64,000 nucleotides of DNA from the NCBI GenBank assembly GCA_003213135.1, contig QCNT01000002.1, forward strand, positions 1 through 64,000. Reading direction: 5' to 3'. The position numbers were made by a program, and so were the translations under genes. Source of the stretch: Pelagibacteraceae bacterium AG-426-I15. Lineage in GTDB: Bacteria > Pseudomonadota > Alphaproteobacteria > Pelagibacterales > Pelagibacteraceae. Under the pieces are notes generated by a model. It saw only the letters and a list, made by a program, of their open reading frames with translations. It was not told the DNA's origin and searched no databases. Below, piece by piece: positions 1 through 64,000 of the stretch. Numbering within the stretch: the first letter of the stretch is position 1; each line of letters begins with the position of its first letter.

Positions 1-35
1 AGAGTTAAAAGGTTAATTTTTAGTTATTGTTATTT

Positions 36-158
36 ATGGAAATTACTGTCAATTTAATTATTGTTTTCTACCTTGTCTTCTATCTATTACGTCCAACCTC
101 TAAGGACGAACTTAAGAGATTTAATAAAAAAGACAATTGGTCGAATATGGGTTTTTAG
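36..158 (+). CDS. Small hydrophobic ORF of 40 residues, unknown
   Basis: ATG at 36 opens a 40-codon frame ending in TAG at 156-158. The first half (LIIVFYLVFYLL) is one hydrophobic segment followed by a charged tail rich in K, D and N, as in a single-pass small membrane protein. It lies in the same reading frame as the cupredoxin that starts 12 bases after its stop, so one codon change would fuse them. I do not recognise the family. It may be a real small protein or the remnant of an older N-terminus of the cupredoxin. Confidence 0.35.
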   Translation: MEITVNLIIVFYLVFYLLRPTSKDELKRFNKKDNWSNMGF

Positions 159-170
159 AAATTTAGTGGT

Positions 171-629
171 TTGCCTTTAGCGGGCCCAATGAAAATGATC
201 GGCGAAAAAGGAAAACCTTCCGAGGTAACAAGGACTATCACTATTAAGATGCACGATAATTATTATGAACCTTCAGAAATAAAAGTAAAAAAAGACGAAA
301 CAATTAAATTTATAGTTTTAAATGTTGGGGAACTAGTGCACGAGTTTAATATTGCAACAAAAGAAATGCATATAAAACATCAGCCTGAAATGATGATGTT
401 AGTTGAAAATGAAATTTTATTATCAGATAAAGTTGATAAAGAAAAAATGAAACAGATGGCTAAAAAAAATCCATCAATGGGACACCACCATTCAAATAGT
501 GTTTTGCTTTCACCTGGTGAAAAAGGTCAATTAGTATGGAAATTTAGTAACAAAGCTAAAATAGAAGCAGCTTGCAACGTGCCGGGACATTATGAAGTTG
601 GTATGATTGCTAAAATAAGCGAGATCTAA
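171..629 (+). CDS. Cupredoxin-like copper-binding protein, no visible signal peptide
   Basis: A plastocyanin/azurin-like electron carrier or copper-binding protein. With the TTG start at 171, the type 1 copper ligand set is visible as H57 (ELVHEFNIA) and C135, H140, M145 (CNVPGHYEVGM). A Met/His-rich loop (residues 66-107, including HHH at 105-107) lies between the two halves and could bind more copper. Cupredoxins normally act in the periplasm, yet neither the TTG start nor the ATG at 189 gives a signal peptide, and an in-frame TAG lies at 156-158. Either the export signal is lost, or the true start is not recognised. The family call is firm; the start and location are not. Confidence 0.75.
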   Translation: MPLAGPMKMIGEKGKPSEVTRTITIKMHDNYYEPSEIKVKKDETIKFIVLNVGELVHEFNIATKEMHIKHQPEMMMLVENEILLSDKVDKEKMKQMAKKNPSMGHHHSNSVLLSPGEKGQLVWKFSNKAKIEAACNVPGHYEVGMIAKISEI

Positions 630-640
630 TTTATTTATTA

Positions 641-823
641 ATGAACCCAACAGATATTTTATTAAGTATAGCTATAGTCGGTATATACACGATAATTTAT
701 ATATACCTACAATCACAATTTAAAAATGATAAAATTAGACTTAAACTGTTTGGAAAGGGCTTTGTTTACGCAACAATAATTACTGGAATTCTTTACTACT
801 TAATTAAATTTATAGCCTCTTAG
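641..823 (+). CDS. Small two-helix membrane protein, unknown
   Basis: Sixty residues with two hydrophobic stretches (about 6-24 and 41-58) separated by a short basic loop (KNDKIRLKLFGK), so probably a hairpin in the inner membrane. It starts 11 bases after the cupredoxin stop and is likely co-transcribed with it. Its TAG stop shares the tetranucleotide TTAG (820-823) with the stop of the convergent prpE. I do not recognise a family; the neighbourhood hints at copper or respiratory work, but that is only inference. Confidence 0.6.
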   Translation: MNPTDILLSIAIVGIYTIIYIYLQSQFKNDKIRLKLFGKGFVYATIITGILYYLIKFIAS

Positions 824-2718
824 CTTTTTAAAATATTATTATCTTTAAGATCTTTTTTAATCTCATCCAATATTGCCGGATCATCGATTGTTGGTGGTAC
901 TTTGTATGTTTCTCCATCTGCAATCTTTCTAACAGTACCTCTTAAAACTTTTCCCGATCTTGTTTTGGGCAATCTTTTAACAACAATGGCCAATTTGAAA
1001 GCAGCAACAGGCCCAACTTTTTCTCTTACAAGTGCCACACATTCTTTAGTTATTTCTTTGTTATCTCTATCAACGCCTGCTTTTAAAGCTATTAATCCAA
1101 TTGGTAGTTGACCTTTTAATTTATCGGCTATTCCTATGACAGCACACTCTGCAACATTTTTATGTTCTGCTAAAACTTCTTCAATGGCTCCTGTAGACAA
1201 TCTATGACCAGCTACATTAATAATGTCATCTGTTCTAGACATAATCCAAACATAACCATCTTCATCTATATGTCCCGCATCATATGTTTGGTAATAACCC
1301 TCATATGTTGACATATAAACTTTTTTATATCTTTGATCTGCATTCCATAAAGTTGGAAAAGTTCCTGGAGGTAACGGCAGTTTTACAACAATGTCACCCA
1401 TCTGACCTGGCTTGTTTTCTTTACCATCACTATTAAGAACTTTTAGATCATAACCGGGAACTGGTTTAAATGCAGAACCGTATTTAATTGGAAATTTTTC
1501 TATTCCCGCACAGTTAGCACTTATAGCCCAACTTGTTTCTGTTTGCCACCAGTGATCTATCACAGGTGCTTTAGAAAGTTTTTCAAACCATTTGATTGTA
1601 TCTGGATCGGCACGTTCTCCAGCCAAAAACAAGGTATCAAATTTTGATAAATCATATTTTTTAAAGAATTTTCCATCAGGATCCTCTTTTTTGATTGCTC
1701 TTATAGCTGTAGGAGCCGTAAACAAAGACTTTACCTTATATTCTGATATTATTTTCCAAAAAATACCTGCGTCAGGAGTACCCACCGGCTTTCCTTCAAA
1801 TAAAATAGTTGTACAACCGTAAAATAGGGGAGCATAAACAATATACGAGTGACCAACTATCCATCCAATATCGCTTGCAGACCACCAAACATCATCTTGA
1901 TCTATGTTATAAATATTTTTCATAGTCCATTTTAAAGCCACTATGTGTCCTCCAATGTCTCTAACTATTCCTTTAGGAGTTCCTGTTGTTCCAGACGTGT
2001 AAAGTATGTAAGCATAATCATTTGCATTCATTTTTTCACATTCCGCAGGTTTAGCTCCTTTTAAAACTTCTATCCAATCAATATCTCTCTCAGGATCAAG
2101 CTCGGCTTTATCTTTTTCTCTTTGCCAAATAATACATTTTTTTGGTTTGTGATTTGCTATCTCAATAGCTTTATTTAAAAGCGGTTTGTAATGAACAGTT
2201 CTTCCAGGTTCATACCCACATGAAGCAGAAATAATTATTTTTGCTTTTGAGTCATCAATTCTACTTGCTAATTCGTTAGCTGCAAAACCACCAAATACAA
2301 CTGAATGAATTGCTCCGATTCTTCCACATGCTAACATAGCAATAACCGCCTGAGGTATCATGGGCATATAAATTATAACTCTATCTCCTTTTTTAATCCC
2401 CTGATTTTTCAGTGCTCCGGCAAAAATTGAGACTTTTTCTTTTAAGTCCTTGTAAGACAATTTGTATTTTGTACCTGTGATAGGGCTATCATAAATAATA
2501 GCGGTTTTATCGCCTCGACCATTGTCAACATGTACATCTATAGCGTTGTAACATGTATTCGTAACGCCATCTTCAAACCATTTATAAAAAGGGGGATTTG
2601 AAGAATTTAGAATCTTCGAGGGTTTTTTGTACCAAAAAATATCTTTAGATACTGTTTTCCAAAAACTCTCTCTATTTTGAATAGACGAATCATAGGTTTT
2701 TTTGTAATTTTTAGACAA
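820..2718 (-). CDS. prpE: Propionyl-CoA synthetase (AMP-forming acyl-CoA ligase)
   Basis: Activates propionate (perhaps acetate) to the CoA ester by an adenylate. At 632 residues it has the normal length for acetyl/propionyl-CoA synthetases. The ATP/AMP signature TSGTTGTPKG is at residues 241-250, followed by IVRDIGGH, a form typical of PrpE rather than Acs. The C-terminal PKTRSGKVLRG holds the catalytic lysine (K590) that Pat-type acetyltransferases modify. The start is TTG at 2718, with an AAAGGGAG ribosome-binding site upstream. It stands alone, divergent from proteorhodopsin, with no prp cycle genes beside it. Specificity (propionate over acetate) rests on motif recall. Confidence 0.88.
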   Translation of the reverse strand: MSKNYKKTYDSSIQNRESFWKTVSKDIFWYKKPSKILNSSNPPFYKWFEDGVTNTCYNAIDVHVDNGRGDKTAIIYDSPITGTKYKLSYKDLKEKVSIFAGALKNQGIKKGDRVIIYMPMIPQAVIAMLACGRIGAIHSVVFGGFAANELASRIDDSKAKIIISASCGYEPGRTVHYKPLLNKAIEIANHKPKKCIIWQREKDKAELDPERDIDWIEVLKGAKPAECEKMNANDYAYILYTSGTTGTPKGIVRDIGGHIVALKWTMKNIYNIDQDDVWWSASDIGWIVGHSYIVYAPLFYGCTTILFEGKPVGTPDAGIFWKIISEYKVKSLFTAPTAIRAIKKEDPDGKFFKKYDLSKFDTLFLAGERADPDTIKWFEKLSKAPVIDHWWQTETSWAISANCAGIEKFPIKYGSAFKPVPGYDLKVLNSDGKENKPGQMGDIVVKLPLPPGTFPTLWNADQRYKKVYMSTYEGYYQTYDAGHIDEDGYVWIMSRTDDIINVAGHRLSTGAIEEVLAEHKNVAECAVIGIADKLKGQLPIGLIALKAGVDRDNKEITKECVALVREKVGPVAAFKLAIVVKRLPKTRSGKVLRGTVRKIADGETYKVPPTIDDPAILDEIKKDLKDNNILKS

Positions 2719-2752
2719 TTCAGATACTCCCTTTTAACCCGATTTAAACACT

Positions 2753-2782
2753 ATTATCCCCAAAAAAAAACTAAAAAGTCAA
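2753..2782 (-). promoter_or_regulatory. Probable sigma70-type promoter of prpE
   Basis: Read on the minus strand, TTGACT (complement of 2777-2782) is followed after 18 bases by GATAAT (complement of 2753-2758), each one mismatch from consensus. Transcription would begin about 25-30 bases before the TTG start of prpE. The T9 run in the spacer is a possible curvature or slippage tract. Confidence 0.5.
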
Positions 2783-2880
2783 TAAAATCAACACTTTTTA
2801 TTAAAGAAAAAGCTTCAAATTAACTTTTTTTTTCGGTACCGTCGCGGATATTCAAGGTGAGGGAGATAACTTGTCTTGAG

Positions 2881-2896
2881 TGTTTAAATTTAAACA
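2881..2896. promoter_or_regulatory. Perfect 16-bp palindrome upstream of proteorhodopsin
   Basis: TGTTTAAATTTAAACA is its own reverse complement and ends 29 bases before the proteorhodopsin ATG. It could be an operator for a dimeric regulator or a hairpin in the leader. Its AT-only core in an AT-rich genome means chance is not excluded. Confidence 0.3.
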
Positions 2897-2925
2897 AAAG
2901 AAAACTAAACGAAAGGGAGGTTTTC

Positions 2926-3696
2926 ATGAAAAAACTAAGCATGATAGCGCTAGCTGCTCTTGCCTTTATAGGTATTACGAGCTCTGCTAATGCTGCTACT
3001 GCCATTTTAGCTACTGACGATTTCGTAGGAATTACGTTTTGGTTAGTATCTATGGGTATGTTAGCGGGTGCTGTATTCTTCTTCTTAGAAAGAAATACAG
3101 TTGCTGCATCGTGGAGAACATCTGTAACTGTAGCTGGATTAATTCAGTTCGTAGCATTTGTTCACTACGTTTACATGAGAGACATCTGGGTAAGTACAGG
3201 TGAAACACCAACAGTATACAGATATATTGACTGGTTAATTACCGTTCCTATGCAGATTGTTGAATTCTATTTAATCTTAGCTGCTGTTAGAAAAGTTCCA
3301 ACTTCAATGTTTTGGAGACTACTAATAGCTTCAATAGTAATGTTAGTCGGTGGATATTTAGGTGAAGCCGGTTACATCCAAGAATTTGTCGGTTTCATAA
3401 TTGGAATGGCAGGTTGGATATACATTCTATTTGAAATCTTTTCTGGTGAAGCTGGAAGAGCTGCTGCGAAGGGTGGTAACAGAGCTGTTGCTACGTGTTT
3501 CGGCGCTATGAGAATGATAGTTACAATTGGTTGGGCAATTTACCCATTAGGTTACGTATTTGGTTACCTAGCTGGTGGAATTGACTCTAACACGTTGAAC
3601 ATCATCTATAACTTAGCTGACTTCGTTAACAAATTAGCATTTGGTCTAGTTATCTGGGCTGCTGCTATGCAGAATACTTCTCTATCAAAAAGATAG
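2926..3696 (+). CDS. Proteorhodopsin, blue-absorbing type (light-driven proton pump)
   Basis: A 256-residue type I rhodopsin of the inner membrane that pumps protons outward with retinal bound to K236 (DFVNKLAF in helix G). In the helix C motif, D102, T106 and E113 are proton acceptor, Thr and donor (D97/T101/E108 in the standard GPR numbering), and H80 is the acceptor's partner (H75). The tuning position is Gln (Q110, equal to 105), which in characterised proteins gives blue absorption. Residues 1-23 are a cleavable signal peptide (ITSSANA). I start at ATG 2926 because GGGAGG lies 5 bases upstream and the signal peptide begins there; an in-frame ATG at 2857 would add 23 unrelated residues. 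Confidence 0.97.
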   Translation: MKKLSMIALAALAFIGITSSANAATAILATDDFVGITFWLVSMGMLAGAVFFFLERNTVAASWRTSVTVAGLIQFVAFVHYVYMRDIWVSTGETPTVYRYIDWLITVPMQIVEFYLILAAVRKVPTSMFWRLLIASIVMLVGGYLGEAGYIQEFVGFIIGMAGWIYILFEIFSGEAGRAAAKGGNRAVATCFGAMRMIVTIGWAIYPLGYVFGYLAGGIDSNTLNIIYNLADFVNKLAFGLVIWAAAMQNTSLSKR

Positions 3697-3715
3697 TATA
3701 AGTAGCTAATTATTT

Positions 3716-3753
3716 AAAATAGGGCGAGTTTTACGACTTGCCCTATTTTTTTT
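3716..3753 (+). terminator. Rho-independent terminator after proteorhodopsin
   Basis: A 12-bp stem (3718-3729 with 3736-3747, one G-T wobble) closes a 6-base loop and is followed by a run of T to 3753. It lies between proteorhodopsin and the ferredoxin genes only 18 bases further on, so ferredoxin expression probably depends on readthrough or on a promoter inside this short gap. Confidence 0.88.
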
Positions 3754-3771
3754 ACGCCCTATATTAATTAA

Positions 3772-4092
3772 ATGCCCAAAATCACTTATATCGACTCTTC
3801 AGGAAATCAAAAAACTATAGAGGTTGAAATTGGTCTTACAGTAATGGAGGGCGCAATTCAAAACAATGTAACAGGAATTGACGCAGATTGTGGAGGCGGA
3901 ATGTCCTGCGCTACCTGCCATGTTTATGTCAAAGAAGAATGGTTAAATAAATTACCCAAAGCAGAGGATGCAGAACAAGATATGATTGATATGGCGTTTC
4001 AACCCCAAAAAAATAGTAGATTGAGCTGTCAAATTACAGTAACAGAAAATTTAGACGGTTTGACTGTTACAACACCGGAAAAACAAAATTAG
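3772..4092 (+). CDS. [2Fe-2S] ferredoxin, adrenodoxin/Isc type, first copy
   Basis: A soluble one-electron carrier of 106 residues. The cluster ligands are C40, C46, C49 (C-x5-C-x2-C in DCGGGMSCATC) and C86 (RLSCQI), the vertebrate/ISC-type pattern. It is first in a tight run (ferredoxin, ferredoxin, reductase, GST) with zero to a few bases between genes. The adjacent reductase probably supplies its electrons; the final acceptor cannot be read from the sequence. The next gene is a clear tandem paralogue with the same MPKIT start and TVTTPEKQ-like end. Confidence 0.93.
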   Translation: MPKITYIDSSGNQKTIEVEIGLTVMEGAIQNNVTGIDADCGGGMSCATCHVYVKEEWLNKLPKAEDAEQDMIDMAFQPQKNSRLSCQITVTENLDGLTVTTPEKQN

Positions 4093-4422
4093 ATGCCAAA
4101 GATAACTTTTATAGATTACAAAGGAAACAAAAAAACTATTGATGCATCAACTGGTACATCTCTAATGGAGGCAGCGGATGGCCAAGGTATTCCAGGTATT
4201 TTAGCAGATTGCGGTGGAGCAATGGCTTGTGCTACTTGCCACGTATTTGTCGACGATAGTTGGTTTGAAAAATTACCAAAAAAAACAGAAGACGAACAAG
4301 GCATGATAAACCAACATGCAATAAAACCAAATAGCAAAAGTCGGTTAAGTTGCCAAATAGAGGTGACAGATGATTTAGACGGGCTAATTGTGACTACACC
4401 GGAAAAACAAGTTGATTTTTAA
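4093..4422 (+). CDS. [2Fe-2S] ferredoxin, second tandem copy
   Basis: A tandem paralogue of the preceding ferredoxin, 109 residues with ligands C40, C46, C49 and C87 (DCGGAMACATC, RLSCQI). Its ATG follows the first copy's TAG directly, and its stop abuts the reductase ATG, so the three are surely translated from one message. About half of the residues match the first copy by eye, with differences mainly in the loop after the first Cys cluster and in residues 60-83, where partner recognition is likely. Two copies suggest divided partners or redox potentials. Confidence 0.93.
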   Translation: MPKITFIDYKGNKKTIDASTGTSLMEAADGQGIPGILADCGGAMACATCHVFVDDSWFEKLPKKTEDEQGMINQHAIKPNSKSRLSCQIEVTDDLDGLIVTTPEKQVDF

Positions 4423-5439
4423 ATGATTAATACAGACGCAGTGATAATAGGAGCGGGACCAGTTGGTTTATTTGTTATTCATCAACTTGGTATTAAAGGT
4501 TTAAAAACAGAAGTTATTGACAACTTAGATAAAGCGGGAGGTCAATGTATAGAACTTTATCCTGATAAACCGATTTATGATATTCCGGGGATACCTTCGT
4601 GTACAGGAAAAGAACTCACCGATAAATTAATTGAGCAAATCAAACCCTTTAAAAGCAACTTTCATTTAAATGAGAGAGTAGAAGAAGTAAAGCAAGAAGA
4701 GGATTTTTGGATCTTAAAAACAAACAAAGGAAAAACTTTTAAATCAAAAAATGTAGTTATAGCTGGCGGAGTGGGATCGTTCGAACCTAGAAAATTATCA
4801 ATAAAAGGATCTGAAAAATATGAAGGGAAAAGCCTTTTCTATTCTGTTTCTGATAAAACAAAGTTTAAAAATAAGAAGATTTCAATTTTTGGAGGAGGAG
4901 ACTCGGCATTGGATTGGGCACTAGAATTATCAAAAATTTCCAAAGTCACAATAATTCATAGAAGGGATGAGTTTAGAGGCGCCCCTCACACCTTGTCAGA
5001 ATTAAAAAAATTAGAAAAATTAGGAAAAGTATCTATTAAGACCAAATATCAAATAGACAGCATTGAAGGTGACAAAAATATAAAATCTATAATTATTAAA
5101 AGTGACGATGACAAAAAAATGAAAATAGATACAGATTACATTTTAAGCTTTTTTGGATTAATTATGAAATTAGGCCCGATTGCTGAATGGGGGCTTAATA
5201 TGGATAAGAAAGTTATAAACGTAAATACTAATAATTTTCAAACAAACAAAAAAGGTATATTTGCTATAGGGGATATTTGCAGTTATCCAGGAAAGCTGAA
5301 ACTTATTTTATCTGGGTTTCATGAGGGGGCCTTAGCCTCTGTCGAATGTTTTAAGAGAGCTCGACCAAATGAAAAGTATAGATTTGAATTTACGACATCA
5401 TCCAAGCAAATACATGAACGTTTGGGTCTAAAAAAGTGA
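4423..5439 (+). CDS. Ferredoxin-NADP+ reductase, thioredoxin-reductase-like (type 2)
   Basis: A flavoprotein of 338 residues that passes electrons between NADPH and ferredoxin. The FAD-binding GAGPVG motif is at residues 8-13 and the NADPH-binding GGGDSALDWA motif near residue 155. The CxxC redox pair of true thioredoxin reductases is absent from the NADPH domain, as in the YumC/Chlorobium FNR family. The C-terminal AIGDIC region is the FAD-contacting motif. It sits directly after two ferredoxins, which supports the reductase role over thioredoxin reductase. Its TGA overlaps the GTG start of the following gene. Confidence 0.9.
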   Translation: MINTDAVIIGAGPVGLFVIHQLGIKGLKTEVIDNLDKAGGQCIELYPDKPIYDIPGIPSCTGKELTDKLIEQIKPFKSNFHLNERVEEVKQEEDFWILKTNKGKTFKSKNVVIAGGVGSFEPRKLSIKGSEKYEGKSLFYSVSDKTKFKNKKISIFGGGDSALDWALELSKISKVTIIHRRDEFRGAPHTLSELKKLEKLGKVSIKTKYQIDSIEGDKNIKSIIIKSDDDKKMKIDTDYILSFFGLIMKLGPIAEWGLNMDKKVINVNTNNFQTNKKGIFAIGDICSYPGKLKLILSGFHEGALASVECFKRARPNEKYRFEFTTSSKQIHERLGLKK

Positions 5440-6059
5440 TTGAGCTATTAACGGCAAATACACCAAATGGAAAAAAAATTTCTATTATGTTAGAGGAGAT
5501 TAAATTCGATTATAAAATTACGAAAGTTTATATAAACAAAGGTGAACAATTCGAACCAAAATTTAGATCCTTAAGTCCTTTTAGCAAAATCCCAGTTATT
5601 ATAGATCACGATAATAATGTCTCAATGTTCGAGTCGGGAGCTATATTGATGTATTTGGGTGATAAAAGTAAAAAATTTTATCCAGAAAAAAATAGAAATT
5701 TAATAAATCAATGGTTGATGGGACAGATGGCTTATGTTGGACCATTGTTGGGACAACACCACCAATTCCATCACTATAACCCTGGCAAAAGTGATTGGGG
5801 GGAAGACAGGTATTTCAAAATAGCGAAGTCAATTTATAAAGATTTAGATGAAAGATTAGAGAAAAATGAATTTTTAGCTAAAGATTATTCAATCGCAGAT
5901 ATTGCTACTTTTCCATGGATTGCACGACACGATTGGCACGACATTGGTCTAAAAAATTTTAAAAATTTAACCAGATGGTATAAAACGATTTCAAATAGAG
6001 AAGCAGTAATTAAAGGCTACGATCTTTTAAAAAGAGATGAAAAAATTCCACCACCTTAA
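5436..6059 (+). CDS. Glutathione S-transferase family protein (YfcG/YghU-like)
   Basis: A cytosolic GST of 207 residues. The N-terminal thioredoxin-fold has TPNGKKI at residues 9-15, resembling the TPN motif of the Nu-class disulfide-bond oxidoreductases YfcG and YghU, and the FESGAI motif that binds glutathione. The C-terminal helical domain includes YSIADIATFPW, the usual GST N-capping box. The GTG start at 5436 overlaps the reductase stop by 4 bases, so it belongs to the ferredoxin operon, suggesting a link to redox protection. The substrate is unknown. Confidence 0.85.
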   Translation: MIELLTANTPNGKKISIMLEEIKFDYKITKVYINKGEQFEPKFRSLSPFSKIPVIIDHDNNVSMFESGAILMYLGDKSKKFYPEKNRNLINQWLMGQMAYVGPLLGQHHQFHHYNPGKSDWGEDRYFKIAKSIYKDLDERLEKNEFLAKDYSIADIATFPWIARHDWHDIGLKNFKNLTRWYKTISNREAVIKGYDLLKRDEKIPPP

Positions 6060-6475
6060 TTATCTATATAGATTTTTTCTTTTTTCTCATGTCTCTCTTG
6101 GGCCTCAATACAGAGAGTAGCAATAGGTCTCGCTATCAATCTAGGTAATCCGATAGGCTCACCAGTTTCTTCACAATAACCATACGTACCATCTTTAATT
6201 TTTTTTAACGCATGATCTATTTTGCTTATAAGCTTTCTTCTTCTATTGGATGCTCGCAACTCTACAGTCTTTTCAGTCTGAGATGATGCTTGATCAACAA
6301 TATCAGCTGATGAAACATTGTCATCAAGGTTATTTAATATTACATTTTCATTATTTGATTTTACAATTTCTTTTCTCCAGCTTGAAAGTCTTTCAGAAAA
6401 GTATTTTTTGTGCTTTATGCACATATATTTTTCTTTTTTATTGGGAGTATATTTTTTAACTACCTTTTTTGGCAT
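6056..6475 (-). CDS. dksA: DksA/TraR-family RNA polymerase-binding regulator
   Basis: A 139-residue DksA-type protein that would enter the RNA polymerase secondary channel and tune promoters with ppGpp. A central coiled coil (about residues 22-95) leads to the globular end YGYCEETGEPIG...ATLCIEAQERHE. Only two of the four zinc cysteines of E. coli DksA remain (C101, C122); the partners are T104 and A125, a form common in Alphaproteobacteria. It is convergent with the GST gene, sharing TTAA as both stops. The function is inferred from the family. Confidence 0.88.
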   Translation of the reverse strand: MPKKVVKKYTPNKKEKYMCIKHKKYFSERLSSWRKEIVKSNNENVILNNLDDNVSSADIVDQASSQTEKTVELRASNRRRKLISKIDHALKKIKDGTYGYCEETGEPIGLPRLIARPIATLCIEAQERHEKKEKIYIDN

Positions 6476-6546
6476 ATTTAAAAAATCGAAGTATATAAAC
6501 GTTTATAATTGTGTCAATATAATTTACATTCAGGGTTAGTGAATTT

Positions 6547-7938
6547 ATGTCCAAAAATAGTTCAAAAAAAATACTTTTTTATTTTTTGATTAGTCATCTG
6601 TTGATTTGGACTTTAATTCCATCATTATCTAATAGTAATTTACCCAGGGACACAATTGAAGCTCTAGCATGGGGAAGCAATTTAGATTGGGGTTTTGACA
6701 AACATCCCCCTCTTAGTGCCTTTGCGGCAGAGTTGATTTATCAAATATTTGGCAATCAGGATTGGGCCTATTATTTTTTAAGTCAGATATTTGTAGTTTC
6801 AACATTTGTGATTATTTGGATATTCTCAAAAGAGTTTTTGAAAAATGATACTTACTGTTTGATCTCATTGTTAATTTTAGAGAGTATTTATTTTTATAAT
6901 TTTACAACGCCTGAATTTAACGTAAATATAAGCCAATTACCATTCTGGGCATTAAGTGTTTATTTCACTTGGAGATGCATCAAATATGACAAGGCAATAG
7001 ACTATTTATTTTTAGGTTTATTTGTCGGTTTAGGAATTTTATCAAAATATCTTTTTATCTATTTGGTTATAGCAATAAAACTGGTTTTTATTTATTTAAT
7101 TAAAAAAGGAAAAAAAATTAAGTTTTCAAATTATTTTATTGCAGGACCTATTACTCTATTAGTTTTATTCCCACATTTTGTTTGGTTGTATGAAAACAAC
7201 TTCATTACTATTGTTTATGGTCTTCATAGAAGTTCAGGCGATTTTTATATGGGAGATTCTGGTTTAATAAATCACTTAAAATATCCTTTAATTTTTTTGA
7301 TAAAACAATTCGGATTATTGATCCCTTTTTTCTTGATGCTTTTAATTATCATTTCAAAATTCAAAGTTAAATTTAATTTAAATGACAGAAAAATGGCCTT
7401 TTTATTTGCTATTAATATTTTTCCATTTTCATTAGTTTTTTTAACATCTTTAATTTTTGGTATAAATATTAGAACGATGTGGATGACACCTTTCTATTTA
7501 TTCTTTGGCATTTTTGCAGTTTATATTCTCCAAAAAAATATCAACTTAGAAAAAATAAAAACATTTTATATTTTTTTCATTGTTTTTTTTCTTCTGTCTC
7601 CCTCGTTATATTTCTTAAATTCATTTATTAAAAAAGATCAAAGAATAGACTATCCTGCTAGAGAAATTTCATCATTAGTTCAAAATAATTGGAATGAGAA
7701 TTTTAATAATGAGATTAAATATGTTGTAGGACAAGCATGGTGGGCAGGAAATTTATCTTACCATTTGGACTCAAGACCTAAATATATTCGAGGTTATTTA
7801 GATTTTGTAGATAAAAATTTTAATACCGCTGATGGCGTTGTTTATATTGAAGATAAGGCAAGCAAGTTTACAAAATCATGTTCAGGGACTTCTTTTGTTA
7901 TATACTCGAGATATATATGTATGATTGGAAATAAATGA
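6547..7938 (+). CDS. GT39-type membrane glycosyltransferase (PMT/ArnT-like)
   Basis: A polytopic inner-membrane protein of 463 residues with about ten hydrophobic segments. The first periplasmic loop contains DTIEALAWGSN and KHPPLSAF, the acidic/HPPL pattern of PMT_2 (GT39) transferases that move a sugar from a polyprenyl-phosphate carrier to a lipid or protein. The acceptor is not evident. Its ATGA overlap with the following GT2 gene, which resembles polyprenyl-phosphate sugar synthases, suggests a donor-making and donor-using pair. Confidence 0.8.
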   Translation: MSKNSSKKILFYFLISHLLIWTLIPSLSNSNLPRDTIEALAWGSNLDWGFDKHPPLSAFAAELIYQIFGNQDWAYYFLSQIFVVSTFVIIWIFSKEFLKNDTYCLISLLILESIYFYNFTTPEFNVNISQLPFWALSVYFTWRCIKYDKAIDYLFLGLFVGLGILSKYLFIYLVIAIKLVFIYLIKKGKKIKFSNYFIAGPITLLVLFPHFVWLYENNFITIVYGLHRSSGDFYMGDSGLINHLKYPLIFLIKQFGLLIPFFLMLLIIISKFKVKFNLNDRKMAFLFAINIFPFSLVFLTSLIFGINIRTMWMTPFYLFFGIFAVYILQKNINLEKIKTFYIFFIVFFLLSPSLYFLNSFIKKDQRIDYPAREISSLVQNNWNENFNNEIKYVVGQAWWAGNLSYHLDSRPKYIRGYLDFVDKNFNTADGVVYIEDKASKFTKSCSGTSFVIYSRYICMIGNK

Positions 7939-8810
7939 AAAAATTTCAGATTTTGATGCCATGCTATAATGATTGGTCTTCTGTTTTTAAACTTTTACAA
8001 AATATAGACAAAGAGGTCTCTAACCTAAAAGGTATATTTTCTGTGCTAATAGTTAACGATGGATCTACTGATAAAATGCCCAAGTTAGAAGGATCCTTTA
8101 AAAATATTAAATCTATTCAAATAATGAATATAAAAGTTAACCAAGGTCACACCAGAAGTAACGCAACTGGAATAAAGTATTTTTCCAAAAATGGTAATTT
8201 TGATTATATAATATTAATGGACGGCGACGGGGAAGATCGCCCAGAGGAAATTAAGCTCTTAGTGGAAAAAGCGCTTTATGAAAAAAATATTTCTGTCGTC
8301 GCAAAAAGAATTAAAAGATCAGAAGGATTTGTTTTTGCTTTTTTTTACCATTTACATAAATTAATTACTTTAATTTTTACAGGAAAAAATATGAATTTTG
8401 GCCATTACTCTTGCTTGACAAAAAAAGATATTGCAATCATATCATCAAAAAAAAATCTTTGGGGAAACTTTTCTGGAACAGTTAAAAAATTTATAGACAA
8501 ACTTGTTAATATTCCATGTATTAGAGGAAAGAGATATGTGCAGCCATCAAAAATGTCTTTTATTAAATTAATTGTACATTCTTTTTCTATTTTGGCGGTT
8601 TTTAAATACCAAGTATTATTAAGATCGACTTTATTTTTTATTTTAATATTTTTATTTACGTCAGATCCATATAGAATATTTTTTGAATCAATTCTTATAA
8701 TTTTTACTACCTTGGTTTTCTTTGCATCAAAACTTGAGAGTGCAGAAAAACTAGAAAACTGCGAACAAAACATTGCAAATATTAAAACTGTACACCCTGG
8801 GAGGTTGTAA
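7935..8810 (+). CDS. GT2 glycosyltransferase, DPM1/GtrB-like
   Basis: A GT-A fold transferase of 291 residues: NDGSTD at 41-46 binds the nucleotide sugar and MDGDGE at 95-100 contains the metal-binding DxD-like acidic cluster, followed by DRPEE as in dolichol-phosphate mannose synthases. Two hydrophobic segments near residues 205-260 would anchor it in the membrane, as in GtrB. It overlaps the GT39 gene by 4 bases and probably loads a sugar onto polyprenyl phosphate for that enzyme. The sugar is not predictable. Confidence 0.82.
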   Translation: MKKFQILMPCYNDWSSVFKLLQNIDKEVSNLKGIFSVLIVNDGSTDKMPKLEGSFKNIKSIQIMNIKVNQGHTRSNATGIKYFSKNGNFDYIILMDGDGEDRPEEIKLLVEKALYEKNISVVAKRIKRSEGFVFAFFYHLHKLITLIFTGKNMNFGHYSCLTKKDIAIISSKKNLWGNFSGTVKKFIDKLVNIPCIRGKRYVQPSKMSFIKLIVHSFSILAVFKYQVLLRSTLFFILIFLFTSDPYRIFFESILIIFTTLVFFASKLESAEKLENCEQNIANIKTVHPGRL

Positions 8811-8818
8811 AATGAGTC

Positions 8819-8854
8819 TGAACATGAATCAAAAGTGAATCAAAACGTGAACAT
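8819..8854. repeat. Short direct repeats spaced by one helical turn
   Basis: TGAACAT occurs at 8819-8825 and 8848-8854, and between them TGAATCAAAA occurs twice (8825-8834, 8836-8845). The TGAA cores lie 6, 11 and 12 bases apart, so the last three fall on about the same face of the helix. The block is in the only sizeable spacer of this region, about 60 bases before the GFA-fold gene, and could bind a regulator. Confidence 0.45.
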
Positions 8855-8916
8855 TTAATAAATAGTATGTATTTTGTGTGGATATCTTTATAAGAAATTA
8901 GTTAAAAGGAGGCCTG

Positions 8917-9288
8917 ATGATAACAAAAAAATTAACCTGTCACTGCGGGGGTGTTGAGGGAGAGGTTAGAATACCTAACGAAGGTTTTAAAAAAATAACG
9001 AGATGTAATTGCTCAATATGTAAAAGAAAGGGTTATGTTATTGGTATAGCTGGACCAGGTGATTTTAAAATTGTTAAAGGAGAGCAGATATTAAAACTTT
9101 ATCAATTTCATTCAAAAAATGCAAAACACTATTTTTGTTCTATCTGCGGTATTCATACTCATAATAGACCAAGAAGTGATCCAAAAATATATGGAATAAA
9201 TATAGCATGCGTAGAAGGAATAAACCCATTTGATCTGAAAGATGTTCCAGTTGCAGATGGTCAAAACCATCCCCATGATAAAAAATGA
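8917..9288 (+). CDS. GFA/CENP-V-fold zinc protein
   Basis: A 123-residue protein of the glutathione-dependent formaldehyde-activating (GFA) family. Its zinc ligands are the typical set CHCG (8-11), CNCSIC (about 30-35) and FCSICG (about 95), followed by THNRPRSDP. Whether it binds glutathione-formaldehyde is unsettled for most relatives. The start has a strong AAAAGGAGG site. The gene's end overlaps the likely start of the glycerate kinase-like gene by 14 bases, so the two are probably translated together. Confidence 0.87.
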   Translation: MITKKLTCHCGGVEGEVRIPNEGFKKITRCNCSICKRKGYVIGIAGPGDFKIVKGEQILKLYQFHSKNAKHYFCSICGIHTHNRPRSDPKIYGINIACVEGINPFDLKDVPVADGQNHPHDKK

Positions 9289-10174
9289 TTATTTAAAATT
9301 TATTAAAAGACAAGAAGCGGGAGGAAAAACTATTGTCGATAAATTAGGAAAGCTTAATAAATTTTATTTACCACTCTCAGAATGGATCTATTCAATTTAT
9401 ATTAAAGATTATAAAACTAAAATTATTGGTCTTTCAGGTGGGCAAGGAGCAGGTAAAAGTACTATTACTGGAGTTTTAAAACTGATTCTAAAAAAAAAGT
9501 ATGGCCTTAATCTATGCGTTTTCTCAATCGATGATTTTTATAAAACAAAGGCAGAAAGAATCAAGATGTCAAAAAAAGTACATCCTTTATTTTTAACAAG
9601 AGGAGTACCCGGGACTCATGATCTTGTATTTATAAATAAAACTTTAAGAAAATTACAACAAAAAAATTTTAAAACCGTTTTAATTCCTAGGTTTGATAAG
9701 TCACTAGATGATAGAGAAAAAAAAAAGAGTAAATGGCAAAAAATTAAAACTCCTCCAAATATAATTATTTTTGAAGGCTGGTGCGTTGGAGCAAGAAGCC
9801 AAAGTCAAATGGAACTTAAAAAGCCATGCAATGTAATTGAAAGAAAACTTGACGCAGATCTCGTTTGGAGAAAAAAAGTAAATAGATATCTAAAAAATCA
9901 ATATAAATTCCTCTTTAATACAATTGATAAATTAGTATATTTGAAAGCGCCCAATTTTAATTATATATTAAAATGGCGTTTACTTCAGGAACAGAAATTA
10001 AAATTGACATCAAAAAATAAAAAGACTATGTCAAAATCTAAAGTAAGAGAATTTATAATGTTTTATGAAAGAATAACAAAACATATGATGAATAATTTTT
10101 CAAAAATATCTGACTTAACAGTTTTTTTAGATGGAAGCCATAGATCAAAAAAAATGAAATTTTTCGTAAAATGA
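9275..10174 (+). CDS. D-glycerate 3-kinase-like P-loop kinase
   Basis: A 299-residue P-loop kinase resembling plant GLYK and bacterial YggC-type proteins, which phosphorylate D-glycerate to 3-phosphoglycerate. GLSGGQGAGKST is the Walker A motif (near residue 53), followed by SIDDFYKT, LTRGVPGTHD and IIFEGWCVGAR, motifs typical of this family. I use ATG 9275 (MIKNDY), since the upstream in-frame ATG at 9242 lies deep in the GFA gene and adds unrelated residues. SAR11 could use it in glycolate/glycerate metabolism. The substrate is inferred. Confidence 0.78.
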   Translation: MIKNDYLKFIKRQEAGGKTIVDKLGKLNKFYLPLSEWIYSIYIKDYKTKIIGLSGGQGAGKSTITGVLKLILKKKYGLNLCVFSIDDFYKTKAERIKMSKKVHPLFLTRGVPGTHDLVFINKTLRKLQQKNFKTVLIPRFDKSLDDREKKKSKWQKIKTPPNIIIFEGWCVGARSQSQMELKKPCNVIERKLDADLVWRKKVNRYLKNQYKFLFNTIDKLVYLKAPNFNYILKWRLLQEQKLKLTSKNKKTMSKSKVREFIMFYERITKHMMNNFSKISDLTVFLDGSHRSKKMKFFVK

Positions 10175-11457
10175 AAAAATTTGTAATTGTATTTATTTTT
10201 TGTTTATTAACCAATAATCTTAGCGCTCAAGATTTAATCAAAACTTTATCAGATGCATTTAAAAATAATACAAAGCTTAATGCAGAAAGAGCAAGTTTAA
10301 ACGCATCAAGACAAGATGTTAATATTTCAAGAGGAGATTTTCTCCCATCAATAACTTTATCAGGTGACAAAGCAACACAAAAAAATACTAATAGAACTAA
10401 TACTCAAGGTACATCACTATTAGACTCAAGCGCTACACCAGAGACAAGATCTGTTTTAGTTGAACAGAAAATTTTTGGTGGATTTGGTAATTATAATAAT
10501 TTAAGGAGATCAAAATTAAAATTAGAATATGCCAAGTTAGAACTAAACAAGCTTGAACAGGAAATTTTATTAAATGCTGCTGAGGCCTACTATAATCTAG
10601 GATATAATTTTAAAAATTTTGAATTTAACCAATCAAATGTTGAGCTTTTTGAAAGACAGGTTGAAAGTGATAGATCTAGGTTAGAAAGAGGCGAAATTAG
10701 TCTTACTGATTTTGCTCAATCAGAATCATCCTTAGCAGGTGCGCAAGCCAAATTAATCACTGCTAGCAATGAACTTGTATCTGGAAAAAAAAACTTTCAA
10801 AAAATTATTGGATCAAGAGCACCAGAGGAAATCGATTTAAATTTTTTACCTATTTTAAAAATACCTACTAATTTACAAACCGCAACATCTATAGCTGAAC
10901 AAATAAATCCAAGACTTAATTTAGCTCAAATTGACTTTGAGATAGCAAAAAAAGATCTTTTTGTTGCAAGAGGAGATTTAGCCCCTTCAGCATCAATATC
11001 ATACTCTATAAAAAAAAATGAGGATTTGAGCTCTACAGTGGATGAGAGTGAGCAAGAAGAGGTTAAAGCAACTGTTAAATGGCCGTTATTTAAAGGCGGC
11101 AAGAATTTTTCCACAGTTAAAAAAGCTAGATTTAAAATGAAAGAAAAAGAGCTTATTTTGAAGGATGTTTTTTCACAAGTACAAATAGATACTGCTAATG
11201 CATGGACAACTTATAGTTCATCAAAAGGAGTATTAGATGCCACCGAGTCACAATTAAAAGCAGCAGAAATTGCAAATGAGGGTATTACACTAGAATATGA
11301 TACCGGCAATGAAAGAACCATACTCGAAGTTATTCAATCTAGAACCTTATTACTTGATGCCAGAACTAGTTTTGCAAGGGCACAGAAAAACTTTGCAATA
11401 GCGCAGTTCAATTTACTCGCGTCTATTGGCGATCTTTATTTAGACAATATTAATTAA
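10171..11457 (+). CDS. tolC: TolC-family outer membrane channel
   Basis: An outer-membrane efflux or secretion channel of 428 residues. Residues 1-19 are a signal peptide (NNLSAQ cleavage). Two homologous halves of long helices follow, with the repeated pattern of a periplasmic tunnel (ELNKLEQEILLNAAEAYYNL in the first; QVQIDTANAWTTYSS in the second), and TGNERTILEVIQSRTLLL is a typical TolC C-terminal helix. It overlaps the kinase gene by 4 bases. No RND or type I inner-membrane partner is adjacent, as for the general-purpose TolC of other bacteria. Confidence 0.92.
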   Translation: MKKFVIVFIFCLLTNNLSAQDLIKTLSDAFKNNTKLNAERASLNASRQDVNISRGDFLPSITLSGDKATQKNTNRTNTQGTSLLDSSATPETRSVLVEQKIFGGFGNYNNLRRSKLKLEYAKLELNKLEQEILLNAAEAYYNLGYNFKNFEFNQSNVELFERQVESDRSRLERGEISLTDFAQSESSLAGAQAKLITASNELVSGKKNFQKIIGSRAPEEIDLNFLPILKIPTNLQTATSIAEQINPRLNLAQIDFEIAKKDLFVARGDLAPSASISYSIKKNEDLSSTVDESEQEEVKATVKWPLFKGGKNFSTVKKARFKMKEKELILKDVFSQVQIDTANAWTTYSSSKGVLDATESQLKAAEIANEGITLEYDTGNERTILEVIQSRTLLLDARTSFARAQKNFAIAQFNLLASIGDLYLDNIN

Positions 11458-11487
11458 ATTTATATAACATTTTAAGATTGATTAAAA

Positions 11488-11502
11488 GAACAAAATGTGT
11501 AC
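11488..11502 (+). promoter_or_regulatory. Possible degenerate alphaproteobacterial LexA box before recA
   Basis: GAAC-N7-GTAC lies 40 bases before the recA ATG; the known alphaproteobacterial SOS box is GAAC-N7-GAAC (or GTTC-N7-GTTC), so this differs by one base. The position is right for SOS control, but one mismatch in a short motif is weak evidence, and no lexA is in the window. Confidence 0.25.
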
Positions 11503-11541
11503 ATTTAAATCATTGATTCGTAATTAAAAAAAAGGAAAAAA

Positions 11542-12633
11542 ATGACAAAAAATAATTTAAAAGTTGTTAAGTCAGACAATAAGAAACAGCAAGAATTTAA
11601 AGAAAAGAATAAGGCTTTAAATGCTGCTATTAGCCAAATAGATCAAAACTTTGGAAAAGGCTCTGTAATGCGTTTAGGTCAACAACAGGCTATGGACGTA
11701 GAGTCAATTTCAACAGGTTCCTTAAGTTTAGATTTAGCTCTTGGAATAGGCGGTCTGCCCAAAGGAAGAGTGATAGAGATTTATGGTCCAGAGTCTTCTG
11801 GAAAAACAACACTAGCGTTACAAGTGGTGGCAGAAGGTCAAAAAGCTGGTGGAATTTGTGGTTTCGTTGATGCTGAACACGCTCTTGACCCAGTTTATGC
11901 AAAGAAATTAGGCGTTAAAACAGACGACCTGTTAATATCACAACCAGATACCGGTGAACAAGCATTAGAAATAGCTGATACTTTAATCAAGTCAGGCTCA
12001 TTATCAGTTCTAGTAATCGACTCAGTCGCAGCATTGACACCAAAAGCTGAATTAGAAGGTGAAATGGGCGATCATCATGTTGGATTGCAATCAAGACTAA
12101 TGAGTCAAGCACTTAGAAAGTTAACCGGCTCAATATCAAAATCAAACACTATGGTGATATTTATAAACCAAATTAGAATGAAAATTGGTGTAATGTTCGG
12201 TAACCCAGAAACAACATCTGGAGGTAACGCACTAAAATTTTATTCATCTGTAAGAATGGATATAAGAAGAATTGGAGCTATTAAAGAAAAAGACCAAATC
12301 ATTGGAAATAGTACCAGAGTAAAAGTTGTTAAGAATAAAGTAGCCCCTCCGTTCAAAATGGTAGAATTTGATTTAATGTATGGAAAAGGAATAAGTAAAT
12401 CAGGTGAATTAATAGATCTAGGTGCGAAAGCAGATGTAGTAGAAAAATCTGGAGCCTGGTACGCCTACAAAGGTGAAAAAATAGGGCAAGGAAGGGAAAA
12501 TGCAAAAACCTATTTAGAACAGAACCCAAAAATTGCACAAGAAATTGAGATAGCAATAAGAACAAAAGCTGGTCTAATTTCAAAAAAGATTGAAGGAAAT
12601 CCCGCTCCAAAAGAAAAAGAAACAGAAAAATAA
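11542..12633 (+). CDS. recA: Recombinase RecA
   Basis: The strand-exchange ATPase of homologous recombination, 363 residues. Walker A GPESSGKT is at 82-89; [10 protein letters not shown] is the Walker B strand, and the L2 loop is seen as [16 protein letters not shown] lysine-rich N-terminal extension of about 20 residues precedes the conserved core. A ribosome-binding AAAGGA lies 6 bases before the ATG. It is monocistronic, with a spacer before it (which holds a possible LexA-like site) and a GC-rich hairpin after it. Confidence 0.98.
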
Positions 12634-12656
12634 CGATTTTATCATCCTAATCTCTA

Positions 12657-12692
12657 CACGAAAGGCGTCCCCACGCCTTTCGTGCATTTCTA
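12657..12692 (+). terminator. Strong hairpin after recA
   Basis: A perfect 12-bp stem (12657-12668 with 12673-12684, CACGAAAGGCGT) closes a CCCC loop. It is the most GC-rich structure in the neighbourhood. The tail after it (CATTTCTAG) is only moderately T-rich, so it may terminate weakly or serve mainly to protect the recA mRNA end. Confidence 0.75.
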
Positions 12693-12732
12693 GTTATAGA
12701 CAACAAATAAAATATCTGTATTTAATAGATAT

Positions 12733-15408
12733 ATGAGCAATATTCTAATGAGCGATATTAGAAAGAAGTTTTTAAGTTATTTTAAAGAAAATAATCATGA
12801 GATAGTTGAATCAAGCAATATTGTTCCAAATAATGACCCAACTTTAATGTTCACAAATTCAGGTATGGTTCAATTTAAAAATGTATTCACTGGAATTGAA
12901 AGGAAATCATTTAAAACTGCAACGACATCACAAAAATGCATTAGAGCCGGAGGAAAACATAACGATTTAGAAAATGTTGGATATACTCCCAGACATCATA
13001 CCTTTTTTGAGATGCTAGGAAATTTTTCTTTTGGAGACTATTTTAAAGAAAAAGCTATTTATTATGCTTGGGAATTGTTAACTAAAGATTTTGGTATTTC
13101 TAAGGACAGATTGTCTGCAACAGTTTATTCAGATGACGATGAAGCTTTTAAATTATGGAAAAAAATTGCTGGACTACCTGAAAGTAAAATTGTTAAAATT
13201 TCAACATCAGATAATTTTTGGTCAATGGGCGAAACCGGACCTTGCGGACCTTGTTCTGAAATATTCTTTGATCACGGTGATAAATTAAAAGGTGGTCCTC
13301 CTGGGAGTCCAGATCAAGATGGAGACAGATTTATTGAAATTTGGAACCTTGTTTTTATGCAATTTGAGCAGATTTCTAAGGACAAAAGAGTTGATTTGCC
13401 TAAGCCGTCAGTCGATACAGGAATGGGTTTAGAGAGAATAACAGCAGTTCTACAAGGTACTCATGATAATTATGAAATAGATCATTTTAAAAAGCTTATT
13501 TCAGCATCATCAGAAATTACTAATACTAAAATTGATAATGACACAATAGCGAGTCATAGAGTTATTGCTGATCATCTGAGAGCAAGCAGCTTTCTAATAT
13601 CCGAAGGTGTTTTGCCCTCTAATGAAGGAAGAGGTTACGTTCTTAGAAGAATTATGAGAAGAGGCATGAGACACGCACATACTTTAGGAAGTAAAAAACC
13701 AATTTTCTTTAAATTATTTAATGTTTTGCTAAAAGAAATGTCAAAAAGTTATCCAGAATTAAATACAGGAAAAGATTTAATTATAGAAACATTGAAAAAT
13801 GAAGAAGAAAAATTTTCGTCTCTTTTAGATAGAGGAATGAAAATTTTAGTTCAGAATTTAGAAAAAGTAAAAAATAATATTTTGCCTGGAGAAATAGCTT
13901 TTAAACTTTATGATACATATGGATTTCCGTTAGACCTTACTGCTGATATTTTAAAAAATAAAAATATTAAAATTGATAATTTGGCATTTGACGATGCAAT
14001 GCAAAAAAGTAAAGAATTAGCCAGATCAAGCTGGAAAGGCTCAGGCGATAAGTCAGTAGAAGAAAAATGGTTCAAAGTAAGAGAACAGCTGAACCCGACA
14101 GAATTTTTAGGCTACGAGTTTGATAAAGCTGAAGGAGTAGTTTTAAAAATATCAATAGCTAATAAATTCGTTAATAGCGCAAAAGAAGGCGATGAAGTTG
14201 AGGTTATAACAAATCAAACACCTTTTTATGGTGAGTCAGGCGGACAAGTAGGAGATCAAGGGATTATTTCAAATTCTAAATGCAAAATTAATATAAAAGA
14301 TACGCAAAAAAAAATGGGCGATTTATTTGTCCATTATGGTAAAATTGAAAAAGGTTCAATTAAAGTCGGTGAAAGCGTAAACCTTGAAATAAATGTACAA
14401 AAAAGAAATAATTCAAGGGCCAACCATTCCGCAACTCATTTACTTCATGAATCTTTAAGAAGAACTCTTGGCAAACATGTAACTCAAAAAGGATCATTAG
14501 TAAGTCCAGATAGACTTAGATTTGACTTTAGTCACAACAATCCTATTGAAAAAGATGAGATGATAAAAATAAATAAAACTGTTAACGAAATGGTAAAAGG
14601 CGCTACTGATGTACAAACTAGAATTATGACACCTAAGGAAGCAGTTAGTCTTGGAGCTTTAGCTTTGTTTGGTGAAAAATATGGTGATGAGGTCAGAGTT
14701 GTTTTTATGGGCAAAGAAAATAATGGATTCTTTTCAACAGAACTATGTGGAGGAACACATGTTAAAAATACTAAAGAAGTTGGAGAATTCAAAGTAATTA
14801 GTCAATCATCTATAGCATCTGGAGTTAGAAGAGTGGAAGCATTAAGAAATAAAGAACTTCATCACTACGAAAAATCTTTAAAAAAAGAGAAGTCTTTAAA
14901 AGAGAAAAATCTTAAGGATCAAGTTGATTTAGTGAAAAAAGAGTTATCTAAATTCAAAATTAAACCAAATTATAAAGATAATATTGATTTATCAGAAAAT
15001 TTAAAAAATCTTAATAAACAATTAGAAAAAATTAAAATTAAAAAGATTATTGACGATAAAAATAAAAATATTATAAAAGACAAAAAATTTGCTAATTTCG
15101 TATTTAGACAACAAGTTTTAACAGATTTCCCACCCAAGGAATTAAGAAGTGTAATAGATCAAGGAAAAAAAGATATTAAAAACGGTATCGTGGTCAGCAT
15201 ATCGACCTTTGAAGGCAAAGTTGGAGTAGCCGTTGGTTTAACTAAAGAGCTAACTAAAAAATTTGATGCTGTTAAACTTGTTAAATTTGCTTCTGATGTT
15301 CTTGGAGGAAAGGGTGGTGGAGGCAGAAAAGATTTTGCGCAGGCTGGAGGTTCTGATAAAGAAAAGATTGAAGAAGCCTTTAAGATTTTAAATGATAAAA
15401 TTAGTTAA
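12733..15408 (+). CDS. alaS: Alanyl-tRNA synthetase
   Basis: Charges tRNA-Ala; 891 residues, the full bacterial length. The class II catalytic domain opens with [11 protein letters not shown] and the [20 protein letters not shown] motif; the editing domain carries HSATHLLHE and CGGTH (zinc site); the C-terminal C-Ala domain ends [16 protein letters not shown]. The start may be ATG 12733 or ATG 12748 (MSDIRKKFL), the latter matching most homologues; no clear ribosome-binding site decides. Convergent with icd, overlapping by 8 bases. Confidence 0.97.
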
Positions 15409-16615
15409 GTTTTTTTTTTAGGTTAGAATCTATTACTTTTAAGAATTGATTTGTCGTAAGATATTTTTGACCTTTACTAATCAAAATAGCCAAATCTTTT
15501 GTCATTGATCCACTTTCAACTGTCTCTATACAAATTTTTTCTAATGTATCTGAAAACTTGATTAATTCATCATTACCATCTAATTGACCTCTATGCGATA
15601 ATCCTCTCGTCCATGCAAAAATAGATGCAATCGGATTTGTGGACGTTTCTTTTCCTTGCTGGTGTTGTCTATAATGTCTAGTAACAGTGCCGTGGGCTGC
15701 TTCAGCCTCTGCTATTTTACCATCTGGTGTTCTAAGCACGCTTGTCATTAAACCAAGAGATCCATAGCCTTGGGCCACCGTATCAGACTGGACATCTCCA
15801 TCATAATTCTTACAAGCCCAAATATATTTACCACTCCATTTCATTGCACAAGCAACCATGTCGTCAATTAATCTGTGTTCGTAAGTAATTCCGGCCTCAT
15901 CGAATTTTTTCTTAAATTCTTTCTGATATATATCTTCAAAAATATCTTTAAATCTACCGTCATAAACTTTCAAAATTGTATTTTTGGATGAAAAATAAAC
16001 TGGCCATTTTCTAACCAGACCATAATTTAGACATGCTCTTGCAAAATCCTTAATTGAACTATCCAAATTATACATTGATAGAGCTACACCTGAGTCATTA
16101 AAATTAAAAACCTCATGTTCAATTTTTTCTTTTCCGTCTTCAGACTCCCACTTAATAGTCATTTTACCCTTTCCAGGAACTTTAAAATCTGTTGCTCTAT
16201 ATTGATCACCAAAAGCATGTCTCCCAACAATAACACTTTCAGTCCAATGAGGAACTAATCTCGGAACATTTTTACAAATTATTGGCTCTCTAAAAATTGT
16301 TCCACCTACAATATTTCTTATAGTACCATTTGGAGACCTCCACATTTTTTTTAAATTAAATTCTTTTACTCTTGCCTCATCGGGGGTTATCGTTGCACAC
16401 TTTACTCCAGCACCATATTTTTGAATTGCTTTAGCGCAATCAATTGTTACTTGATCATTAGTTTTATCTCTATTTTCCATTCCAAGATCGTAGTATTTGA
16501 GATCTATATCTAAGTAAGGTTTTATTAATTTATCTTTTATAAAAGACCAAATAATTCGGGTCATTTCATCACCATCTAGCTCAACAACTGGATTTTTCAC
16601 TTTAATTTTAGACAT
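15401..16615 (-). CDS. icd: NADP-dependent isocitrate dehydrogenase
   Basis: Converts isocitrate to 2-oxoglutarate in the TCA cycle, making NADPH. The 404-residue length and motifs ([14 protein letters not shown] at the start, [39 protein letters not shown]) place it in the eukaryote-like type II homodimeric family common in Alphaproteobacteria, not the E. coli type. It is monocistronic, divergent from psd across 68 bases and convergent with alaS, where TTAGTTAA contains both stops. Confidence 0.96.
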
Positions 16616-16683
16616 AATATAAATTTAATTTGATAATTTAAAATTTTTATACATATTACCTAATGATTATCAAATAATTAATT

Positions 16684-17337
16684 ATGATGCTTGAAAAAAT
16701 ATTTCCAAAGCTGCACCAAGAAGGGTATAAGTTTTTAGCCATATCTGTAATTGTTACATTAATTTTATGGTCAATTTCTGATTTTTTTGGATTTATTTTT
16801 ACTATAATCACTATATGGGTTTATTACTTTTTTAGAGATCCCGAAAGAACAATAATCAACGATGATAATTATCTTGTTAGTCCAGCAGATGGAGTCGTTT
16901 CTACAATTTCTGAGATTAAGGGACCGATAGAATTAGGTCTTGAAAATATAACTTTCACACGTGTAAGTATATTTATGAATATTTTTAATTGCCATGTGAA
17001 CAGATCTCCGACAAATGGTAAAATTGAAGATATTTTTTATAAACCTGGTAAATTTTTAAATGCATCCTTAGATAAAGCTAGCGAAGAAAATGAGAGAAAC
17101 TATTTTAAAATTAAAAACACTAAAACACAGGAGGATATAGTAGTTGTTCAAATAGCTGGTTTAATAGCGAGACGAATTGTTACTCAAACTGAAAAAAAAC
17201 AAGAAATTAAACAGGGGGATAGAATTGGAATGATTAGATTCGGAAGTAGAGTTGATTTATACTTCAATAAACGAAAAATCATGGTAAAAGTTGGTCAGAA
17301 TGTTATTGCAGGCGAAAGTTTAATAGCAAGAGAATAA
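16684..17337 (+). CDS. psd: Phosphatidylserine decarboxylase, short type
   Basis: Makes phosphatidylethanolamine from phosphatidylserine at the inner membrane. The proenzyme has 217 residues, with an N-terminal hydrophobic hairpin (about 16-50), YYFFRDPER, SPADG at 66-70 and FMNIFNCHVNRSP. The self-cleavage site is the GS of RFGSRVD (G187-S188); S188 becomes the pyruvoyl group. The pssA ATG follows the TAA without a gap, so substrate maker and user are in one operon. Confidence 0.96.
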   Translation: MMLEKIFPKLHQEGYKFLAISVIVTLILWSISDFFGFIFTIITIWVYYFFRDPERTIINDDNYLVSPADGVVSTISEIKGPIELGLENITFTRVSIFMNIFNCHVNRSPTNGKIEDIFYKPGKFLNASLDKASEENERNYFKIKNTKTQEDIVVVQIAGLIARRIVTQTEKKQEIKQGDRIGMIRFGSRVDLYFNKRKIMVKVGQNVIAGESLIARE

Positions 17338-18129
17338 ATGCAAAAAAAAAATAAATTTAAAGTGGTTTCAGTGAATAAGACGAGACATATTCTTCCAAGC
17401 GTTCTCACACTTATTGGAGTATGTTTAGGTATTAGCTCAATTAAATTTGCTATGGATGGAAATTTTAATTTAGCTGTATTATTTATTGTCATCGCAGCAA
17501 TATTAGATGGGTTGGATGGAAGAGTTGCGAGAATGATAAAAGGAACATCTGAATTTGGTAAAGAACTAGACTCACTAACAGATTTTGTAAGTTTTGGAAT
17601 AGCTCCAGTTTTTGTAATTTATTTTTGGGAGCTTAACCAGTTTGGTAGAATTGGCTGGCTCATTGTTTTGTTATTCTCTGTTTGTTGCGTCTTAAGACTT
17701 GCAAGATTTAATTTGACTAAGTTCGAGGATAATGAAGAATGGAAAATGAATTTCTTTCAAGGAATTCCTTCGCCAGCAGGCGGCTGTCTTGTTCTTTTTC
17801 CAGTCATGTATGAATTATCAAGTTTTAGCTCATTCTTTGAGATAAAAAATTTAAGTCCTTTCTTAGTTGTTTTATCATCAATACTTTTAATTAGTAAAAT
17901 ACCAACTTTTTCTTTCAAAAAAATTGTAGTTCAAAGACAAATGACATTATTCCTTTTATTAGGTCTTGCACTATTTTTTGTTTCTATAATTCAGTTTACT
18001 TATGAGACAATGGCTATTTGCTGCCTATTATATTTAACATTAATTCCATTCAGTATTTATAATTATAAGTCTAAATTGAAGAGTGTTCAAAACCAAATTG
18101 ATGAAGAAGATCAAAGAGATATTTTGTAA
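17338..18129 (+). CDS. pssA: CDP-diacylglycerol-serine O-phosphatidyltransferase
   Basis: Integral membrane enzyme of 263 residues that makes phosphatidylserine for psd. The CDP-alcohol phosphatidyltransferase signature is seen near residues 58-84 as LDGLDGRVAR...GTSEFGKELDSLTD (pattern DG-x2-AR-x8-G-x3-D-x3-D), flanked by several hydrophobic helices. It directly abuts psd and is followed by rlmE after 8 bases. Confidence 0.95.
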   Translation: MQKKNKFKVVSVNKTRHILPSVLTLIGVCLGISSIKFAMDGNFNLAVLFIVIAAILDGLDGRVARMIKGTSEFGKELDSLTDFVSFGIAPVFVIYFWELNQFGRIGWLIVLLFSVCCVLRLARFNLTKFEDNEEWKMNFFQGIPSPAGGCLVLFPVMYELSSFSSFFEIKNLSPFLVVLSSILLISKIPTFSFKKIVVQRQMTLFLLLGLALFFVSIIQFTYETMAICCLLYLTLIPFSIYNYKSKLKSVQNQIDEEDQRDIL

Positions 18130-18137
18130 TTTCAAAA

Positions 18138-18728
18138 ATGGATAACAAAAGTTATCAGGACCATTTTTTTAAAAAAGCAAAAAGTTCAGGTTACAGATCT
18201 AGGTCGGCTTTTAAACTTATTGAACTAAACAATAAATTTAAATTTTTAAAAAATCGAATTAATTTAATAGATCTTGGATCATTCCCAGGAGGATGGTGCC
18301 AAGTAGTTAAAAAAGAAAATAAAGATGGAAAAATTTTAGGGGTTGACAAAAAAATAGTTGAAGAAATAAATGGTGTAAATTTAATAAAAGGGGATTTTTT
18401 AGATGAAAATTTAAAATCTAAAATATCACAATACTTTGATTCGCATATTGATGTGATTTTGTCAGATATGGCAGCCGATACAACGGGGAATAAAAGTCTA
18501 GATTGTATAAGAACTAACCAATTATGCTTAGAAGTTCTTAATTTCTCGAAAAATGTTTTAACAAAAGATGGTGTGGTAATCTCAAAACTATTTATGGGCG
18601 AGGATTTTGAAGAGGTTAAACGTGTTGCAAAAAAGAACTTCAAAAAAATAAATTTTTTTAAACCTAAATCAAGCAGACGTGAATCAAAGGAAACATATAT
18701 ACACTGCGTCGGATTAAATGCTTTATAA
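18138..18728 (+). CDS. rlmE: 23S rRNA (uridine-2'-O)-methyltransferase RlmE (FtsJ)
   Basis: Methylates U2552 in the A loop of 23S rRNA; 196 residues, as expected. SRSAFKLIELN near the N-terminus, the SAM-binding LIDLGSFPGGWCQV, VILSDMAADTTG and VVISKLFMG carry the K-D-K-E catalytic tetrad of the family (last Glu in SRRESKETY). It sits at the end of the psd-pssA run. The FPGGW form of the SAM loop replaces the common APGGW. Confidence 0.92.
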   Translation: MDNKSYQDHFFKKAKSSGYRSRSAFKLIELNNKFKFLKNRINLIDLGSFPGGWCQVVKKENKDGKILGVDKKIVEEINGVNLIKGDFLDENLKSKISQYFDSHIDVILSDMAADTTGNKSLDCIRTNQLCLEVLNFSKNVLTKDGVVISKLFMGEDFEEVKRVAKKNFKKINFFKPKSSRRESKETYIHCVGLNAL

Positions 18729-18754
18729 ATTTATAAAATTGTATATAAAAGTAT

Positions 18755-19837
18755 ATGGCAACACTAAAAGAATCCTTAACCTTTGATGATGTAACTCTTG
18801 TTCCTCAATTTTCATCAATTTTACCAAGCGAAGCCTCTGTAAATACTTCATTAGCCATAAACCTTAATTTAAAGATACCTTTCATATCTTCAGCAATGGA
18901 TACCGTTACAGAGTCAAAAATGGCAATTGCAATGGCCAAAGAAGGAGGTCTTGGTATTATTCATAGAAATTTAAGCATAAAACGGCAATGTCATGAAGTT
19001 TTAAAAGTTAAAAACAAAAAACTTATTGTAGGAGCCGCTATTGGAACTGCTGATGATGATATTTCAAGGGCAAATAAATTATTGGAAAACGGAGTTGATT
19101 TATTGGTGATAGATACCGCTCATGGCCACAGTAAAAAAGTTTTAACAACACTTAAAAAAATTAAAAAAATATCAAAAAAAATACCTATCTGCGCAGGCAA
19201 TATTGCTACATCGGAGTCGGCTAAAGCACTCGCAAATGAAGGTGCAGATATAATTAAGGTTGGAATCGGACCAGGATCAATTTGCACAACCAGAATTGTT
19301 TCTGGAATAGGTGTTCCGCAAATAAGTGCGGTAATTGATGTGAAAAAAGGAATTACCAAAAATAAAAAAGTGAAAATAATATCTGATGGGGGTGTAAAAT
19401 TTCTAGGTGATGCGGCAAAAGCAATTGCTGCCGGAGCAGACGCCGTGATGATGGGATCAGTCTTTGCCGGTACCGAAGAGAGTCCTGGAAAAAAATTTAA
19501 GTATAAAAATAAATTTTACAAGTCTTTTCGAGGCATGGGTTCTATTGGCGCAATGATGGATGGATCATCAGGGAGATACTTTCAAAAAAACTACAAGGAT
19601 AGATCAAAATTTGTACCCGAAGGTGTAGAGGGAAGAGTAATTTACAAAGGGAAAGTGAACAAAATTTTATATCAGCTCAAAGGGGGACTTAAGTCCTCTA
19701 TGGGATATATTGGAGCAAAAGATATTAAAAATCTTCAAAAAAAATCTAAATTTGTAAAAATTACAAAAGCTGGATTTTATGAAAGTATGGTCCATAATGT
19801 AGACGTAACAAACGATGGAAATAATTATAAAATATGA
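18755..19837 (+). CDS. guaB: IMP dehydrogenase lacking the CBS (Bateman) domains
   Basis: Oxidises IMP to XMP, the committed step to GMP. The catalytic loop GSICTTR holds C177, and the flap has RYFQ (274-277) and EGVEGRV (289-295), marks of IMP dehydrogenase rather than GMP reductase. At 360 residues it is about 125 shorter than usual: around residues 85-92 the barrel runs straight on where other IMPDHs insert two CBS domains for nucleotide control. A few bacteria and Cryptosporidium have CBS-less IMPDH. A following TPR gene overlaps it by 4 bases, and guaA comes next. Confidence 0.93.
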   Translation: MATLKESLTFDDVTLVPQFSSILPSEASVNTSLAINLNLKIPFISSAMDTVTESKMAIAMAKEGGLGIIHRNLSIKRQCHEVLKVKNKKLIVGAAIGTADDDISRANKLLENGVDLLVIDTAHGHSKKVLTTLKKIKKISKKIPICAGNIATSESAKALANEGADIIKVGIGPGSICTTRIVSGIGVPQISAVIDVKKGITKNKKVKIISDGGVKFLGDAAKAIAAGADAVMMGSVFAGTEESPGKKFKYKNKFYKSFRGMGSIGAMMDGSSGRYFQKNYKDRSKFVPEGVEGRVIYKGKVNKILYQLKGGLKSSMGYIGAKDIKNLQKKSKFVKITKAGFYESMVHNVDVTNDGNNYKI

Positions 19838-20262
19838 AAAAAATAAAATTTATCTTAATTATATTTTTATTTAGCATTTCAATTACTAGCAACGTTGATG
19901 CAAAAAAAAATTATTTTGATGAAGGAAAAAAACTTTTCTTAAAAAAAAATTTTGATAAATCTAAATTCAAATTCCAACAAGATATAGTTTTTAATCCAAA
20001 AAGTGAAAAATCTTATCTTTATTTAGCAAAAATTTATAAATTAGAAAATAATGAAAAATTTGAAGAGCAAAATTTAAATACAGTTATTTTACTTAATCCA
20101 AAAAACGAAGAAGCAATTTATCTACTTGCACTTTTAAAAATCAAGCAATCTGACTTTTCAAAATCAAATAATTTGATTAATACTTTAATGAAAATTTGTA
20201 AAAATTTTTGTGGAAAAGAAAAAGAGTTAAATACAAAATTAAAAAATTTACAACCCGGATAG
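19834..20262 (+). CDS. Small exported TPR-like protein, unknown role
   Basis: A 142-residue protein with an N-terminal signal peptide (hydrophobic 3-17, then SNVDAKK). The rest reads as about two or three tetratricopeptide-like helical pairs (KKNFDKSKFKFQQDIVFNP, KSYLYLAKIYKLENN, AIYLLALLKIKQ). Wedged between guaB and guaA with overlap or no gap, it is translated with purine genes, yet an exported TPR protein has no clear role there. Two late cysteines (CKNFCG) could form a disulfide. I do not recognise the family. Confidence 0.7.
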   Translation: MKKIKFILIIFLFSISITSNVDAKKNYFDEGKKLFLKKNFDKSKFKFQQDIVFNPKSEKSYLYLAKIYKLENNEKFEEQNLNTVILLNPKNEEAIYLLALLKIKQSDFSKSNNLINTLMKICKNFCGKEKELNTKLKNLQPG

Positions 20263-21825
20263 ATGAAAATTGATCATGCAAAGAATAAAATTTTAATAAT
20301 AGACTTTGGTTCGCAAGTAACAAAGCTAATTGCTAGACGAATAAGAGATTTTGGAGTTTACAGTGAGATAGTAGGGCCAAAAGAATTGATTAAAAAAAAT
20401 GCTTTACAAAATGTTACCGGTTTAATCTTTTCAGGTGGACCATCAACAGTTACAAGAAAAAAATTTCCCAAAATACCTAAAGAAATTTTCACATTAAATA
20501 TTCCAATACTTGGAATTTGTTATGGATTACAATTAATAACGAAAGTGTTTGGCGGTCAAATAAAATCTAATACAAAAAAAAGAGAATATGGAAGAACTCA
20601 AATTAAAAAAAGAAAAAATTCAACTATTACTGAAAACTTTTATATCAAGAAAAAAAACGAAGTTTGGATGAGTCATCAAGACAGTATTACACAAATACCA
20701 AAAAATTTTTTTACATTGGCCTCAAGCTCCAATTCAAAATTTGCTATAATCGAAAATAAAAACCAAAATATATTTGGAATACAGTTTCATCCTGAGGTTA
20801 GTCATACTAATCGAGGATCAATACTCCTTAAAAATTTTGTTTTCAAAATTTGTAAAACAAAAAAAAATTGGAAAACTTCAAATTACAAAAAAAAAATAAT
20901 AGAAAATTTTAAAAAAATTAATAATAAAGGAAAAATTATTTGTGCTTTATCAGGCGGAGTTGACAGCAGCGTTACAGCTCTTGCTATAAACAAGGTTTTT
21001 AAAAAAAACCTAGTATGTGTAATGGTGGACACAGGATTGATGAGAAAAAATGAATTTGAGGATATATATAATTTATTTAAAAAGAGATATAAAATTAATA
21101 TAAAATTAGTTAACCATTCCTCTCTTTTTTTAAATAAGCTGAAAAATGTGAGTGATCCCGAAAAAAAAAGAAAAATTATCGGGAAACTATTTATTAAAAT
21201 ATTCGAGAAGGAGTCTAGAAAAATAAAAGGAATAGAATATCTAGCACAAGGAACTCTTTACCCGGATGTTATTGAAAGTAAATCTGCTACAGGCAGTCAT
21301 ACATCAAAAATTAAATCTCACCATAATGTTGGTGGGTTACCGAAGAAAATGAAACTAAAATTAATTGAGCCCTTGAGAGACTTATTTAAAGATGAAGTTA
21401 GAAGATTAGGTATTTCTTTAGGTTTAAAAAATGAAATAGTTTATCGACACCCGTTTCCCGGTCCTGGATTAGCAATACGTATATTAGGTAAAATTACTCC
21501 AAGAAAAATTAAAATTTTGCAGGAAGCTGACTATATTTTTATAAATGAATTAAAAAAAAATAATTTATATTCAAAAATCTGGCAAGCATATGCTGCTTTG
21601 CTGCCCGTTAAAACCGTTGGAGTAATGGGTGACACTAGAACATACGAATATACCTGTTTACTAAGAGCAGTTACCTCAACAGATGGAATGACAGCAGATT
21701 ATTTTTCATTTCCTAAGAAATTTATTGATAATATCTCAAACAAAATTATTAATAATGTTATTGGAATAAACAGAGTAGTCTATGATATAACTTCAAAGCC
21801 GCCTAGTACAATTGAACTAGAATAA
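20263..21825 (+). CDS. guaA: GMP synthase (glutamine-hydrolysing)
   Basis: Converts XMP to GMP using glutamine and ATP; 520 residues. The class I glutaminase has GICYGLQ with nucleophile C86 and the FHPEVSHT His/Glu pair; the ATP pyrophosphatase P-loop is [10 protein letters not shown] near residue 227; the dimer domain ends with [11 protein letters not shown]. It follows guaB with only the small TPR gene between, so both GMP-forming steps are in one operon. Confidence 0.97.
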
Positions 21826-21830
21826 AACCT

Positions 21831-22604
21831 ATGCTTAAAAAAATTTTAAAGATTAAAAAGAGTAAATCAAAAAAAAAACTTGTTTGTTTAACAGCTTATT
21901 CAAAATCATTATCTAAAATATTGGACAAACATTGTGATATTATATTACTGGGTGACTCAGTAGCAACCGCCTTTTATGGAATGGAAAATACCCAACAAAT
22001 TGATATGAAAACAATGATTAATCACGCAAACAGTGTAAAAAAATCTATAAAAAAAAGCACCTTTGTTTTTGATATGCCACATAACACTTATAGAAATGTT
22101 TATGATGCAAAAAAAAATGCAAAAAAAATAATAAAAATAACAAAATGTGATGCAATTAAAATTGAAAGCAATGGAAAAAATTTTAATATAATTAAAAGTC
22201 TTGTAAGCTCAGGCATACAAGTAATGGGACACATTGGATTTACACCACAATTTAAAAAAAATTTTAAAATTCAAGGACAAAAGACAAATGATCAAAATAA
22301 ATTAATAAATGAAGCTAAAATGATCGAGAAAGCTGGTGCATTTTCAATTGTATTAGAGTGTATTGCAAAAAAAACAGCTGAAAAAATTACAAGATCGGTT
22401 AAAATTCCAACAATCGGCATTGGGTCTTCAAATTTCTGTGATGGCCAGATTTTAGTAACAGATGATCTTTTAGGGCTTAGTGGTTTTTACCCTAAATTTG
22501 TAAAAAAATATGCAAATTTAGAAAATATAATAGAAAACGCTGTAAGAAAATTCAAAAAGGATGTAAGAAATAAAAACTTCCCAACTAATTTAAATGCCTA
22601 TTAA
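21831..22604 (+). CDS. panB: 3-methyl-2-oxobutanoate hydroxymethyltransferase
   Basis: First committed step of pantothenate synthesis: transfers a hydroxymethyl group from methylene-THF to 2-oxoisovalerate. The 257-residue protein has LLGDSVATAFYGM (metal-binding Asp), FDMPHNTY, IKIESN, VMGHIGFTPQF and IGIGSSNFCDGQILVTDDLLGL, all PanB signatures. It starts 5 bases after guaA. No panC or panE is nearby. Confidence 0.95.
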   Translation: MLKKILKIKKSKSKKKLVCLTAYSKSLSKILDKHCDIILLGDSVATAFYGMENTQQIDMKTMINHANSVKKSIKKSTFVFDMPHNTYRNVYDAKKNAKKIIKITKCDAIKIESNGKNFNIIKSLVSSGIQVMGHIGFTPQFKKNFKIQGQKTNDQNKLINEAKMIEKAGAFSIVLECIAKKTAEKITRSVKIPTIGIGSSNFCDGQILVTDDLLGLSGFYPKFVKKYANLENIIENAVRKFKKDVRNKNFPTNLNAY

Positions 22605-22607
22605 CTC

Positions 22608-23225
22608 ATGGAAATAAAAACTACCGAAAAGAGGAATTTTATTGATATTTTAAAGTCTAATATAAAAGTTATTATTACTATAATAATATCTTTAGTAGTT
22701 TTAATTTCATTCTATTCTTGGTTCAAATATAAAGAAAATTTAAAAAAAAATGATCTTTCCGAAAAATACATAGAAGCTAAAATATTACTTTCTCAAAAAA
22801 ATAATAATGATGCATTGTTATTATTAAATAAAATAATAGAAGAAGGAGATGGCACATACTCAACTTTATCACTGTATTTAATTATTGATCAAGAAATGGA
22901 AAAAGATGAAAAAAAAATTCTAAGCTATTTTGATAAAATTCTTTCTATTGGGAATTTAAAAAAAGACGATTTAGATTTGTTAAAATTAAAAAAAGCTATA
23001 TTTATTTCAGATAACGCAAAGGAAAATGAATTATTAGATCTACTCAATCCAATAATTAATTCAAAATCAGCTTGGAAAGTACAAGCAACGATTTTTATAG
23101 GCGATTATTATTATTCAAAAAAACAATTTAATAAAGCTGAACAATATTATTCATCGCTTTTAAGTTTAGAAGATACGAACGTTAATAAAAAAGAAATACA
23201 GAATAAGATAAAAAATTTTAAGTAA
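22608..23225 (+). CDS. YfgM-like membrane-anchored TPR protein
   Basis: A 205-residue protein with one N-terminal transmembrane helix (about 20-42) and a periplasmic TPR-like domain (IEAKILLSQKNNNDALLLLNKI; later IFIGDYYYSKKQFNKAEQYY). The layout matches YfgM/TPR_21 proteins, ancillary partners of SecYEG and chaperones. Its position just before a BamB-like gene is the usual one. Its TAA overlaps the ATG of that gene by one base. Confidence 0.75.
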   Translation: MEIKTTEKRNFIDILKSNIKVIITIIISLVVLISFYSWFKYKENLKKNDLSEKYIEAKILLSQKNNNDALLLLNKIIEEGDGTYSTLSLYLIIDQEMEKDEKKILSYFDKILSIGNLKKDDLDLLKLKKAIFISDNAKENELLDLLNPIINSKSAWKVQATIFIGDYYYSKKQFNKAEQYYSSLLSLEDTNVNKKEIQNKIKNFK

Positions 23226-24559
23226 TGAAATTTAAATTATCTTATTTTCTAATAATATTATTTTTGTTTAATTGTTCCTTTGACAATCAAACCGGTGTCT
23301 GGAAAGAACATAACAAAAAAATTATTGATAAAGCAAAAAAAGACGAAAAATCCAATAAAATTTTTAAACAAAATGAAATTTTTGACGAGGAAATAGAGAG
23401 TCAATCATTATCAATAATTTCGCAAAGTAAACAAAATTTAAATTGGATACAGGAAAATTTCAAAAATTCTAATAATATTGATCATTTATATTATAAAAAT
23501 AATAAAAATAGAGTCTTTAAAAGTAAAAAAATAGGTAAAAAACATTCTTCAAAAGATAAAATAAATTTAGAACCATTAGTATTTAATGACGATATTTTTT
23601 TTTACGATTTAAAAGGAAATATTTATAGATACTCTCCCCAATCAAGAAAACTCTTATGGAAATTTAATTTTTATAAAAAGAAGTTTAGAAATATTCCGAT
23701 TAAAATTAATTATAAAATAATTCTTAATAATTTAATTATATCGGATAATTTGGGATATTTTTACAATATAGATATTGATACAGGCAAGCTTGTTTGGGCA
23801 AAAAACCAAGGTGTTCCATTGACCTCTGAAATTAAATCATTTAGCGAAAAAATATTTTTATTAAATCAAGATAATAAGTTTTATATATTCGAAAAAACAA
23901 ACGGAAAAAAAGTTTTAGATTTTGAAACTTTTCCAGTAATTTTAAAAAAAAATAATAAACAAACCCTATCCCTAGATTCGAACAATAATTTATTTTTCGT
24001 CACCTCAGCCGGACAAGTATTTGCATTAAATCATGAAAACTATAAAATAAATTGGTTAAATAATATTAAAGATACAGTCTCTTCTGGTGAATTTGGTTTA
24101 TTTAATTCATCGCCGATAATAGTGGATGATAATTTTGTTTATTTAAGCTCATCTAAAAGCACTATTTGTTTAGACTCACTCACAGGCTTAAAAAAATGGG
24201 ACTTACCTTTTGGAACCAAAATACGACCAATTGTTTCTGGAAATTCTATTTTTTTAATATCAAGAAATGGTTTTCTTCTAAATGTTGATAAAAAAAATGG
24301 TCAAATAATTTGGTCAAAAAAACTATTTAAAACTAAGGATATCAATTTAAAAAAAATGGGTGATGTAACCTCGCTTTTATTACTATCTGAACAATTATTT
24401 TTTAGTACTCAAAATGGATATTTCTTTTTTGTTGATTATAAAAATGGCAAAATAATTAATTATGCAAAAGTTGCTAAAGAGTTTTACTCAAAACCGGTCA
24501 CTGCTAACTCAAAAATCTATATAATTGATAAAGAAATGAGAGTTCTTATATTTGATTAG
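23225..24559 (+). CDS. bamB: BamB-like PQQ-repeat outer membrane lipoprotein
   Basis: A 444-residue lipoprotein: signal peptide with lipobox LFNC (Cys 17). The mature part has recurring beta-propeller blades of the PQQ type (SRKLLWKFNF, DTGKLVWAKNQG, NYKINWLNNI, TGLKKWDLPFG, NGQIIWSKKLF), as in BamB, which assists the BAM complex in outer-membrane protein insertion. In many proteobacteria der (engA) follows; here purF lies convergent one base after the stop. Confidence 0.82.
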   Translation: MKFKLSYFLIILFLFNCSFDNQTGVWKEHNKKIIDKAKKDEKSNKIFKQNEIFDEEIESQSLSIISQSKQNLNWIQENFKNSNNIDHLYYKNNKNRVFKSKKIGKKHSSKDKINLEPLVFNDDIFFYDLKGNIYRYSPQSRKLLWKFNFYKKKFRNIPIKINYKIILNNLIISDNLGYFYNIDIDTGKLVWAKNQGVPLTSEIKSFSEKIFLLNQDNKFYIFEKTNGKKVLDFETFPVILKKNNKQTLSLDSNNNLFFVTSAGQVFALNHENYKINWLNNIKDTVSSGEFGLFNSSPIIVDDNFVYLSSSKSTICLDSLTGLKKWDLPFGTKIRPIVSGNSIFLISRNGFLLNVDKKNGQIIWSKKLFKTKDINLKKMGDVTSLLLLSEQLFFSTQNGYFFFVDYKNGKIINYAKVAKEFYSKPVTANSKIYIIDKEMRVLIFD

Positions 24560-24560
24560 A

Positions 24561-26012
24561 TTAATTTGTTGATTTTCCGCTTAATAAAGATAATTGGCTA
24601 ACTACTTTATTCTCGTTTTGATCAATTCTTTTCACAGGATATTCGCCTGTAAAATAATGATCAGTAAATTGCGGATACAATTTGTTTCTTGGTTTTGAAC
24701 ACAAGGCCATGTAAAGCCCATCTAAAGTTAAAAACTTTAAAGAGTCTGCGCCTAAAAATATTTCCATTTCTTTCAAATTTTTATTTGCAGCTAAAAGTTC
24801 TTTTTTCGAAGGCATATCTATACCGTAAAAATCAGGAAATTTTATTTCTGGACAAGCAATTCTTACATGAACTTTCTTTGCACCAGACTCATAAAGCATT
24901 TTCACAATTTTGTGACAGGTTGTACCTCTTACTAAAGAGTCGTCAATAAGTATGATAGATTTATCTTTAATCGAAGACATGTTCGCACTTAGTTTAAGTT
25001 TAACACCCAAACTTCTTATACTTTGAGTTGGTTCAATAAAAGTCCTACCAACATAGTGATTTCTGATCAATCCAAGTTCAAAGTTCATCTTTTTATATTG
25101 AGCAAATCCTAATGCCGCCGGCACACCAGAGTCAGGTACTGGAACTATTATATCTCCAATATTTTCTGTCTCTTTTGCTAGCTGATATCCAAGATTTTTT
25201 CTATACTCATATGCACTTTTTCCATTTAAAAGACTATCTGGTCTTGCAAAATAAATATATTCAAATACACATGGTCTACTTTTCTTTTTTGGAAATGGTT
25301 TAATACTTTGTATTTTATCATTTTCAACAATAACAATTTCACCATTTTCTACTTCTCTGATAAATTTAGCTCCAATTATATCTAGTGCACAAGTTTCAGA
25401 AGTTAAAACGTAGGAATTTTTTATTTTTCCTAAAACTAACGGCCTTATTCCCAACGGATCTCTAACGCCAATAAGTTTTTTATTAGTTATGATTGTGAGA
25501 GCATATCCGCCCTGAATTTGAAAAAGTGCATCAATAATTTTATCTACGATTTTTAATCTTTTTGATTTAGCAATTAGCTGAACTATAGTTTCAGTATCAC
25601 TCGTTGTTCTAAAAATAGCTCCATCCTTAACTAAATTTTCTCTTAAACTAATTGCATTTGTTAGATTACCATTATGGGCTATCGCAATTCCACCACCATG
25701 AAGGTCCGCAAAAAATGGCTGAATGTTTCTTAAAGAAGTTTCACCAGTTGTTGAATATCTATTATGACCAATAGCAAAATTACCAGGAAGTTTTTTTAAA
25801 ACATCTTTATTTGTAAAGTTGTCTCCAACTAATCCTTGTCTTTTCTCAGAATGAAAGTTTTTTCCATCATAAGAAACTATTCCGCATCCTTCCTGACCCC
25901 TGTGTTGTAAAGCATGCAGTCCTAATGCCGTTAAAGCAGAGGAGTCCTGAGCATTAAATATTCCAAAAACCCCACATTTTTCCTTAAGTTTTTCCATGCT
26001 AAATTTGTTCAA
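24561..26012 (-). CDS. purF: Amidophosphoribosyltransferase
   Basis: First step of purine synthesis: PRPP plus glutamine to phosphoribosylamine. After a short propeptide, the catalytic Cys is in KEKCGVFGIF, exposed after processing. The Ntn-glutaminase has HRGQEGCGI and GHNRYSTTG; the PRTase domain has IILIDDSLVRGTT. The start is either 26012 (MNKFS, overlapping cvpA by 14 bases) or 25997 (MEKLK, one base after the cvpA TAG); the second fits homologues and the local spacing equally well. No iron-sulfur ligand set is evident by eye. Confidence 0.96.
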   Translation of the reverse strand: MNKFSMEKLKEKCGVFGIFNAQDSSALTALGLHALQHRGQEGCGIVSYDGKNFHSEKRQGLVGDNFTNKDVLKKLPGNFAIGHNRYSTTGETSLRNIQPFFADLHGGGIAIAHNGNLTNAISLRENLVKDGAIFRTTSDTETIVQLIAKSKRLKIVDKIIDALFQIQGGYALTIITNKKLIGVRDPLGIRPLVLGKIKNSYVLTSETCALDIIGAKFIREVENGEIVIVENDKIQSIKPFPKKKSRPCVFEYIYFARPDSLLNGKSAYEYRKNLGYQLAKETENIGDIIVPVPDSGVPAALGFAQYKKMNFELGLIRNHYVGRTFIEPTQSIRSLGVKLKLSANMSSIKDKSIILIDDSLVRGTTCHKIVKMLYESGAKKVHVRIACPEIKFPDFYGIDMPSKKELLAANKNLKEMEIFLGADSLKFLTLDGLYMALCSKPRNKLYPQFTDHYFTGEYPVKRIDQNENKVVSQLSLLSGKSTN

Positions 26013-26550
26013 TCTCTTTTTTTGTATCGTTTAAATTTTTTCTACTTGGAAACTCTTCTATCAATAATTTACTACCTTTTTCTGTTATTGAAAAAAAGTA
26101 TGATTTATCTAATTTAATATCCCATTTTTCATAGGAATGAAACCAATTTACTATTGAAAATATACACACAAAAAATACATATCCTTTAAACAAACCAAAG
26201 AAAAATCCAAAAACTTTATCCACCGATCCCATGCCTGTATATGAAAAAAGTCTTCCAATAGATCTACCTATAAGAATCAGTATAAACAAACTAATAATAT
26301 AGGTTGCCATTCCAAGCCCGATACCAGTGATAAAATTATTATCAATGTAATCAGAAACATATGGCTCAAGCTTTGGTACTAAAATTATTGTTAAAACTAA
26401 TGCCACAATCCATTTTGAAAAAGATACAAGGCTTAGAAAAAAACCTTTACTAAAGCATTGGACTGCAAAATAAATTATAAATATTAAAAAAAATATATCA
26501 AATAATACTATATTATTTTTTATAAAGTTTAAAATATCACTCATTTCCAA
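25999..26550 (-). CDS. cvpA: CvpA-family membrane protein
   Basis: A 183-residue inner-membrane protein with four hydrophobic segments (about 14-32, 36-54, 72-95, 115-135) and the CvpA-domain glycines in FSKGFFLSLVSF and GSVDKVFGFFFGLFKGYVF. CvpA is required for colicin V production in E. coli and is linked to purF in many genomes. Its true function is unclear (envelope homeostasis suggested). It overlaps the upstream exporter gene by 14 bases. Confidence 0.88.
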   Translation of the reverse strand: MEMSDILNFIKNNIVLFDIFFLIFIIYFAVQCFSKGFFLSLVSFSKWIVALVLTIILVPKLEPYVSDYIDNNFITGIGLGMATYIISLFILILIGRSIGRLFSYTGMGSVDKVFGFFFGLFKGYVFFVCIFSIVNWFHSYEKWDIKLDKSYFFSITEKGSKLLIEEFPSRKNLNDTKKEIEQI

Positions 26551-29029
26551 AAGGTTTCATTGTTAGAATCAATCTAGGCAAAAGAGTCAAAACTGAAATC
26601 ATTGCTAATAACATTGCTACCCCTGTAAAAATACCAAAATAAATAGTTGGAATAAAATTAGAAAGAACTAATATTGAAAAGCCAAAAACAATTGTAATAG
26701 ATGTGTTTAAAATAGCTACACCGACGGTTTTATGGCATTCGTCTAAAGTTTTTTTATAATCTTTTATTTTTTGAAACTCCTCTTTAAATCTGTAAATATA
26801 ATGTATGCTATTGTCTACTGCGATACCTATAGTTATAGCTGCGATGGTTATAGTCATCATGTCTAAAGGAATACCTAAGTGTCCAATTATTCCTAGAATT
26901 AAAAAAGCTGCAATAAAGTTTGGTACAACTCCAATGATAGATAAAGTTAGATTCCTAAATAAAATTAAAAACATTAAAGTTATTCCCGCCATGACAATAC
27001 CCAAAGTTAATATTTGAGATTTGAAAAGACTTTGTAAAAGATTATTAAATAAAATTAGAACTCCCGATAATTTAAATTCTTCTTTTTTTAATCCCAATTT
27101 ATTTTCTAAATCTAAATTTATTTGCTTTATTAATTCATTTCTTCTTAAATCATCTTTAGAGTCCAGCACTCTAATACTAACCCTTGCCTCATTATTTTTA
27201 ATAGAAATATAAGGATTTATAATTTCTTTTTTAATCGAGTCAGGTATTTTCGAGTATAATACTCCCATTTCTAAAGCTTGAAGTTTTTTTCCATCATTCA
27301 AATCTTCCGCAACTCTAACAATTGACGCAAAAGAAATAACTTTTCCAATAGAGTCTATGTTGTCCAAATAATCATGTACTTTGGTAATTCTGTCTATTTT
27401 GTTTCTTGTAAACCAATATTTTTCTTCATCAGATTCCTCTTCTTCCCAATCATCATCCTCATCAGTTTCTTTCTTTGTTTTGGGAAATTTTAAAATTATA
27501 TCAAGTGGAGTTGTGCCTCCGAGCTTATCATCAATTAACTTCATTCCTCTATAAATTTCAGTTTCCTTATCAAAGTAGTTTATAAAACTATTTTCCACTT
27601 CAAGCTTGGTAATCCCAAGCACACTTATAAAAACTATAATTATTGTAGATGAAAAGATAATAACGGGATTTTTTTTTGTTATTTTACTCAAAAAAGATGT
27701 AATTATGGAATCTTTCTGTTCTCTGTAACTCAAATTTTGACTACTTAAAATATTTAATGCTACCGGAAGCAAGGTAAATGTTACAGACATTGACACCAAC
27801 AAACCAACTGTCATCATCCAACCAAAATCTATTATAGGTTTTATACCGCTAAAAATTAAAGACAAGAAAGCACATATTGTTGTTAGTACCGTATAAAGTA
27901 TCGGCAAAAACATTCTTTTTGAAGTCCAAAGCAATGCTTCAGTATTTACAGTGTTTGGATTTTCTTTCCTAAATTGTAAGTATCTAACACTCATGTGTAT
28001 ATTCATTGCCATAGTTAAAATTAACATCAGAGCTATAAAATTTGACGAAATGACTGTAACTTTCCACCCAACCAAACCTAAGAAACCAATCATTATCAAA
28101 ACAGAAAAAAAACAACTCAGTAATGGAATGATTACCCAAATAATACTTCTAAAAATGAACCAAAGTGTTGCCACTATAAATAAAAATACACCACCACCAA
28201 AAACTATTATATCATTTTTAATAAAAGTCATCATATCGTCAGCGATCATTGGAATACCACCAAGATGAATTATAGGATATGAGCTAGAAGAGCTTTTTTT
28301 AACTTCCCCAGGTGAAGGATGGTTACTAATAATTTTTCTTATTTCATTAATATTTTCGTGATTTTTTTTATTATAAATCTTACGGTACGAGTCGTATTCT
28401 TTAATGAACAACTTATAATTATCTAGACCTTCGTCACTTAGTTCATTTTTTTCTTTTTTATCTAAATAAAAATCTTTAGTTTTAATTAATTCTATAAGTT
28501 TTTCGTCCTGCTTAATGTAAACAATTATACCGCTAGTTTTGCCATCATCACTTATTACAAAGTTTTTATATATTGGGCTATTTATTATTTCATTAAATCC
28601 TCTTTCTAAATCAACATCTCTACTAGACAAAGTCTTAAAATTTTTGATTCTTTCAGCTAAAGGGTCATCATTATTTTTCAGCAAAGGCACATCAATAATA
28701 GTTATAACTCTATCTACCCATTTTAAATTTTCTAACGAATTTTTTAAAAGCTCTAAATTCTTAATAGTATTTTCAGATTTAAAATCGTAAGCACTTTCTG
28801 GTTTATGAGTGTAAGTTAAAACTAAAAAGTCTTTAGAACCATATGTTTTGTTAACCTCTCTTAAATATTTTAGATCTGGATCGTTTTCTAATAAAAGAGT
28901 ATCGGAAGATGCATCGAGTTGAAAATTTTTTGAATAATAACCAAAGCTAATTAGCAAAATAACTAAAACTAAAAGTATAGATTTTGGTTTTTCTATTACA
29001 GTGCTTTTGTATAAATTAGTTAAAATCAC
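26537..29029 (-). CDS. RND-superfamily (MMPL/SSD-type) exporter
   Basis: A large inner-membrane protein of 830 residues: an initial helix (about 16-32), a periplasmic domain, five or so helices (about 275-430), a second periplasmic domain and a second helix block (about 660-825), the usual twofold RND layout. GIAVDNSIHYIYRFKEEF is the helix-4-type motif with the proton-relay Asp and matches the hydrophobe/aminoacyl-lipid exporter (MMPL/HpnN) branch, not AcrB. A loop of acidic residues (DEDDDWEEEESDEE) near residue 515 is unusual. The substrate is unknown; lipids or hopanoid-like compounds are guesses. Confidence 0.85.
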   Translation of the reverse strand: MILTNLYKSTVIEKPKSILLVLVILLISFGYYSKNFQLDASSDTLLLENDPDLKYLREVNKTYGSKDFLVLTYTHKPESAYDFKSENTIKNLELLKNSLENLKWVDRVITIIDVPLLKNNDDPLAERIKNFKTLSSRDVDLERGFNEIINSPIYKNFVISDDGKTSGIIVYIKQDEKLIELIKTKDFYLDKKEKNELSDEGLDNYKLFIKEYDSYRKIYNKKNHENINEIRKIISNHPSPGEVKKSSSSSYPIIHLGGIPMIADDMMTFIKNDIIVFGGGVFLFIVATLWFIFRSIIWVIIPLLSCFFSVLIMIGFLGLVGWKVTVISSNFIALMLILTMAMNIHMSVRYLQFRKENPNTVNTEALLWTSKRMFLPILYTVLTTICAFLSLIFSGIKPIIDFGWMMTVGLLVSMSVTFTLLPVALNILSSQNLSYREQKDSIITSFLSKITKKNPVIIFSSTIIIVFISVLGITKLEVENSFINYFDKETEIYRGMKLIDDKLGGTTPLDIILKFPKTKKETDEDDDWEEEESDEEKYWFTRNKIDRITKVHDYLDNIDSIGKVISFASIVRVAEDLNDGKKLQALEMGVLYSKIPDSIKKEIINPYISIKNNEARVSIRVLDSKDDLRRNELIKQINLDLENKLGLKKEEFKLSGVLILFNNLLQSLFKSQILTLGIVMAGITLMFLILFRNLTLSIIGVVPNFIAAFLILGIIGHLGIPLDMMTITIAAITIGIAVDNSIHYIYRFKEEFQKIKDYKKTLDECHKTVGVAILNTSITIVFGFSILVLSNFIPTIYFGIFTGVAMLLAMISVLTLLPRLILTMKPFGNE

Positions 29030-29070
29030 TTTTATCAGATATAGCTTAAATGAGGATAATTTAAAATTAC

Positions 29071-30504
29071 TTATTTTTGCTCTGTTTTAGTAGCATCTTT
29101 GAATTTAGTATACATTCCTTCAAATTCTACTTTTATTACACCAGTTGGACCATGTCTTTGTTTACCAATAATTAAGTCCGCCTGACCAATAATCTCATTC
29201 ATTTTTGACTGCCATTCAGCGTGCTCTATAGTTCCCATTTTAGGCTCTTTTCCTAACAAGTAATATTCTTCTCTAAATACAAATATCACAACATCCGCAT
29301 CTTGTTCAATTGAGCCTGATTCTCTCAAATCTGAGAGCTGTGGTTTTTTATCATCCCTTTGTTCTACTGCTCTAGAAAGTTGAGATAAGGCAAGCACTGG
29401 CACATTAAGTTCTTTTGCCAATGCCTTAAGCCCTTGAGTAATTTCTGATATTTCTTGAACTCTTCCATCATATCTTTTTGACCCTGTCGTCATTAGTTGA
29501 ATGTAATCAACTACTATTAAATTTAATCCAAACAACCTTTTTATTCTCCTAGCTCTATTAGATAATGTAGCGATAGTAATAGCCGGAGTTTCGTCAATAA
29601 CTAATGGTAATTGGTGTATATTTCTTGAGGTTTCAATAAGTCTATTAAATTCTTCTTCAGTAACCTTTCCTCTTCTTATGTCGTTTGATTTTATTCTAGA
29701 CTGCTCAGATATAATTCTAGTAGCAAGTTGTTCTGATGACATTTCTAATGAAAAAAACGCAATAGAGGTTTTTTGACTATTATCTAAAATTTTTTTTGAA
29801 GCATGATAAGCAATATTTGTTGCCAAAGCAGTTTTACCCATAGATGGTCTTCCAGCTATAATTACTAAATCAGATTTATGTAGACCACCCAATCTTTCAT
29901 CTAAATCTTTAAGTCCAGTTGGAATACCAACAATTCCCTGATCACTTTTCATTGCGTTAGTTGCCATTTCAATAGTTTGGTCTAGAGCTTGGTCAAATTT
30001 TAGAAAAGATTGGTTGAAAGTTCCTCTTTCAGCAAGGTCAAATAAAAGTTTTTCAGTATCTTGAATTATGTCTTCCCCACTTCTATCTGTTTTTTCGTCA
30101 ATAGCATCCTCAGAAAGACTTTCAGAAATTTTAACAAGTTCTCGTTTAACAAATTTTTCATGAATAATTTTTGCATAATCAATTGATTGTTTTATTGATG
30201 ATGAAAGACGTGTTAATTTAACCAAATACTCTGTACCACCAACCTCTGAAAGACTTTCATCTTTATCAAAAGGTGTTTTCAATGTTATCGGATTAGCTAT
30301 CATTCCTTTATTATGTAACTTTTGAATCATGTCATAAATTTTAGAGTGTATTGGATCATAAAACTCATTAAAATTAATTATATTTGCTACTTCATCAATA
30401 ATATCGTTATTAACCAAAACAGACCCAATCAAAGCTTGTTCAGCATCAATATTAGACGGTAACTTTTTTTCTTGTGTAAATTTGTTTATTTTAAGACTTT
30501 CCAT
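29071..30504 (-). CDS. dnaB: Replicative DNA helicase DnaB
   Basis: Unwinds DNA ahead of the replication fork. A 477-residue protein with the N-terminal collar (EQALIGSVLVNN), linker, and RecA-like C-terminal domain with Walker A GRPSMGKTA (near residue 217), VVDYIQLM as Walker B, and QLSRAVEQR and LRESGSIEQDADVV as later motifs. It follows rplI after 82 bases that include a G8/C8 run. No intein is present. Confidence 0.97.
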   Translation of the reverse strand: MESLKINKFTQEKKLPSNIDAEQALIGSVLVNNDIIDEVANIINFNEFYDPIHSKIYDMIQKLHNKGMIANPITLKTPFDKDESLSEVGGTEYLVKLTRLSSSIKQSIDYAKIIHEKFVKRELVKISESLSEDAIDEKTDRSGEDIIQDTEKLLFDLAERGTFNQSFLKFDQALDQTIEMATNAMKSDQGIVGIPTGLKDLDERLGGLHKSDLVIIAGRPSMGKTALATNIAYHASKKILDNSQKTSIAFFSLEMSSEQLATRIISEQSRIKSNDIRRGKVTEEEFNRLIETSRNIHQLPLVIDETPAITIATLSNRARRIKRLFGLNLIVVDYIQLMTTGSKRYDGRVQEISEITQGLKALAKELNVPVLALSQLSRAVEQRDDKKPQLSDLRESGSIEQDADVVIFVFREEYYLLGKEPKMGTIEHAEWQSKMNEIIGQADLIIGKQRHGPTGVIKVEFEGMYTKFKDATKTEQK

Positions 30505-30586
30505 CTTTCGAAATATTTTAACTTAGGGGGGGGTATTTTTAAAAATAAAAGTTATTAACTTTTTTTTTAGGCTGTGGAAAAAATTT

Positions 30587-31042
30587 TTATTTGGTCTCTT
30601 TTTTTTCAACCAGAACCTGCAATTCAGTTGAAACCTCCGAGTGCAGATTAATAACGATTGTGTAGCTGCCTGCTTTATTAATTTCTTTTTTTAAATCTAT
30701 CTGTGATGGATGAATAGTCTCATTAAATTTTTCGGATAGAAAATTTGATATTTCTTTAGGTTTTATAGAAGCAAAAAGGTCACCATTTTCTTTTGTTTCT
30801 TTTTTGAAGCCCAACTTCTTATTTTTTATTTTATCGAATATTTTTTTAGCATCTTTTTTTTGCTCAGCATTTTTTTTAGATATTTCTTCCTTCTTTTTTT
30901 TGAAAATAACTTTATTTTCCTCGTCAGCTCTTAAGGCTTTACCCTGTTTCAACAAAAAATTCCTTCCATAGCCATCTTTAACTTTGACTACTTCTCCCAT
31001 TTTTCCTAAGTTTCTAATATTTTCTAAAAGTATTACTTCCAT
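30587..31042 (-). CDS. rplI: 50S ribosomal protein L9
   Basis: A 151-residue L9 of the large subunit. The N-terminal domain reads MEVILLENIRNLGKMGEVVKVKDGYGRNFL, divided here by its GKMGEVVKVK signature; a long lysine-rich connecting helix (about 45-80) and the C-terminal lobe (LFASIKPKEI, HPSQIDLKK) follow. It begins directly after rpsR on the minus strand in the standard rpsF-rpsR-rplI operon. Confidence 0.96.
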   Translation of the reverse strand: MEVILLENIRNLGKMGEVVKVKDGYGRNFLLKQGKALRADEENKVIFKKKKEEISKKNAEQKKDAKKIFDKIKNKKLGFKKETKENGDLFASIKPKEISNFLSEKFNETIHPSQIDLKKEINKAGSYTIVINLHSEVSTELQVLVEKKETK

Positions 31043-31312
31043 TTAAATTAATCCTAAGAATTGTGCTCTTTTAATTGCTAAAGATAGCTTTCTTTGTTTA
31101 TTTTGACTAACCGAAGTAATACGTGAGGGCATAATTTTTTTGTTATCTGAAACGTACTTTCTTAAAAGCCTTATATTTTTGTAATCAATTGCTGGCGCTC
31201 CCTTAGCCGATAGAGGACAACTTCTTTTAAATCTAATATCTGGCTTTTTAAATAAACTAAGTTTATTTTGACTTCCAAATTTTTTGCCTTTTTTCTTTTT
31301 ATCTCGTCTCAT
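31043..31312 (-). CDS. rpsR: 30S ribosomal protein S18
   Basis: An 89-residue S18, which pairs with S6 on the small-subunit platform. IDYKNIRLLRKYVSDNKKI and the terminal SRITSVSQNKQRKLSLAIKRAQ region carry the rRNA-binding signature. The N-terminal segment (MRRDKKKKGKKFGS) is strongly basic. It overlaps the rpsF stop by 4 bases. Confidence 0.97.
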   Translation of the reverse strand: MRRDKKKKGKKFGSQNKLSLFKKPDIRFKRSCPLSAKGAPAIDYKNIRLLRKYVSDNKKIMPSRITSVSQNKQRKLSLAIKRAQFLGLI

Positions 31313-31638
31313 TTTTCTTTTTTATTTTCCTCAAAATAATTTTTTTGTAAATCAAGTTTCTCGTATCTTACTGTTAAATAACGTATAATTTTGTTATCTA
31401 CAGAAAGTTTTTTTTCAATATCTTTGACCACATCACCGGTGGACTCAAATTTAAAATGAACAAATATACCTTTTTTATTATTTTTGATTTTACGAGAAAG
31501 ATTTAATATTCCCCACTTTTCAGTTTTTAAAAGCTTACCAGATTTTTCGATTATTTTTGTGCATATATCTATAACGTTATTAACATCTTTTTCAGAGATG
31601 TCTTGTTTTCCTACAAATGTATGCTCATAAAAACTCAT
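31309..31638 (-). CDS. rpsF: 30S ribosomal protein S6
   Basis: A 109-residue S6, with the start MSFYEHTFVGKQDIS, the WGILNLSRKIKNNKKG strand and the C-terminal IIRYLTVRYEK. First gene of the minus-strand operon, divergent from fabD. A promoter-like pair lies about 30-55 bases before its start. Confidence 0.96.
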   Translation of the reverse strand: MSFYEHTFVGKQDISEKDVNNVIDICTKIIEKSGKLLKTEKWGILNLSRKIKNNKKGIFVHFKFESTGDVVKDIEKKLSVDNKIIRYLTVRYEKLDLQKNYFEENKKEK

Positions 31639-31665
31639 TTTAGATATTTATTTTTTAAGTTGGGA

Positions 31666-31694
31666 CTTATACTATTTTAATTTTATTAATACAA
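31666..31694 (-). promoter_or_regulatory. Possible promoter of the rpsF operon
   Basis: On the minus strand TTGTAT (complement of 31689-31694) and TATAAG (complement of 31666-31671, five of six consensus bases) are 17 bases apart, the ideal spacing, and 27 bases before the rpsF start. The -35 match is weak. No S6:S18 leader structure was recognised in the short leader. Confidence 0.35.
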
Positions 31695-31726
31695 TAGTAA
31701 TAATAAAGGCTATTGTTAGAATTAAA

Positions 31727-32653
31727 ATGAAAGCAGTAATATTTCCTGGCCAAGGCTCTCAAATCGTAGGTATGGGTAAAGATCTTTTTAATAATTTTGA
31801 CTTAGTAAAAAGAATATTCCATGAAGCCGATGAAAAATTGAAATTTAAACTTTCAAAAATAATTCTTGATGGTCCAGAAAACACTCTTAAGTTAACAAAA
31901 AATACTCAACCAGCCATTCTCACTATTAGTCACTCAATTTATAATTTGATAAAAAAAGAATTTGGTATCGAGTTAAAGAATATAAAATATTATTCAGGTC
32001 ACTCATTGGGAGAGTATAGCGCACTTGTTTCTTCTGGCTCGTTAAATTTCTCTGATGCTTTATATCTACTTTATGAAAGAGGCAAATCTATGCAAGAAGC
32101 TGTACCTGAAGGCGAGGGATCTATGTTAGCTGTCATGGGTACAGAAATAAGTGAATTAGAAAAACTCGTTAAAAATTTAGATACAAACTTGGGTGTATGT
32201 GAAATTGCTAATGATAATTCAGAAGGCCAGATTATTTTAAGCGGCCACACTAAGTCAATAAATGAAGCAAGTAAAGTTTTAAAAAGTTTAAAAAAAAGAT
32301 CTATCTTATTACCTGTGAGCGCACCATTCCACTGTTCTCTAATGAAATCTGCTGCTGAAAAAATGGAAAAAAAAATAAAAGAAACTTCATTTAAAATTCC
32401 CCAAACTAGTATTATAGCAAACGTCACCGCAAAAGAAGTAAAAGACCCAGAAGAAATAAAAAATCTTTTAGTAAAGCAGATTGTCTCAAAAGTAAGATGG
32501 AGAGAAAGTGTATTATATATGATAGAAAATGGAATAAACGAATTTATTGAAATTGGTCCTGGAAAAGTGCTATCAGGCCTAGTAAAAAGAATAAATGACA
32601 AAGTTTCGTCTAAAAGTATAAATACAATTGAGGAAATTAAAAACCTAAAATGA
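31727..32653 (+). CDS. fabD: Malonyl-CoA:ACP transacylase
   Basis: Loads malonate onto ACP for fatty-acid synthesis. A 308-residue protein with PGQGSQ at 7-12, GHSLGEYSAL with the catalytic Ser93, and the downstream His in APFHCSLM. Its TGA overlaps the fabG ATG by 4 bases. First gene of a fabD-fabG-acpP cluster. Confidence 0.97.
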   Translation: MKAVIFPGQGSQIVGMGKDLFNNFDLVKRIFHEADEKLKFKLSKIILDGPENTLKLTKNTQPAILTISHSIYNLIKKEFGIELKNIKYYSGHSLGEYSALVSSGSLNFSDALYLLYERGKSMQEAVPEGEGSMLAVMGTEISELEKLVKNLDTNLGVCEIANDNSEGQIILSGHTKSINEASKVLKSLKKRSILLPVSAPFHCSLMKSAAEKMEKKIKETSFKIPQTSIIANVTAKEVKDPEEIKNLLVKQIVSKVRWRESVLYMIENGINEFIEIGPGKVLSGLVKRINDKVSSKSINTIEEIKNLK

Positions 32654-33384
32654 TAAATTTAAAAAATAAAAAAGTTTTAATAACAGGGGCAAGCGGAGGA
32701 ATCGGCAAATCCATTGTTAGAAAATTTGTTTCTTTAGAAGCAAATGTTTTAGGAACCGGGACAAAGGATGAAAAATTAAATATTCTTAAGAAAGAAAATC
32801 CTTCCATTAAAACGAAAAAATTTGATATTTCTCAACATTCAAAAATCGAAGAATTTATTGAACAGGTTTCTTCCGAATTAGGCGGTTTAGATATCTTAAT
32901 AAATAATGCCGGTATAAATGTGGATACATTATCTTTAAGAATGAAAGACGAGGAGTGGAAAAAAGTAATAGATATAAATCTTACTTCTACTTTTTTATTG
33001 GCTAAACACAGTATTAAGAAAATGCTAAAAAATAAATTTGGAAGAGTAGTTAATATAACTTCTGTAGTAGGCCACAGTGGAAATTTAGGACAAACAAATT
33101 ATTCTGCTTCTAAAGCTGGAATAATAGGGATGTCAAAAAGTCTTGCTATTGAGTATGCAAAAAAGAATATAACCATTAATTGCGTTTCGCCTGGATTTAT
33201 TACTACCGACATGACAATGAACATAGCTGAAAAAATGAGAGAATATTTGATATCAAGAATACCCATGGGCAAATTAGGTACCGGAGATGATGTATCTGGC
33301 TGCGTTGCTTTTTTGTCTTCCGACTCCGCTTCTTACATAACTGGTGAAACAATTCATGTTAATGGCGGGATGTATATGTCTTGA
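32650..33384 (+). CDS. fabG: 3-oxoacyl-ACP reductase
   Basis: NADPH-dependent reductase of the elongation cycle, an SDR of 244 residues. Cofactor motif TGASGGIGKS at 12-21, NNAGIN, catalytic Ser in NITSVVGHSG and YSASKAG with the Tyr/Lys pair, and the NGGMYMS end. It overlaps fabD; its TGA lies inside a consensus -35 box that may belong to acpP. Confidence 0.96.
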   Translation: MINLKNKKVLITGASGGIGKSIVRKFVSLEANVLGTGTKDEKLNILKKENPSIKTKKFDISQHSKIEEFIEQVSSELGGLDILINNAGINVDTLSLRMKDEEWKKVIDINLTSTFLLAKHSIKKMLKNKFGRVVNITSVVGHSGNLGQTNYSASKAGIIGMSKSLAIEYAKKNITINCVSPGFITTDMTMNIAEKMREYLISRIPMGKLGTGDDVSGCVAFLSSDSASYITGETIHVNGGMYMS

Positions 33385-33408
33385 CAATGAAATAAAATTC
33401 TTTAATAA
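33381..33408 (+). promoter_or_regulatory. Possible acpP promoter at the end of fabG
   Basis: A perfect TTGACA (33381-33386) overlaps the fabG stop; TAATAA follows after 16 bases (33403-33408). An extra promoter would let ACP, which is needed in great excess over the enzymes, be expressed more strongly than fabD and fabG. The -10 match is only fair. Confidence 0.35.
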
Positions 33409-33440
33409 CAATTTATAACATTCTTAAGGAAAAATATTAA

Positions 33441-33680
33441 ATGACAAAAAATGTAAGTGCAACAGTTAAACGAATAGTCGCAGATCATCTAGGTATAGAT
33501 GAGCAGAAAGTAACTGACGAATCTAGTTTTATTGATGACCTTGGGGCAGACAGTTTAGACACGGTCGAATTAGTCATGGCTTTCGAAGAAGAGTTTGGCT
33601 CAGAAATTTCTGACAGCGAAGCAGAAAAAATTCTGACTGTAGGTGACGCTATAAAATTTATTGAAAGCAAAAGTAACTAA
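33441..33680 (+). CDS. acpP: Acyl carrier protein
   Basis: A small acidic carrier of 79 residues. The 4'-phosphopantetheine attachment site is S38 in [12 protein letters not shown]. The helix II/III region [16 protein letters not shown] is typical. An AAGGA site precedes the ATG. Unlike the usual fabD-fabG-acpP-fabF order, the next gene here, 16 bases on, is gmk. Confidence 0.97.
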
Positions 33681-33696
33681 TAATAAATTTTAGTTA

Positions 33697-34278
33697 ATGC
33701 ATAATACCTATAAGCCTCTCATGCTTGTATTATCTTCCCCATCAGGCGCGGGTAAAACAACTTTGACAAAAAAAATACAAGAGACAGATAATTCATTTAA
33801 AGTTTCGGTTTCGCATACAACAAGAAAAATTCGTCCCAATGAAGTTGATGGAATTGATTACAATTTTGTGAGTATGGAGAAATTTAAAAAATTAATACAA
33901 GACAATGCTTTTTACGAATATGCAAAAATTTTCGATAACTATTACGGGACTTCAAAATCATCAATAAATAGCATAATTGAAAAAGGCTACAATGTTTTAT
34001 TTGATATTGATTGGCAAGGAGCGGAACAATTGACTAGTCATAAAGAACTTAATCTTTTAAAAATTTTTATATTACCTCCAAATATTGAAGAACTTAAAAA
34101 AAGATTAATATCAAGAAATCAGGATGACAAAAGTGCCATTGAAAAAAGATTAGCAGCTTATACAATTGATGTAATGCATTCAAAAGATTATGATCACGTT
34201 ATTATTAATGATAAAATTGAAATTTGTTTTAATAAAATTAAGGAAATTATATCAACACATTTAAAAAAAAAGAATTAA
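33697..34278 (+). CDS. gmk: Guanylate kinase
   Basis: Phosphorylates GMP to GDP; 193 residues. P-loop SSPSGAGKTT at 13-22, the GMP-binding SVSHTTRKIRPNEVDGIDY and the lid IEKRLAAY are present. It shares the TTAA (34275-34278) as stop with the convergent ksgA. In related genomes mltG and fabF often lie just upstream; here acpP does. Confidence 0.96.
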   Translation: MHNTYKPLMLVLSSPSGAGKTTLTKKIQETDNSFKVSVSHTTRKIRPNEVDGIDYNFVSMEKFKKLIQDNAFYEYAKIFDNYYGTSKSSINSIIEKGYNVLFDIDWQGAEQLTSHKELNLLKIFILPPNIEELKKRLISRNQDDKSAIEKRLAAYTIDVMHSKDYDHVIINDKIEICFNKIKEIISTHLKKKN

Positions 34279-35072
34279 TTTTTTTTATATTTTTCATAAA
34301 GTTCTGTTATTTTATAATAAGTATCACAGCTTAATTCAGAGGGTCTTGAGCTAAGATTTAAATTAAGTATTTTTGAAATTTCTTTATGATTTTTAAAAAT
34401 TTTTATAAAAGCTTTATTTATCATTTTTCTCTTACTTGAAAAAAAAATTTGAGTAATTTTTTCAAGATTTTCTATATTAGATATGTTAAAATTTATTTTA
34501 TCTTTAGGTTTAAAAACAATTATTTTAGAATCAACCTTCGGTTCAGGAAAAAAACATTTTTTAGAAATAGAAAAATTGTTAATCATATCAAATTTTAAAT
34601 TAGCTAAAATTGAAATACGACCGAAATTCTTTGTATTCGGTTTTGCTAGAATTCTATCTGCCACCTCCTTCTGAAACATAAATATTATTTTTTTGTAAAA
34701 AGGTGGCCAAGATTTTATTTTTATAAATTTTGCTAAAATTTGAGTTGAAATATTATAAGGTAGATTACCAAATATTATTACTTCCTTAAAATTATAATTA
34801 TTAAGGTCATATTTAAGTATATCACCATTTAATATTTTATATTTTTCTGAATATTTAAAATTTTCTTTTAGAATTTTGTATAAACTATAATCTTTTTCTA
34901 TTAAAAATATAGATTTAGGTTTTTTTTCGACTATAGAATTTGTTAAATTTCCTGACCCGGGACCAATCTCAAAAACATGCTGATTATAAAGATTTTCTAT
35001 ATTAATAATTTTATTTATTATATTTTTATCTACTAAAAAATTTTGGCCTAGAGACTTTTTAAACTTATACAT
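34275..35072 (-). CDS. rsmA: 16S rRNA dimethyladenosine transferase
   Basis: KsgA/RsmA, which dimethylates A1518 and A1519 of 16S rRNA in late 30S assembly; 265 residues. KSLGQNFLVD at the N-terminus, the SAM motif EIGPGSGNLT and the catalytic FGNLPYNIST are canonical. It overlaps pdxA by 8 bases, the last gene of the lptF-to-ksgA minus-strand run. Confidence 0.96.
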   Translation of the reverse strand: MYKFKKSLGQNFLVDKNIINKIINIENLYNQHVFEIGPGSGNLTNSIVEKKPKSIFLIEKDYSLYKILKENFKYSEKYKILNGDILKYDLNNYNFKEVIIFGNLPYNISTQILAKFIKIKSWPPFYKKIIFMFQKEVADRILAKPNTKNFGRISILANLKFDMINNFSISKKCFFPEPKVDSKIIVFKPKDKINFNISNIENLEKITQIFFSSKRKMINKAFIKIFKNHKEISKILNLNLSSRPSELSCDTYYKITELYEKYKKN

Positions 35073-36036
35073 TAATTTTATTAAAAAAATTTATTGAATC
35101 TATCAAACTTTCGGGACTAGCTTTATTCTTCCTAATTATATCTTTACCAACACCATGATCTGGGGAAACTCTTAAAAAAGGAAGACCAGCAGTAATATTA
35201 ATAGCATTAAATTTAAATATCGCTTTAAACGGTGTTAATACTTGATCATGATACATACCCATTAAAACATTAAACCCTCTTTTTTTATAGTCTAAAAATG
35301 ACGTATCTGGAGAAATAGGCCCTATAACCTTTATACCTCTGCTTTTTAAATATTTTATTGCAGGAATAATAATTTTTTTTTCTTCTGATTTTATTCTTAG
35401 TTCATCGTTATGAGGATTTAATCCAAGAATTCCAATTTTAGGTCTAAATTTTAACCTTTTTTTATAAAAATTATTAATTACCAAAGTTTTATCGATTATT
35501 TTTTTTTTGGATATATTTTTAACAACGTCATTTAATTTTATGTGCGTAGTAATCGGGGAAACAGATAGAGACCTATTATAAATTAACATTGCTTCTCTGC
35601 CCAGAACACCTTTCTTCTTAGCAAGAAACTCAGTTACACCACTAACTTTTTTTCCAAACAAAAGGTCTTTTTTATTAACAGGACAGTTAATTAAACCTAA
35701 AACTTTCTTTTTCTCAATAAGATCCAAAGCAATTTTGAATGACTCCAGTATATATTTTCTTTTATTTTGGGATTTAATTTTATATGGATTTTTAAATTTT
35801 AGAGGAACATTAATAATATTTAAATTTTTTTTAAAATTACAATTATCAAGATTTTTTATTTTATTTAACCTGACTTTAAGTCCAATTTTTTTAAACTGTT
35901 TTTTTAATAAATCAAAGTTTCCAATGATTAAGATATTTAAGTTTCTAAAACTATTTTTTTTTCTCCAAGCTTTAGCGATAATTTCAGAGTTTATACTTTC
36001 AGGATCTCCACCAATAATTCCAATTATTTTTATCAT
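35065..36036 (-). CDS. pdxA: 4-hydroxythreonine-4-phosphate dehydrogenase
   Basis: A step of the DXP-dependent pyridoxal phosphate pathway. The 323-residue protein opens with IIGIIGGDPESINSEI, has the metal-site His residues in ITTHIKL and MYHDQVLTPFK, and ends TAGLPFLRVSPDHGVGKDI. It overlaps surA and ksgA at either end (4 and 8 bases), the surA-pdxA-ksgA order shared by many proteobacteria. Confidence 0.95.
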   Translation of the reverse strand: MIKIIGIIGGDPESINSEIIAKAWRKKNSFRNLNILIIGNFDLLKKQFKKIGLKVRLNKIKNLDNCNFKKNLNIINVPLKFKNPYKIKSQNKRKYILESFKIALDLIEKKKVLGLINCPVNKKDLLFGKKVSGVTEFLAKKKGVLGREAMLIYNRSLSVSPITTHIKLNDVVKNISKKKIIDKTLVINNFYKKRLKFRPKIGILGLNPHNDELRIKSEEKKIIIPAIKYLKSRGIKVIGPISPDTSFLDYKKRGFNVLMGMYHDQVLTPFKAIFKFNAINITAGLPFLRVSPDHGVGKDIIRKNKASPESLIDSINFFNKINV

Positions 36037-36953
36037 AAAAATTTTACATTAATTCTTTTTTCAAGATCTGAATAATGAGAATTAGAAAACATTTCTAATT
36101 TTTTATTTTTTTCTTGAGTTACAATATTCTTTTTAATAACTTCCAAATCAACAGAACCACCCTTTTCATCAACTTTTTTAATAAAAACTACAGTATCTCC
36201 CAAGAGGATTGGCTTACCTATCTCACCTTTTTTTAAATCTTTTATATTTTCAATAATCTTTTTGGATACTTTGTCCCGTTGTATCCATCCAAGCGAACCT
36301 CCATTTTTGGCTGTATTTGAAATGCTTATTTTTCTTGCAGCATCTTCAAAACCAATTTCTTTTATTTTTTCAAATACTTTATTTGCTGTATAGACAAATC
36401 CTTCGGCTGATAAGTTAACTTGAATTTCTGATAATAGAATACTTTTTTCTGTTTTCATATTTTTTAATTCTGAATTTATTCTATCCTCTATTTCAATAGT
36501 ATTTAAAGAAATTCTACTTTTGTATATTTTAAAAATTGCTGTATTCCATTTTAAATCAATCTCAAAGCTTTTAATCAAATCATCGTAATTAAGATCATTA
36601 TTTTTTAAAAAAATTTTAAATCCATTTTTGTCGTAACCTAAATTACTAGCAATTGCAGACACTTGTCTTTCCAGATCTTTTCTATTGTATTGATCCACCT
36701 GCAGTCTTTCTATTTCAGATTTCTTAATTGTTCTTTTTACTAAAGTTTTTATGGCCAAATCTTTAATTTCTTTCTTATTATTAATGTTAATATCTATATT
36801 TGATAGTAAAGATATTAATTTCATTTCTTTCACTAGGTCCAAACGTGTTATTGGATAATTTCCAACGGTAATAATAACTGAATTATTTATTTCAGCGACT
36901 AATTTTTCTGTATTAAGAAACAGAAAAAAAATTATTAATATTTTTTTTTTCAT
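36033..36953 (-). CDS. surA: SurA-like periplasmic peptidyl-prolyl isomerase/chaperone
   Basis: A 306-residue periplasmic chaperone for outer-membrane proteins. Signal peptide (about 1-20, KLVAEINN), SurA N-terminal helical domain (about 22-165) and one parvulin domain (about 170-285) with GGSLGWIQRDKVSKKI and LLGDTVVFIKK. E. coli SurA has two parvulin domains; one is usual in Alphaproteobacteria. It overlaps lptD, one of SurA's main clients. Confidence 0.88.
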   Translation of the reverse strand: MKKKILIIFFLFLNTEKLVAEINNSVIITVGNYPITRLDLVKEMKLISLLSNIDININNKKEIKDLAIKTLVKRTIKKSEIERLQVDQYNRKDLERQVSAIASNLGYDKNGFKIFLKNNDLNYDDLIKSFEIDLKWNTAIFKIYKSRISLNTIEIEDRINSELKNMKTEKSILLSEIQVNLSAEGFVYTANKVFEKIKEIGFEDAARKISISNTAKNGGSLGWIQRDKVSKKIIENIKDLKKGEIGKPILLGDTVVFIKKVDEKGGSVDLEVIKKNIVTQEKNKKLEMFSNSHYSDLEKRINVKFL

Positions 36954-39298
36954 CTATCTAATGTAGGTAGATTTACTTTACCAAAAGGAAACAAGGAAAT
37001 ATTAAACATTAGTGTGTCTGACGATTCTACATCACGATCTGTATAATATTCTCTTCTGTAAACTAATCCTGCTTTCAAACAATCGTTTACGTAGTTATAT
37101 GCCAAATTATAAAATTCAGTGGAATCTGTCTCTAGATTTTTTTTCAAATCAAAACTTAAGTTATTTGATTTATTTATTTCTAATTTAACATCTGATTTAA
37201 AGTATGAATTATTTCCTATATGATTATTTTCTTCAAGGTATCCAACATTAAACTTTGCATTACCTAAAAGAAAACTAGCTTTTAAATCATTATAGTTAAT
37301 ATCATTAAAATTATGATCTACAGAAAAATTATTGCTTATTGAAAAATTTTCATTAAATTTTATTGAAGCTCTTCCAACCAAATCTGATACTTTTTGATCT
37401 AAAGAACTTCTTGATGGCATATCTGAATTTTGATCTAAGCTGTATACTTGGCCTAAATATAAAGAATAATTTTCCTCTCCTGTTTTATTATCCAAAACAT
37501 CAAGATTAGAAAATTCTAAACCTGCTGCTAAACTAGTGCCACTATCAAGAACATCAATATTTGAGTTTTTATTAAGTGAAAAAAGGTTAGAGTAGTCTAA
37601 TCTCAAACTATCATCGTGCAAATTTCTCATGTGACCAGGAGCATATTTAAAAGAAAGTTTTGGAGTAAAAAAGTTTATTTTATTTTTATTTAAGCTATCA
37701 CTATACATGGGCAGACTAGCATTGTATGAGACAGCACCGTGCGTCTCGGCGTTAAAGCTCCCAGTTTTGTAGTTACTTGTATTCTCTGCCTCATAAGCTA
37801 CTACTTTTAATAATCCTTCAAAATTACTTTGTAATCCAATTGTGTTTGTAAAAGATCTTGATTTCCAACCAATATCATTTACTAAAAATTTTGTTGTTTG
37901 ATCAACATTGAAATTTTTTGCTATTGCATTTGTATAAAGATCAATAATTCCTATTTTTTTATCACTTAAAAGGTTTCTCTCGTAAACTAAATTTGGAAGA
38001 ACATATTCGTATTTTGATCTATCAACCTTGGTAGTATCTTCATATGCACTTGCCATTAAGCCAAAATATTCTCCTCTATCTTGATATTGATATTTTACTT
38101 CGTTTCTTAAAATAGTTTTTTCGCTGTCAACAAGCTCAGTTTTAATATCATGAACTTTTAAATAAGTATCGTTAGACAAATGTTCTAAATTGACTTCCAA
38201 ATTGCTATACGAATCTTTTTTTTCTGTTAGATTTTGTTTAAAATTAGCGAAAATATGGTTTCTAGATCCTGAGGTTTTTTTATTACCTGTATCTTTGTAT
38301 CCTTGGGTGAAACTTGAATCCACTATTAAGTATGAATTTTTAAATGCCTGTCTGTACTCATTTTTTAATAAAATATTTTCTCCTGCATAGATTTTTGGTG
38401 TAATTGTCATGTCTTTATCTTTTGAAATCGCCCAAAAATAAGGTATTGAAGTTGAAAAACCAACTGTTGAGTTATCTGCAAATTGTGGCATTAAAAAACC
38501 AGACTGTCTTTTAACAGTTGGGTCAGGATGAAAAAACTTTGGAAAATAAAAAATTGGAAAATTATATACTTTTAAAACTGCACTATCATAAAAAATAGTT
38601 TTTTTAGCTGCATTGTGTTTTATTTCTTTAGCTCGTATAACCCAGGGAGGACATTTGTCATTCTCTCTTTGTTTACATGCGGTGAAAACTGCTTTATTAA
38701 ATATAGTATAATCTTCACTAATAGTAGCTGAGTTAGCAAAAAATCTTGGTTCGTTTCTTGAATCATATTTAAAACTACCATCATTTAGAAATGTTCTTAT
38801 ATCACTTCCAACCATCTTTCTTTTTTTTTCATCAATATAAATTTCTGAAAAATAATATTCATTACTTTTATTATCGGTTATTTTTATTTCACCAGAGGAA
38901 AGAAACATATTTTTTTCAACAATGTAGTTAAACATGTTAACAAAAACAGTATTTCCATCCCGATCGGTTATTTGTGTTTTACTATCTGATGAGACAATTT
39001 TTTTATTATTATCATAAATAATATTCTCACCTTTAATTTTGAAATTTTCAGATGTTATAATTTCAGTTTCTCCATAAGTGTTTAATATTTGTTTTATTTT
39101 ATCGTATTTGATTTTTTCAGAGATTATCAAATTATTTTTGTTATCTTTTACCTCTACACCGCCTTCGGCAATAATAGATTTATCTGACTTATCTAATTCA
39201 ATAATTTTTGCGTTTATGTTTAGATCATCAGCAGATAATGAATGACTTATAAATATAAGAAAAAAAATATATATGTTTAAAAAAATTTTATTTGTCAT
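36950..39298 (-). CDS. lptD: LPS-assembly outer membrane protein LptD
   Basis: The outer-membrane translocon for lipopolysaccharide, 782 residues. Signal peptide 1-22 (HSLSADD), OstA/LptA-like jellyroll (about 25-150: IIAEGGVEVKDNKNN, then IYDNNKKIVSSDSKTQI), then a beta-barrel with PIFYFPKFFHPDPTVKRQSG, the family's plug-strand motif. The Cys pair in TACKQRENDKC and one in NDCLKAG could form the inter-domain disulfides known for LptD. It overlaps lptG by 11 bases. Confidence 0.95.
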   Translation of the reverse strand: MTNKIFLNIYIFFLIFISHSLSADDLNINAKIIELDKSDKSIIAEGGVEVKDNKNNLIISEKIKYDKIKQILNTYGETEIITSENFKIKGENIIYDNNKKIVSSDSKTQITDRDGNTVFVNMFNYIVEKNMFLSSGEIKITDNKSNEYYFSEIYIDEKKRKMVGSDIRTFLNDGSFKYDSRNEPRFFANSATISEDYTIFNKAVFTACKQRENDKCPPWVIRAKEIKHNAAKKTIFYDSAVLKVYNFPIFYFPKFFHPDPTVKRQSGFLMPQFADNSTVGFSTSIPYFWAISKDKDMTITPKIYAGENILLKNEYRQAFKNSYLIVDSSFTQGYKDTGNKKTSGSRNHIFANFKQNLTEKKDSYSNLEVNLEHLSNDTYLKVHDIKTELVDSEKTILRNEVKYQYQDRGEYFGLMASAYEDTTKVDRSKYEYVLPNLVYERNLLSDKKIGIIDLYTNAIAKNFNVDQTTKFLVNDIGWKSRSFTNTIGLQSNFEGLLKVVAYEAENTSNYKTGSFNAETHGAVSYNASLPMYSDSLNKNKINFFTPKLSFKYAPGHMRNLHDDSLRLDYSNLFSLNKNSNIDVLDSGTSLAAGLEFSNLDVLDNKTGEENYSLYLGQVYSLDQNSDMPSRSSLDQKVSDLVGRASIKFNENFSISNNFSVDHNFNDINYNDLKASFLLGNAKFNVGYLEENNHIGNNSYFKSDVKLEINKSNNLSFDLKKNLETDSTEFYNLAYNYVNDCLKAGLVYRREYYTDRDVESSDTLMFNISLFPFGKVNLPTLDR

Positions 39299-40376
39299 TT
39301 ATCTGAAGCACTCCTATTGAGCAAAAAAGACTTAATATAATTACAGGTGCCCAAACTGAAACTGTTAAAGGAATTCTTTCAGTAGTGCCTAAAGCTGTAG
39401 AAAAATTTTTTAAATAAAAAATTAATACACAGGCAACTATTGAAAGTAATATATAGTATGTTCTTTGCTTTCTCTCATTATCGTTTAATGTAAATATACC
39501 AGCTAAATAAACCATTAAGACTAAAAAAAATGGAAGAGATAAGTAAAAATGTTTTTTCTCCTTTAAAAGTGAGGGATTATAACCTTTTTTTATTAATTCG
39601 TCCGTATTACTCAGTAATTTATAAAATGAAATAGTATCTAAATTTGAATAAATTGAATTAAGTTTTTCTTTATCATAATTTGAGTCAATTAATAAAGTTT
39701 CAAAACTTTCTTGATTACTTTTATTACCAAATTCATACCTTGTTGCATTTTTAGATATCCATTTGGAACTTGAAATGTCGGATGTTTTTGCATTTATACG
39801 TTCATAAAGAATATTATTTTCATCAAATTTATAAATTGAAACATTAATTAATTCATTATCTTTCAGCCCGTCTGCTTGTATAACATGAGTTGAGCTACCA
39901 ATTTTTTCCTTAATCCAAATACCATTTGATGTAATGGTGGCTAAATGATTTTTATAAATGTCATATTTTCCCTTAATATCTACATAAGACTTTACAATTG
40001 CAGATGTTAAAGGATTAATGGCTCCTAAAATAAACAATCCTAGAACAAAAGCTGTAGAAGCAAATATAAATAAAAATTTTAAATTAGAATAACCTAATAC
40101 TTTAATTGAAATAAGATCTCTATTTGTTTTTAATTTTATAAACACAAGCATTGATGACAAGAAAATGATAAAGGGTAATATACTAACTAACATACTAGGT
40201 ATCACCATAAATGATAATGCTATAGGAACAGAAATATTAACGTTAAATTTTCTAAAAAAATTTATTTCTTCAAAAAGATTCATTATCAAACCAAGTGCTA
40301 TAAAAATTAAAATAACATTAAAAAAACTTTTTAAAAATTGATAAACTAAATATTTATTTAAAATAAAATTTTGCAT
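39288..40376 (-). CDS. lptG: LPS export ABC transporter permease LptG
   Basis: A 362-residue YjgP/YjgQ-family permease: six transmembrane helices in two sets (about 12-120 and 275-360) around a periplasmic jellyroll. With LptF and the ATPase LptB (not here) it pulls LPS from the inner membrane. NERKQRTYY in the cytoplasmic loop is typical. It lies 2 bases after lptF and overlaps lptD. Confidence 0.93.
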   Translation of the reverse strand: MQNFILNKYLVYQFLKSFFNVILIFIALGLIMNLFEEINFFRKFNVNISVPIALSFMVIPSMLVSILPFIIFLSSMLVFIKLKTNRDLISIKVLGYSNLKFLFIFASTAFVLGLFILGAINPLTSAIVKSYVDIKGKYDIYKNHLATITSNGIWIKEKIGSSTHVIQADGLKDNELINVSIYKFDENNILYERINAKTSDISSSKWISKNATRYEFGNKSNQESFETLLIDSNYDKEKLNSIYSNLDTISFYKLLSNTDELIKKGYNPSLLKEKKHFYLSLPFFLVLMVYLAGIFTLNDNERKQRTYYILLSIVACVLIFYLKNFSTALGTTERIPLTVSVWAPVIILSLFCSIGVLQINDK

Positions 40377-40378
40377 TA

Positions 40379-41527
40379 TTACTTCCTATAATTCTCAAAT
40401 GAAAATTTTCTTAAAATTTCTAAATATAAAAGTGGTATAAAAATAACCGGAAACAAATAATAAATTATACTGTAATAATAAGACAATCCAGAATACCTCA
40501 CCAAAATCTCAGCGACAATTAATATTGTAAACGATAAGCCGCCATAAATATATTTGTATAAACCACTAAATTTACTTTCCTCTCTATTAATTAAAATAAA
40601 AGAACACAATAAAGCAACAAAGGGAACATAAAGAGGCATTCCAAATCTACGATTAATTTCAGACAACACTTCTATTTTTTCTTGGTCAGGGCAATTTAAT
40701 AATTTTTTTTCATTGTTATTTCTCAAAAAACATTTAATTAAAATTTGAGATTTTGTCTCCTGAACTTTGGGCTGAGTTATAGACTTGGTTTTCATTCCAG
40801 AAAGATTTAATCTTGTTTTTCTGAAGTCTACTACTTTAATTTTACCCTCTTTTTTTTCAGAGTGAATTGTTCCTTCATGTAAAACTAATGCATTTGCACC
40901 ATTATCATCAAAAAGTTTCGCTTTTTTGGCAAAAATAGTAAGATTAGAAGTATTTTGATCACTATCTAAACTTTTCAAAATTTTACTTTCATCTCTAATA
41001 AAAATATTTTTAAAAAATCCATCATCAGTTTTCTCTTCAGCAAAAATTGTGAGCCCTTCAACTGTATCGTTAAATTGATTTGTCTTTATAGTGCTTGTAA
41101 CAAAATTTATATCAGATGATTTAACAAGGCTTCTTGAGTGATTAAGTATAGTAGGGTTCACCAAACAAGCTAAAAAAAGTTGCAAAACAGTTACAAGAAG
41201 AGAAACTTTGAAAAAAAAATTCACAATTTTTACTTTGCTGAGTCCCGCTGTCCAAAGAGCCATCAGTTCATTATCATTGTCAAATTTTTCAATAGTAACA
41301 ATTAAAGATATTAAAAAAGAAAGTGGTATAAATTTGGTTAATATTTTTACCACATTCAACATTGAATATTTAAGGTATAGGGCGACAGAATGGCCATCTT
41401 CCACTATTAGATCTAGGAAGTTTACTGATTGAACAGCCCACACAATTACGGAAAGAGCAAATAATACAATTAAAAAATGCTTACTTAATTCTGAAAAAAA
41501 GTGTCTATAAATTTTATCACTAAACAT
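40379..41527 (-). CDS. lptF: LPS export ABC transporter permease LptF
   Basis: A 382-residue partner of LptG with the same layout. LPLSFLISLIVTIEKFDNDNE and LMALWTAGLSKVK near residues 62-100 are the coupling-helix region that contacts LptB, and FGMPLYVPFVALLCSF begins the second helix set. First gene of the lptF-lptG-lptD-surA-pdxA-ksgA run; its promoter must lie in the 138-base spacer shared with pepA. Confidence 0.93.
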   Translation of the reverse strand: MFSDKIYRHFFSELSKHFLIVLFALSVIVWAVQSVNFLDLIVEDGHSVALYLKYSMLNVVKILTKFIPLSFLISLIVTIEKFDNDNELMALWTAGLSKVKIVNFFFKVSLLVTVLQLFLACLVNPTILNHSRSLVKSSDINFVTSTIKTNQFNDTVEGLTIFAEEKTDDGFFKNIFIRDESKILKSLDSDQNTSNLTIFAKKAKLFDDNGANALVLHEGTIHSEKKEGKIKVVDFRKTRLNLSGMKTKSITQPKVQETKSQILIKCFLRNNNEKKLLNCPDQEKIEVLSEINRRFGMPLYVPFVALLCSFILINREESKFSGLYKYIYGGLSFTILIVAEILVRYSGLSYYYSIIYYLFPVIFIPLLYLEILRKFSFENYRK

Positions 41528-41665
41528 TTTTGTATAATCGTATATACTTAAAGCAACATAGAATTAATTTCAATCTATGGTTTAACTATGACCAATATTC
41601 CATTGAAAACTGATATATTTAGACTTATATACCACTCAACTTTATCGAATTTTTTTTAAAAACTT
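41528..41665. other. Divergent spacer between lptF and pepA
   Basis: This 138-base spacer must carry the promoters of both divergent genes. On the minus strand TATACA-like hexamers lie close to the lptF start, but I found no -35 at good spacing on either strand. I see no hairpin, ORF or repeat in it. Confidence 0.4.
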
Positions 41666-43123
41666 ATGTCTATTAAAATAAATTATTCAAAAAAAATAAA
41701 CAATAAATCATCAGCAAACCTAGTCCTATTTTGTGATGAAAAATATAGCATTACTGGATTAAGAAAATATATTTCTAATACAGAATTTTCATACATTAAA
41801 GACTTATTAAAAACAACTGACTTAAAAAAGAATTTACAAGTTTTTGACGTTAATTCTAAAAAAAAAATAGTATTGATATCAATTAAAAATAATCTAAAAA
41901 CTTCTGATGTAGAGAATTTGGGAGCAGAATTTTATAAATTAGTAAACCATGGAAAGAATAGTGAATACTTTTTAATTTCGGATAGTATAGCAAGCAAACA
42001 TAATAATTTTTTAGGTCATTTTCTTCACGGCTTAAAATTAAAATCTTATGAATTTAAAAAATATAAAACAAAAAAAGATACAAGACTTATTTCTTTAAAT
42101 ATATCAGGGAATAAAAATAAGCCCTCGGTTCAAAATCAGTTAAAATTTAAGGCTTTGGAAGAGGGAACTTTTTATGCAAGAGATTTAGTTTCTGAGCCAG
42201 GAAATATTTTACACCCAGATGAATATGCTAAAAGATTAAGTTCTCTTAGAAAAGATGGTTTAAAAGTCAACATATATGACGAAAAAAAATTAAAAAAACT
42301 TGGTATGCACTCTTTGCTTGGTGTAGGGATGGGAAGCACAAGGGGATCATATCTTGTAACAATGGAATGGAATGGAACCAAAAATAATTCTAAGCCTTTA
42401 GCATTTGTTGGAAAAGGAGTTACTTTTGATACAGGCGGATATTCTTTAAAGCCAGCAAGATTTATGGAAGACATGACCTATGATATGGCAGGATCAGCTA
42501 CCGTGGTAGGTTTAATGAAAAATTTTGCATTGAGAAAAGCAAAAATAAATGCTGTTGGTGTCGTAGGGCTTGTAGAAAATATGGTTAGTGGAAACGCTCA
42601 AAGGCCAGGGGATATTGTAAAATCTTATAGTGGAAAAACTATTGAAATCTTAAATACAGACGCAGAAGGTCGTTTGGTTTTAGCTGACGCATTAACATTT
42701 ACTGAGAAAAAATTTAAACCAAAATTCATTGTTGATTTAGCTACATTAACAGGCGCGATAATAGTTTGCCTCGGCTCCGAATATGCGGGACTCTTTTCAA
42801 ATGATGATAATTTATCAAAACAAATTTTTAAGGCAGGAGAAAAAGTTGAAGAAAAAGTATGGAGAATGCCTCTTCATAAGAATTACGACAAACTTATGAA
42901 TTCTAAAAATGCTGACGTACAAAATATAAATTACGTTGGTGGAGCTGGATCGACAACAGCGGCTCAATTTTTACAAAGATTTATTTTAAACAAGACCCCA
43001 TGGGCACATTTGGATATTGCCGGTATGGCTTTCTCAAAATATGGAGGCGCATTAAACTCGGGCGGCGCAACAGGATTTGGTGTAAGGCTATTAAATCAAC
43101 TTGTTGAAGAAAACTATGAGTAG
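41666..43123 (+). CDS. pepA: Leucyl aminopeptidase (M17)
   Basis: A hexameric two-metal aminopeptidase of 485 residues. VGKGVTFDTGGYSLKPA gives the metal-binding Lys and Asp, DMAGSATV the next Asp, and NTDAEGRLVLADAL is the M17 signature. The N-terminal macro-like domain (1-165) is poorly conserved, as usual. In other Alphaproteobacteria holC often follows; here ndk overlaps its end by 8 bases. Confidence 0.95.
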   Translation: MSIKINYSKKINNKSSANLVLFCDEKYSITGLRKYISNTEFSYIKDLLKTTDLKKNLQVFDVNSKKKIVLISIKNNLKTSDVENLGAEFYKLVNHGKNSEYFLISDSIASKHNNFLGHFLHGLKLKSYEFKKYKTKKDTRLISLNISGNKNKPSVQNQLKFKALEEGTFYARDLVSEPGNILHPDEYAKRLSSLRKDGLKVNIYDEKKLKKLGMHSLLGVGMGSTRGSYLVTMEWNGTKNNSKPLAFVGKGVTFDTGGYSLKPARFMEDMTYDMAGSATVVGLMKNFALRKAKINAVGVVGLVENMVSGNAQRPGDIVKSYSGKTIEILNTDAEGRLVLADALTFTEKKFKPKFIVDLATLTGAIIVCLGSEYAGLFSNDDNLSKQIFKAGEKVEEKVWRMPLHKNYDKLMNSKNADVQNINYVGGAGSTTAAQFLQRFILNKTPWAHLDIAGMAFSKYGGALNSGGATGFGVRLLNQLVEENYE

Positions 43124-43526
43124 TGTAGAACAAACACTATCAATCATTAAACCTGACGCTGTAGAAAGAAATTTAGCTGACAAAATTCAAAAAAAATTTA
43201 TACAAGAAAAACTAAAAATACTAAAAACTAAAAAAATTCAAATCTCGAAAGAAGAAGCGTCTGAATTTTATAAAGTTCATCAAACAAAACCTTTTTTTGA
43301 AAGATTGTGCTCCTATTTATCATCGGGACCAATTGTAGTAATGGTTTTAGAAGGAAATAACGCAATAGCAGAAAATAGGAGGATTATGGGTGCCACAGAT
43401 CCTAATAATGCAGAAGAAGGTACGCTAAGGAAATTATATGGTATTTCCATCGACAAAAATTCAGTTCATGGATCAGATTCTGTAGAAAACGCAAAAAAAG
43501 AAATAAGTTTTTTCTTTAAGGATTAA
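43116..43526 (+). CDS. ndk: Nucleoside diphosphate kinase
   Basis: Balances NTP pools by phosphotransfer through a histidine. With ATG 43116 the protein has 136 residues and starts MSSVEQTLSIIKPDAV, as in homologues; the upstream in-frame ATG at 43101 would add five residues inside pepA. The catalytic H118 is in NSVHGSDS, and RRIMGATDP binds nucleotide. It shares TTAA with the stop of convergent purN. Confidence 0.97.
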   Translation: MSSVEQTLSIIKPDAVERNLADKIQKKFIQEKLKILKTKKIQISKEEASEFYKVHQTKPFFERLCSYLSSGPIVVMVLEGNNAIAENRRIMGATDPNNAEEGTLRKLYGISIDKNSVHGSDSVENAKKEISFFFKD

Positions 43527-44083
43527 CTTTTATTATAAATCTTCCTTATAGCAATTGAGTAAGCATTGTATTCTTGTAATTGTACGCTTCTTTTTACAAA
43601 CTCTTCAATCTTACTTTTAATCTCTACTCTTTTTTTAAATATTATTTTTCCTGCGTCTAATTTTTCATTTACATAATGAATGGTACAACCAGTAAATATG
43701 TCTTTATTTTCAATTGCCTTCTTAAAAGTATTTAATCCCTTGTATTTTGGCAACAGTGAAGGGTGAATATTTATAATTTTACCATTAAATTTTCTTAAAA
43801 ATTTTTTGCTTAATATCCGCATAAACCCGGCTAAGCATACAAGCTCAATTTTATTTTCATTTAATAATCTGAGAGCTTTGTGCTCAAACCTAATCATTTC
43901 ACCATTAATTACTTTATAAGGTATTGAAAATATTTTAGCATATTTTATTCCAAAGGCTTTTTTACTATTACTAATAACAAGACTTACTTTAATTGGAAAA
44001 TTAGGATCTCTTGAATTTTTTATAATAGCTTTAAGATTAGAACCATTTCCAGAAATAAAAACACACGCTTTTTTTTTTACCAT
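43523..44083 (-). CDS. purN: Phosphoribosylglycinamide formyltransferase
   Basis: Transfers formyl from 10-formyl-THF to GAR in purine synthesis; 186 residues. FISGNGSNLKAII near the start, LAGFMRILS, INIHPSLLPKYKGL with the catalytic His, and the Asp of the terminal VNEKLDAGKII are present. It overlaps purM by 7 bases, the usual purM-purN pairing. Confidence 0.95.
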   Translation of the reverse strand: MVKKKACVFISGNGSNLKAIIKNSRDPNFPIKVSLVISNSKKAFGIKYAKIFSIPYKVINGEMIRFEHKALRLLNENKIELVCLAGFMRILSKKFLRKFNGKIINIHPSLLPKYKGLNTFKKAIENKDIFTGCTIHYVNEKLDAGKIIFKKRVEIKSKIEEFVKRSVQLQEYNAYSIAIRKIYNKS

Positions 44084-45102
44084 TTTATCCGGTTAAATAA
44101 TTTAATTTTTTTAGATGATCTTGAAATAAAACCTATTTCGTAAGGTTTAAATTTTTTTTGAAAAAATTTTTTTATTTTATTAATTTTATTTTTTTCTACT
44201 ATTAAACAAAAACCCACACCACAATTAAATGTTTCTAGCATCTCTTTGTCTGATAAATTTTTATTTTTAATCCATTTAAATATTTTAGTTACTTTAATTT
44301 TTGATAAATCAATATTTGCAGTTAATTCTGATGGAATAGATCTAGTAATATTTCCAATTATTCCCCCACCGGTAATATTGGCTGAAGAATTTAATAAATT
44401 CTTCTCTGAAAGTTTTAATACAGGATCTACATAGATTTTTGTAGGTTTTAAAAGTTCTTTTTTTAAAAAATTATTTATTTTTTGTTTTTTTAAAATTTGC
44501 CTTACTAAGGAAAAACCATTTGAGTGGAGACCGCTAGATGGTATAGCCAATATAATATTTCTATTTTTGACTCTACCTTTATGTATCAATTTTTTTTTTG
44601 ATACCACGCCTACCGCAAAGCCAGCTAAATCAAATTTATTAGATTCATATGTTCCAGGCATCTCGGCAGTTTCTCCACCAGCAAGTATGCAGCCAGACAT
44701 CTTACAACCTTTAACAATACCTTTTATAATTGACTTTACTTTTTTTAATTTAATTTTCTGCACGGCTATATAGTCAAGAAAGAATAGTGGCTTTGCCCCT
44801 TGAACAATTAAATCATTTATACACATTGCTACGAGGTCAATTCCAATTGAATTATATTTTTTAAATCTATTAGCTATCTCGAGTTTAGTTCCCACACCAT
44901 CAGTGGACGATAGTAAAATTGGATCTTTCACTTTCAGCTTATGAAAATTATAGGCTGACGCAAACCCCCCAATATCTTGTGCAATATATTTGTTATTCTT
45001 TTTAAAAGCTTGTTTTGAATATCTAGCTATATATTTAGTAAATTTATCAGCAGTTTCAATATTTACACCGCTTTTTTTATAACTATTCTTTGTTTTTTTC
45101 AT
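44077..45102 (-). CDS. purM: Phosphoribosylformylglycinamidine cyclo-ligase
   Basis: AIR synthetase, the fifth step of purine synthesis; 341 residues. SYKKSGVNIETADKF opens the protein, followed by LLSSTDGVGTKLEIA, AMCINDLIVQGAKPLFFLDY, LAGGETAEMPG and NITGGGIIGNITR. Its start lies only 17 bases from the start of the divergent DUF2066 gene, so the two promoters must reach into each other's coding sequence. Confidence 0.96.
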   Translation of the reverse strand: MKKTKNSYKKSGVNIETADKFTKYIARYSKQAFKKNNKYIAQDIGGFASAYNFHKLKVKDPILLSSTDGVGTKLEIANRFKKYNSIGIDLVAMCINDLIVQGAKPLFFLDYIAVQKIKLKKVKSIIKGIVKGCKMSGCILAGGETAEMPGTYESNKFDLAGFAVGVVSKKKLIHKGRVKNRNIILAIPSSGLHSNGFSLVRQILKKQKINNFLKKELLKPTKIYVDPVLKLSEKNLLNSSANITGGGIIGNITRSIPSELTANIDLSKIKVTKIFKWIKNKNLSDKEMLETFNCGVGFCLIVEKNKINKIKKFFQKKFKPYEIGFISRSSKKIKLFNRIKW

Positions 45103-45119
45103 TTATAAATAGAAGGTTT

Positions 45120-46175
45120 ATGAAAAAAGTTATTTTCTTATCTTTAATAATATTATTTTCAATTAAAACTCAAAATATTTATGCAGATCAAAGCATGTTT
45201 ACTGTTGATAATATTGAAGTAACGGACAAATATACTGCCGACAACATCATTAAAAGAGAAAAGTATTTAAATATAGGATTTAAGAAAGCTTTTGAAAGTT
45301 TGGTTACTGGTTTATTAAGGAAAGAAGACCACAAAAGAATGCTTAGTACAGAATTAAAAATAATCAAATCGTTGATCGATAATTATAGAATCTTGGAAGA
45401 AGGTACACAACAAGGGGAATATTCATTTAAACTTTCAGTAAAATTCAATAAAGAGAAAACTAAAGATTTTTTCTACAAGAAAAATATTCCATATTCCGAA
45501 ACAAGTACTTTAGAAATAATTTTATATCCAATAATGATATCTAATTCTGAACTAAAAATTTTTTCTCAAAACCAACTTTTTGAAGAATGGAATAACAATA
45601 AAGACTTCAAAGAGATTAATTTTATTCTCCCAGTAGAAAATATAGAAGATATAAATTTTATAAAAAATAATCAAGAAATACTTGAAGAAATTAATCTTGA
45701 TAGATTGGTAAATAATTATCAAATTAAAAATAGCGCCATTCTAATATTAAGGAAAGAGGAAAAAAAAATTAATATTTTTTTAAAAACAAACTTCAGTGGT
45801 ACAAAAAAAAATAATAAAATTGAATTTGTTATTGACAACTACGAAGAGGAAAAAAAAAGAGCAGATTTAATTAGAAATATAAAGTCTTTTATAAACGAAG
45901 TTTGGAAAGAGGAAAATTTAATAGATATATCTGTTCCCACCTCTTTGACAATTATGGCCGCAATAGATAACCCAAAAACTCTTTCAATAGTAACCTCAAA
46001 ACTTGATAATATTAACTTTATTGAAAATTACAAAATCGAAGAGATAAGTATGAATTTCGCGAAAATTAAAATCAGTTATTTTGGAAAAATCAAGAATATA
46101 AGAAATAGTTTTAAAAGAAATGGTTTTAAATTTGAAATAATTAATGATCAATGGTTTTTAAGTTTAGCAAATTAA
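45120..46175 (+). CDS. DUF2066-type periplasmic protein, function unknown
   Basis: A 351-residue protein with a signal peptide (hydrophobic 3-17, IYADQS cleavage). The N-terminal part (TVDNIEVTDKYTADNIIKRE, then RILEEGTQQGEYSFKLSVKFN) resembles the DUF2066 family that precedes hdaA in many proteobacteria. I start at ATG 45120 because AGAAGG is just upstream and the signal peptide begins there; ATG 45090 would lie inside purM. It is 1 base from hdaA. The function is unknown; the family is unusually divergent. Confidence 0.75.
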   Translation: MKKVIFLSLIILFSIKTQNIYADQSMFTVDNIEVTDKYTADNIIKREKYLNIGFKKAFESLVTGLLRKEDHKRMLSTELKIIKSLIDNYRILEEGTQQGEYSFKLSVKFNKEKTKDFFYKKNIPYSETSTLEIILYPIMISNSELKIFSQNQLFEEWNNNKDFKEINFILPVENIEDINFIKNNQEILEEINLDRLVNNYQIKNSAILILRKEEKKINIFLKTNFSGTKKNNKIEFVIDNYEEEKKRADLIRNIKSFINEVWKEENLIDISVPTSLTIMAAIDNPKTLSIVTSKLDNINFIENYKIEEISMNFAKIKISYFGKIKNIRNSFKRNGFKFEIINDQWFLSLAN

Positions 46176-46176
46176 A

Positions 46177-46839
46177 ATGACTGAACAACTAATTTTTAAT
46201 TTTCCGTTTAAAAAAAGTTATTTAAGTCAAGACTTTTATGTTTCCGAAAATAATATTAATGCTTACAAACTTATAGAAAGCTGGCCAAATTGGACAAGCA
46301 GACTTGTGAATATTTTTGGACCAAAAGGTTGCGGCAAAACTCATCTGATTAATATTCTTGAAAATAAAATTGATTCCACTTTAATTGAAGGTTCTAAAGT
46401 TGATTCAAAAGTCTTATTAAAATATAAAGTTAAAGAATGCTTGATCATTGATGACTTTAATAATGAAATTGATGAAAAGCTTTTTTACACAATAATCAAT
46501 ATGGGTCTTCAAGATAATAAATACTTAATTATTTCATCTTTAAATCCAATAAAAAGCTTTAAAGTTAACCTAAAAGATTTAAGTTCTAGATTTACAAGTT
46601 TTGTCGAAGTTGGTATTGATTCACCAACAGATGATTTGTTAAGAGTAATATTAACGAAAAATTTTTCTGATAAACAAATTAAAATAACAAAAAAAAATGT
46701 TGAGTTTATATTGAAAAATATTGATAGATCATTTGAGAAGGTAAATTTGTTTACAAATTTAATTGACAATTTATCTTTAACTAAAGCTAAACCAATTAAT
46801 TTAACTTTGATAAAAAAAGTTTTAAAAGAAATAAATTAA
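46177..46839 (+). CDS. hdaA: HdaA-like DnaA-related AAA+ regulator
   Basis: A 220-residue DnaA-like ATPase without the DNA-binding domain, as in Hda/HdaA, which promote DnaA-ATP hydrolysis at the clamp after initiation. N-terminal [11 protein letters not shown] is the beta-clamp-binding peptide region; Walker A is GPKGCGKTH (near 47-55), Walker B LIIDDFN, sensor 1 SSLNP, and LSSRF holds the Arg finger region. It is followed by aspS after 1 base. Confidence 0.88.
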
Positions 46840-46840
46840 A

Positions 46841-48631
46841 ATGAATAAATATAGAACACATAATTGTTCCGAGCTAAGTGAAAAAAATATTGGAAAAAAA
46901 ATAAGATTATCCGGCTGGGTTCATAGAAAAAGAGATCATGGAAATTTACTTTTTGTAGACGTAAGAGATCATTTTGGATTGACCCAATGTGTTATTGAAA
47001 ATAAAGATAAAAATTTTAAAATTTTAGAAAAAATAAAACCAGAATCTGTAATAACGTTAGAGGGAAATGTTGTTAAAAGATCTAAAGAAACACAAAACAG
47101 AGATTTAAAAACTGGACTGATAGAGGTTAAAATAACTCAAATAGAAGTTCTTTCCGAGGCAAATGATTTGCCCATGCCTGTTTTTGGCGAACAAGAATAT
47201 CCTGAAGAGATAAGGTTAAAGTTCAGGTTTATTGATCTTAGAAGAAATGAAATGCACGAAAATATCAAACTAAGATCCAAAATTTTGTCTTTTATACGAT
47301 CTAAAATGATAGAAAATAATTTTTTAGAATTTCAAACTCCTATTTTGACCGCTTCAAGCCCTGAAGGCGCTAGAGATTTTTTAGTTCCAAGCAGAGTACA
47401 TCCTGGAAAGTTTTATGCATTACCTCAGGCACCTCAGCAATTCAAACAAATGATTATGATTTCAGGTTTTGACAGATACTTTCAAATTGCCCCTTGTTTT
47501 AGAGATGAAGATGGACGAGCAGACAGGAGTCCAGGCGAACATTATCAATTAGATATGGAGATGTCTTTTGTAGAACAGGAAGATGTTTTAAAAATTGTTG
47601 AGCCAATTTTTTTTGAATTATTTAATGAATTTGGAAAAGGAAAAAAAATAAATAAGCCTCCATTTAAAAGAATAAAATTCAAAGACTCACTTGAAAAATA
47701 TGGAACTGATAAACCAGATTTAAGAAATCCTATTGAATTAGTTGATGTTACAAAAATTTTTAAATCTGAAGAGGTTAAACTAAAAATATTTAAAGAAATA
47801 ATCAAAAAAGGTGGAATTGTTAAGGCTATTCCTGTTGCAAACACCTCCTCAAAACCAAGAAGTTTTTTTGATGGACTCAATAACTGGGCGATAAGTGAAG
47901 GCGCAAGTGGTTTAGCTTATATTTCTTTCAATAAAGAAAATAATAAAATTAAAGGAAAGGGACCTATAGCAAAATTTTTTTCAGATACAGCTGTTGAAGA
48001 ATTAATAAAAATTTGTAAAATAAATGAAAAAGACTCTGTTTTTTTTGTATGTAATAAAGAAAAAGAGGCAATAAAGTTTTCCGGCATAGTAAGACAGAAA
48101 ATCGCAGAGGAACTAAAACTAATTGATGAAAATAGCTTTAATTTTTGTTGGATAACGGATTATCCTATGTATGAGTATGATGAAAAAGAAAAAAAGATAG
48201 ATTTTAGTCACAACCCTTTCTCTATGCCACAAGTTGATATTAATGAATTTGATAAGACTGATCCTCTAAAAATTTTAGCTTATCAATATGACTTAGTTTG
48301 CAATGGATACGAATTATCCTCTGGGGCTATAAGAAATCATATTCCTAATTATTTGTTTAAGGTTTTTAATAAGGTTGGTTATTCGAAAGACATGGTTAAA
48401 AAAAATTTTTCAGGTATGCTAAAAGCGCTATCTTATGGTGCTCCTCCACATGGAGGAATGGCTCCAGGAATTGACAGAATTGTAATGCTCCTTGCAAATC
48501 AAAAAAATATTAGGGAAGTCACATTATTTCCTTTAAACCAAAATGCGGAAGATCTCTTGATGGAAGCTCCATCTGAGGCAACCGAAAAGCAATTAAAAGA
48601 ATTAAGTATTAAAACCGTTAAAAAAGATTAA
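46841..48631 (+). CDS. aspS: Aspartyl-tRNA synthetase, bacterial type
   Basis: A 596-residue class IIb synthetase. OB-fold anticodon domain ([22 protein letters not shown]), catalytic motif 2 [24 protein letters not shown] in pieces ([10 protein letters not shown]), the bacterial GAD insertion (about 300-420) and motif 3 [13 protein letters not shown] are present. SAR11 lacks room to tell whether it also charges tRNA-Asn. It shares TTAA as stop with the convergent gene. Confidence 0.96.
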
Positions 48632-49464
48632 TTTTTACTTTTTATATTCAATCTAACATCGCTTAAATCGACTAGTTTTTCCTCATAATTACTTCTTATA
48701 AAACCTTTACTGGTAATGTTTTTTACGATTTTTAAAAATTGATCTTCATTATTTTTATTATTTTCTTCTTTAGTACCGCTGCTGATACCTGGTGTGTGAG
48801 CCAAATCTTCTCTTCCCAAATAAGAAACTGCTAGTTCTCTAAAAATGTAATCTAATATTGAAGTTGCACTCAGGATTCTATCATTTCCATAAACTTTACC
48901 TGACGGCTCAAATTTTGTGTCTAAAAATGCATCTACAAATTCATCCAAGGGAACTCCATACTGAAGACCTAAAGATATTGCTATTGCAAAATTATTTGTT
49001 AAAGCTTTAACCAATTCTCCTTCTTTATTTGTATCAATAAAAATTTCTCCTATTTTTCCATCGTCGTATTCTCCAGTATGTAAATATATTTTGTGATCAC
49101 CGATAGTTGCTTTTTGAATGTAACCCTTTCTTCTATCGGGCATTTGGAATCTTTTTTCATTTAGTTTTGCTTTATCCTTTTGTATTTCAGTAGTTTTTTT
49201 ACTCAAAACTTTCTCAACTAATTCTTTAGGGTCATTACTTTTTGTAGAATGGGAAATTTTCACATCATTAAAATCAGATTTTTTAACATTTGTTTTTCCA
49301 TCTGATTTTTTGGTCTTTCTATTGTTTACTGTGACATCAATTATTTCCACTTTTCCGTCTTGTCTATTATCTACATCTGATAGGAGTTTCTCATTAAGCT
49401 CGTTAAGTTCGTGGGTTATTTTGAAAGTACAAGTATAATAGGTTTCTACTAAAAATTTTGACAT
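48628..49464 (-). CDS. Stand-alone homologue of the NrdJ C-terminal domain
   Basis: A 278-residue protein. Residues about 108-226 ([71 protein letters not shown]) match the C-terminal TSCPD-type region of adenosylcobalamin-dependent ribonucleotide reductase, but the catalytic barrel is missing. Its only Cys (C12) is near the N-terminus, so the C-terminal CxxC redox pair of NrdJ is also absent. A charged low-complexity segment lies at about 45-105. Similar split or orphan proteins (NrdJb-like) exist in other proteobacteria. Its role, regulator or subunit, is unknown. Confidence 0.78.
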
Positions 49465-49579
49465 TATTATTCCTTATTTTATTGAAAGTATATTGGTTAT
49501 AGATATATACAATAATTGTACCCTGTCCATATTATTATGATACAATTTTAAATTGTGTGGATTTTTAAATTTAAAAAAA
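49465..49579. other. Divergent spacer between the NrdJ-like gene and the NDUFA12 homologue
   Basis: 115 bases that must hold promoters for both genes. ACAAT and ATTGT around TTTAA (about 49551-49555 region) make an imperfect inverted repeat close to the NDUFA12 start. I found no convincing -35/-10 pair. No ORF is seen. Confidence 0.3.
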
Positions 49580-49936
49580 ATGATTAAACAAATTTTTACT
49601 TGGTGGAATTCTCAAACTTTTGGAACATTTCTATATACTACTTTATTTGGAAAATTAGTTGGAAAAGATGAGCAGGGTAATAAATATTATAAAAACGGAA
49701 AAGGAAAAAGATGGGTAATTTATAAAGGAGAAATAAACGCATCAAAAATAACATCAGAATGGTATTTGTGGATTCACGGAATTTCCAACCAACCTCCCTC
49801 TGAAAATGATAAAATAAAATTTTCCTGGCAAAAACCACACAAAGATAACAAAACTGGCACAGACGAGTCTTTCACGCCAAATAAAATTATCAAAAACGAC
49901 AAGAAATTTAAAAAATATGAAAGTTGGAAACCTTAA
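49580..49936 (+). CDS. NADH:ubiquinone oxidoreductase NDUFA12-type accessory subunit
   Basis: A 118-residue homologue of the mitochondrial complex I subunit NDUFA12 (B17.2), which Alphaproteobacteria share with mitochondria. Start MIKQIFTWWNSQTFGT, then GNKYYKNG, RWVIYKGEINASKITSEWYLWIHG (in parts) are the family signature. ATG 49580 fits homologues; the in-frame ATG 49553 adds nine unrelated residues. The nuo operon is not here; the NDUFA12-DUF2155 pairing is the alphaproteobacterial norm. Confidence 0.9.
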   Translation: MIKQIFTWWNSQTFGTFLYTTLFGKLVGKDEQGNKYYKNGKGKRWVIYKGEINASKITSEWYLWIHGISNQPPSENDKIKFSWQKPHKDNKTGTDESFTPNKIIKNDKKFKKYESWKP

Positions 49937-50414
49937 AATATTAAACAGTACGGTATTTTTATTTATTTTTATAATTAACAATCTTCACGCTGAAGAAAAA
50001 ATTAATTTAAATGTTTTACAACCTACGTTTGAAGAAGAGGCAATTATAGAGGAGAATGAAAGTAAAGACATAACCAGTATCAAATCAAAAAAAAAACAAT
50101 CCAACACAAATAATAAGTCTATTGTAAAATTTAAAGCACTAGACAAAATCACCGCAAAAACTAACGAAATAAATATTGTAATTGGACAAAAAAAAAGGTT
50201 TGGATACTTGGAGATTCATCCGAGAAGATGTAGTAAATTTGAAGATCAAAATAATAAAGGAGTAGCCGCATACATTCAGGTAAAAGATCTATCAGATAAA
50301 CGCGAAGATAAAATTTTTGTTTTTAATGGATGGACATTTTCTACCAGTTCAAACCTTAAAACATTTGATCACCCAATATATGACCTTTGGGTTACAGGAT
50401 GTGAAAATATTTAA
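49917..50414 (+). CDS. DUF2155 exported protein
   Basis: A 165-residue protein with an N-terminal signal-like segment (TVFLFIFIINNLHAEE) and a DUF2155 domain (about 70-163) with KFKALDKITAKTNEINI, RFGYLEIHPRRC, VFNGWTFSTS and HPIYDLWVTGC. Two conserved Cys (in PRRC and VTGC) may pair. It overlaps the NDUFA12 gene by 20 bases, more than usual here. The family is found next to NDUFA12 homologues; the function is unknown. Confidence 0.87.
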   Translation: MKVGNLKILNSTVFLFIFIINNLHAEEKINLNVLQPTFEEEAIIEENESKDITSIKSKKKQSNTNNKSIVKFKALDKITAKTNEINIVIGQKKRFGYLEIHPRRCSKFEDQNNKGVAAYIQVKDLSDKREDKIFVFNGWTFSTSSNLKTFDHPIYDLWVTGCENI

Positions 50415-51590
50415 ATGAAATATTCAGAAATAACAAAACTCAAATATTTAGCCAAAGACGAGCAATCAAGAACAGCTAATCCCGCAATTGTAAGAAACTC
50501 TACAGTATTTTTTAAGAGTATGCAGGAGCTTTTAAAACACGAAACATTAGTAAGGAAGGGTTCAAAAGTAAATTATTATGAATATGGAAGAGGGGGGAGT
50601 CAAACAACTATTGCTCTTCAAAATTTTATTACTGAACTAGAAAAAGCACATGCTACATTCCTAACTTCAACTGGTTTTGCCTCTGTCGCGTTGGCAATAA
50701 TTAGTATTTGTAGACCAGGCGATGAAATTATAGTTACGGATGCATGTTATGCCCCAACAAGAATGATCACTTCAAAATTTATGAAAGAATTTAAAATTAA
50801 ATCTCATTTTTATAATCCAGAAGAAATTAAAAGTCTTGAAAGTAAAATAAATAGAAAAACAAAGATGATATTTGTAGAAAATCCTGGTAGCAACACATTT
50901 GAATTTCAAGACCTAAATAAGATAATTAAAATTGCAAAAAAGAAAAAAATTATTACCGCAATAGACAATACTTGGGGAACCCCATTTTTTATAAAACCAT
51001 TAAAAATCGGTTTTGATATGTCTATATCGTCTGGTACTAAATATTTTTCGGGTCATTCTGATGTTATGCTTGGAAGTTTGTCAGTTAATAAAAAAGTTTA
51101 CGAAAAGGTGAGGTCCTGCAACAAACTTTTAGGCTATAGAGCTTCCCCTGATGATGCATATCTAGTTTTAAGAGGATTAAGAACTTTAGATATAAGATTA
51201 AAAAAACATGAAGAAAATACTAAAAAAATTATTAATTTTCTGAAAAAAGAGAAAAAAATAAAAGAAATACTTTATCCTTATAAGAGGGGCACACAAAATT
51301 ACGATAATTGGAAAAAATATTATTCTGGTTCTACTGGTTTATTTTCTATTTTTATTTATAGCAAAAATAAGAATTCCGTTCTTAAATTTGTAAATTCACT
51401 TCGGCTTTTTGGTATCGGTCAAAGCTGGGGCGGTTTCGAAAGCTTAGCGTTATACCAAAGCCAAACCATTCAAAGGGTTTATAAAAAATATATAAAATCC
51501 AATCACCATATTGTAAGATTTCATGTTGGACTAGAAGATCCAAATGATTTAATTAACGATCTTAAACAAGGTTTAAAAAAAATTAAATGA
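50415..51590 (+). CDS. metC: Cystathionine beta-lyase
   Basis: A PLP enzyme of 391 residues, Cys/Met metabolism family. The Schiff-base Lys is K209 in SSGTKYFSGHSDVMLG, and the TKY-x2-GHSDVM form is typical of MetC rather than cystathionine gamma-lyase. YEYGRGGSQTT near residue 56 is the PLP-phosphate/substrate region, and GIGQSWGGFESLALY is the C-terminal loop. It would yield homocysteine for methionine. Its ATG follows the DUF2155 stop directly. Confidence 0.9.
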   Translation: MKYSEITKLKYLAKDEQSRTANPAIVRNSTVFFKSMQELLKHETLVRKGSKVNYYEYGRGGSQTTIALQNFITELEKAHATFLTSTGFASVALAIISICRPGDEIIVTDACYAPTRMITSKFMKEFKIKSHFYNPEEIKSLESKINRKTKMIFVENPGSNTFEFQDLNKIIKIAKKKKIITAIDNTWGTPFFIKPLKIGFDMSISSGTKYFSGHSDVMLGSLSVNKKVYEKVRSCNKLLGYRASPDDAYLVLRGLRTLDIRLKKHEENTKKIINFLKKEKKIKEILYPYKRGTQNYDNWKKYYSGSTGLFSIFIYSKNKNSVLKFVNSLRLFGIGQSWGGFESLALYQSQTIQRVYKKYIKSNHHIVRFHVGLEDPNDLINDLKQGLKKIK

Positions 51591-52819
51591 ATAAGAAATT
51601 TTTTCCAAACAAATTAGCTTTAGTAACTCTGGTTGCTGCATGTTTTGTAGTCAATGCTTCAATGGGGGTTAGACAAACATTTGGCTTATTCTCAAATAAT
51701 TTTGAGGTAGATTGTGGAATTTCAAATACTGAATTTGGTTTAGCGGTCGCACTACATTCTTTAGTCTGGGGTATATTCACACCGATTTTTGGAAGATTTG
51801 CTGATCAACACGGTGGGAGTAAAATAGTAATATTTGGTTTAATATGTTATTCGATTGGAATCTTCTCATTAGGTAATAATTTAAACACTGGCCTGTGGTT
51901 TCAACTTAATCTTGGTTTAATGGTTGGAATAGGTTTGGGCGCTTGTTCTGGTCCAATGTTAGCCCCTTTAGCAACGAAACATTTTCCAAACGAAAATAGA
52001 AGCAAGGCAGCAGGTTTTGTAACTGCTTTTGGAGGCCTTGGTATGTTTATGTTTCCGGCCTTATCAAATTTTTTAATTACGAAATCAGGTTGGCAAACTA
52101 CATTTACAGTTTTTGGCATGATTTTGCTTTTAATTTGCATACCAGCTTTTTTTCTAAGGAATCCAGTAACTCAAAACACTCAAAGTAATTTAAATAAAGA
52201 TGAAGAAAAAAAAGAGAGTGCTTTTCAGGTATTAAAAGAGTCAATCAAACACAAAGGCTTTAGGTTACTAATATTAGGTTTTTTTGTTTGCGGGTTTCAA
52301 ATTACTTTGGTTGCTACCCACGTTCCTAGGTACGTTCAAGATAGAGGTCTCGAGGATTGGACGGGATTTGCGATTTTATCTTTGATTGGGTTATTTAATA
52401 TTATTGGAGTTTTAATAATGGGCTATTTAGGTGATAAGTATAGTAAAAAAATACTTCTAAGTGGTTTGTATTTTTTAAGGGCAATATCCATAGGTTTATT
52501 TATATTTTTACCGCCATCTCAAATTTCTGCTTTGGCTTTTGGAGTAACTTTTGGACTTGTGTGGTTGGCTACAGTTCCAGCAACTAATGGAATTGTTGCT
52601 CAAATTTTTGGCACAAAGAACATATCTATGCTGTTCGGAATTGTATTTTTGAACCATCAAATAGGATCTTTTTTAGGAGCGTATTTAGGCGGTTTGTTTT
52701 ATGATATTTTTGGGAATTTTGACTATGCCTGGTATTTGGCAATTATTCTTTCCTTTGTCGCAACCTTACTACACCTTCCAATTGATGAAAAACCAATAAG
52801 AAGGGAAGCAACAATCTAA
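51587..52819 (+). CDS. MFS transporter
   Basis: A 410-residue major facilitator with about 12 hydrophobic helices and a central loop with charged residues (about 195-220). The loop 2-3 motif reads FGRFADQHGGSKIV, and the matching one in the second half GYLGDKYSKKILL. Sequence trends (SMGVRQTFGLFSNNF, GPMLAPLATKHFP) resemble the oxalate/formate antiporter-like (monocarboxylate) group. The substrate is unknown. It overlaps metC by 4 bases. Confidence 0.83.
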   Translation: MNKKFFPNKLALVTLVAACFVVNASMGVRQTFGLFSNNFEVDCGISNTEFGLAVALHSLVWGIFTPIFGRFADQHGGSKIVIFGLICYSIGIFSLGNNLNTGLWFQLNLGLMVGIGLGACSGPMLAPLATKHFPNENRSKAAGFVTAFGGLGMFMFPALSNFLITKSGWQTTFTVFGMILLLICIPAFFLRNPVTQNTQSNLNKDEEKKESAFQVLKESIKHKGFRLLILGFFVCGFQITLVATHVPRYVQDRGLEDWTGFAILSLIGLFNIIGVLIMGYLGDKYSKKILLSGLYFLRAISIGLFIFLPPSQISALAFGVTFGLVWLATVPATNGIVAQIFGTKNISMLFGIVFLNHQIGSFLGAYLGGLFYDIFGNFDYAWYLAIILSFVATLLHLPIDEKPIRREATI

Positions 52820-52886
52820 AGTTGTGGACATTTTTTTAATTGTTTAATTTAAAATTTTAATTAGAGTAAAGGTAATGGAGGAAAAA

Positions 52887-53552
52887 ATGTTTTCAAAAGA
52901 ACTAAATGAAAAACTGGACAAATATCATTTGTTAAAACATCCGTTTTATAAAGCGTGGAATGAAGGAAAGTTAAATAGGGAAGTGATAAAGGATTATGCT
53001 GAACAATATTATCAACACGTTAAAGCATTTCCAAGATATATCAGCGCAACTCATTCACTTTGCGAAGATATAAGTAAGAGAAAAATCTTGCTCGAAAATT
53101 TACAAGACGAAGAAAACAAAGATGCTGATCATCCTAAACTTTGGAAAAATTTTGCTTTGGAAATTGGAGCAGATGCTCAAGAAATAGAGACGGTCAAGCT
53201 GGATTGGTTTACTAAAGAAATGATTGATAATTTCTTTAAACAAGCAAGATTGTCTTACGCCGAGGGACTTGCCTCTCTATACACTTATGAAAGGCAAATT
53301 CCTGAAATTGCTGAGACTAAAATTCAAGGCCTTAAAAAATTCTATGGCGTAAGTTCAAAAAAAGGTTTGGAATTTTTTGAAGCACACAAAGAAGCCGATG
53401 TTATTCATAGAGTTGAATGTGAAAAATTGTTGGATAGTTTGTCTGACGATGAAAAGAAAAAAGCAGAAGAAGCTTCATTGTATACAGCAAGATATCTTTG
53501 GAATTTTCTAAGCGGAATGGTATCAAAACATAAATTACAAGTAGCAGCTTAG
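52887..53552 (+). CDS. CADD-family diiron-type oxygenase (candidate p-aminobenzoate synthase)
   Basis: A 221-residue TenA/PqqC-fold helical protein most like Chlamydia CADD, which forms p-aminobenzoate for folate by consuming one of its own tyrosines. All key residues I recall are present: metal ligands E75, H82, E135, H167, D171, H174 (DEEN, DHP, YERQ, AHKEADVIH), Y21 in HPFYKAW (matching Tyr27) and K145 in AETKIQGL (matching Lys152). YYQHVKAFPRYISATHS is the CADD core. I prefer ATG 52887, because GGAGG lies 5 bases upstream; the ATG at 52875 would include that site. The activity is inferred. Confidence 0.82.
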   Translation: MFSKELNEKLDKYHLLKHPFYKAWNEGKLNREVIKDYAEQYYQHVKAFPRYISATHSLCEDISKRKILLENLQDEENKDADHPKLWKNFALEIGADAQEIETVKLDWFTKEMIDNFFKQARLSYAEGLASLYTYERQIPEIAETKIQGLKKFYGVSSKKGLEFFEAHKEADVIHRVECEKLLDSLSDDEKKKAEEASLYTARYLWNFLSGMVSKHKLQVAA

Positions 53553-53553
53553 T

Positions 53554-54366
53554 TTATTTAATATTCAAAACTGTCATGGGATCCAAACGGGTCCCAAACC
53601 AGTTAAGCCTAATGTCTAAATGAGCACCAGTTGATCTTCCTGTAGATCCGACAGTTCCAACAGGCTTACCCTGTTTAATCTCATCTCCTTTCTTAACAAA
53701 AATATTTTGCATATGCATATATAAAGTTGAAATTCCATGACCATGATCAACTATCAAGGTTCCTCCTGTGTAAAATAAGTCTGGCTCTGCCATTGTTACA
53801 GTTCCATCTAACATAGCTTTTATTGTTGTTCCCTCTTTAGCGGCAAAATCTATTCCGTAATGTGGCCACTTGGGTTTTCCATTTAAAATTCTTTGACTGC
53901 CATAAACACCCGTTATAATCGCATTATCAAGCGGGGCTATAAATTTTTTTTTAAAAAAGGTTAAATTACTTTCGATAGCTCTTGCATCAGATATAATTTT
54001 ATTTTCCTTTTTAATTCTCTCATACACTTCTTTTGGAGGCGTAACTTTTTTTTCAGGTAATCCATCAATTCTTTGAATTTTATATTTTCTTTTTTGCACC
54101 TTTTTTATGACTTTTTCACGTTCTTCTTTAAATTTTTTAGTTATAACAATATCAAATTTTCTATCTCTACCTATTCCAAATACAAAATAACCATCATCAG
54201 TTACTTTAATTTTCTTTTTATCTATCCAAATTTGTGATTTAGGTTCAGTTTTTCCTATAATGAAGTGACCCTGAATAAACTTACCATTAAATTCTAAAGC
54301 GAATGCATTATAAGAGTTCAAAAGTATTAAGAAAAAAAACAGGTTTTTAAGGTTTATTTTAAACAT
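53554..54366 (-). CDS. LytM/M23-type peptidase-fold protein with altered zinc site
   Basis: A 270-residue exported protein: signal peptide (hydrophobic 7-23), basic linker with VQKRKYKIQRI, then an M23 domain (about 150-265). Normal M23 motifs H-x3-D (H169, D173), the catalytic His (H218, YMHMQ) and HxH are expected; the last reads HLD (H249-D251), so one zinc ligand is Asp, not His. NWFGTRLDP is the end motif. It may cut peptidoglycan crosslinks weakly or act as an amidase activator. Convergent with the CADD gene at 1 base. Confidence 0.85.
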   Translation of the reverse strand: MFKINLKNLFFFLILLNSYNAFALEFNGKFIQGHFIIGKTEPKSQIWIDKKKIKVTDDGYFVFGIGRDRKFDIVITKKFKEEREKVIKKVQKRKYKIQRIDGLPEKKVTPPKEVYERIKKENKIISDARAIESNLTFFKKKFIAPLDNAIITGVYGSQRILNGKPKWPHYGIDFAAKEGTTIKAMLDGTVTMAEPDLFYTGGTLIVDHGHGISTLYMHMQNIFVKKGDEIKQGKPVGTVGSTGRSTGAHLDIRLNWFGTRLDPMTVLNIK

Positions 54367-54424
54367 TTAATTGGAATACATTAAACTTTCATAATATAGA
54401 CATTATTTTAGAAAAGAAAACAGT

Positions 54425-55624
54425 ATGAAATGCAAAGTTTCTGGTAAGAATATTAAACCATTTATGTCATTTGGGAAAATGCCTATGGCCAACGGGTTTC
54501 TAGGTAGCAATGAATTTAAAGATGAATTTTTTTACAATTTAGAGGTTGGTTTTTCTGAGGAGAATTTTTTATTTCAGGTAAACGACCATCCAAAATCCAA
54601 TAAAATATTTAACAATAGATACCCATTTTATACTCATAAGTCGAATTATATGAAGATACATTTTAATAATTATTTTAATTGGATTAAAAAAAATTTTATA
54701 AAAAACAACTCTAAAGTTATAGAAATAGGATCTAACGATGGAACTTTTCTAAAAAATTTTCAAGAAGCAAATATTGAACATTTAGGCATTGAACCATCCA
54801 AAAATGTTGCTGATTTATCAAAAAAAAATGGAGTAAATGTTTTAAATCAATTTTTTAATTTTGAGAACGCTTCTAATCTTAAAGATTTTAAAGGTAAAAC
54901 AGATGTAATTTGTGCAGCAAATGTTGTATGCCACATCCCCAATCTGATAGACTTAATTAAGGCAGTTGATATTTTATTATCAAAAGATGGAATTTTTGTT
55001 TTTGAAGAACCTTATTTAGGATCAATGCTAAAAAAAACTTCCTATGATCAAATTTACGATGCACACGTGTTTATGTTTTCAATTCTATCAGTTAGAAAAA
55101 TTTTTAAAAAATTTAATTTTGATTTAGTAGATGTTTTTCCTCAAATTACACATGGCGGATCTATGAGATACGTTATAGCAAGACAAGGTAAAAAAAATAT
55201 ATCTCCCAATGTTGAGATTAAAATAAAAGATGAGGTTTCTATGAATATGGATAATATTAAAGCATATCTAGAATTTAAGAAAAATTGTGAAATCTCCAAA
55301 GAAAGTTTTGTTAAAAAAATACTAAAATATAAAAATGATAAAAAAAAAATATGCGGATATGCTGCTACCGCTAAAAGTTCAACTGTATTAAATTATTGTA
55401 AAATAGGAAAAGATATTATTGAATTTATAGCAGACTCAACAGATGAAAAAATTGGAAAATTTTCTCCTGGAATGCATATTCCCATAGTTTCCATAAAAGA
55501 ATTCCATTTAAAAAAACCTGATATAGCAATTTTATTTGCCTGGAATCACAAAAAAGAAATTCTTGAAAAAGAAAAGAATTTTTCAAAAGAGGGCGGTGCT
55601 TGGATATCTCACGTTCACGATTAA
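54425..55624 (+). CDS. Sugar C-methyltransferase-like SAM enzyme, Zn finger degenerate
   Basis: A 399-residue class I methyltransferase. N-terminal zinc-domain region (1-75), SAM-binding core with KVIEIGSNDGTFLKNF (near residue 98) and a C-terminal domain with YAATAKSSTVLNYCKIG and FAWNHKKEIL, the layout of NDP-deoxysugar C-methyltransferases (TylCIII/NovU-like). The N-terminal domain retains only C3; the four Cys of the family are lost, unlike its paralogue at 61534. It starts the surface-polysaccharide block with a GT2 gene 6 bases on. Confidence 0.82.
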   Translation: MKCKVSGKNIKPFMSFGKMPMANGFLGSNEFKDEFFYNLEVGFSEENFLFQVNDHPKSNKIFNNRYPFYTHKSNYMKIHFNNYFNWIKKNFIKNNSKVIEIGSNDGTFLKNFQEANIEHLGIEPSKNVADLSKKNGVNVLNQFFNFENASNLKDFKGKTDVICAANVVCHIPNLIDLIKAVDILLSKDGIFVFEEPYLGSMLKKTSYDQIYDAHVFMFSILSVRKIFKKFNFDLVDVFPQITHGGSMRYVIARQGKKNISPNVEIKIKDEVSMNMDNIKAYLEFKKNCEISKESFVKKILKYKNDKKKICGYAATAKSSTVLNYCKIGKDIIEFIADSTDEKIGKFSPGMHIPIVSIKEFHLKKPDIAILFAWNHKKEILEKEKNFSKEGGAWISHVHD

Positions 55625-55630
55625 ACAAAT

Positions 55631-56509
55631 ATGAACCTATCTATTATCATTGTTGCATTTAAAAGCGGTCATATTTTGGAAAAATTAATTTTATCAATAC
55701 CTAAACAACATGAAATAATAATTATTGAAAATTCTTTAGATCTTGAAATAAAAAAAAAGTTTGAAAAATTTGAAAACATTAAAGTTATTATACCTGAGGA
55801 AAACTTAGGATATGGAAGATCATTTAATTTAGGTTTACAAAAATCAAAAAATAATTTTACCCTTTTCCTTTCCCCGGATATCTCAATACCGAATGAATGT
55901 TTTGAAAATATTAATAAAATAATAAAGAAATTTGATGATTTCACAATATTAGCCCCAACATATATAGATGAAAGCATTCATAGAAATTATCAAATAAAAA
56001 ATAAAGAATTATTAAAGAATAAAATTGTAGATAATTTTAAATTGATCGAAGTTGACGAAATAGACTTTGCAATGGCAATTATAAATAAATCAAACCTAAA
56101 CCAAAAAAAATTAATGGATGAAAATTTTTTTCTTTATTTTGAAAGTACCGATGCTTGTTTAAATTTGAGAAAAAATAATAAAAAAATATATGTTATTGAG
56201 AATGTCAAATTTCAACATTATGGAACAAAATCTTCAGACCCAAAGTTTATGATTGATATAAATATAAGTAGAAATTGGCATTTTTGTTGGTCAAAGTTTT
56301 ATTTATTAAAGAAACACAATGGGTATTTACACGCACTAAGAAAAACTATACCCAATTTTGTAAGAGCTTTAAAAATGTGTTTTATTTCAATTATTAAAAT
56401 AGATGTAGATAATTTTAAAATACACAAAGCTTCTATCTCTGGTTTGATTGCTTCATATTTTTTAAAAAAATCTAAATTTAGACCTTTAGCAAACAAAGAA
56501 AAGAATTGA
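55631..56509 (+). CDS. GT2 glycosyltransferase, rhamnosyltransferase-like (WbbL group)
   Basis: A 292-residue GT-A transferase. SIIIVAFKSGHILEKL opens the fold, IIIENSLD and PEENLGYGRSFNLGL bind the nucleotide sugar, LFLSPDIS contains the short acidic metal motif, and ENFFLYFESTDACLNLRK is the WbbL-type catalytic helix. A C-terminal half with basic residues may sit at the membrane. Coupled to the methyltransferase upstream, it likely adds a modified sugar to a surface glycan. Confidence 0.82.
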   Translation: MNLSIIIVAFKSGHILEKLILSIPKQHEIIIIENSLDLEIKKKFEKFENIKVIIPEENLGYGRSFNLGLQKSKNNFTLFLSPDISIPNECFENINKIIKKFDDFTILAPTYIDESIHRNYQIKNKELLKNKIVDNFKLIEVDEIDFAMAIINKSNLNQKKLMDENFFLYFESTDACLNLRKNNKKIYVIENVKFQHYGTKSSDPKFMIDINISRNWHFCWSKFYLLKKHNGYLHALRKTIPNFVRALKMCFISIIKIDVDNFKIHKASISGLIASYFLKKSKFRPLANKEKN

Positions 56510-56550
56510 TTATTTTAATATTTAATAGTTAATGTTACTTAGTATTTAAA

Positions 56551-57534
56551 ATGCCAAAAATTGCTTTGATAACCGGTATAACAGGACAGGACGGATCTTA
56601 TCTAGCTGAGTTCTTGCTTAAAAAAAAATATAAAGTCCATGGAATTATAAGAAGAGTAGCTTTAGAAGATAAAACTCATCGTCTTTGGAGACTTCGTAAG
56701 ATACTTACAAAAATTAATTTACACCCGGCTTCTTTAGAAAGTTATGCAAGCATAGTTAAAATTATTCAAAAAGTAAAACCAACTGAAATTTATCACTTAG
56801 GTGCGCAAAGTTATGTTGATTACTCTTTTAAAGATGAATTTTCTACTTTAAATACAAATATAAACGGTACACATTATATACTTTCAGCAATAAAAGATTT
56901 TTCTCCAAAATCAAAATTTTATTTTGCTGGTTCATCCGAAATGTTTGGAAAAGTAAGAAGCGTACCTCAAAATGAAAAAACGCCTTTTCATCCGCGCTCT
57001 GCTTATGGTATTTCCAAAGTTACCGGTCATGATTTAACTAGAAACTATAGAGAGGCATATAATCTACATTGTTCAACCGGTATTTTGTTTAATCACGAGT
57101 CTCCAAGAAGAGGTTTTGAATTTGTGACAAGAAAAATTTCACATGGAGTAGCAAGAATAAAATTCGGTCTTCAAAGAGAATTGAGATTAGGCAATTTAGA
57201 CTCTAAAAGAGACTGGGGCCACGCCCAAGATTATGTAGAAGCTATGTGGATGATGCTACAAAAAAGACGTCCAGATGACTTTGTTATTGCTACTAACGAA
57301 CAACACTCAGTAAAGGAATTTGCAAAAATTGCATTTTCAATTGTAGGTTTAGATTACAAAAAATTTGTTAAAATTGATAAAAATCTATATCGACCAGCTG
57401 AAGTTCAAACACTTTTAGGGGATTTCTCTAAAGCTAGGAGAATTTTAAAGTGGAAACCAAAAGTTTCGTTTAAAAATCTTGTGAAAGATATGGTATTATC
57501 AGACTTAGAATTTGTTAAAAAGTCTGGTTATTAA
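56551..57534 (+). CDS. gmd: GDP-mannose 4,6-dehydratase
   Basis: Makes GDP-4-keto-6-deoxymannose, precursor of fucose, rhamnose or perosamine. A 327-residue SDR: GITGQDGSYLAE (9-20), IIRRVALEDKTHRL, the YHLGAQSYVDYSF region, S128/E130 in AGSSEMFG, and Y152/K156 in YGISK. DWGHAQDYVEAMW and VNHESP-like NHESPRRGFEFVTRK complete the Gmd signature. The reductase (fcl/rmd) that should follow is not adjacent, so the final sugar is unknown. Confidence 0.94.
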   Translation: MPKIALITGITGQDGSYLAEFLLKKKYKVHGIIRRVALEDKTHRLWRLRKILTKINLHPASLESYASIVKIIQKVKPTEIYHLGAQSYVDYSFKDEFSTLNTNINGTHYILSAIKDFSPKSKFYFAGSSEMFGKVRSVPQNEKTPFHPRSAYGISKVTGHDLTRNYREAYNLHCSTGILFNHESPRRGFEFVTRKISHGVARIKFGLQRELRLGNLDSKRDWGHAQDYVEAMWMMLQKRRPDDFVIATNEQHSVKEFAKIAFSIVGLDYKKFVKIDKNLYRPAEVQTLLGDFSKARRILKWKPKVSFKNLVKDMVLSDLEFVKKSGY

Positions 57535-57552
57535 AAATAGGGAGAAGATAAA

Positions 57553-57876
57553 ATGGCTAAATTTTATACAATGGGTTGTTATACATCTAAAGGCTTAGCG
57601 GGTTTCGTAAACAATCCTTCAACAAATAGAAAAGCAGCAACGCAAGCGATAGTAGAGGCAGGAGGAGCAAAGATGACAGATTACTCACTCTTAAGAGGTG
57701 CTTTCGATTTTATTGCAGTTTTAGACGGCACATTTGAACAAATGGCTGCTGCAAAAATGGTAGCTGTATCAAGCGGTACTGTTGAAAATTTTACTATTCT
57801 TGAGTCAGCAGATTTAAATAAAATTGCCGATTTAGCAAAAAAGATGTCATCGACTTATAAAGAACCGGGTAAATAA
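57553..57876 (+). CDS. GYD domain protein
   Basis: A 107-residue GYD-family protein (ferredoxin-like fold, role unknown). It opens AKFYTMGCYTSKGLAGF, has a degenerate RGAFDFIAVLD (the GYD motif reads GAFD here), and AAKMVAVSSGTVENFTIL. AGGGAGAAGATAAA supplies a good ribosome-binding site. It is 6 bases before the aminotransferase, so they probably share a transcript; the function of the pair is not evident. Confidence 0.85.
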   Translation: MAKFYTMGCYTSKGLAGFVNNPSTNRKAATQAIVEAGGAKMTDYSLLRGAFDFIAVLDGTFEQMAAAKMVAVSSGTVENFTILESADLNKIADLAKKMSSTYKEPGK

Positions 57877-57882
57877 AAATTT

Positions 57883-59223
57883 ATGGCGACAGAAAATAGA
57901 ACAGGTATACCAAATTCATTACATGAACACTGGATGCCTTTCACTTCAAATAAAAATTTTAAAAAGGATCCAAGATTAATTACCGAAGCAAAAGGAGTTT
58001 ATCTTAAAGACCACAAAGGCAGAACTCAAATTGATGCAAGTTCTGGATTATTTTGTAATCCGCTAGGACATGGAAGAAAAGAAATAATTGATGCAATCAC
58101 AAAACAATTACAAACTTTAGATTATGTTCAGCCTTTTCAGCAAGGTTTTGGTGGGTCTTTTGAACTTGCTACAAGAATTGCAAAACATACCCCGGGAAAT
58201 TTAAATCAAATATTTTACACAATATGTGGATCAACTGCTGTTGAAACAGCCCTTAAAATTTGTATTGCTTACCATAAAGCACGTGGTCACGGACAAAGAT
58301 TTAGATTTGTTGGGCGCGAAAGGGCTTACCATGGAATGAATATTGGCGCGACATCAGTAGGCGGAATGATTAATAATGTTAAGACATTTGCTAGTATTTT
58401 AATGCCAGGAGTTGTGCACATGAGACATACACATCTCCCAGAACATAAATTTGTAAAAGGCCAACCTGAGACTGGAGCGGAATTAGCAGATGATTTAGAG
58501 AGAATAGCTTTAAATTTTGGTTCAGAGAATATTGCAGCCTGCATTGTTGAGCCAATATCCGGTTCAACAGGAACTCTAGTTCCACCAAAAGGTTATTTAA
58601 ACAGATTAAGAGAAATTTGTAACAAGCATGATATACTTTTAATTTTTGACGAAGTAATTACTGGTTGGGGCAGAACAGGATCAGCTTTTGCAGCACAAGA
58701 ATATGGTGTAACCCCAGATTTAATGACAATGGCAAAAGCCACTACAAATGGTATCGTTCCAATGGGTGTAGTTGCAGTTAAAGAGAAAATTTATGACACA
58801 ATAGTAAACGCATCACCCGATGGAGTAATTGAGTTATTTCATGGATATACTTATTCAGGTATACCTGTTGCGGTTGCCGCCGCGCTCGCTGTTCAGGATA
58901 TATTTGAAAAGGAAGATATTTTTAACAGAGCAAAAAATCTCTCATCTTATTTTCTGGATGGATTATTTTCTTTGAAAGATATTGATTGTGTCGAAAATAT
59001 TAGAGGATATGGATTAATGGGTGGAATAGATATTAAGAAGTCCGATAGGCCTGGCAAAGCTGGTTTTCAAGTATACAAACAGTGCTATGAGGCAGGAGTT
59101 AACTTTAAAGCCACAGGAGACTGCCTGATTATTGCACCACCATTTATTTCTGAAAAAAAACATATTGATGAAATAATCGAAAAATTAAGAAAAGGAATTT
59201 CTTCTTACTCAAAAACTGTTTAA
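57883..59223 (+). CDS. Class III omega-aminotransferase (beta-alanine:pyruvate type)
   Basis: A 446-residue PLP aminotransferase. Start HEHWMPFTSNKNFKKDPR and SSGLFCNPLGHGR match beta-alanine/omega-amino acid:pyruvate transaminases. The Schiff-base Lys is in MAKATTNGIVPMG and the Asp in IFDEVITGWGRTG. The phosphate-binding loop, usually NSGSEAV, reads ICGSTAV. Its substrate could be beta-alanine, taurine or a polyamine breakdown product, all nitrogen sources for SAR11, but the sequence alone does not decide. Confidence 0.88.
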   Translation: MATENRTGIPNSLHEHWMPFTSNKNFKKDPRLITEAKGVYLKDHKGRTQIDASSGLFCNPLGHGRKEIIDAITKQLQTLDYVQPFQQGFGGSFELATRIAKHTPGNLNQIFYTICGSTAVETALKICIAYHKARGHGQRFRFVGRERAYHGMNIGATSVGGMINNVKTFASILMPGVVHMRHTHLPEHKFVKGQPETGAELADDLERIALNFGSENIAACIVEPISGSTGTLVPPKGYLNRLREICNKHDILLIFDEVITGWGRTGSAFAAQEYGVTPDLMTMAKATTNGIVPMGVVAVKEKIYDTIVNASPDGVIELFHGYTYSGIPVAVAAALAVQDIFEKEDIFNRAKNLSSYFLDGLFSLKDIDCVENIRGYGLMGGIDIKKSDRPGKAGFQVYKQCYEAGVNFKATGDCLIIAPPFISEKKHIDEIIEKLRKGISSYSKTV

Positions 59224-59345
59224 ATCATAAAAAGTAGCCCATTATGACCCTAATAACCCTAATTTATTAATACAAAAAAGTTTTTTTTCACCCATTTTGG
59301 TCAATCAACCTCTACATTTATTTTCTCTAAGTGCTTAAATAAGGA

Positions 59346-59522
59346 ATGGGAGAGAAGCAGCAAACATTTAATCATAGTGAAAAAACAGCATCTAAGGTTG
59401 ATCTGAATCTTCTAATTAAAAAAGTTAAAGAAGAAGAGAAAAAAAATAAAAGAACAAACATTGCTGTTTCAGCAGCAGCAGTTTCAGCTATTGCTGTGTT
59501 TGGTATAATATTAACTTTATAG
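59346..59522 (+). CDS. Small single-pass membrane protein of 58 residues
   Basis: ATG 59346, preceded by AAGGA, opens a 58-residue frame: a charged N-terminal half (KKVKEEEKKNKR) and a C-terminal hydrophobic helix (NIAVSAAAVSAIAVFGIILTL from about residue 38). It fills the spacer between the aminotransferase and the convergent wHTH gene, with a 2-base gap to the latter. No paralogue in the window; a single-helix protein with cytosolic charged tail. Its function is unknown. Confidence 0.6.
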   Translation: MGEKQQTFNHSEKTASKVDLNLLIKKVKEEEKKNKRTNIAVSAAAVSAIAVFGIILTL

Positions 59523-59524
59523 AA

Positions 59525-60502
59525 TTAGTTAGAAAGTCCTTTTAAAACTATTGAGGAAAAGTGACTAAATATACTTATAGTTTTTCTCATCCCTTCCACA
59601 GCAGGTATAGAAGGGTTAGTGTTTAATTGTCCTAATAATAAATGATATCTTTTTGATACTTTATCCTTTTCTATAAATTTCATTTTAACAAATTTATCTA
59701 GTTTTCTTATACAGGTAGGTCTAGGAATACCAGTTACCTCAGAAATAGAAGTCGCACTTATATTGGCATCTCTAATATCTATATCCTTTGGAATTTTATT
59801 TAAAAAGAAAAAGTTAAAGTCACCACTAGTTTTTTTACTTAAAAAATTTAGCGTTTGTATCTGAGCTTGAAGACCAATTAAAAGCATTTCCAGGTCTTTC
59901 AATTTTTCCTGCCAAAATTTTATATATTCTAGCTGAAAGTTCAAATAATGGTACCAAAAGAAAGAGTAATTATTTCTAATCTCTTTTTGTATTTTCACAT
60001 AAGATAAATTTAAATTTAAAAATTTTCCTTGTTCATAAATAAATTTAGCTAAAGAACTTATTTGTTCTTCAATAATCTTTATATAACTATCCTTAAATTC
60101 TGAAGCTGGTTCCCAAAAAATTTTATTTTTTTCACCTTTCTTAATATGTTTTTTTTTTATTAAATCGATTAGCTTTCTCCTTGCAGTCTCTTTGGGTAAG
60201 CCCGTTTCTTTGGAAACATATATTATTTTTTTCTTTTGTTGATTTATGTCTTTATGGTTATTCCAAAAATTTTCTAGAGAAAGATTAAAACCTAAATCAT
60301 TTTCTCTTTTTCTTAGTATTTCTAGGTGCAAGTCTCTTGCAAAAAATATTACGATATTACCTTCTTCTAAATCTCCATACCTTCTATACAAGCCAGACAG
60401 AAATGTACTTTGCATTTCGTAAAAAGTGGGCATTAATTTCACAAAGTTTTCGGTTAACATTTTTTCAATGTGGTTTTTTTCTGTTTTAATATCTCGTTCC
60501 AT
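59525..60502 (-). CDS. Protein with two winged-helix units, probable transcription regulator
   Basis: A 325-residue protein with two copies of a winged-helix unit: residues about 94-130 (VSKETGLPKETARRKLIDLI...IKKGE) and 248-290 (ISEVTGIPRPTCIRKLDKFV...IEKDK). Aligned, they share S, TG, P, T, RKL and a following K-rich wing, so one arose by duplication or they are homologous. Helical segments (25-65; 150-220) lie before each. No ligand domain is seen. It may bind DNA like a MarR dimer folded in one chain. I do not recognise a named family. Confidence 0.7.
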   Translation of the reverse strand: MERDIKTEKNHIEKMLTENFVKLMPTFYEMQSTFLSGLYRRYGDLEEGNIVIFFARDLHLEILRKRENDLGFNLSLENFWNNHKDINQQKKKIIYVSKETGLPKETARRKLIDLIKKKHIKKGEKNKIFWEPASEFKDSYIKIIEEQISSLAKFIYEQGKFLNLNLSYVKIQKEIRNNYSFFWYHYLNFQLEYIKFWQEKLKDLEMLLIGLQAQIQTLNFLSKKTSGDFNFFFLNKIPKDIDIRDANISATSISEVTGIPRPTCIRKLDKFVKMKFIEKDKVSKRYHLLLGQLNTNPSIPAVEGMRKTISIFSHFSSIVLKGLSN

Positions 60503-60555
60503 AATGCCTTGTAAAATTAATTGTTCATTTTGGGTTAATTAGAACCTTTTTGGAA

Positions 60556-60561
60556 TATAAT
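60556..60561 (+). promoter_or_regulatory. Consensus -10 hexamer before the GT9-like gene
   Basis: A perfect TATAAT lies 52 bases before the GTG start of the next gene. No good -35 is found at 16-18 bases; TTGGGT at 60530-60535 is 20 bases away. A weak call in AT-rich DNA. Confidence 0.25.
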
Positions 60562-60613
60562 GTCAATATTGAAAATTTATAAAAATTTCTATAAAGATTG
60601 CAAAAGGATTTAA

Positions 60614-61528
60614 GTGAATTTAAAAAAATTGTGGCTAAAAATTACAGACAAAAAAAGATATTTTGAATATAAGAATTTTCAAATTAAAAAATCAACAAAA
60701 TTAATATACGAAAATAAAATAAAACATTATCTTGAAAATGTAGATAGAACTTTACGTTCCAATGAGGAAATATCTTTCTTACATTCTGGGCACTTAGGAG
60801 ATTTAATTAATGCTCTTCCTCTTATAAAAGAGATATCTAAAACAAAAAAGTGCAATTATTTTATTGAGGCAGAAAAAAAAATTCCCGAACATGTTAAAGA
60901 TGGGAGTCATCCCTTTGGTAAAGTTTTTTTAAAGAAAAAATCAGTCCAAATGATTTTGCCGCTTTTAGAAAGACAATCATATCTAAATTCTGTAGATGAA
61001 TACAATAATCAAAAAATAGATATAAACTTAAATTTTTTTAGAGAACTTCCAATTAATTTCAATTTAGACTCAGTAAGATGGTATTTCCATTTAACAGGGA
61101 TCCACCCAGAATTAAACAAACCTTATATTGAGGCTGATGACAGCAAATCTTCAAAAAATAAAATAGTAATTTTAAGAAGTTCAAGAAGAAAAAATGCACT
61201 TATAAGTTACAAATTTTTAAACGATTTTCAAAATATTGTTTTTGTTGGATTAAAGGAAGAATTTATAGATTTAAAAAATGATATTAAAAATTTAGAGTTT
61301 CATAATTGTAAAAATTTCCTTGAAATGGCTGAAATAATTAAAAGCAGTAAAATTTTTATTGGAAATTTGTCCTTCGGATATACCCTTGCCGAAGGTTTAA
61401 AGGTACCAAGACTTTTAGAATCAAATCCTGACTTTCCATTAGTTTACCCAAATGGGGGAAATGGATACGATTTCTACTATCAAAATCATTTTGAAAATAT
61501 CTTTAGAAAACTTTATAATAAAAATTAA
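60614..61528 (+). CDS. GT9/heptosyltransferase-like protein
   Basis: A 304-residue protein with HSGHLGDLINALPLIKEI (near residue 57), the N-terminal motif of GT9/heptosyltransferase-like GT-B enzymes, and a second Rossmann-like half with IFIGNLSFGYTLAEGLKVPRLL (near 240), which resembles the GT-B donor-sugar site (GNxSG..). GTG start at 60614 with AAAGGA upstream. It probably adds a sugar to lipopolysaccharide or an exopolysaccharide. Similarity is weak, so the family assignment is moderate. Confidence 0.62.
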   Translation: MNLKKLWLKITDKKRYFEYKNFQIKKSTKLIYENKIKHYLENVDRTLRSNEEISFLHSGHLGDLINALPLIKEISKTKKCNYFIEAEKKIPEHVKDGSHPFGKVFLKKKSVQMILPLLERQSYLNSVDEYNNQKIDINLNFFRELPINFNLDSVRWYFHLTGIHPELNKPYIEADDSKSSKNKIVILRSSRRKNALISYKFLNDFQNIVFVGLKEEFIDLKNDIKNLEFHNCKNFLEMAEIIKSSKIFIGNLSFGYTLAEGLKVPRLLESNPDFPLVYPNGGNGYDFYYQNHFENIFRKLYNKN

Positions 61529-61533
61529 TATCT

Positions 61534-62757
61534 TTATTTATAAATTTTAAGTTCAGGCAAAGGGAAGATAAATTTAGAACCAGATTTAATAGTACTTTTT
61601 TCTCTTTTTAAAATTTCTTTTTTAAAATGCCAGGGAAGAACAAGGTAATAGCTTGGTTTTATACGTCTAGACTTTTTTTCCGAAATTATTTTAATTTTGG
61701 TTCCGGGAGTATAATAATTTAATTTTTTTGGATTTCTGTCGGCTACAAAATCAATATGTTTGTTATTTATATTAAAATATTGCAGTAACACATTTCCTTT
61801 TGTCGATGCACCATATGCATGAATAGATTCTTTGTTTCTCTTAATTTCAGTAATTTTTTGAATTAAATTAGTTTTTATTTTTTCTATCTTATTAAAAAAT
61901 TTTCTATAAGTATCGATTTTTTCAATTTTAAATTTATTTTCTTTTTTTATTGATAAGTTTAAATTTTTATTATTGTTCTTAAATTTTGCTTTTTTCTTAC
62001 AAATGAAGTACTGAGTGCTACCTCCATTGATATTGTTATATCTAATGTCAAAAACTCTTAAATTGTTTTTTTTTGCCATATTAATAATTATTTTTGAAGA
62101 TAAATAAGTTAAGTGTTCATGACATATAGCATCGAACATATTATATTTTATCATGGATAGTATATCAGCAAACTCTACAAGAAAAATTCCATCTTTATGA
62201 AGCACTTTTTCTATTTCAGATAAAAATTTATTTGGATTTTTTAAATCATAAAATACAGCTAGCGCAGTAATGATTTTGAATTTTTTTTTTGTTATTTTTA
62301 AAATTTTATTTTTCTCAAAAAAAGATGAAACTTTGAAATTTATTGACCTATAATTATTTTTATATTTTTTAATTAGTGGATCAACGCCAAATGTAAAATA
62401 TTTTTTTTTATAATAATTTAATAAAGTACCATCGTTACTGGCTATATCCATAACGTAATCCCCTGATTTAATATTTGCTTTTTTTTCCAAAATTTTTGTT
62501 ATTTTTTTTACATGTTCTTTCATTGTTTGGTTAATACCGGTTCTATACCCATAATCTGGCCCATAAAGATATTTGAGATCATAATTATGTTTTAATTGAA
62601 CTAATTTACACTTCTTACAAATTATTACATCTAAGGGAGTTTTTTTAATTTCAATCTTTTTGTTTTTAGCAAACTTACCTGTGAAAGAAATTTTTCCTAA
62701 AGAAAAAAGGTTGATTAAATTAGGAGATTTACAGTTTCTGCAATTTTTTGTTTTCAT
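61534..62757 (-). CDS. Sugar C-methyltransferase-like SAM enzyme with intact Zn finger
   Basis: A 407-residue paralogue of the gene at 54425 but with the complete N-terminal zinc motif: C6, C9, C47, C50. The SAM site is YVMDIASNDGTLLNYYKK (near residue 97), the central EHLTYLS carries the conserved His/Tyr, and the C-terminal domain has YGASTKGNVLLQYFN and LPWHFKKEIL. The family adds a methyl group to C-3 or C-5 of NDP-ketodeoxysugars. It is convergent with the GT9-like gene (5 bases) and stands before the tRNA. Confidence 0.87.
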   Translation of the reverse strand: MKTKNCRNCKSPNLINLFSLGKISFTGKFAKNKKIEIKKTPLDVIICKKCKLVQLKHNYDLKYLYGPDYGYRTGINQTMKEHVKKITKILEKKANIKSGDYVMDIASNDGTLLNYYKKKYFTFGVDPLIKKYKNNYRSINFKVSSFFEKNKILKITKKKFKIITALAVFYDLKNPNKFLSEIEKVLHKDGIFLVEFADILSMIKYNMFDAICHEHLTYLSSKIIINMAKKNNLRVFDIRYNNINGGSTQYFICKKKAKFKNNNKNLNLSIKKENKFKIEKIDTYRKFFNKIEKIKTNLIQKITEIKRNKESIHAYGASTKGNVLLQYFNINNKHIDFVADRNPKKLNYYTPGTKIKIISEKKSRRIKPSYYLVLPWHFKKEILKREKSTIKSGSKFIFPLPELKIYK

Positions 62758-62828
62758 CTTTATAAAAAATGATAGGTCAAATGTATAAGGAAATCAAAAC
62801 TTGTTTAAAGCTAAATTTTAAATTGACT

Positions 62829-62857
62829 TTGACCTAGATTCCTGGGTTTGGTATAAC
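62829..62857 (+). promoter_or_regulatory. Promoter of tRNA-Met
   Basis: TTGACC (62829-62834), an exact 17-base spacer and TATAAC (62852-62857), each one base from consensus. The -10 ends 15 bases before the tRNA, giving a leader of under 10 bases. This is the best promoter match in the window. Confidence 0.7.
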
Positions 62858-62872
62858 TTATTTAAAGATTAA

Positions 62873-62949
62873 GGCGGGGTAGCTCAGTTGGTTAGAGCAC
62901 AGGACTCATAAGCCTGGGGTCGGTGGTTCGAATCCACTCCCCGCTACCA
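62873..62949 (+). tRNA. tRNA-Met (anticodon CAT)
   Basis: A 77-base tRNA with encoded CCA. Acceptor stem GGCGGGG with CCCCGCT (G-T at the first pair), D-arm GCTC/GAGC, anticodon loop CTCATAA, T-loop TTCGAAT. It resembles elongator tRNA-Met (GAGCACA...GGGGTC); a lysidine tRNA-Ile(CAT) is less likely because of the acceptor and variable regions. The last anticodon-stem pair is A-G instead of A-T. Confidence 0.93.
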
Positions 62950-62969
62950 TATTTAAAAAAAGACAAAAT

Positions 62970-64000
62970 TTGAAAAAACTAAAAAAAATTTTACAAGATT
63001 TATTTAAATACTTTTTTTATAAAATATTTTCACTTATTTATGGAAATATTAAAGGAACTATTAAAAACGGGGAAGATTCGAGAGTTAAAGTTTTATTATC
63101 AATTAAAGAAAAAAAAATAAATTATAAAGTTTTTAAAGTAAAAAACGCAAGGCTTTACACTGACAGAATACACGATATGGCAATAATCTTAGATAATTTA
63201 ATAGTAGATGGTCCATCTTATCAATTGAGACCAATAAATAATGCCGAAGTTGAAGATAATGTTGTTTTTAAAAAGGGCACCCCAAGAATAAAAAAAAAAT
63301 TAAATGGTACAATTTTATCTTTATTAACAGGCGGCGCAGGTAATGATAACTATTTTCATTGGATGTATGATGTTTTGCCAAGAATTGCAATTTGTGATGA
63401 AGTAATCGATGTATCCAAAATAGATTATTTTTTAATTCCAAGTTTAGACAAGAAATATCAAAGAGAAACTTTAGATATATTAAACATACCGAATTCTAAG
63501 CTTCTAACTAGTAAATTTTATAGACACGTTTCTGGAACTGAAATTTTAGCAACTCAGCACCCTTATTGTATTAAAAATGATGCAAGCAAAGAAATTCAGA
63601 ATATACCAATTTGGATTTCACAATGGCTGAGAAAAAAATTTTTAATAGCTTCAACAGGCAAAATTAATACTCCAAAAAAAATTTATATTGACAGATCAGA
63701 TAGTCAGTCAAATGTGAAAAACCTAAGATCAATAATAAACGAAACCGAAGTACAAAATTATTTGAAGAATAAGGGTTTCGAAATAGTATGTTTATCGAAC
63801 TTTTCATTCAAAGACCAAGTTAACATTGTTGGCAATGCAGATACAATTGTAGGTCTTCACGGAGCTGGATTTGCCAATTTTTCTTTTTGTAAGCCAAAAA
63901 CACAAATTCTAGAATTAAAAAGCAGCACTGCAGGTAAAATGTACGAAAATTTAGCCACAAGTAACAATCTTATTTACAAGGTTATTAGTTGTAAGTCAGA
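62970..64000 (+). CDS. GT61-family glycosyltransferase, truncated by window end
   Basis: Open frame of at least 343 codons from the TTG at 62970, running beyond the window. Motifs NDNYFHWMYDVLPRIAI (near residue 126) and TIVGLHGAGFANFSF (near 295) with KKIYIDRSD are those of DUF563/GT61 transferases, used in capsule and LPS sugar synthesis. No in-frame ATG occurs near the N-terminus, so TTG is the best start; no ribosome-binding site is obvious, and the frame stays open into the tRNA. It starts 20 bases after the tRNA. Confidence 0.8.
   Translation, partial: MKKLKKILQDLFKYFFYKIFSLIYGNIKGTIKNGEDSRVKVLLSIKEKKINYKVFKVKNARLYTDRIHDMAIILDNLIVDGPSYQLRPINNAEVEDNVVFKKGTPRIKKKLNGTILSLLTGGAGNDNYFHWMYDVLPRIAICDEVIDVSKIDYFLIPSLDKKYQRETLDILNIPNSKLLTSKFYRHVSGTEILATQHPYCIKNDASKEIQNIPIWISQWLRKKFLIASTGKINTPKKIYIDRSDSQSNVKNLRSIINETEVQNYLKNKGFEIVCLSNFSFKDQVNIVGNADTIVGLHGAGFANFSFCKPKTQILELKSSTAGKMYENLATSNNLIYKVISCKS

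Follow-up and report, generated by a model that had tools for sequence, protein, structure and literature searches.

A predicted self-sacrificing 4-aminobenzoate synthase that probably replaces PabABC in a SAR11 genome and in related genera

A CADD-family gene downstream of an MFS transporter

The window, that is, the whole stretch of 64,000 nucleotides of Pelagibacteraceae bacterium AG-426-I15 that was analysed, contains a gene for a predicted self-sacrificing synthase of p-aminobenzoate (PABA), preceded by overlapping genes for a PLP enzyme and an MFS transporter (Table 1). The open reading frame is real and in its longest form (52875-53552) would code for 225 amino acids. The start at 52887 appears better than the one at 52875, since relatives share an MFSK start and a GGAGG motif lies just 5' of this ATG. 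An Rfam search over the window found one tRNA and no RNA regulator of the gene, and the promoter and terminator scans gave signals at or below shuffled expectation. No folate gene adjoins the synthase gene in the window.

Table 1. Features of the locus in window coordinates. Residues are numbered along the 221-aa product (start at 52887); 47/47 means identical in all 47 SAR11 homologues.
Feature	Position	Strand	Basis
PLP enzyme of the Cys/Met type, similar to cystathionine beta-lyase; gene overlapping that of the MFS transporter	50415..51590	+	Pfam/NCBIfam; second marker of the slot
MFS transporter, directly upstream of the PABA synthase gene	51587..52819	+	Pfam MFS_1; marks the slot shared with the g3 pab operon
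Ribosome-binding site GGAGG for the ATG at 52887	52877..52881	+	Read directly; ends 5 bases before the ATG
Predicted PABA synthase gene, self-sacrificing, CADD/PabS family, 221 aa	52887..53552	+	TIGR04305, PDB matches; start by homology and ribosome-binding site
Tyr21 codon, matching the sacrificed tyrosines Tyr27 of C. trachomatis CADD and Tyr25 of NePabS	52947..52949	+	Alignment; 47/47
Glu75, putative metal ligand	53109..53111	+	47/47
His82, putative metal ligand	53130..53132	+	47/47
Tyr134 codon, just before Glu135, counterpart of metal-selecting Tyr141/Phe148	53286-53288	+	47/47; roles as reported in PMC11965152
Glu135, putative metal ligand	53289..53291	+	47/47
Lys145 codon, counterpart of amine donor Lys152/Lys159	53319..53321	+	Alignment; 47/47
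His167, Asp171 and His174, putative metal ligands (HxxxDxxH)	53385..53408	+	47/47

The NCBIfam model TIGR04305 (CADD family) matched the protein with 303.1 bits against a cut-off of 200 (E 9e-91) over model positions 1-211 of 212, and the candidate CADD-family PABA synthase proposed for this position in the preliminary description is thus a full-length member of the family. In a phmmer comparison with the PDB the protein retrieved the C. trachomatis protein CT610/CADD (1rcw, E 3e-48; 8va9, E 9e-48) and another 4-aminobenzoate synthase, 9pj4 (E 8e-44); 8va9 and 9pj4 both carry the label 4-aminobenzoate synthase. An AF2 model of modest quality built from eight sequences (pLDDT 70, pTM 0.68) has a heme-oxygenase-like helical fold, and CtCADD ranked first when this modest model was searched with Foldseek (E 1e-11, TM 0.73). 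The gene seems to be under purifying selection, with dN 0.145 and dS 2.74 in the one pair for which dS was computable (in two others it was not). Altogether, the product is a real and conserved representative of a family that is known and unusual, and it is very probably functional. Its naming is not new, as NCBI's own model would already give it.

The heme-oxygenase fold is shared by several enzymes, and the protein could in principle be a different one, for instance an oxidase similar to PqqC or the thiamin-salvage enzyme TenA. Actually, the general Pfam models TENA_THI-4 (83 bits) and Haem_oxygenas_2 (71 bits) also match it, and PqqC and TenA structures were found among the lower-ranked Foldseek matches. 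However, next to the 303 bits of TIGR04305, the identity as PqqC has to be rejected (46.6 bits against an NCBIfam equivalog cut-off of 240), that as BesC fails as well (24.8 bits against 500), and among the NCBIfam matches at E <= 0.001 there was no TenA model, the TenA signal being confined to the broad Pfam family. Together with the distribution of the sacrificial residues described below, this makes an enzyme of another family extremely unlikely.

Active-site residues and metal preference

Residues were placed by phmmer alignments to the CADD structures, the ligands of the window protein being matched to what we take to be the metal-ligand positions of CADD. The six ligands (E75, H82, E135, H167, D171 and H174) as well as Tyr21 and Lys145 fall on the known residues in these alignments and are invariant among all 47 SAR11 homologues examined, in agreement with the earlier reading of the sequence, which had all eight in place. 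The same is true of the accessory residues Tyr37, Tyr41 and Trp86. Such a match is far beyond chance. All functional residues are also kept in the four homologues over the cut-off found outside SAR11 (398 genomes of the phylum sampled). Three weak HDO relatives, on the other hand, keep the metal ligands without Tyr21, Tyr37 and Lys145, and these three residues separate the family from its fold-mates. One group (L258, L259 and L261), with about 95-98 bits to TIGR04305, retains the six ligands and has Ser at the position of the sacrificial Tyr, the Lys being replaced by Gln or Thr; we regard it as an uncharacterised sister oxidase.

The family and its chemistry are established (PMC11965152, PMC13108848), and a link between CT610 and folate had been proposed in 2007 (PMC1971073). 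In CADD, Tyr27 is reported to be lost and Lys152 to be used, and in the enzyme of Nitrosomonas europaea (NePabS, ne1434) Tyr25 is lost and Lys159 is used (Stone et al. 2025, PMC11965152). NePabS is also reported to require Tyr41, with contributions of Tyr45 and Trp99 (PMC11965152); these three correspond to Tyr37, Tyr41 and Trp86 of SAR11. By analogy with CtCADD and NePabS, on which the chemistry, activity and metal proposed for the SAR11 enzyme are modelled, a dimetal centre held by the six ligands would react with O2 and a radical would travel along aromatic residues (candidates are Tyr37, Tyr41, Trp86 and Tyr134) to Tyr21. The side chain of this tyrosine would then be excised, leaving a Gly behind, and the excised part would be oxidised to the carboxylate, with Lys145 donating the amine of PABA.

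The two characterised enzymes share with the SAR11 protein the family, the ligands and the sacrificial residues (in the case of CADD also the fold), and differ from it, each in one position, at the pair related to metal preference. Tyr134 is the residue found in CADD (Tyr141), where NePabS has Phe148, and Phe163, located just upstream of the HxxxDxxH motif, is the one found in NePabS (Phe177), where CADD has Tyr170. This Tyr/Phe pair was present in 47/47 SAR11 homologues and in three of the four homologues outside SAR11, the remaining one (G375) having Phe/Phe. The same pair is created in the NePabS variant F148Y, described as similarly active with Fe/Fe and Mn/Fe (PMC11965152), so that the SAR11 enzyme looks like a natural counterpart of this laboratory variant. 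The correspondence suggests that it would accept either Fe/Fe or Mn/Fe, a flexibility that, if true, would suit iron-poor water. CADD is reported to use Mn/Fe and also to act on host cells (PMC11965152), and the SAR11 host is in contrast free-living.

PABA genes in the genome

The genome (G000; 976,624 bases in 19 contigs, 88% complete) contains a dihydropteroate synthase (DHPS, 287 bits against 163), so PABA is needed. The profile searches for Chorismate_bind and Aminotran_4 found neither PabB nor PabC in this 88% complete assembly. The only protein with a Chorismate_bind domain is TrpE (556 bits against 518, and below every PabB cut-off listed), whose gene is followed by that of TrpG and by two more that, from their position and length, were assigned to trpD and trpC, and the only one with Aminotran_4 is IlvE (484 against 396 bits). 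With only TrpE and IlvE found, canonical PABA synthesis was rejected for this genome; a complete PabABC set, named in the preliminary description as evidence against its proposal, was not found. Taken by itself, an assembly of 88% completeness may lack a pabB or pabC that the organism does have.

We consider it highly probable that the gene codes for a single-turnover, self-sacrificing PABA synthase that would feed DHPS and replace PabA, PabB and PabC, a prediction by analogy with the characterised enzymes. Reconstructions that score these genomes as PABA auxotrophs for their missing pabB would then have to be corrected.

PABA could still be made canonically if TrpE produced aminodeoxychorismate and IlvE or another aminotransferase acted as the lyase, the CADD-like protein doing something else. 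Homologous enzymes can be promiscuous, and TrpE, TrpG and IlvE are all present. But TrpE scores over the cut-off for anthranilate synthase and under those for PabB, and its gene is arranged together with other trp genes. If TrpE were enough, the genus g3 and the family f2 would need no second enzyme. This scenario, which would also leave unexplained the strict exclusion and the shared slot described below, is in our opinion most improbable.

Distribution across Pelagibacterales

Within its own genus (g1), 21 of 31 genomes match TIGR04305 over the cut-off, and a partial match was obtained in G006. Among 247 Pelagibacterales genomes, 36 gave some match and 32 were over the cut-off and free of internal stops. 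These 32 and the partial G006 were counted as gene-positive (33 genomes), leaving out the weak G080, G092 and G196. Two weak matches, L139:5610-6335 in G080 (74 bits) and L140:4953-5630 in G039 (38 bits), a genome that also carries the gene itself, are probably other heme-oxygenase-like oxidases of SAR11.

A second Chorismate_bind protein (PabB) was found in none of the 33 gene-positive genomes, 31 of which have one such protein and two (G224 and G246) none. Among the 214 gene-negative ones, 143 have at least two, 64 have one and seven none. The contrast (0/33 against 143/214) gives a Fisher's test value of 1e-14, although related genomes are not independent and the association rests on few evolutionary events. 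DHPS was present in 48 of the 49 genomes tested.

The gene-positive genomes belong to g1, g2, g4, g5 and g6, five Pelagibacteraceae genera of the sample. The gene is absent from the largest genus (g3, probably Pelagibacter) and from family f2, where pabB and an adjacent pabC occur in the genomes examined. The proposal that SAR11 uses a single-use PABA protein is therefore supported for this genome (PabB and PabC absent, DHPS present) and for the five genera, with the gene present and PabB absent, and does not extend to g3 and f2. One g6 genome (G239, 88% complete) had no match to the gene and a single Chorismate_bind protein. A class IV aminotransferase of g2 (G031) was rejected as PabC, being over the cut-off of a D-amino-acid transaminase subfamily (PRK06680, 340 against 320). 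Furthermore, one g4 genome (G084, 96% complete) has DHPS and neither the single-use gene nor PabB. At its locus (L312:6417-8065) the HU gene lies directly beside serC, and a relative has the single-use gene between the two. This genome may be a candidate for a natural PABA auxotroph, and as it shows neither of the known routes, PABA may in some SAR11 be imported or obtained in another way.

PMC11965152 lists the family for Wolbachia, Rickettsia, Chloroflexi, Sphingomonas and Nitrosomonas, and SAR11 is not among the groups named there. Our literature search, with subscription papers mostly outside its reach, found no publication linking SAR11 to this enzyme, and as far as it goes the pattern of apparent replacement of PabABC in SAR11 is new and the only characterised examples of the enzyme are those of an intracellular pathogen and of an ammonia oxidiser. 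SAR11 are very abundant bacteria of oceans and lakes. An enzyme that works only once would seem a waste, and still entire genera of these abundant, free-living bacteria with streamlined genomes appear to depend on one for folate. In the preliminary description the protein cost was proposed to be balanced by three saved genes, which may fit a small genome.

A chromosomal slot shared with the pab operon

In both g1 and g6 the single-use gene comes after the pair of PLP enzyme and MFS transporter. Among 80 named loci, all of SAR11 and the best 80 of 245 confirmed ones, the MFS gene was directly upstream in 77 and the PLP-MFS pair in 75, and CADD, MFS and aprM occurred together in 32. In the window, representing the g1 variant, the order PLP - MFS - CADD is followed by a gene of opposite orientation for an M23 peptidase. 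The g6 order, assembled from L143, L171 and L172 (L143 has one extra gene between MFS and CADD), is mnmA - 233-aa gene - PLP - MFS - CADD - 126-aa gene - aprM - aprB - aprA. In four g3 genomes (G033, G035, G045 and G056) it is mnmA - PLP - MFS - pabB - pabA - pabC - HIT - aprM - aprB - aprA, two of the four loci having one small gene of opposite strand between mnmA and PLP. The coordinates of the MFS, pabB and Aminotran_4 genes fit the same order in a fifth g3 genome (G041). Here mnmA was identified from its Pfam domains, and the genes downstream in g3 and g6 are what we take to be aprM, aprB and aprA. AprA was not found in G000, an incomplete genome, in a search run without a positive control. 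The MFS protein of the window is 53-69% identical to that of g6 and 54% to that of g3, and the PLP proteins of the window, g3 and g6 are 59-60% identical among them.

The PLP-MFS pair lies upstream in both cases, and in g3 and g6 the apr genes follow downstream, so that the same slot is occupied either by one single-use gene or by a pab operon of three genes. This positional evidence is the strongest for a replacement of PabABC. The g3 proteins PabB-PabA-PabC (L124-L126) would give the same product by means of three unrelated catalytic proteins that start from chorismate, instead of one single-use protein. Searching the four g3 loci with tblastn for CADD remnants gave nothing better than E 0.44 (positive control 1e-115). 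According to the preliminary description the adjacent gene is no folate gene, which is true to the letter for the window and misleading, as the same upstream pair is followed in g3 by pabB-pabA-pabC. CADD, different from the SAR11 gene in this respect, is clustered with other folate genes; such clustering is reported for Chlamydia (PMC11965152) and, being absent in N. europaea, is not a requirement of the family. Closely related SAR11 genera with either system in the same slot represent a natural experiment, in which one can test directly what each system costs, which metals are used and why lineages switch.

The transporter gene upstream also bears on the possibility that the lineage imports PABA and that the single-use gene is a relic or has another purpose, as does G084, which keeps DHPS with neither route. 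We find this very unlikely, because the same MFS gene precedes pabBAC in g3, a genus equipped to make PABA itself, and because the purifying selection, the full conservation of the residues and the lack of internal stops in the over-cut-off matches of 32 out of 247 genomes of the order argue against a relic. By weak matches below the cut-offs, the MFS protein of the window, upstream of both PABA systems, is of the lactate/oxalate type. Another recurrent neighbour is a 126-aa cytidylyltransferase-like gene (L171:3710-4090), found immediately 3' of the CADD gene in 33 of the best 80 of 245 loci.

In g2, g4 and g5 the location is different: the gene is flanked by an HU gene on one side and by serC-serA-serB on the other, and mnmA follows a few kilobases downstream. 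In these loci (L133:6393-11142, L134-L136 and L142) it is directly upstream of the ser genes, which feed glycine and one-carbon metabolism. The N. europaea single-use gene is reported to sit beside glyA (PMC11965152). A search for serC in seven genomes of g1, g6 and g3 gave no match, which agrees with the auxotrophy for serine/glycine that is reported in SAR11 subclade I (PMC10030771).

Evolutionary direction

In 21 genomes, a tree based on eight proteins (3,122 columns) and rooted on f2 joined g1 with g6 (support 100) and these with g3 (100), and also grouped g2, g5 and g4 (55). In the gene tree the SAR11 sequences came together (92), with g4 outermost, then g2 and g5, and then g1 and g6 mixed. 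The orders of the species and gene trees would fit one arrival of the gene before the family split, followed by its loss in g3. The PabB of g3 did not group with that of f2; the g3 branch is very long and the supports are weak. We prefer the reading in which g3 regained a pab operon, although the PabB tree cannot prove the origin of the operon, and an ancestor that had both routes may instead have passed on one or the other by differential loss. More generally, and as a tentative model that we hold with less than even confidence, the PABA step might be an exchangeable slot, in which the ancestor of Pelagibacteraceae would have replaced PabB/PabC by a single-use enzyme and the ancestor of g3 would have replaced this in turn by a divergent pabB-pabA-pabC, the SAR11 enzyme being naturally capable of using Fe/Fe or Mn/Fe.

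One of the g3 genomes (G056) has pabB split in two ORFs of 117 and 192 aa with in-frame stops, on a single contig (L138:4409-5559). Its pabA and pabC are intact and the CADD gene is absent, and the split pabB could reflect gene decay, a frameshift or an error of sequencing.
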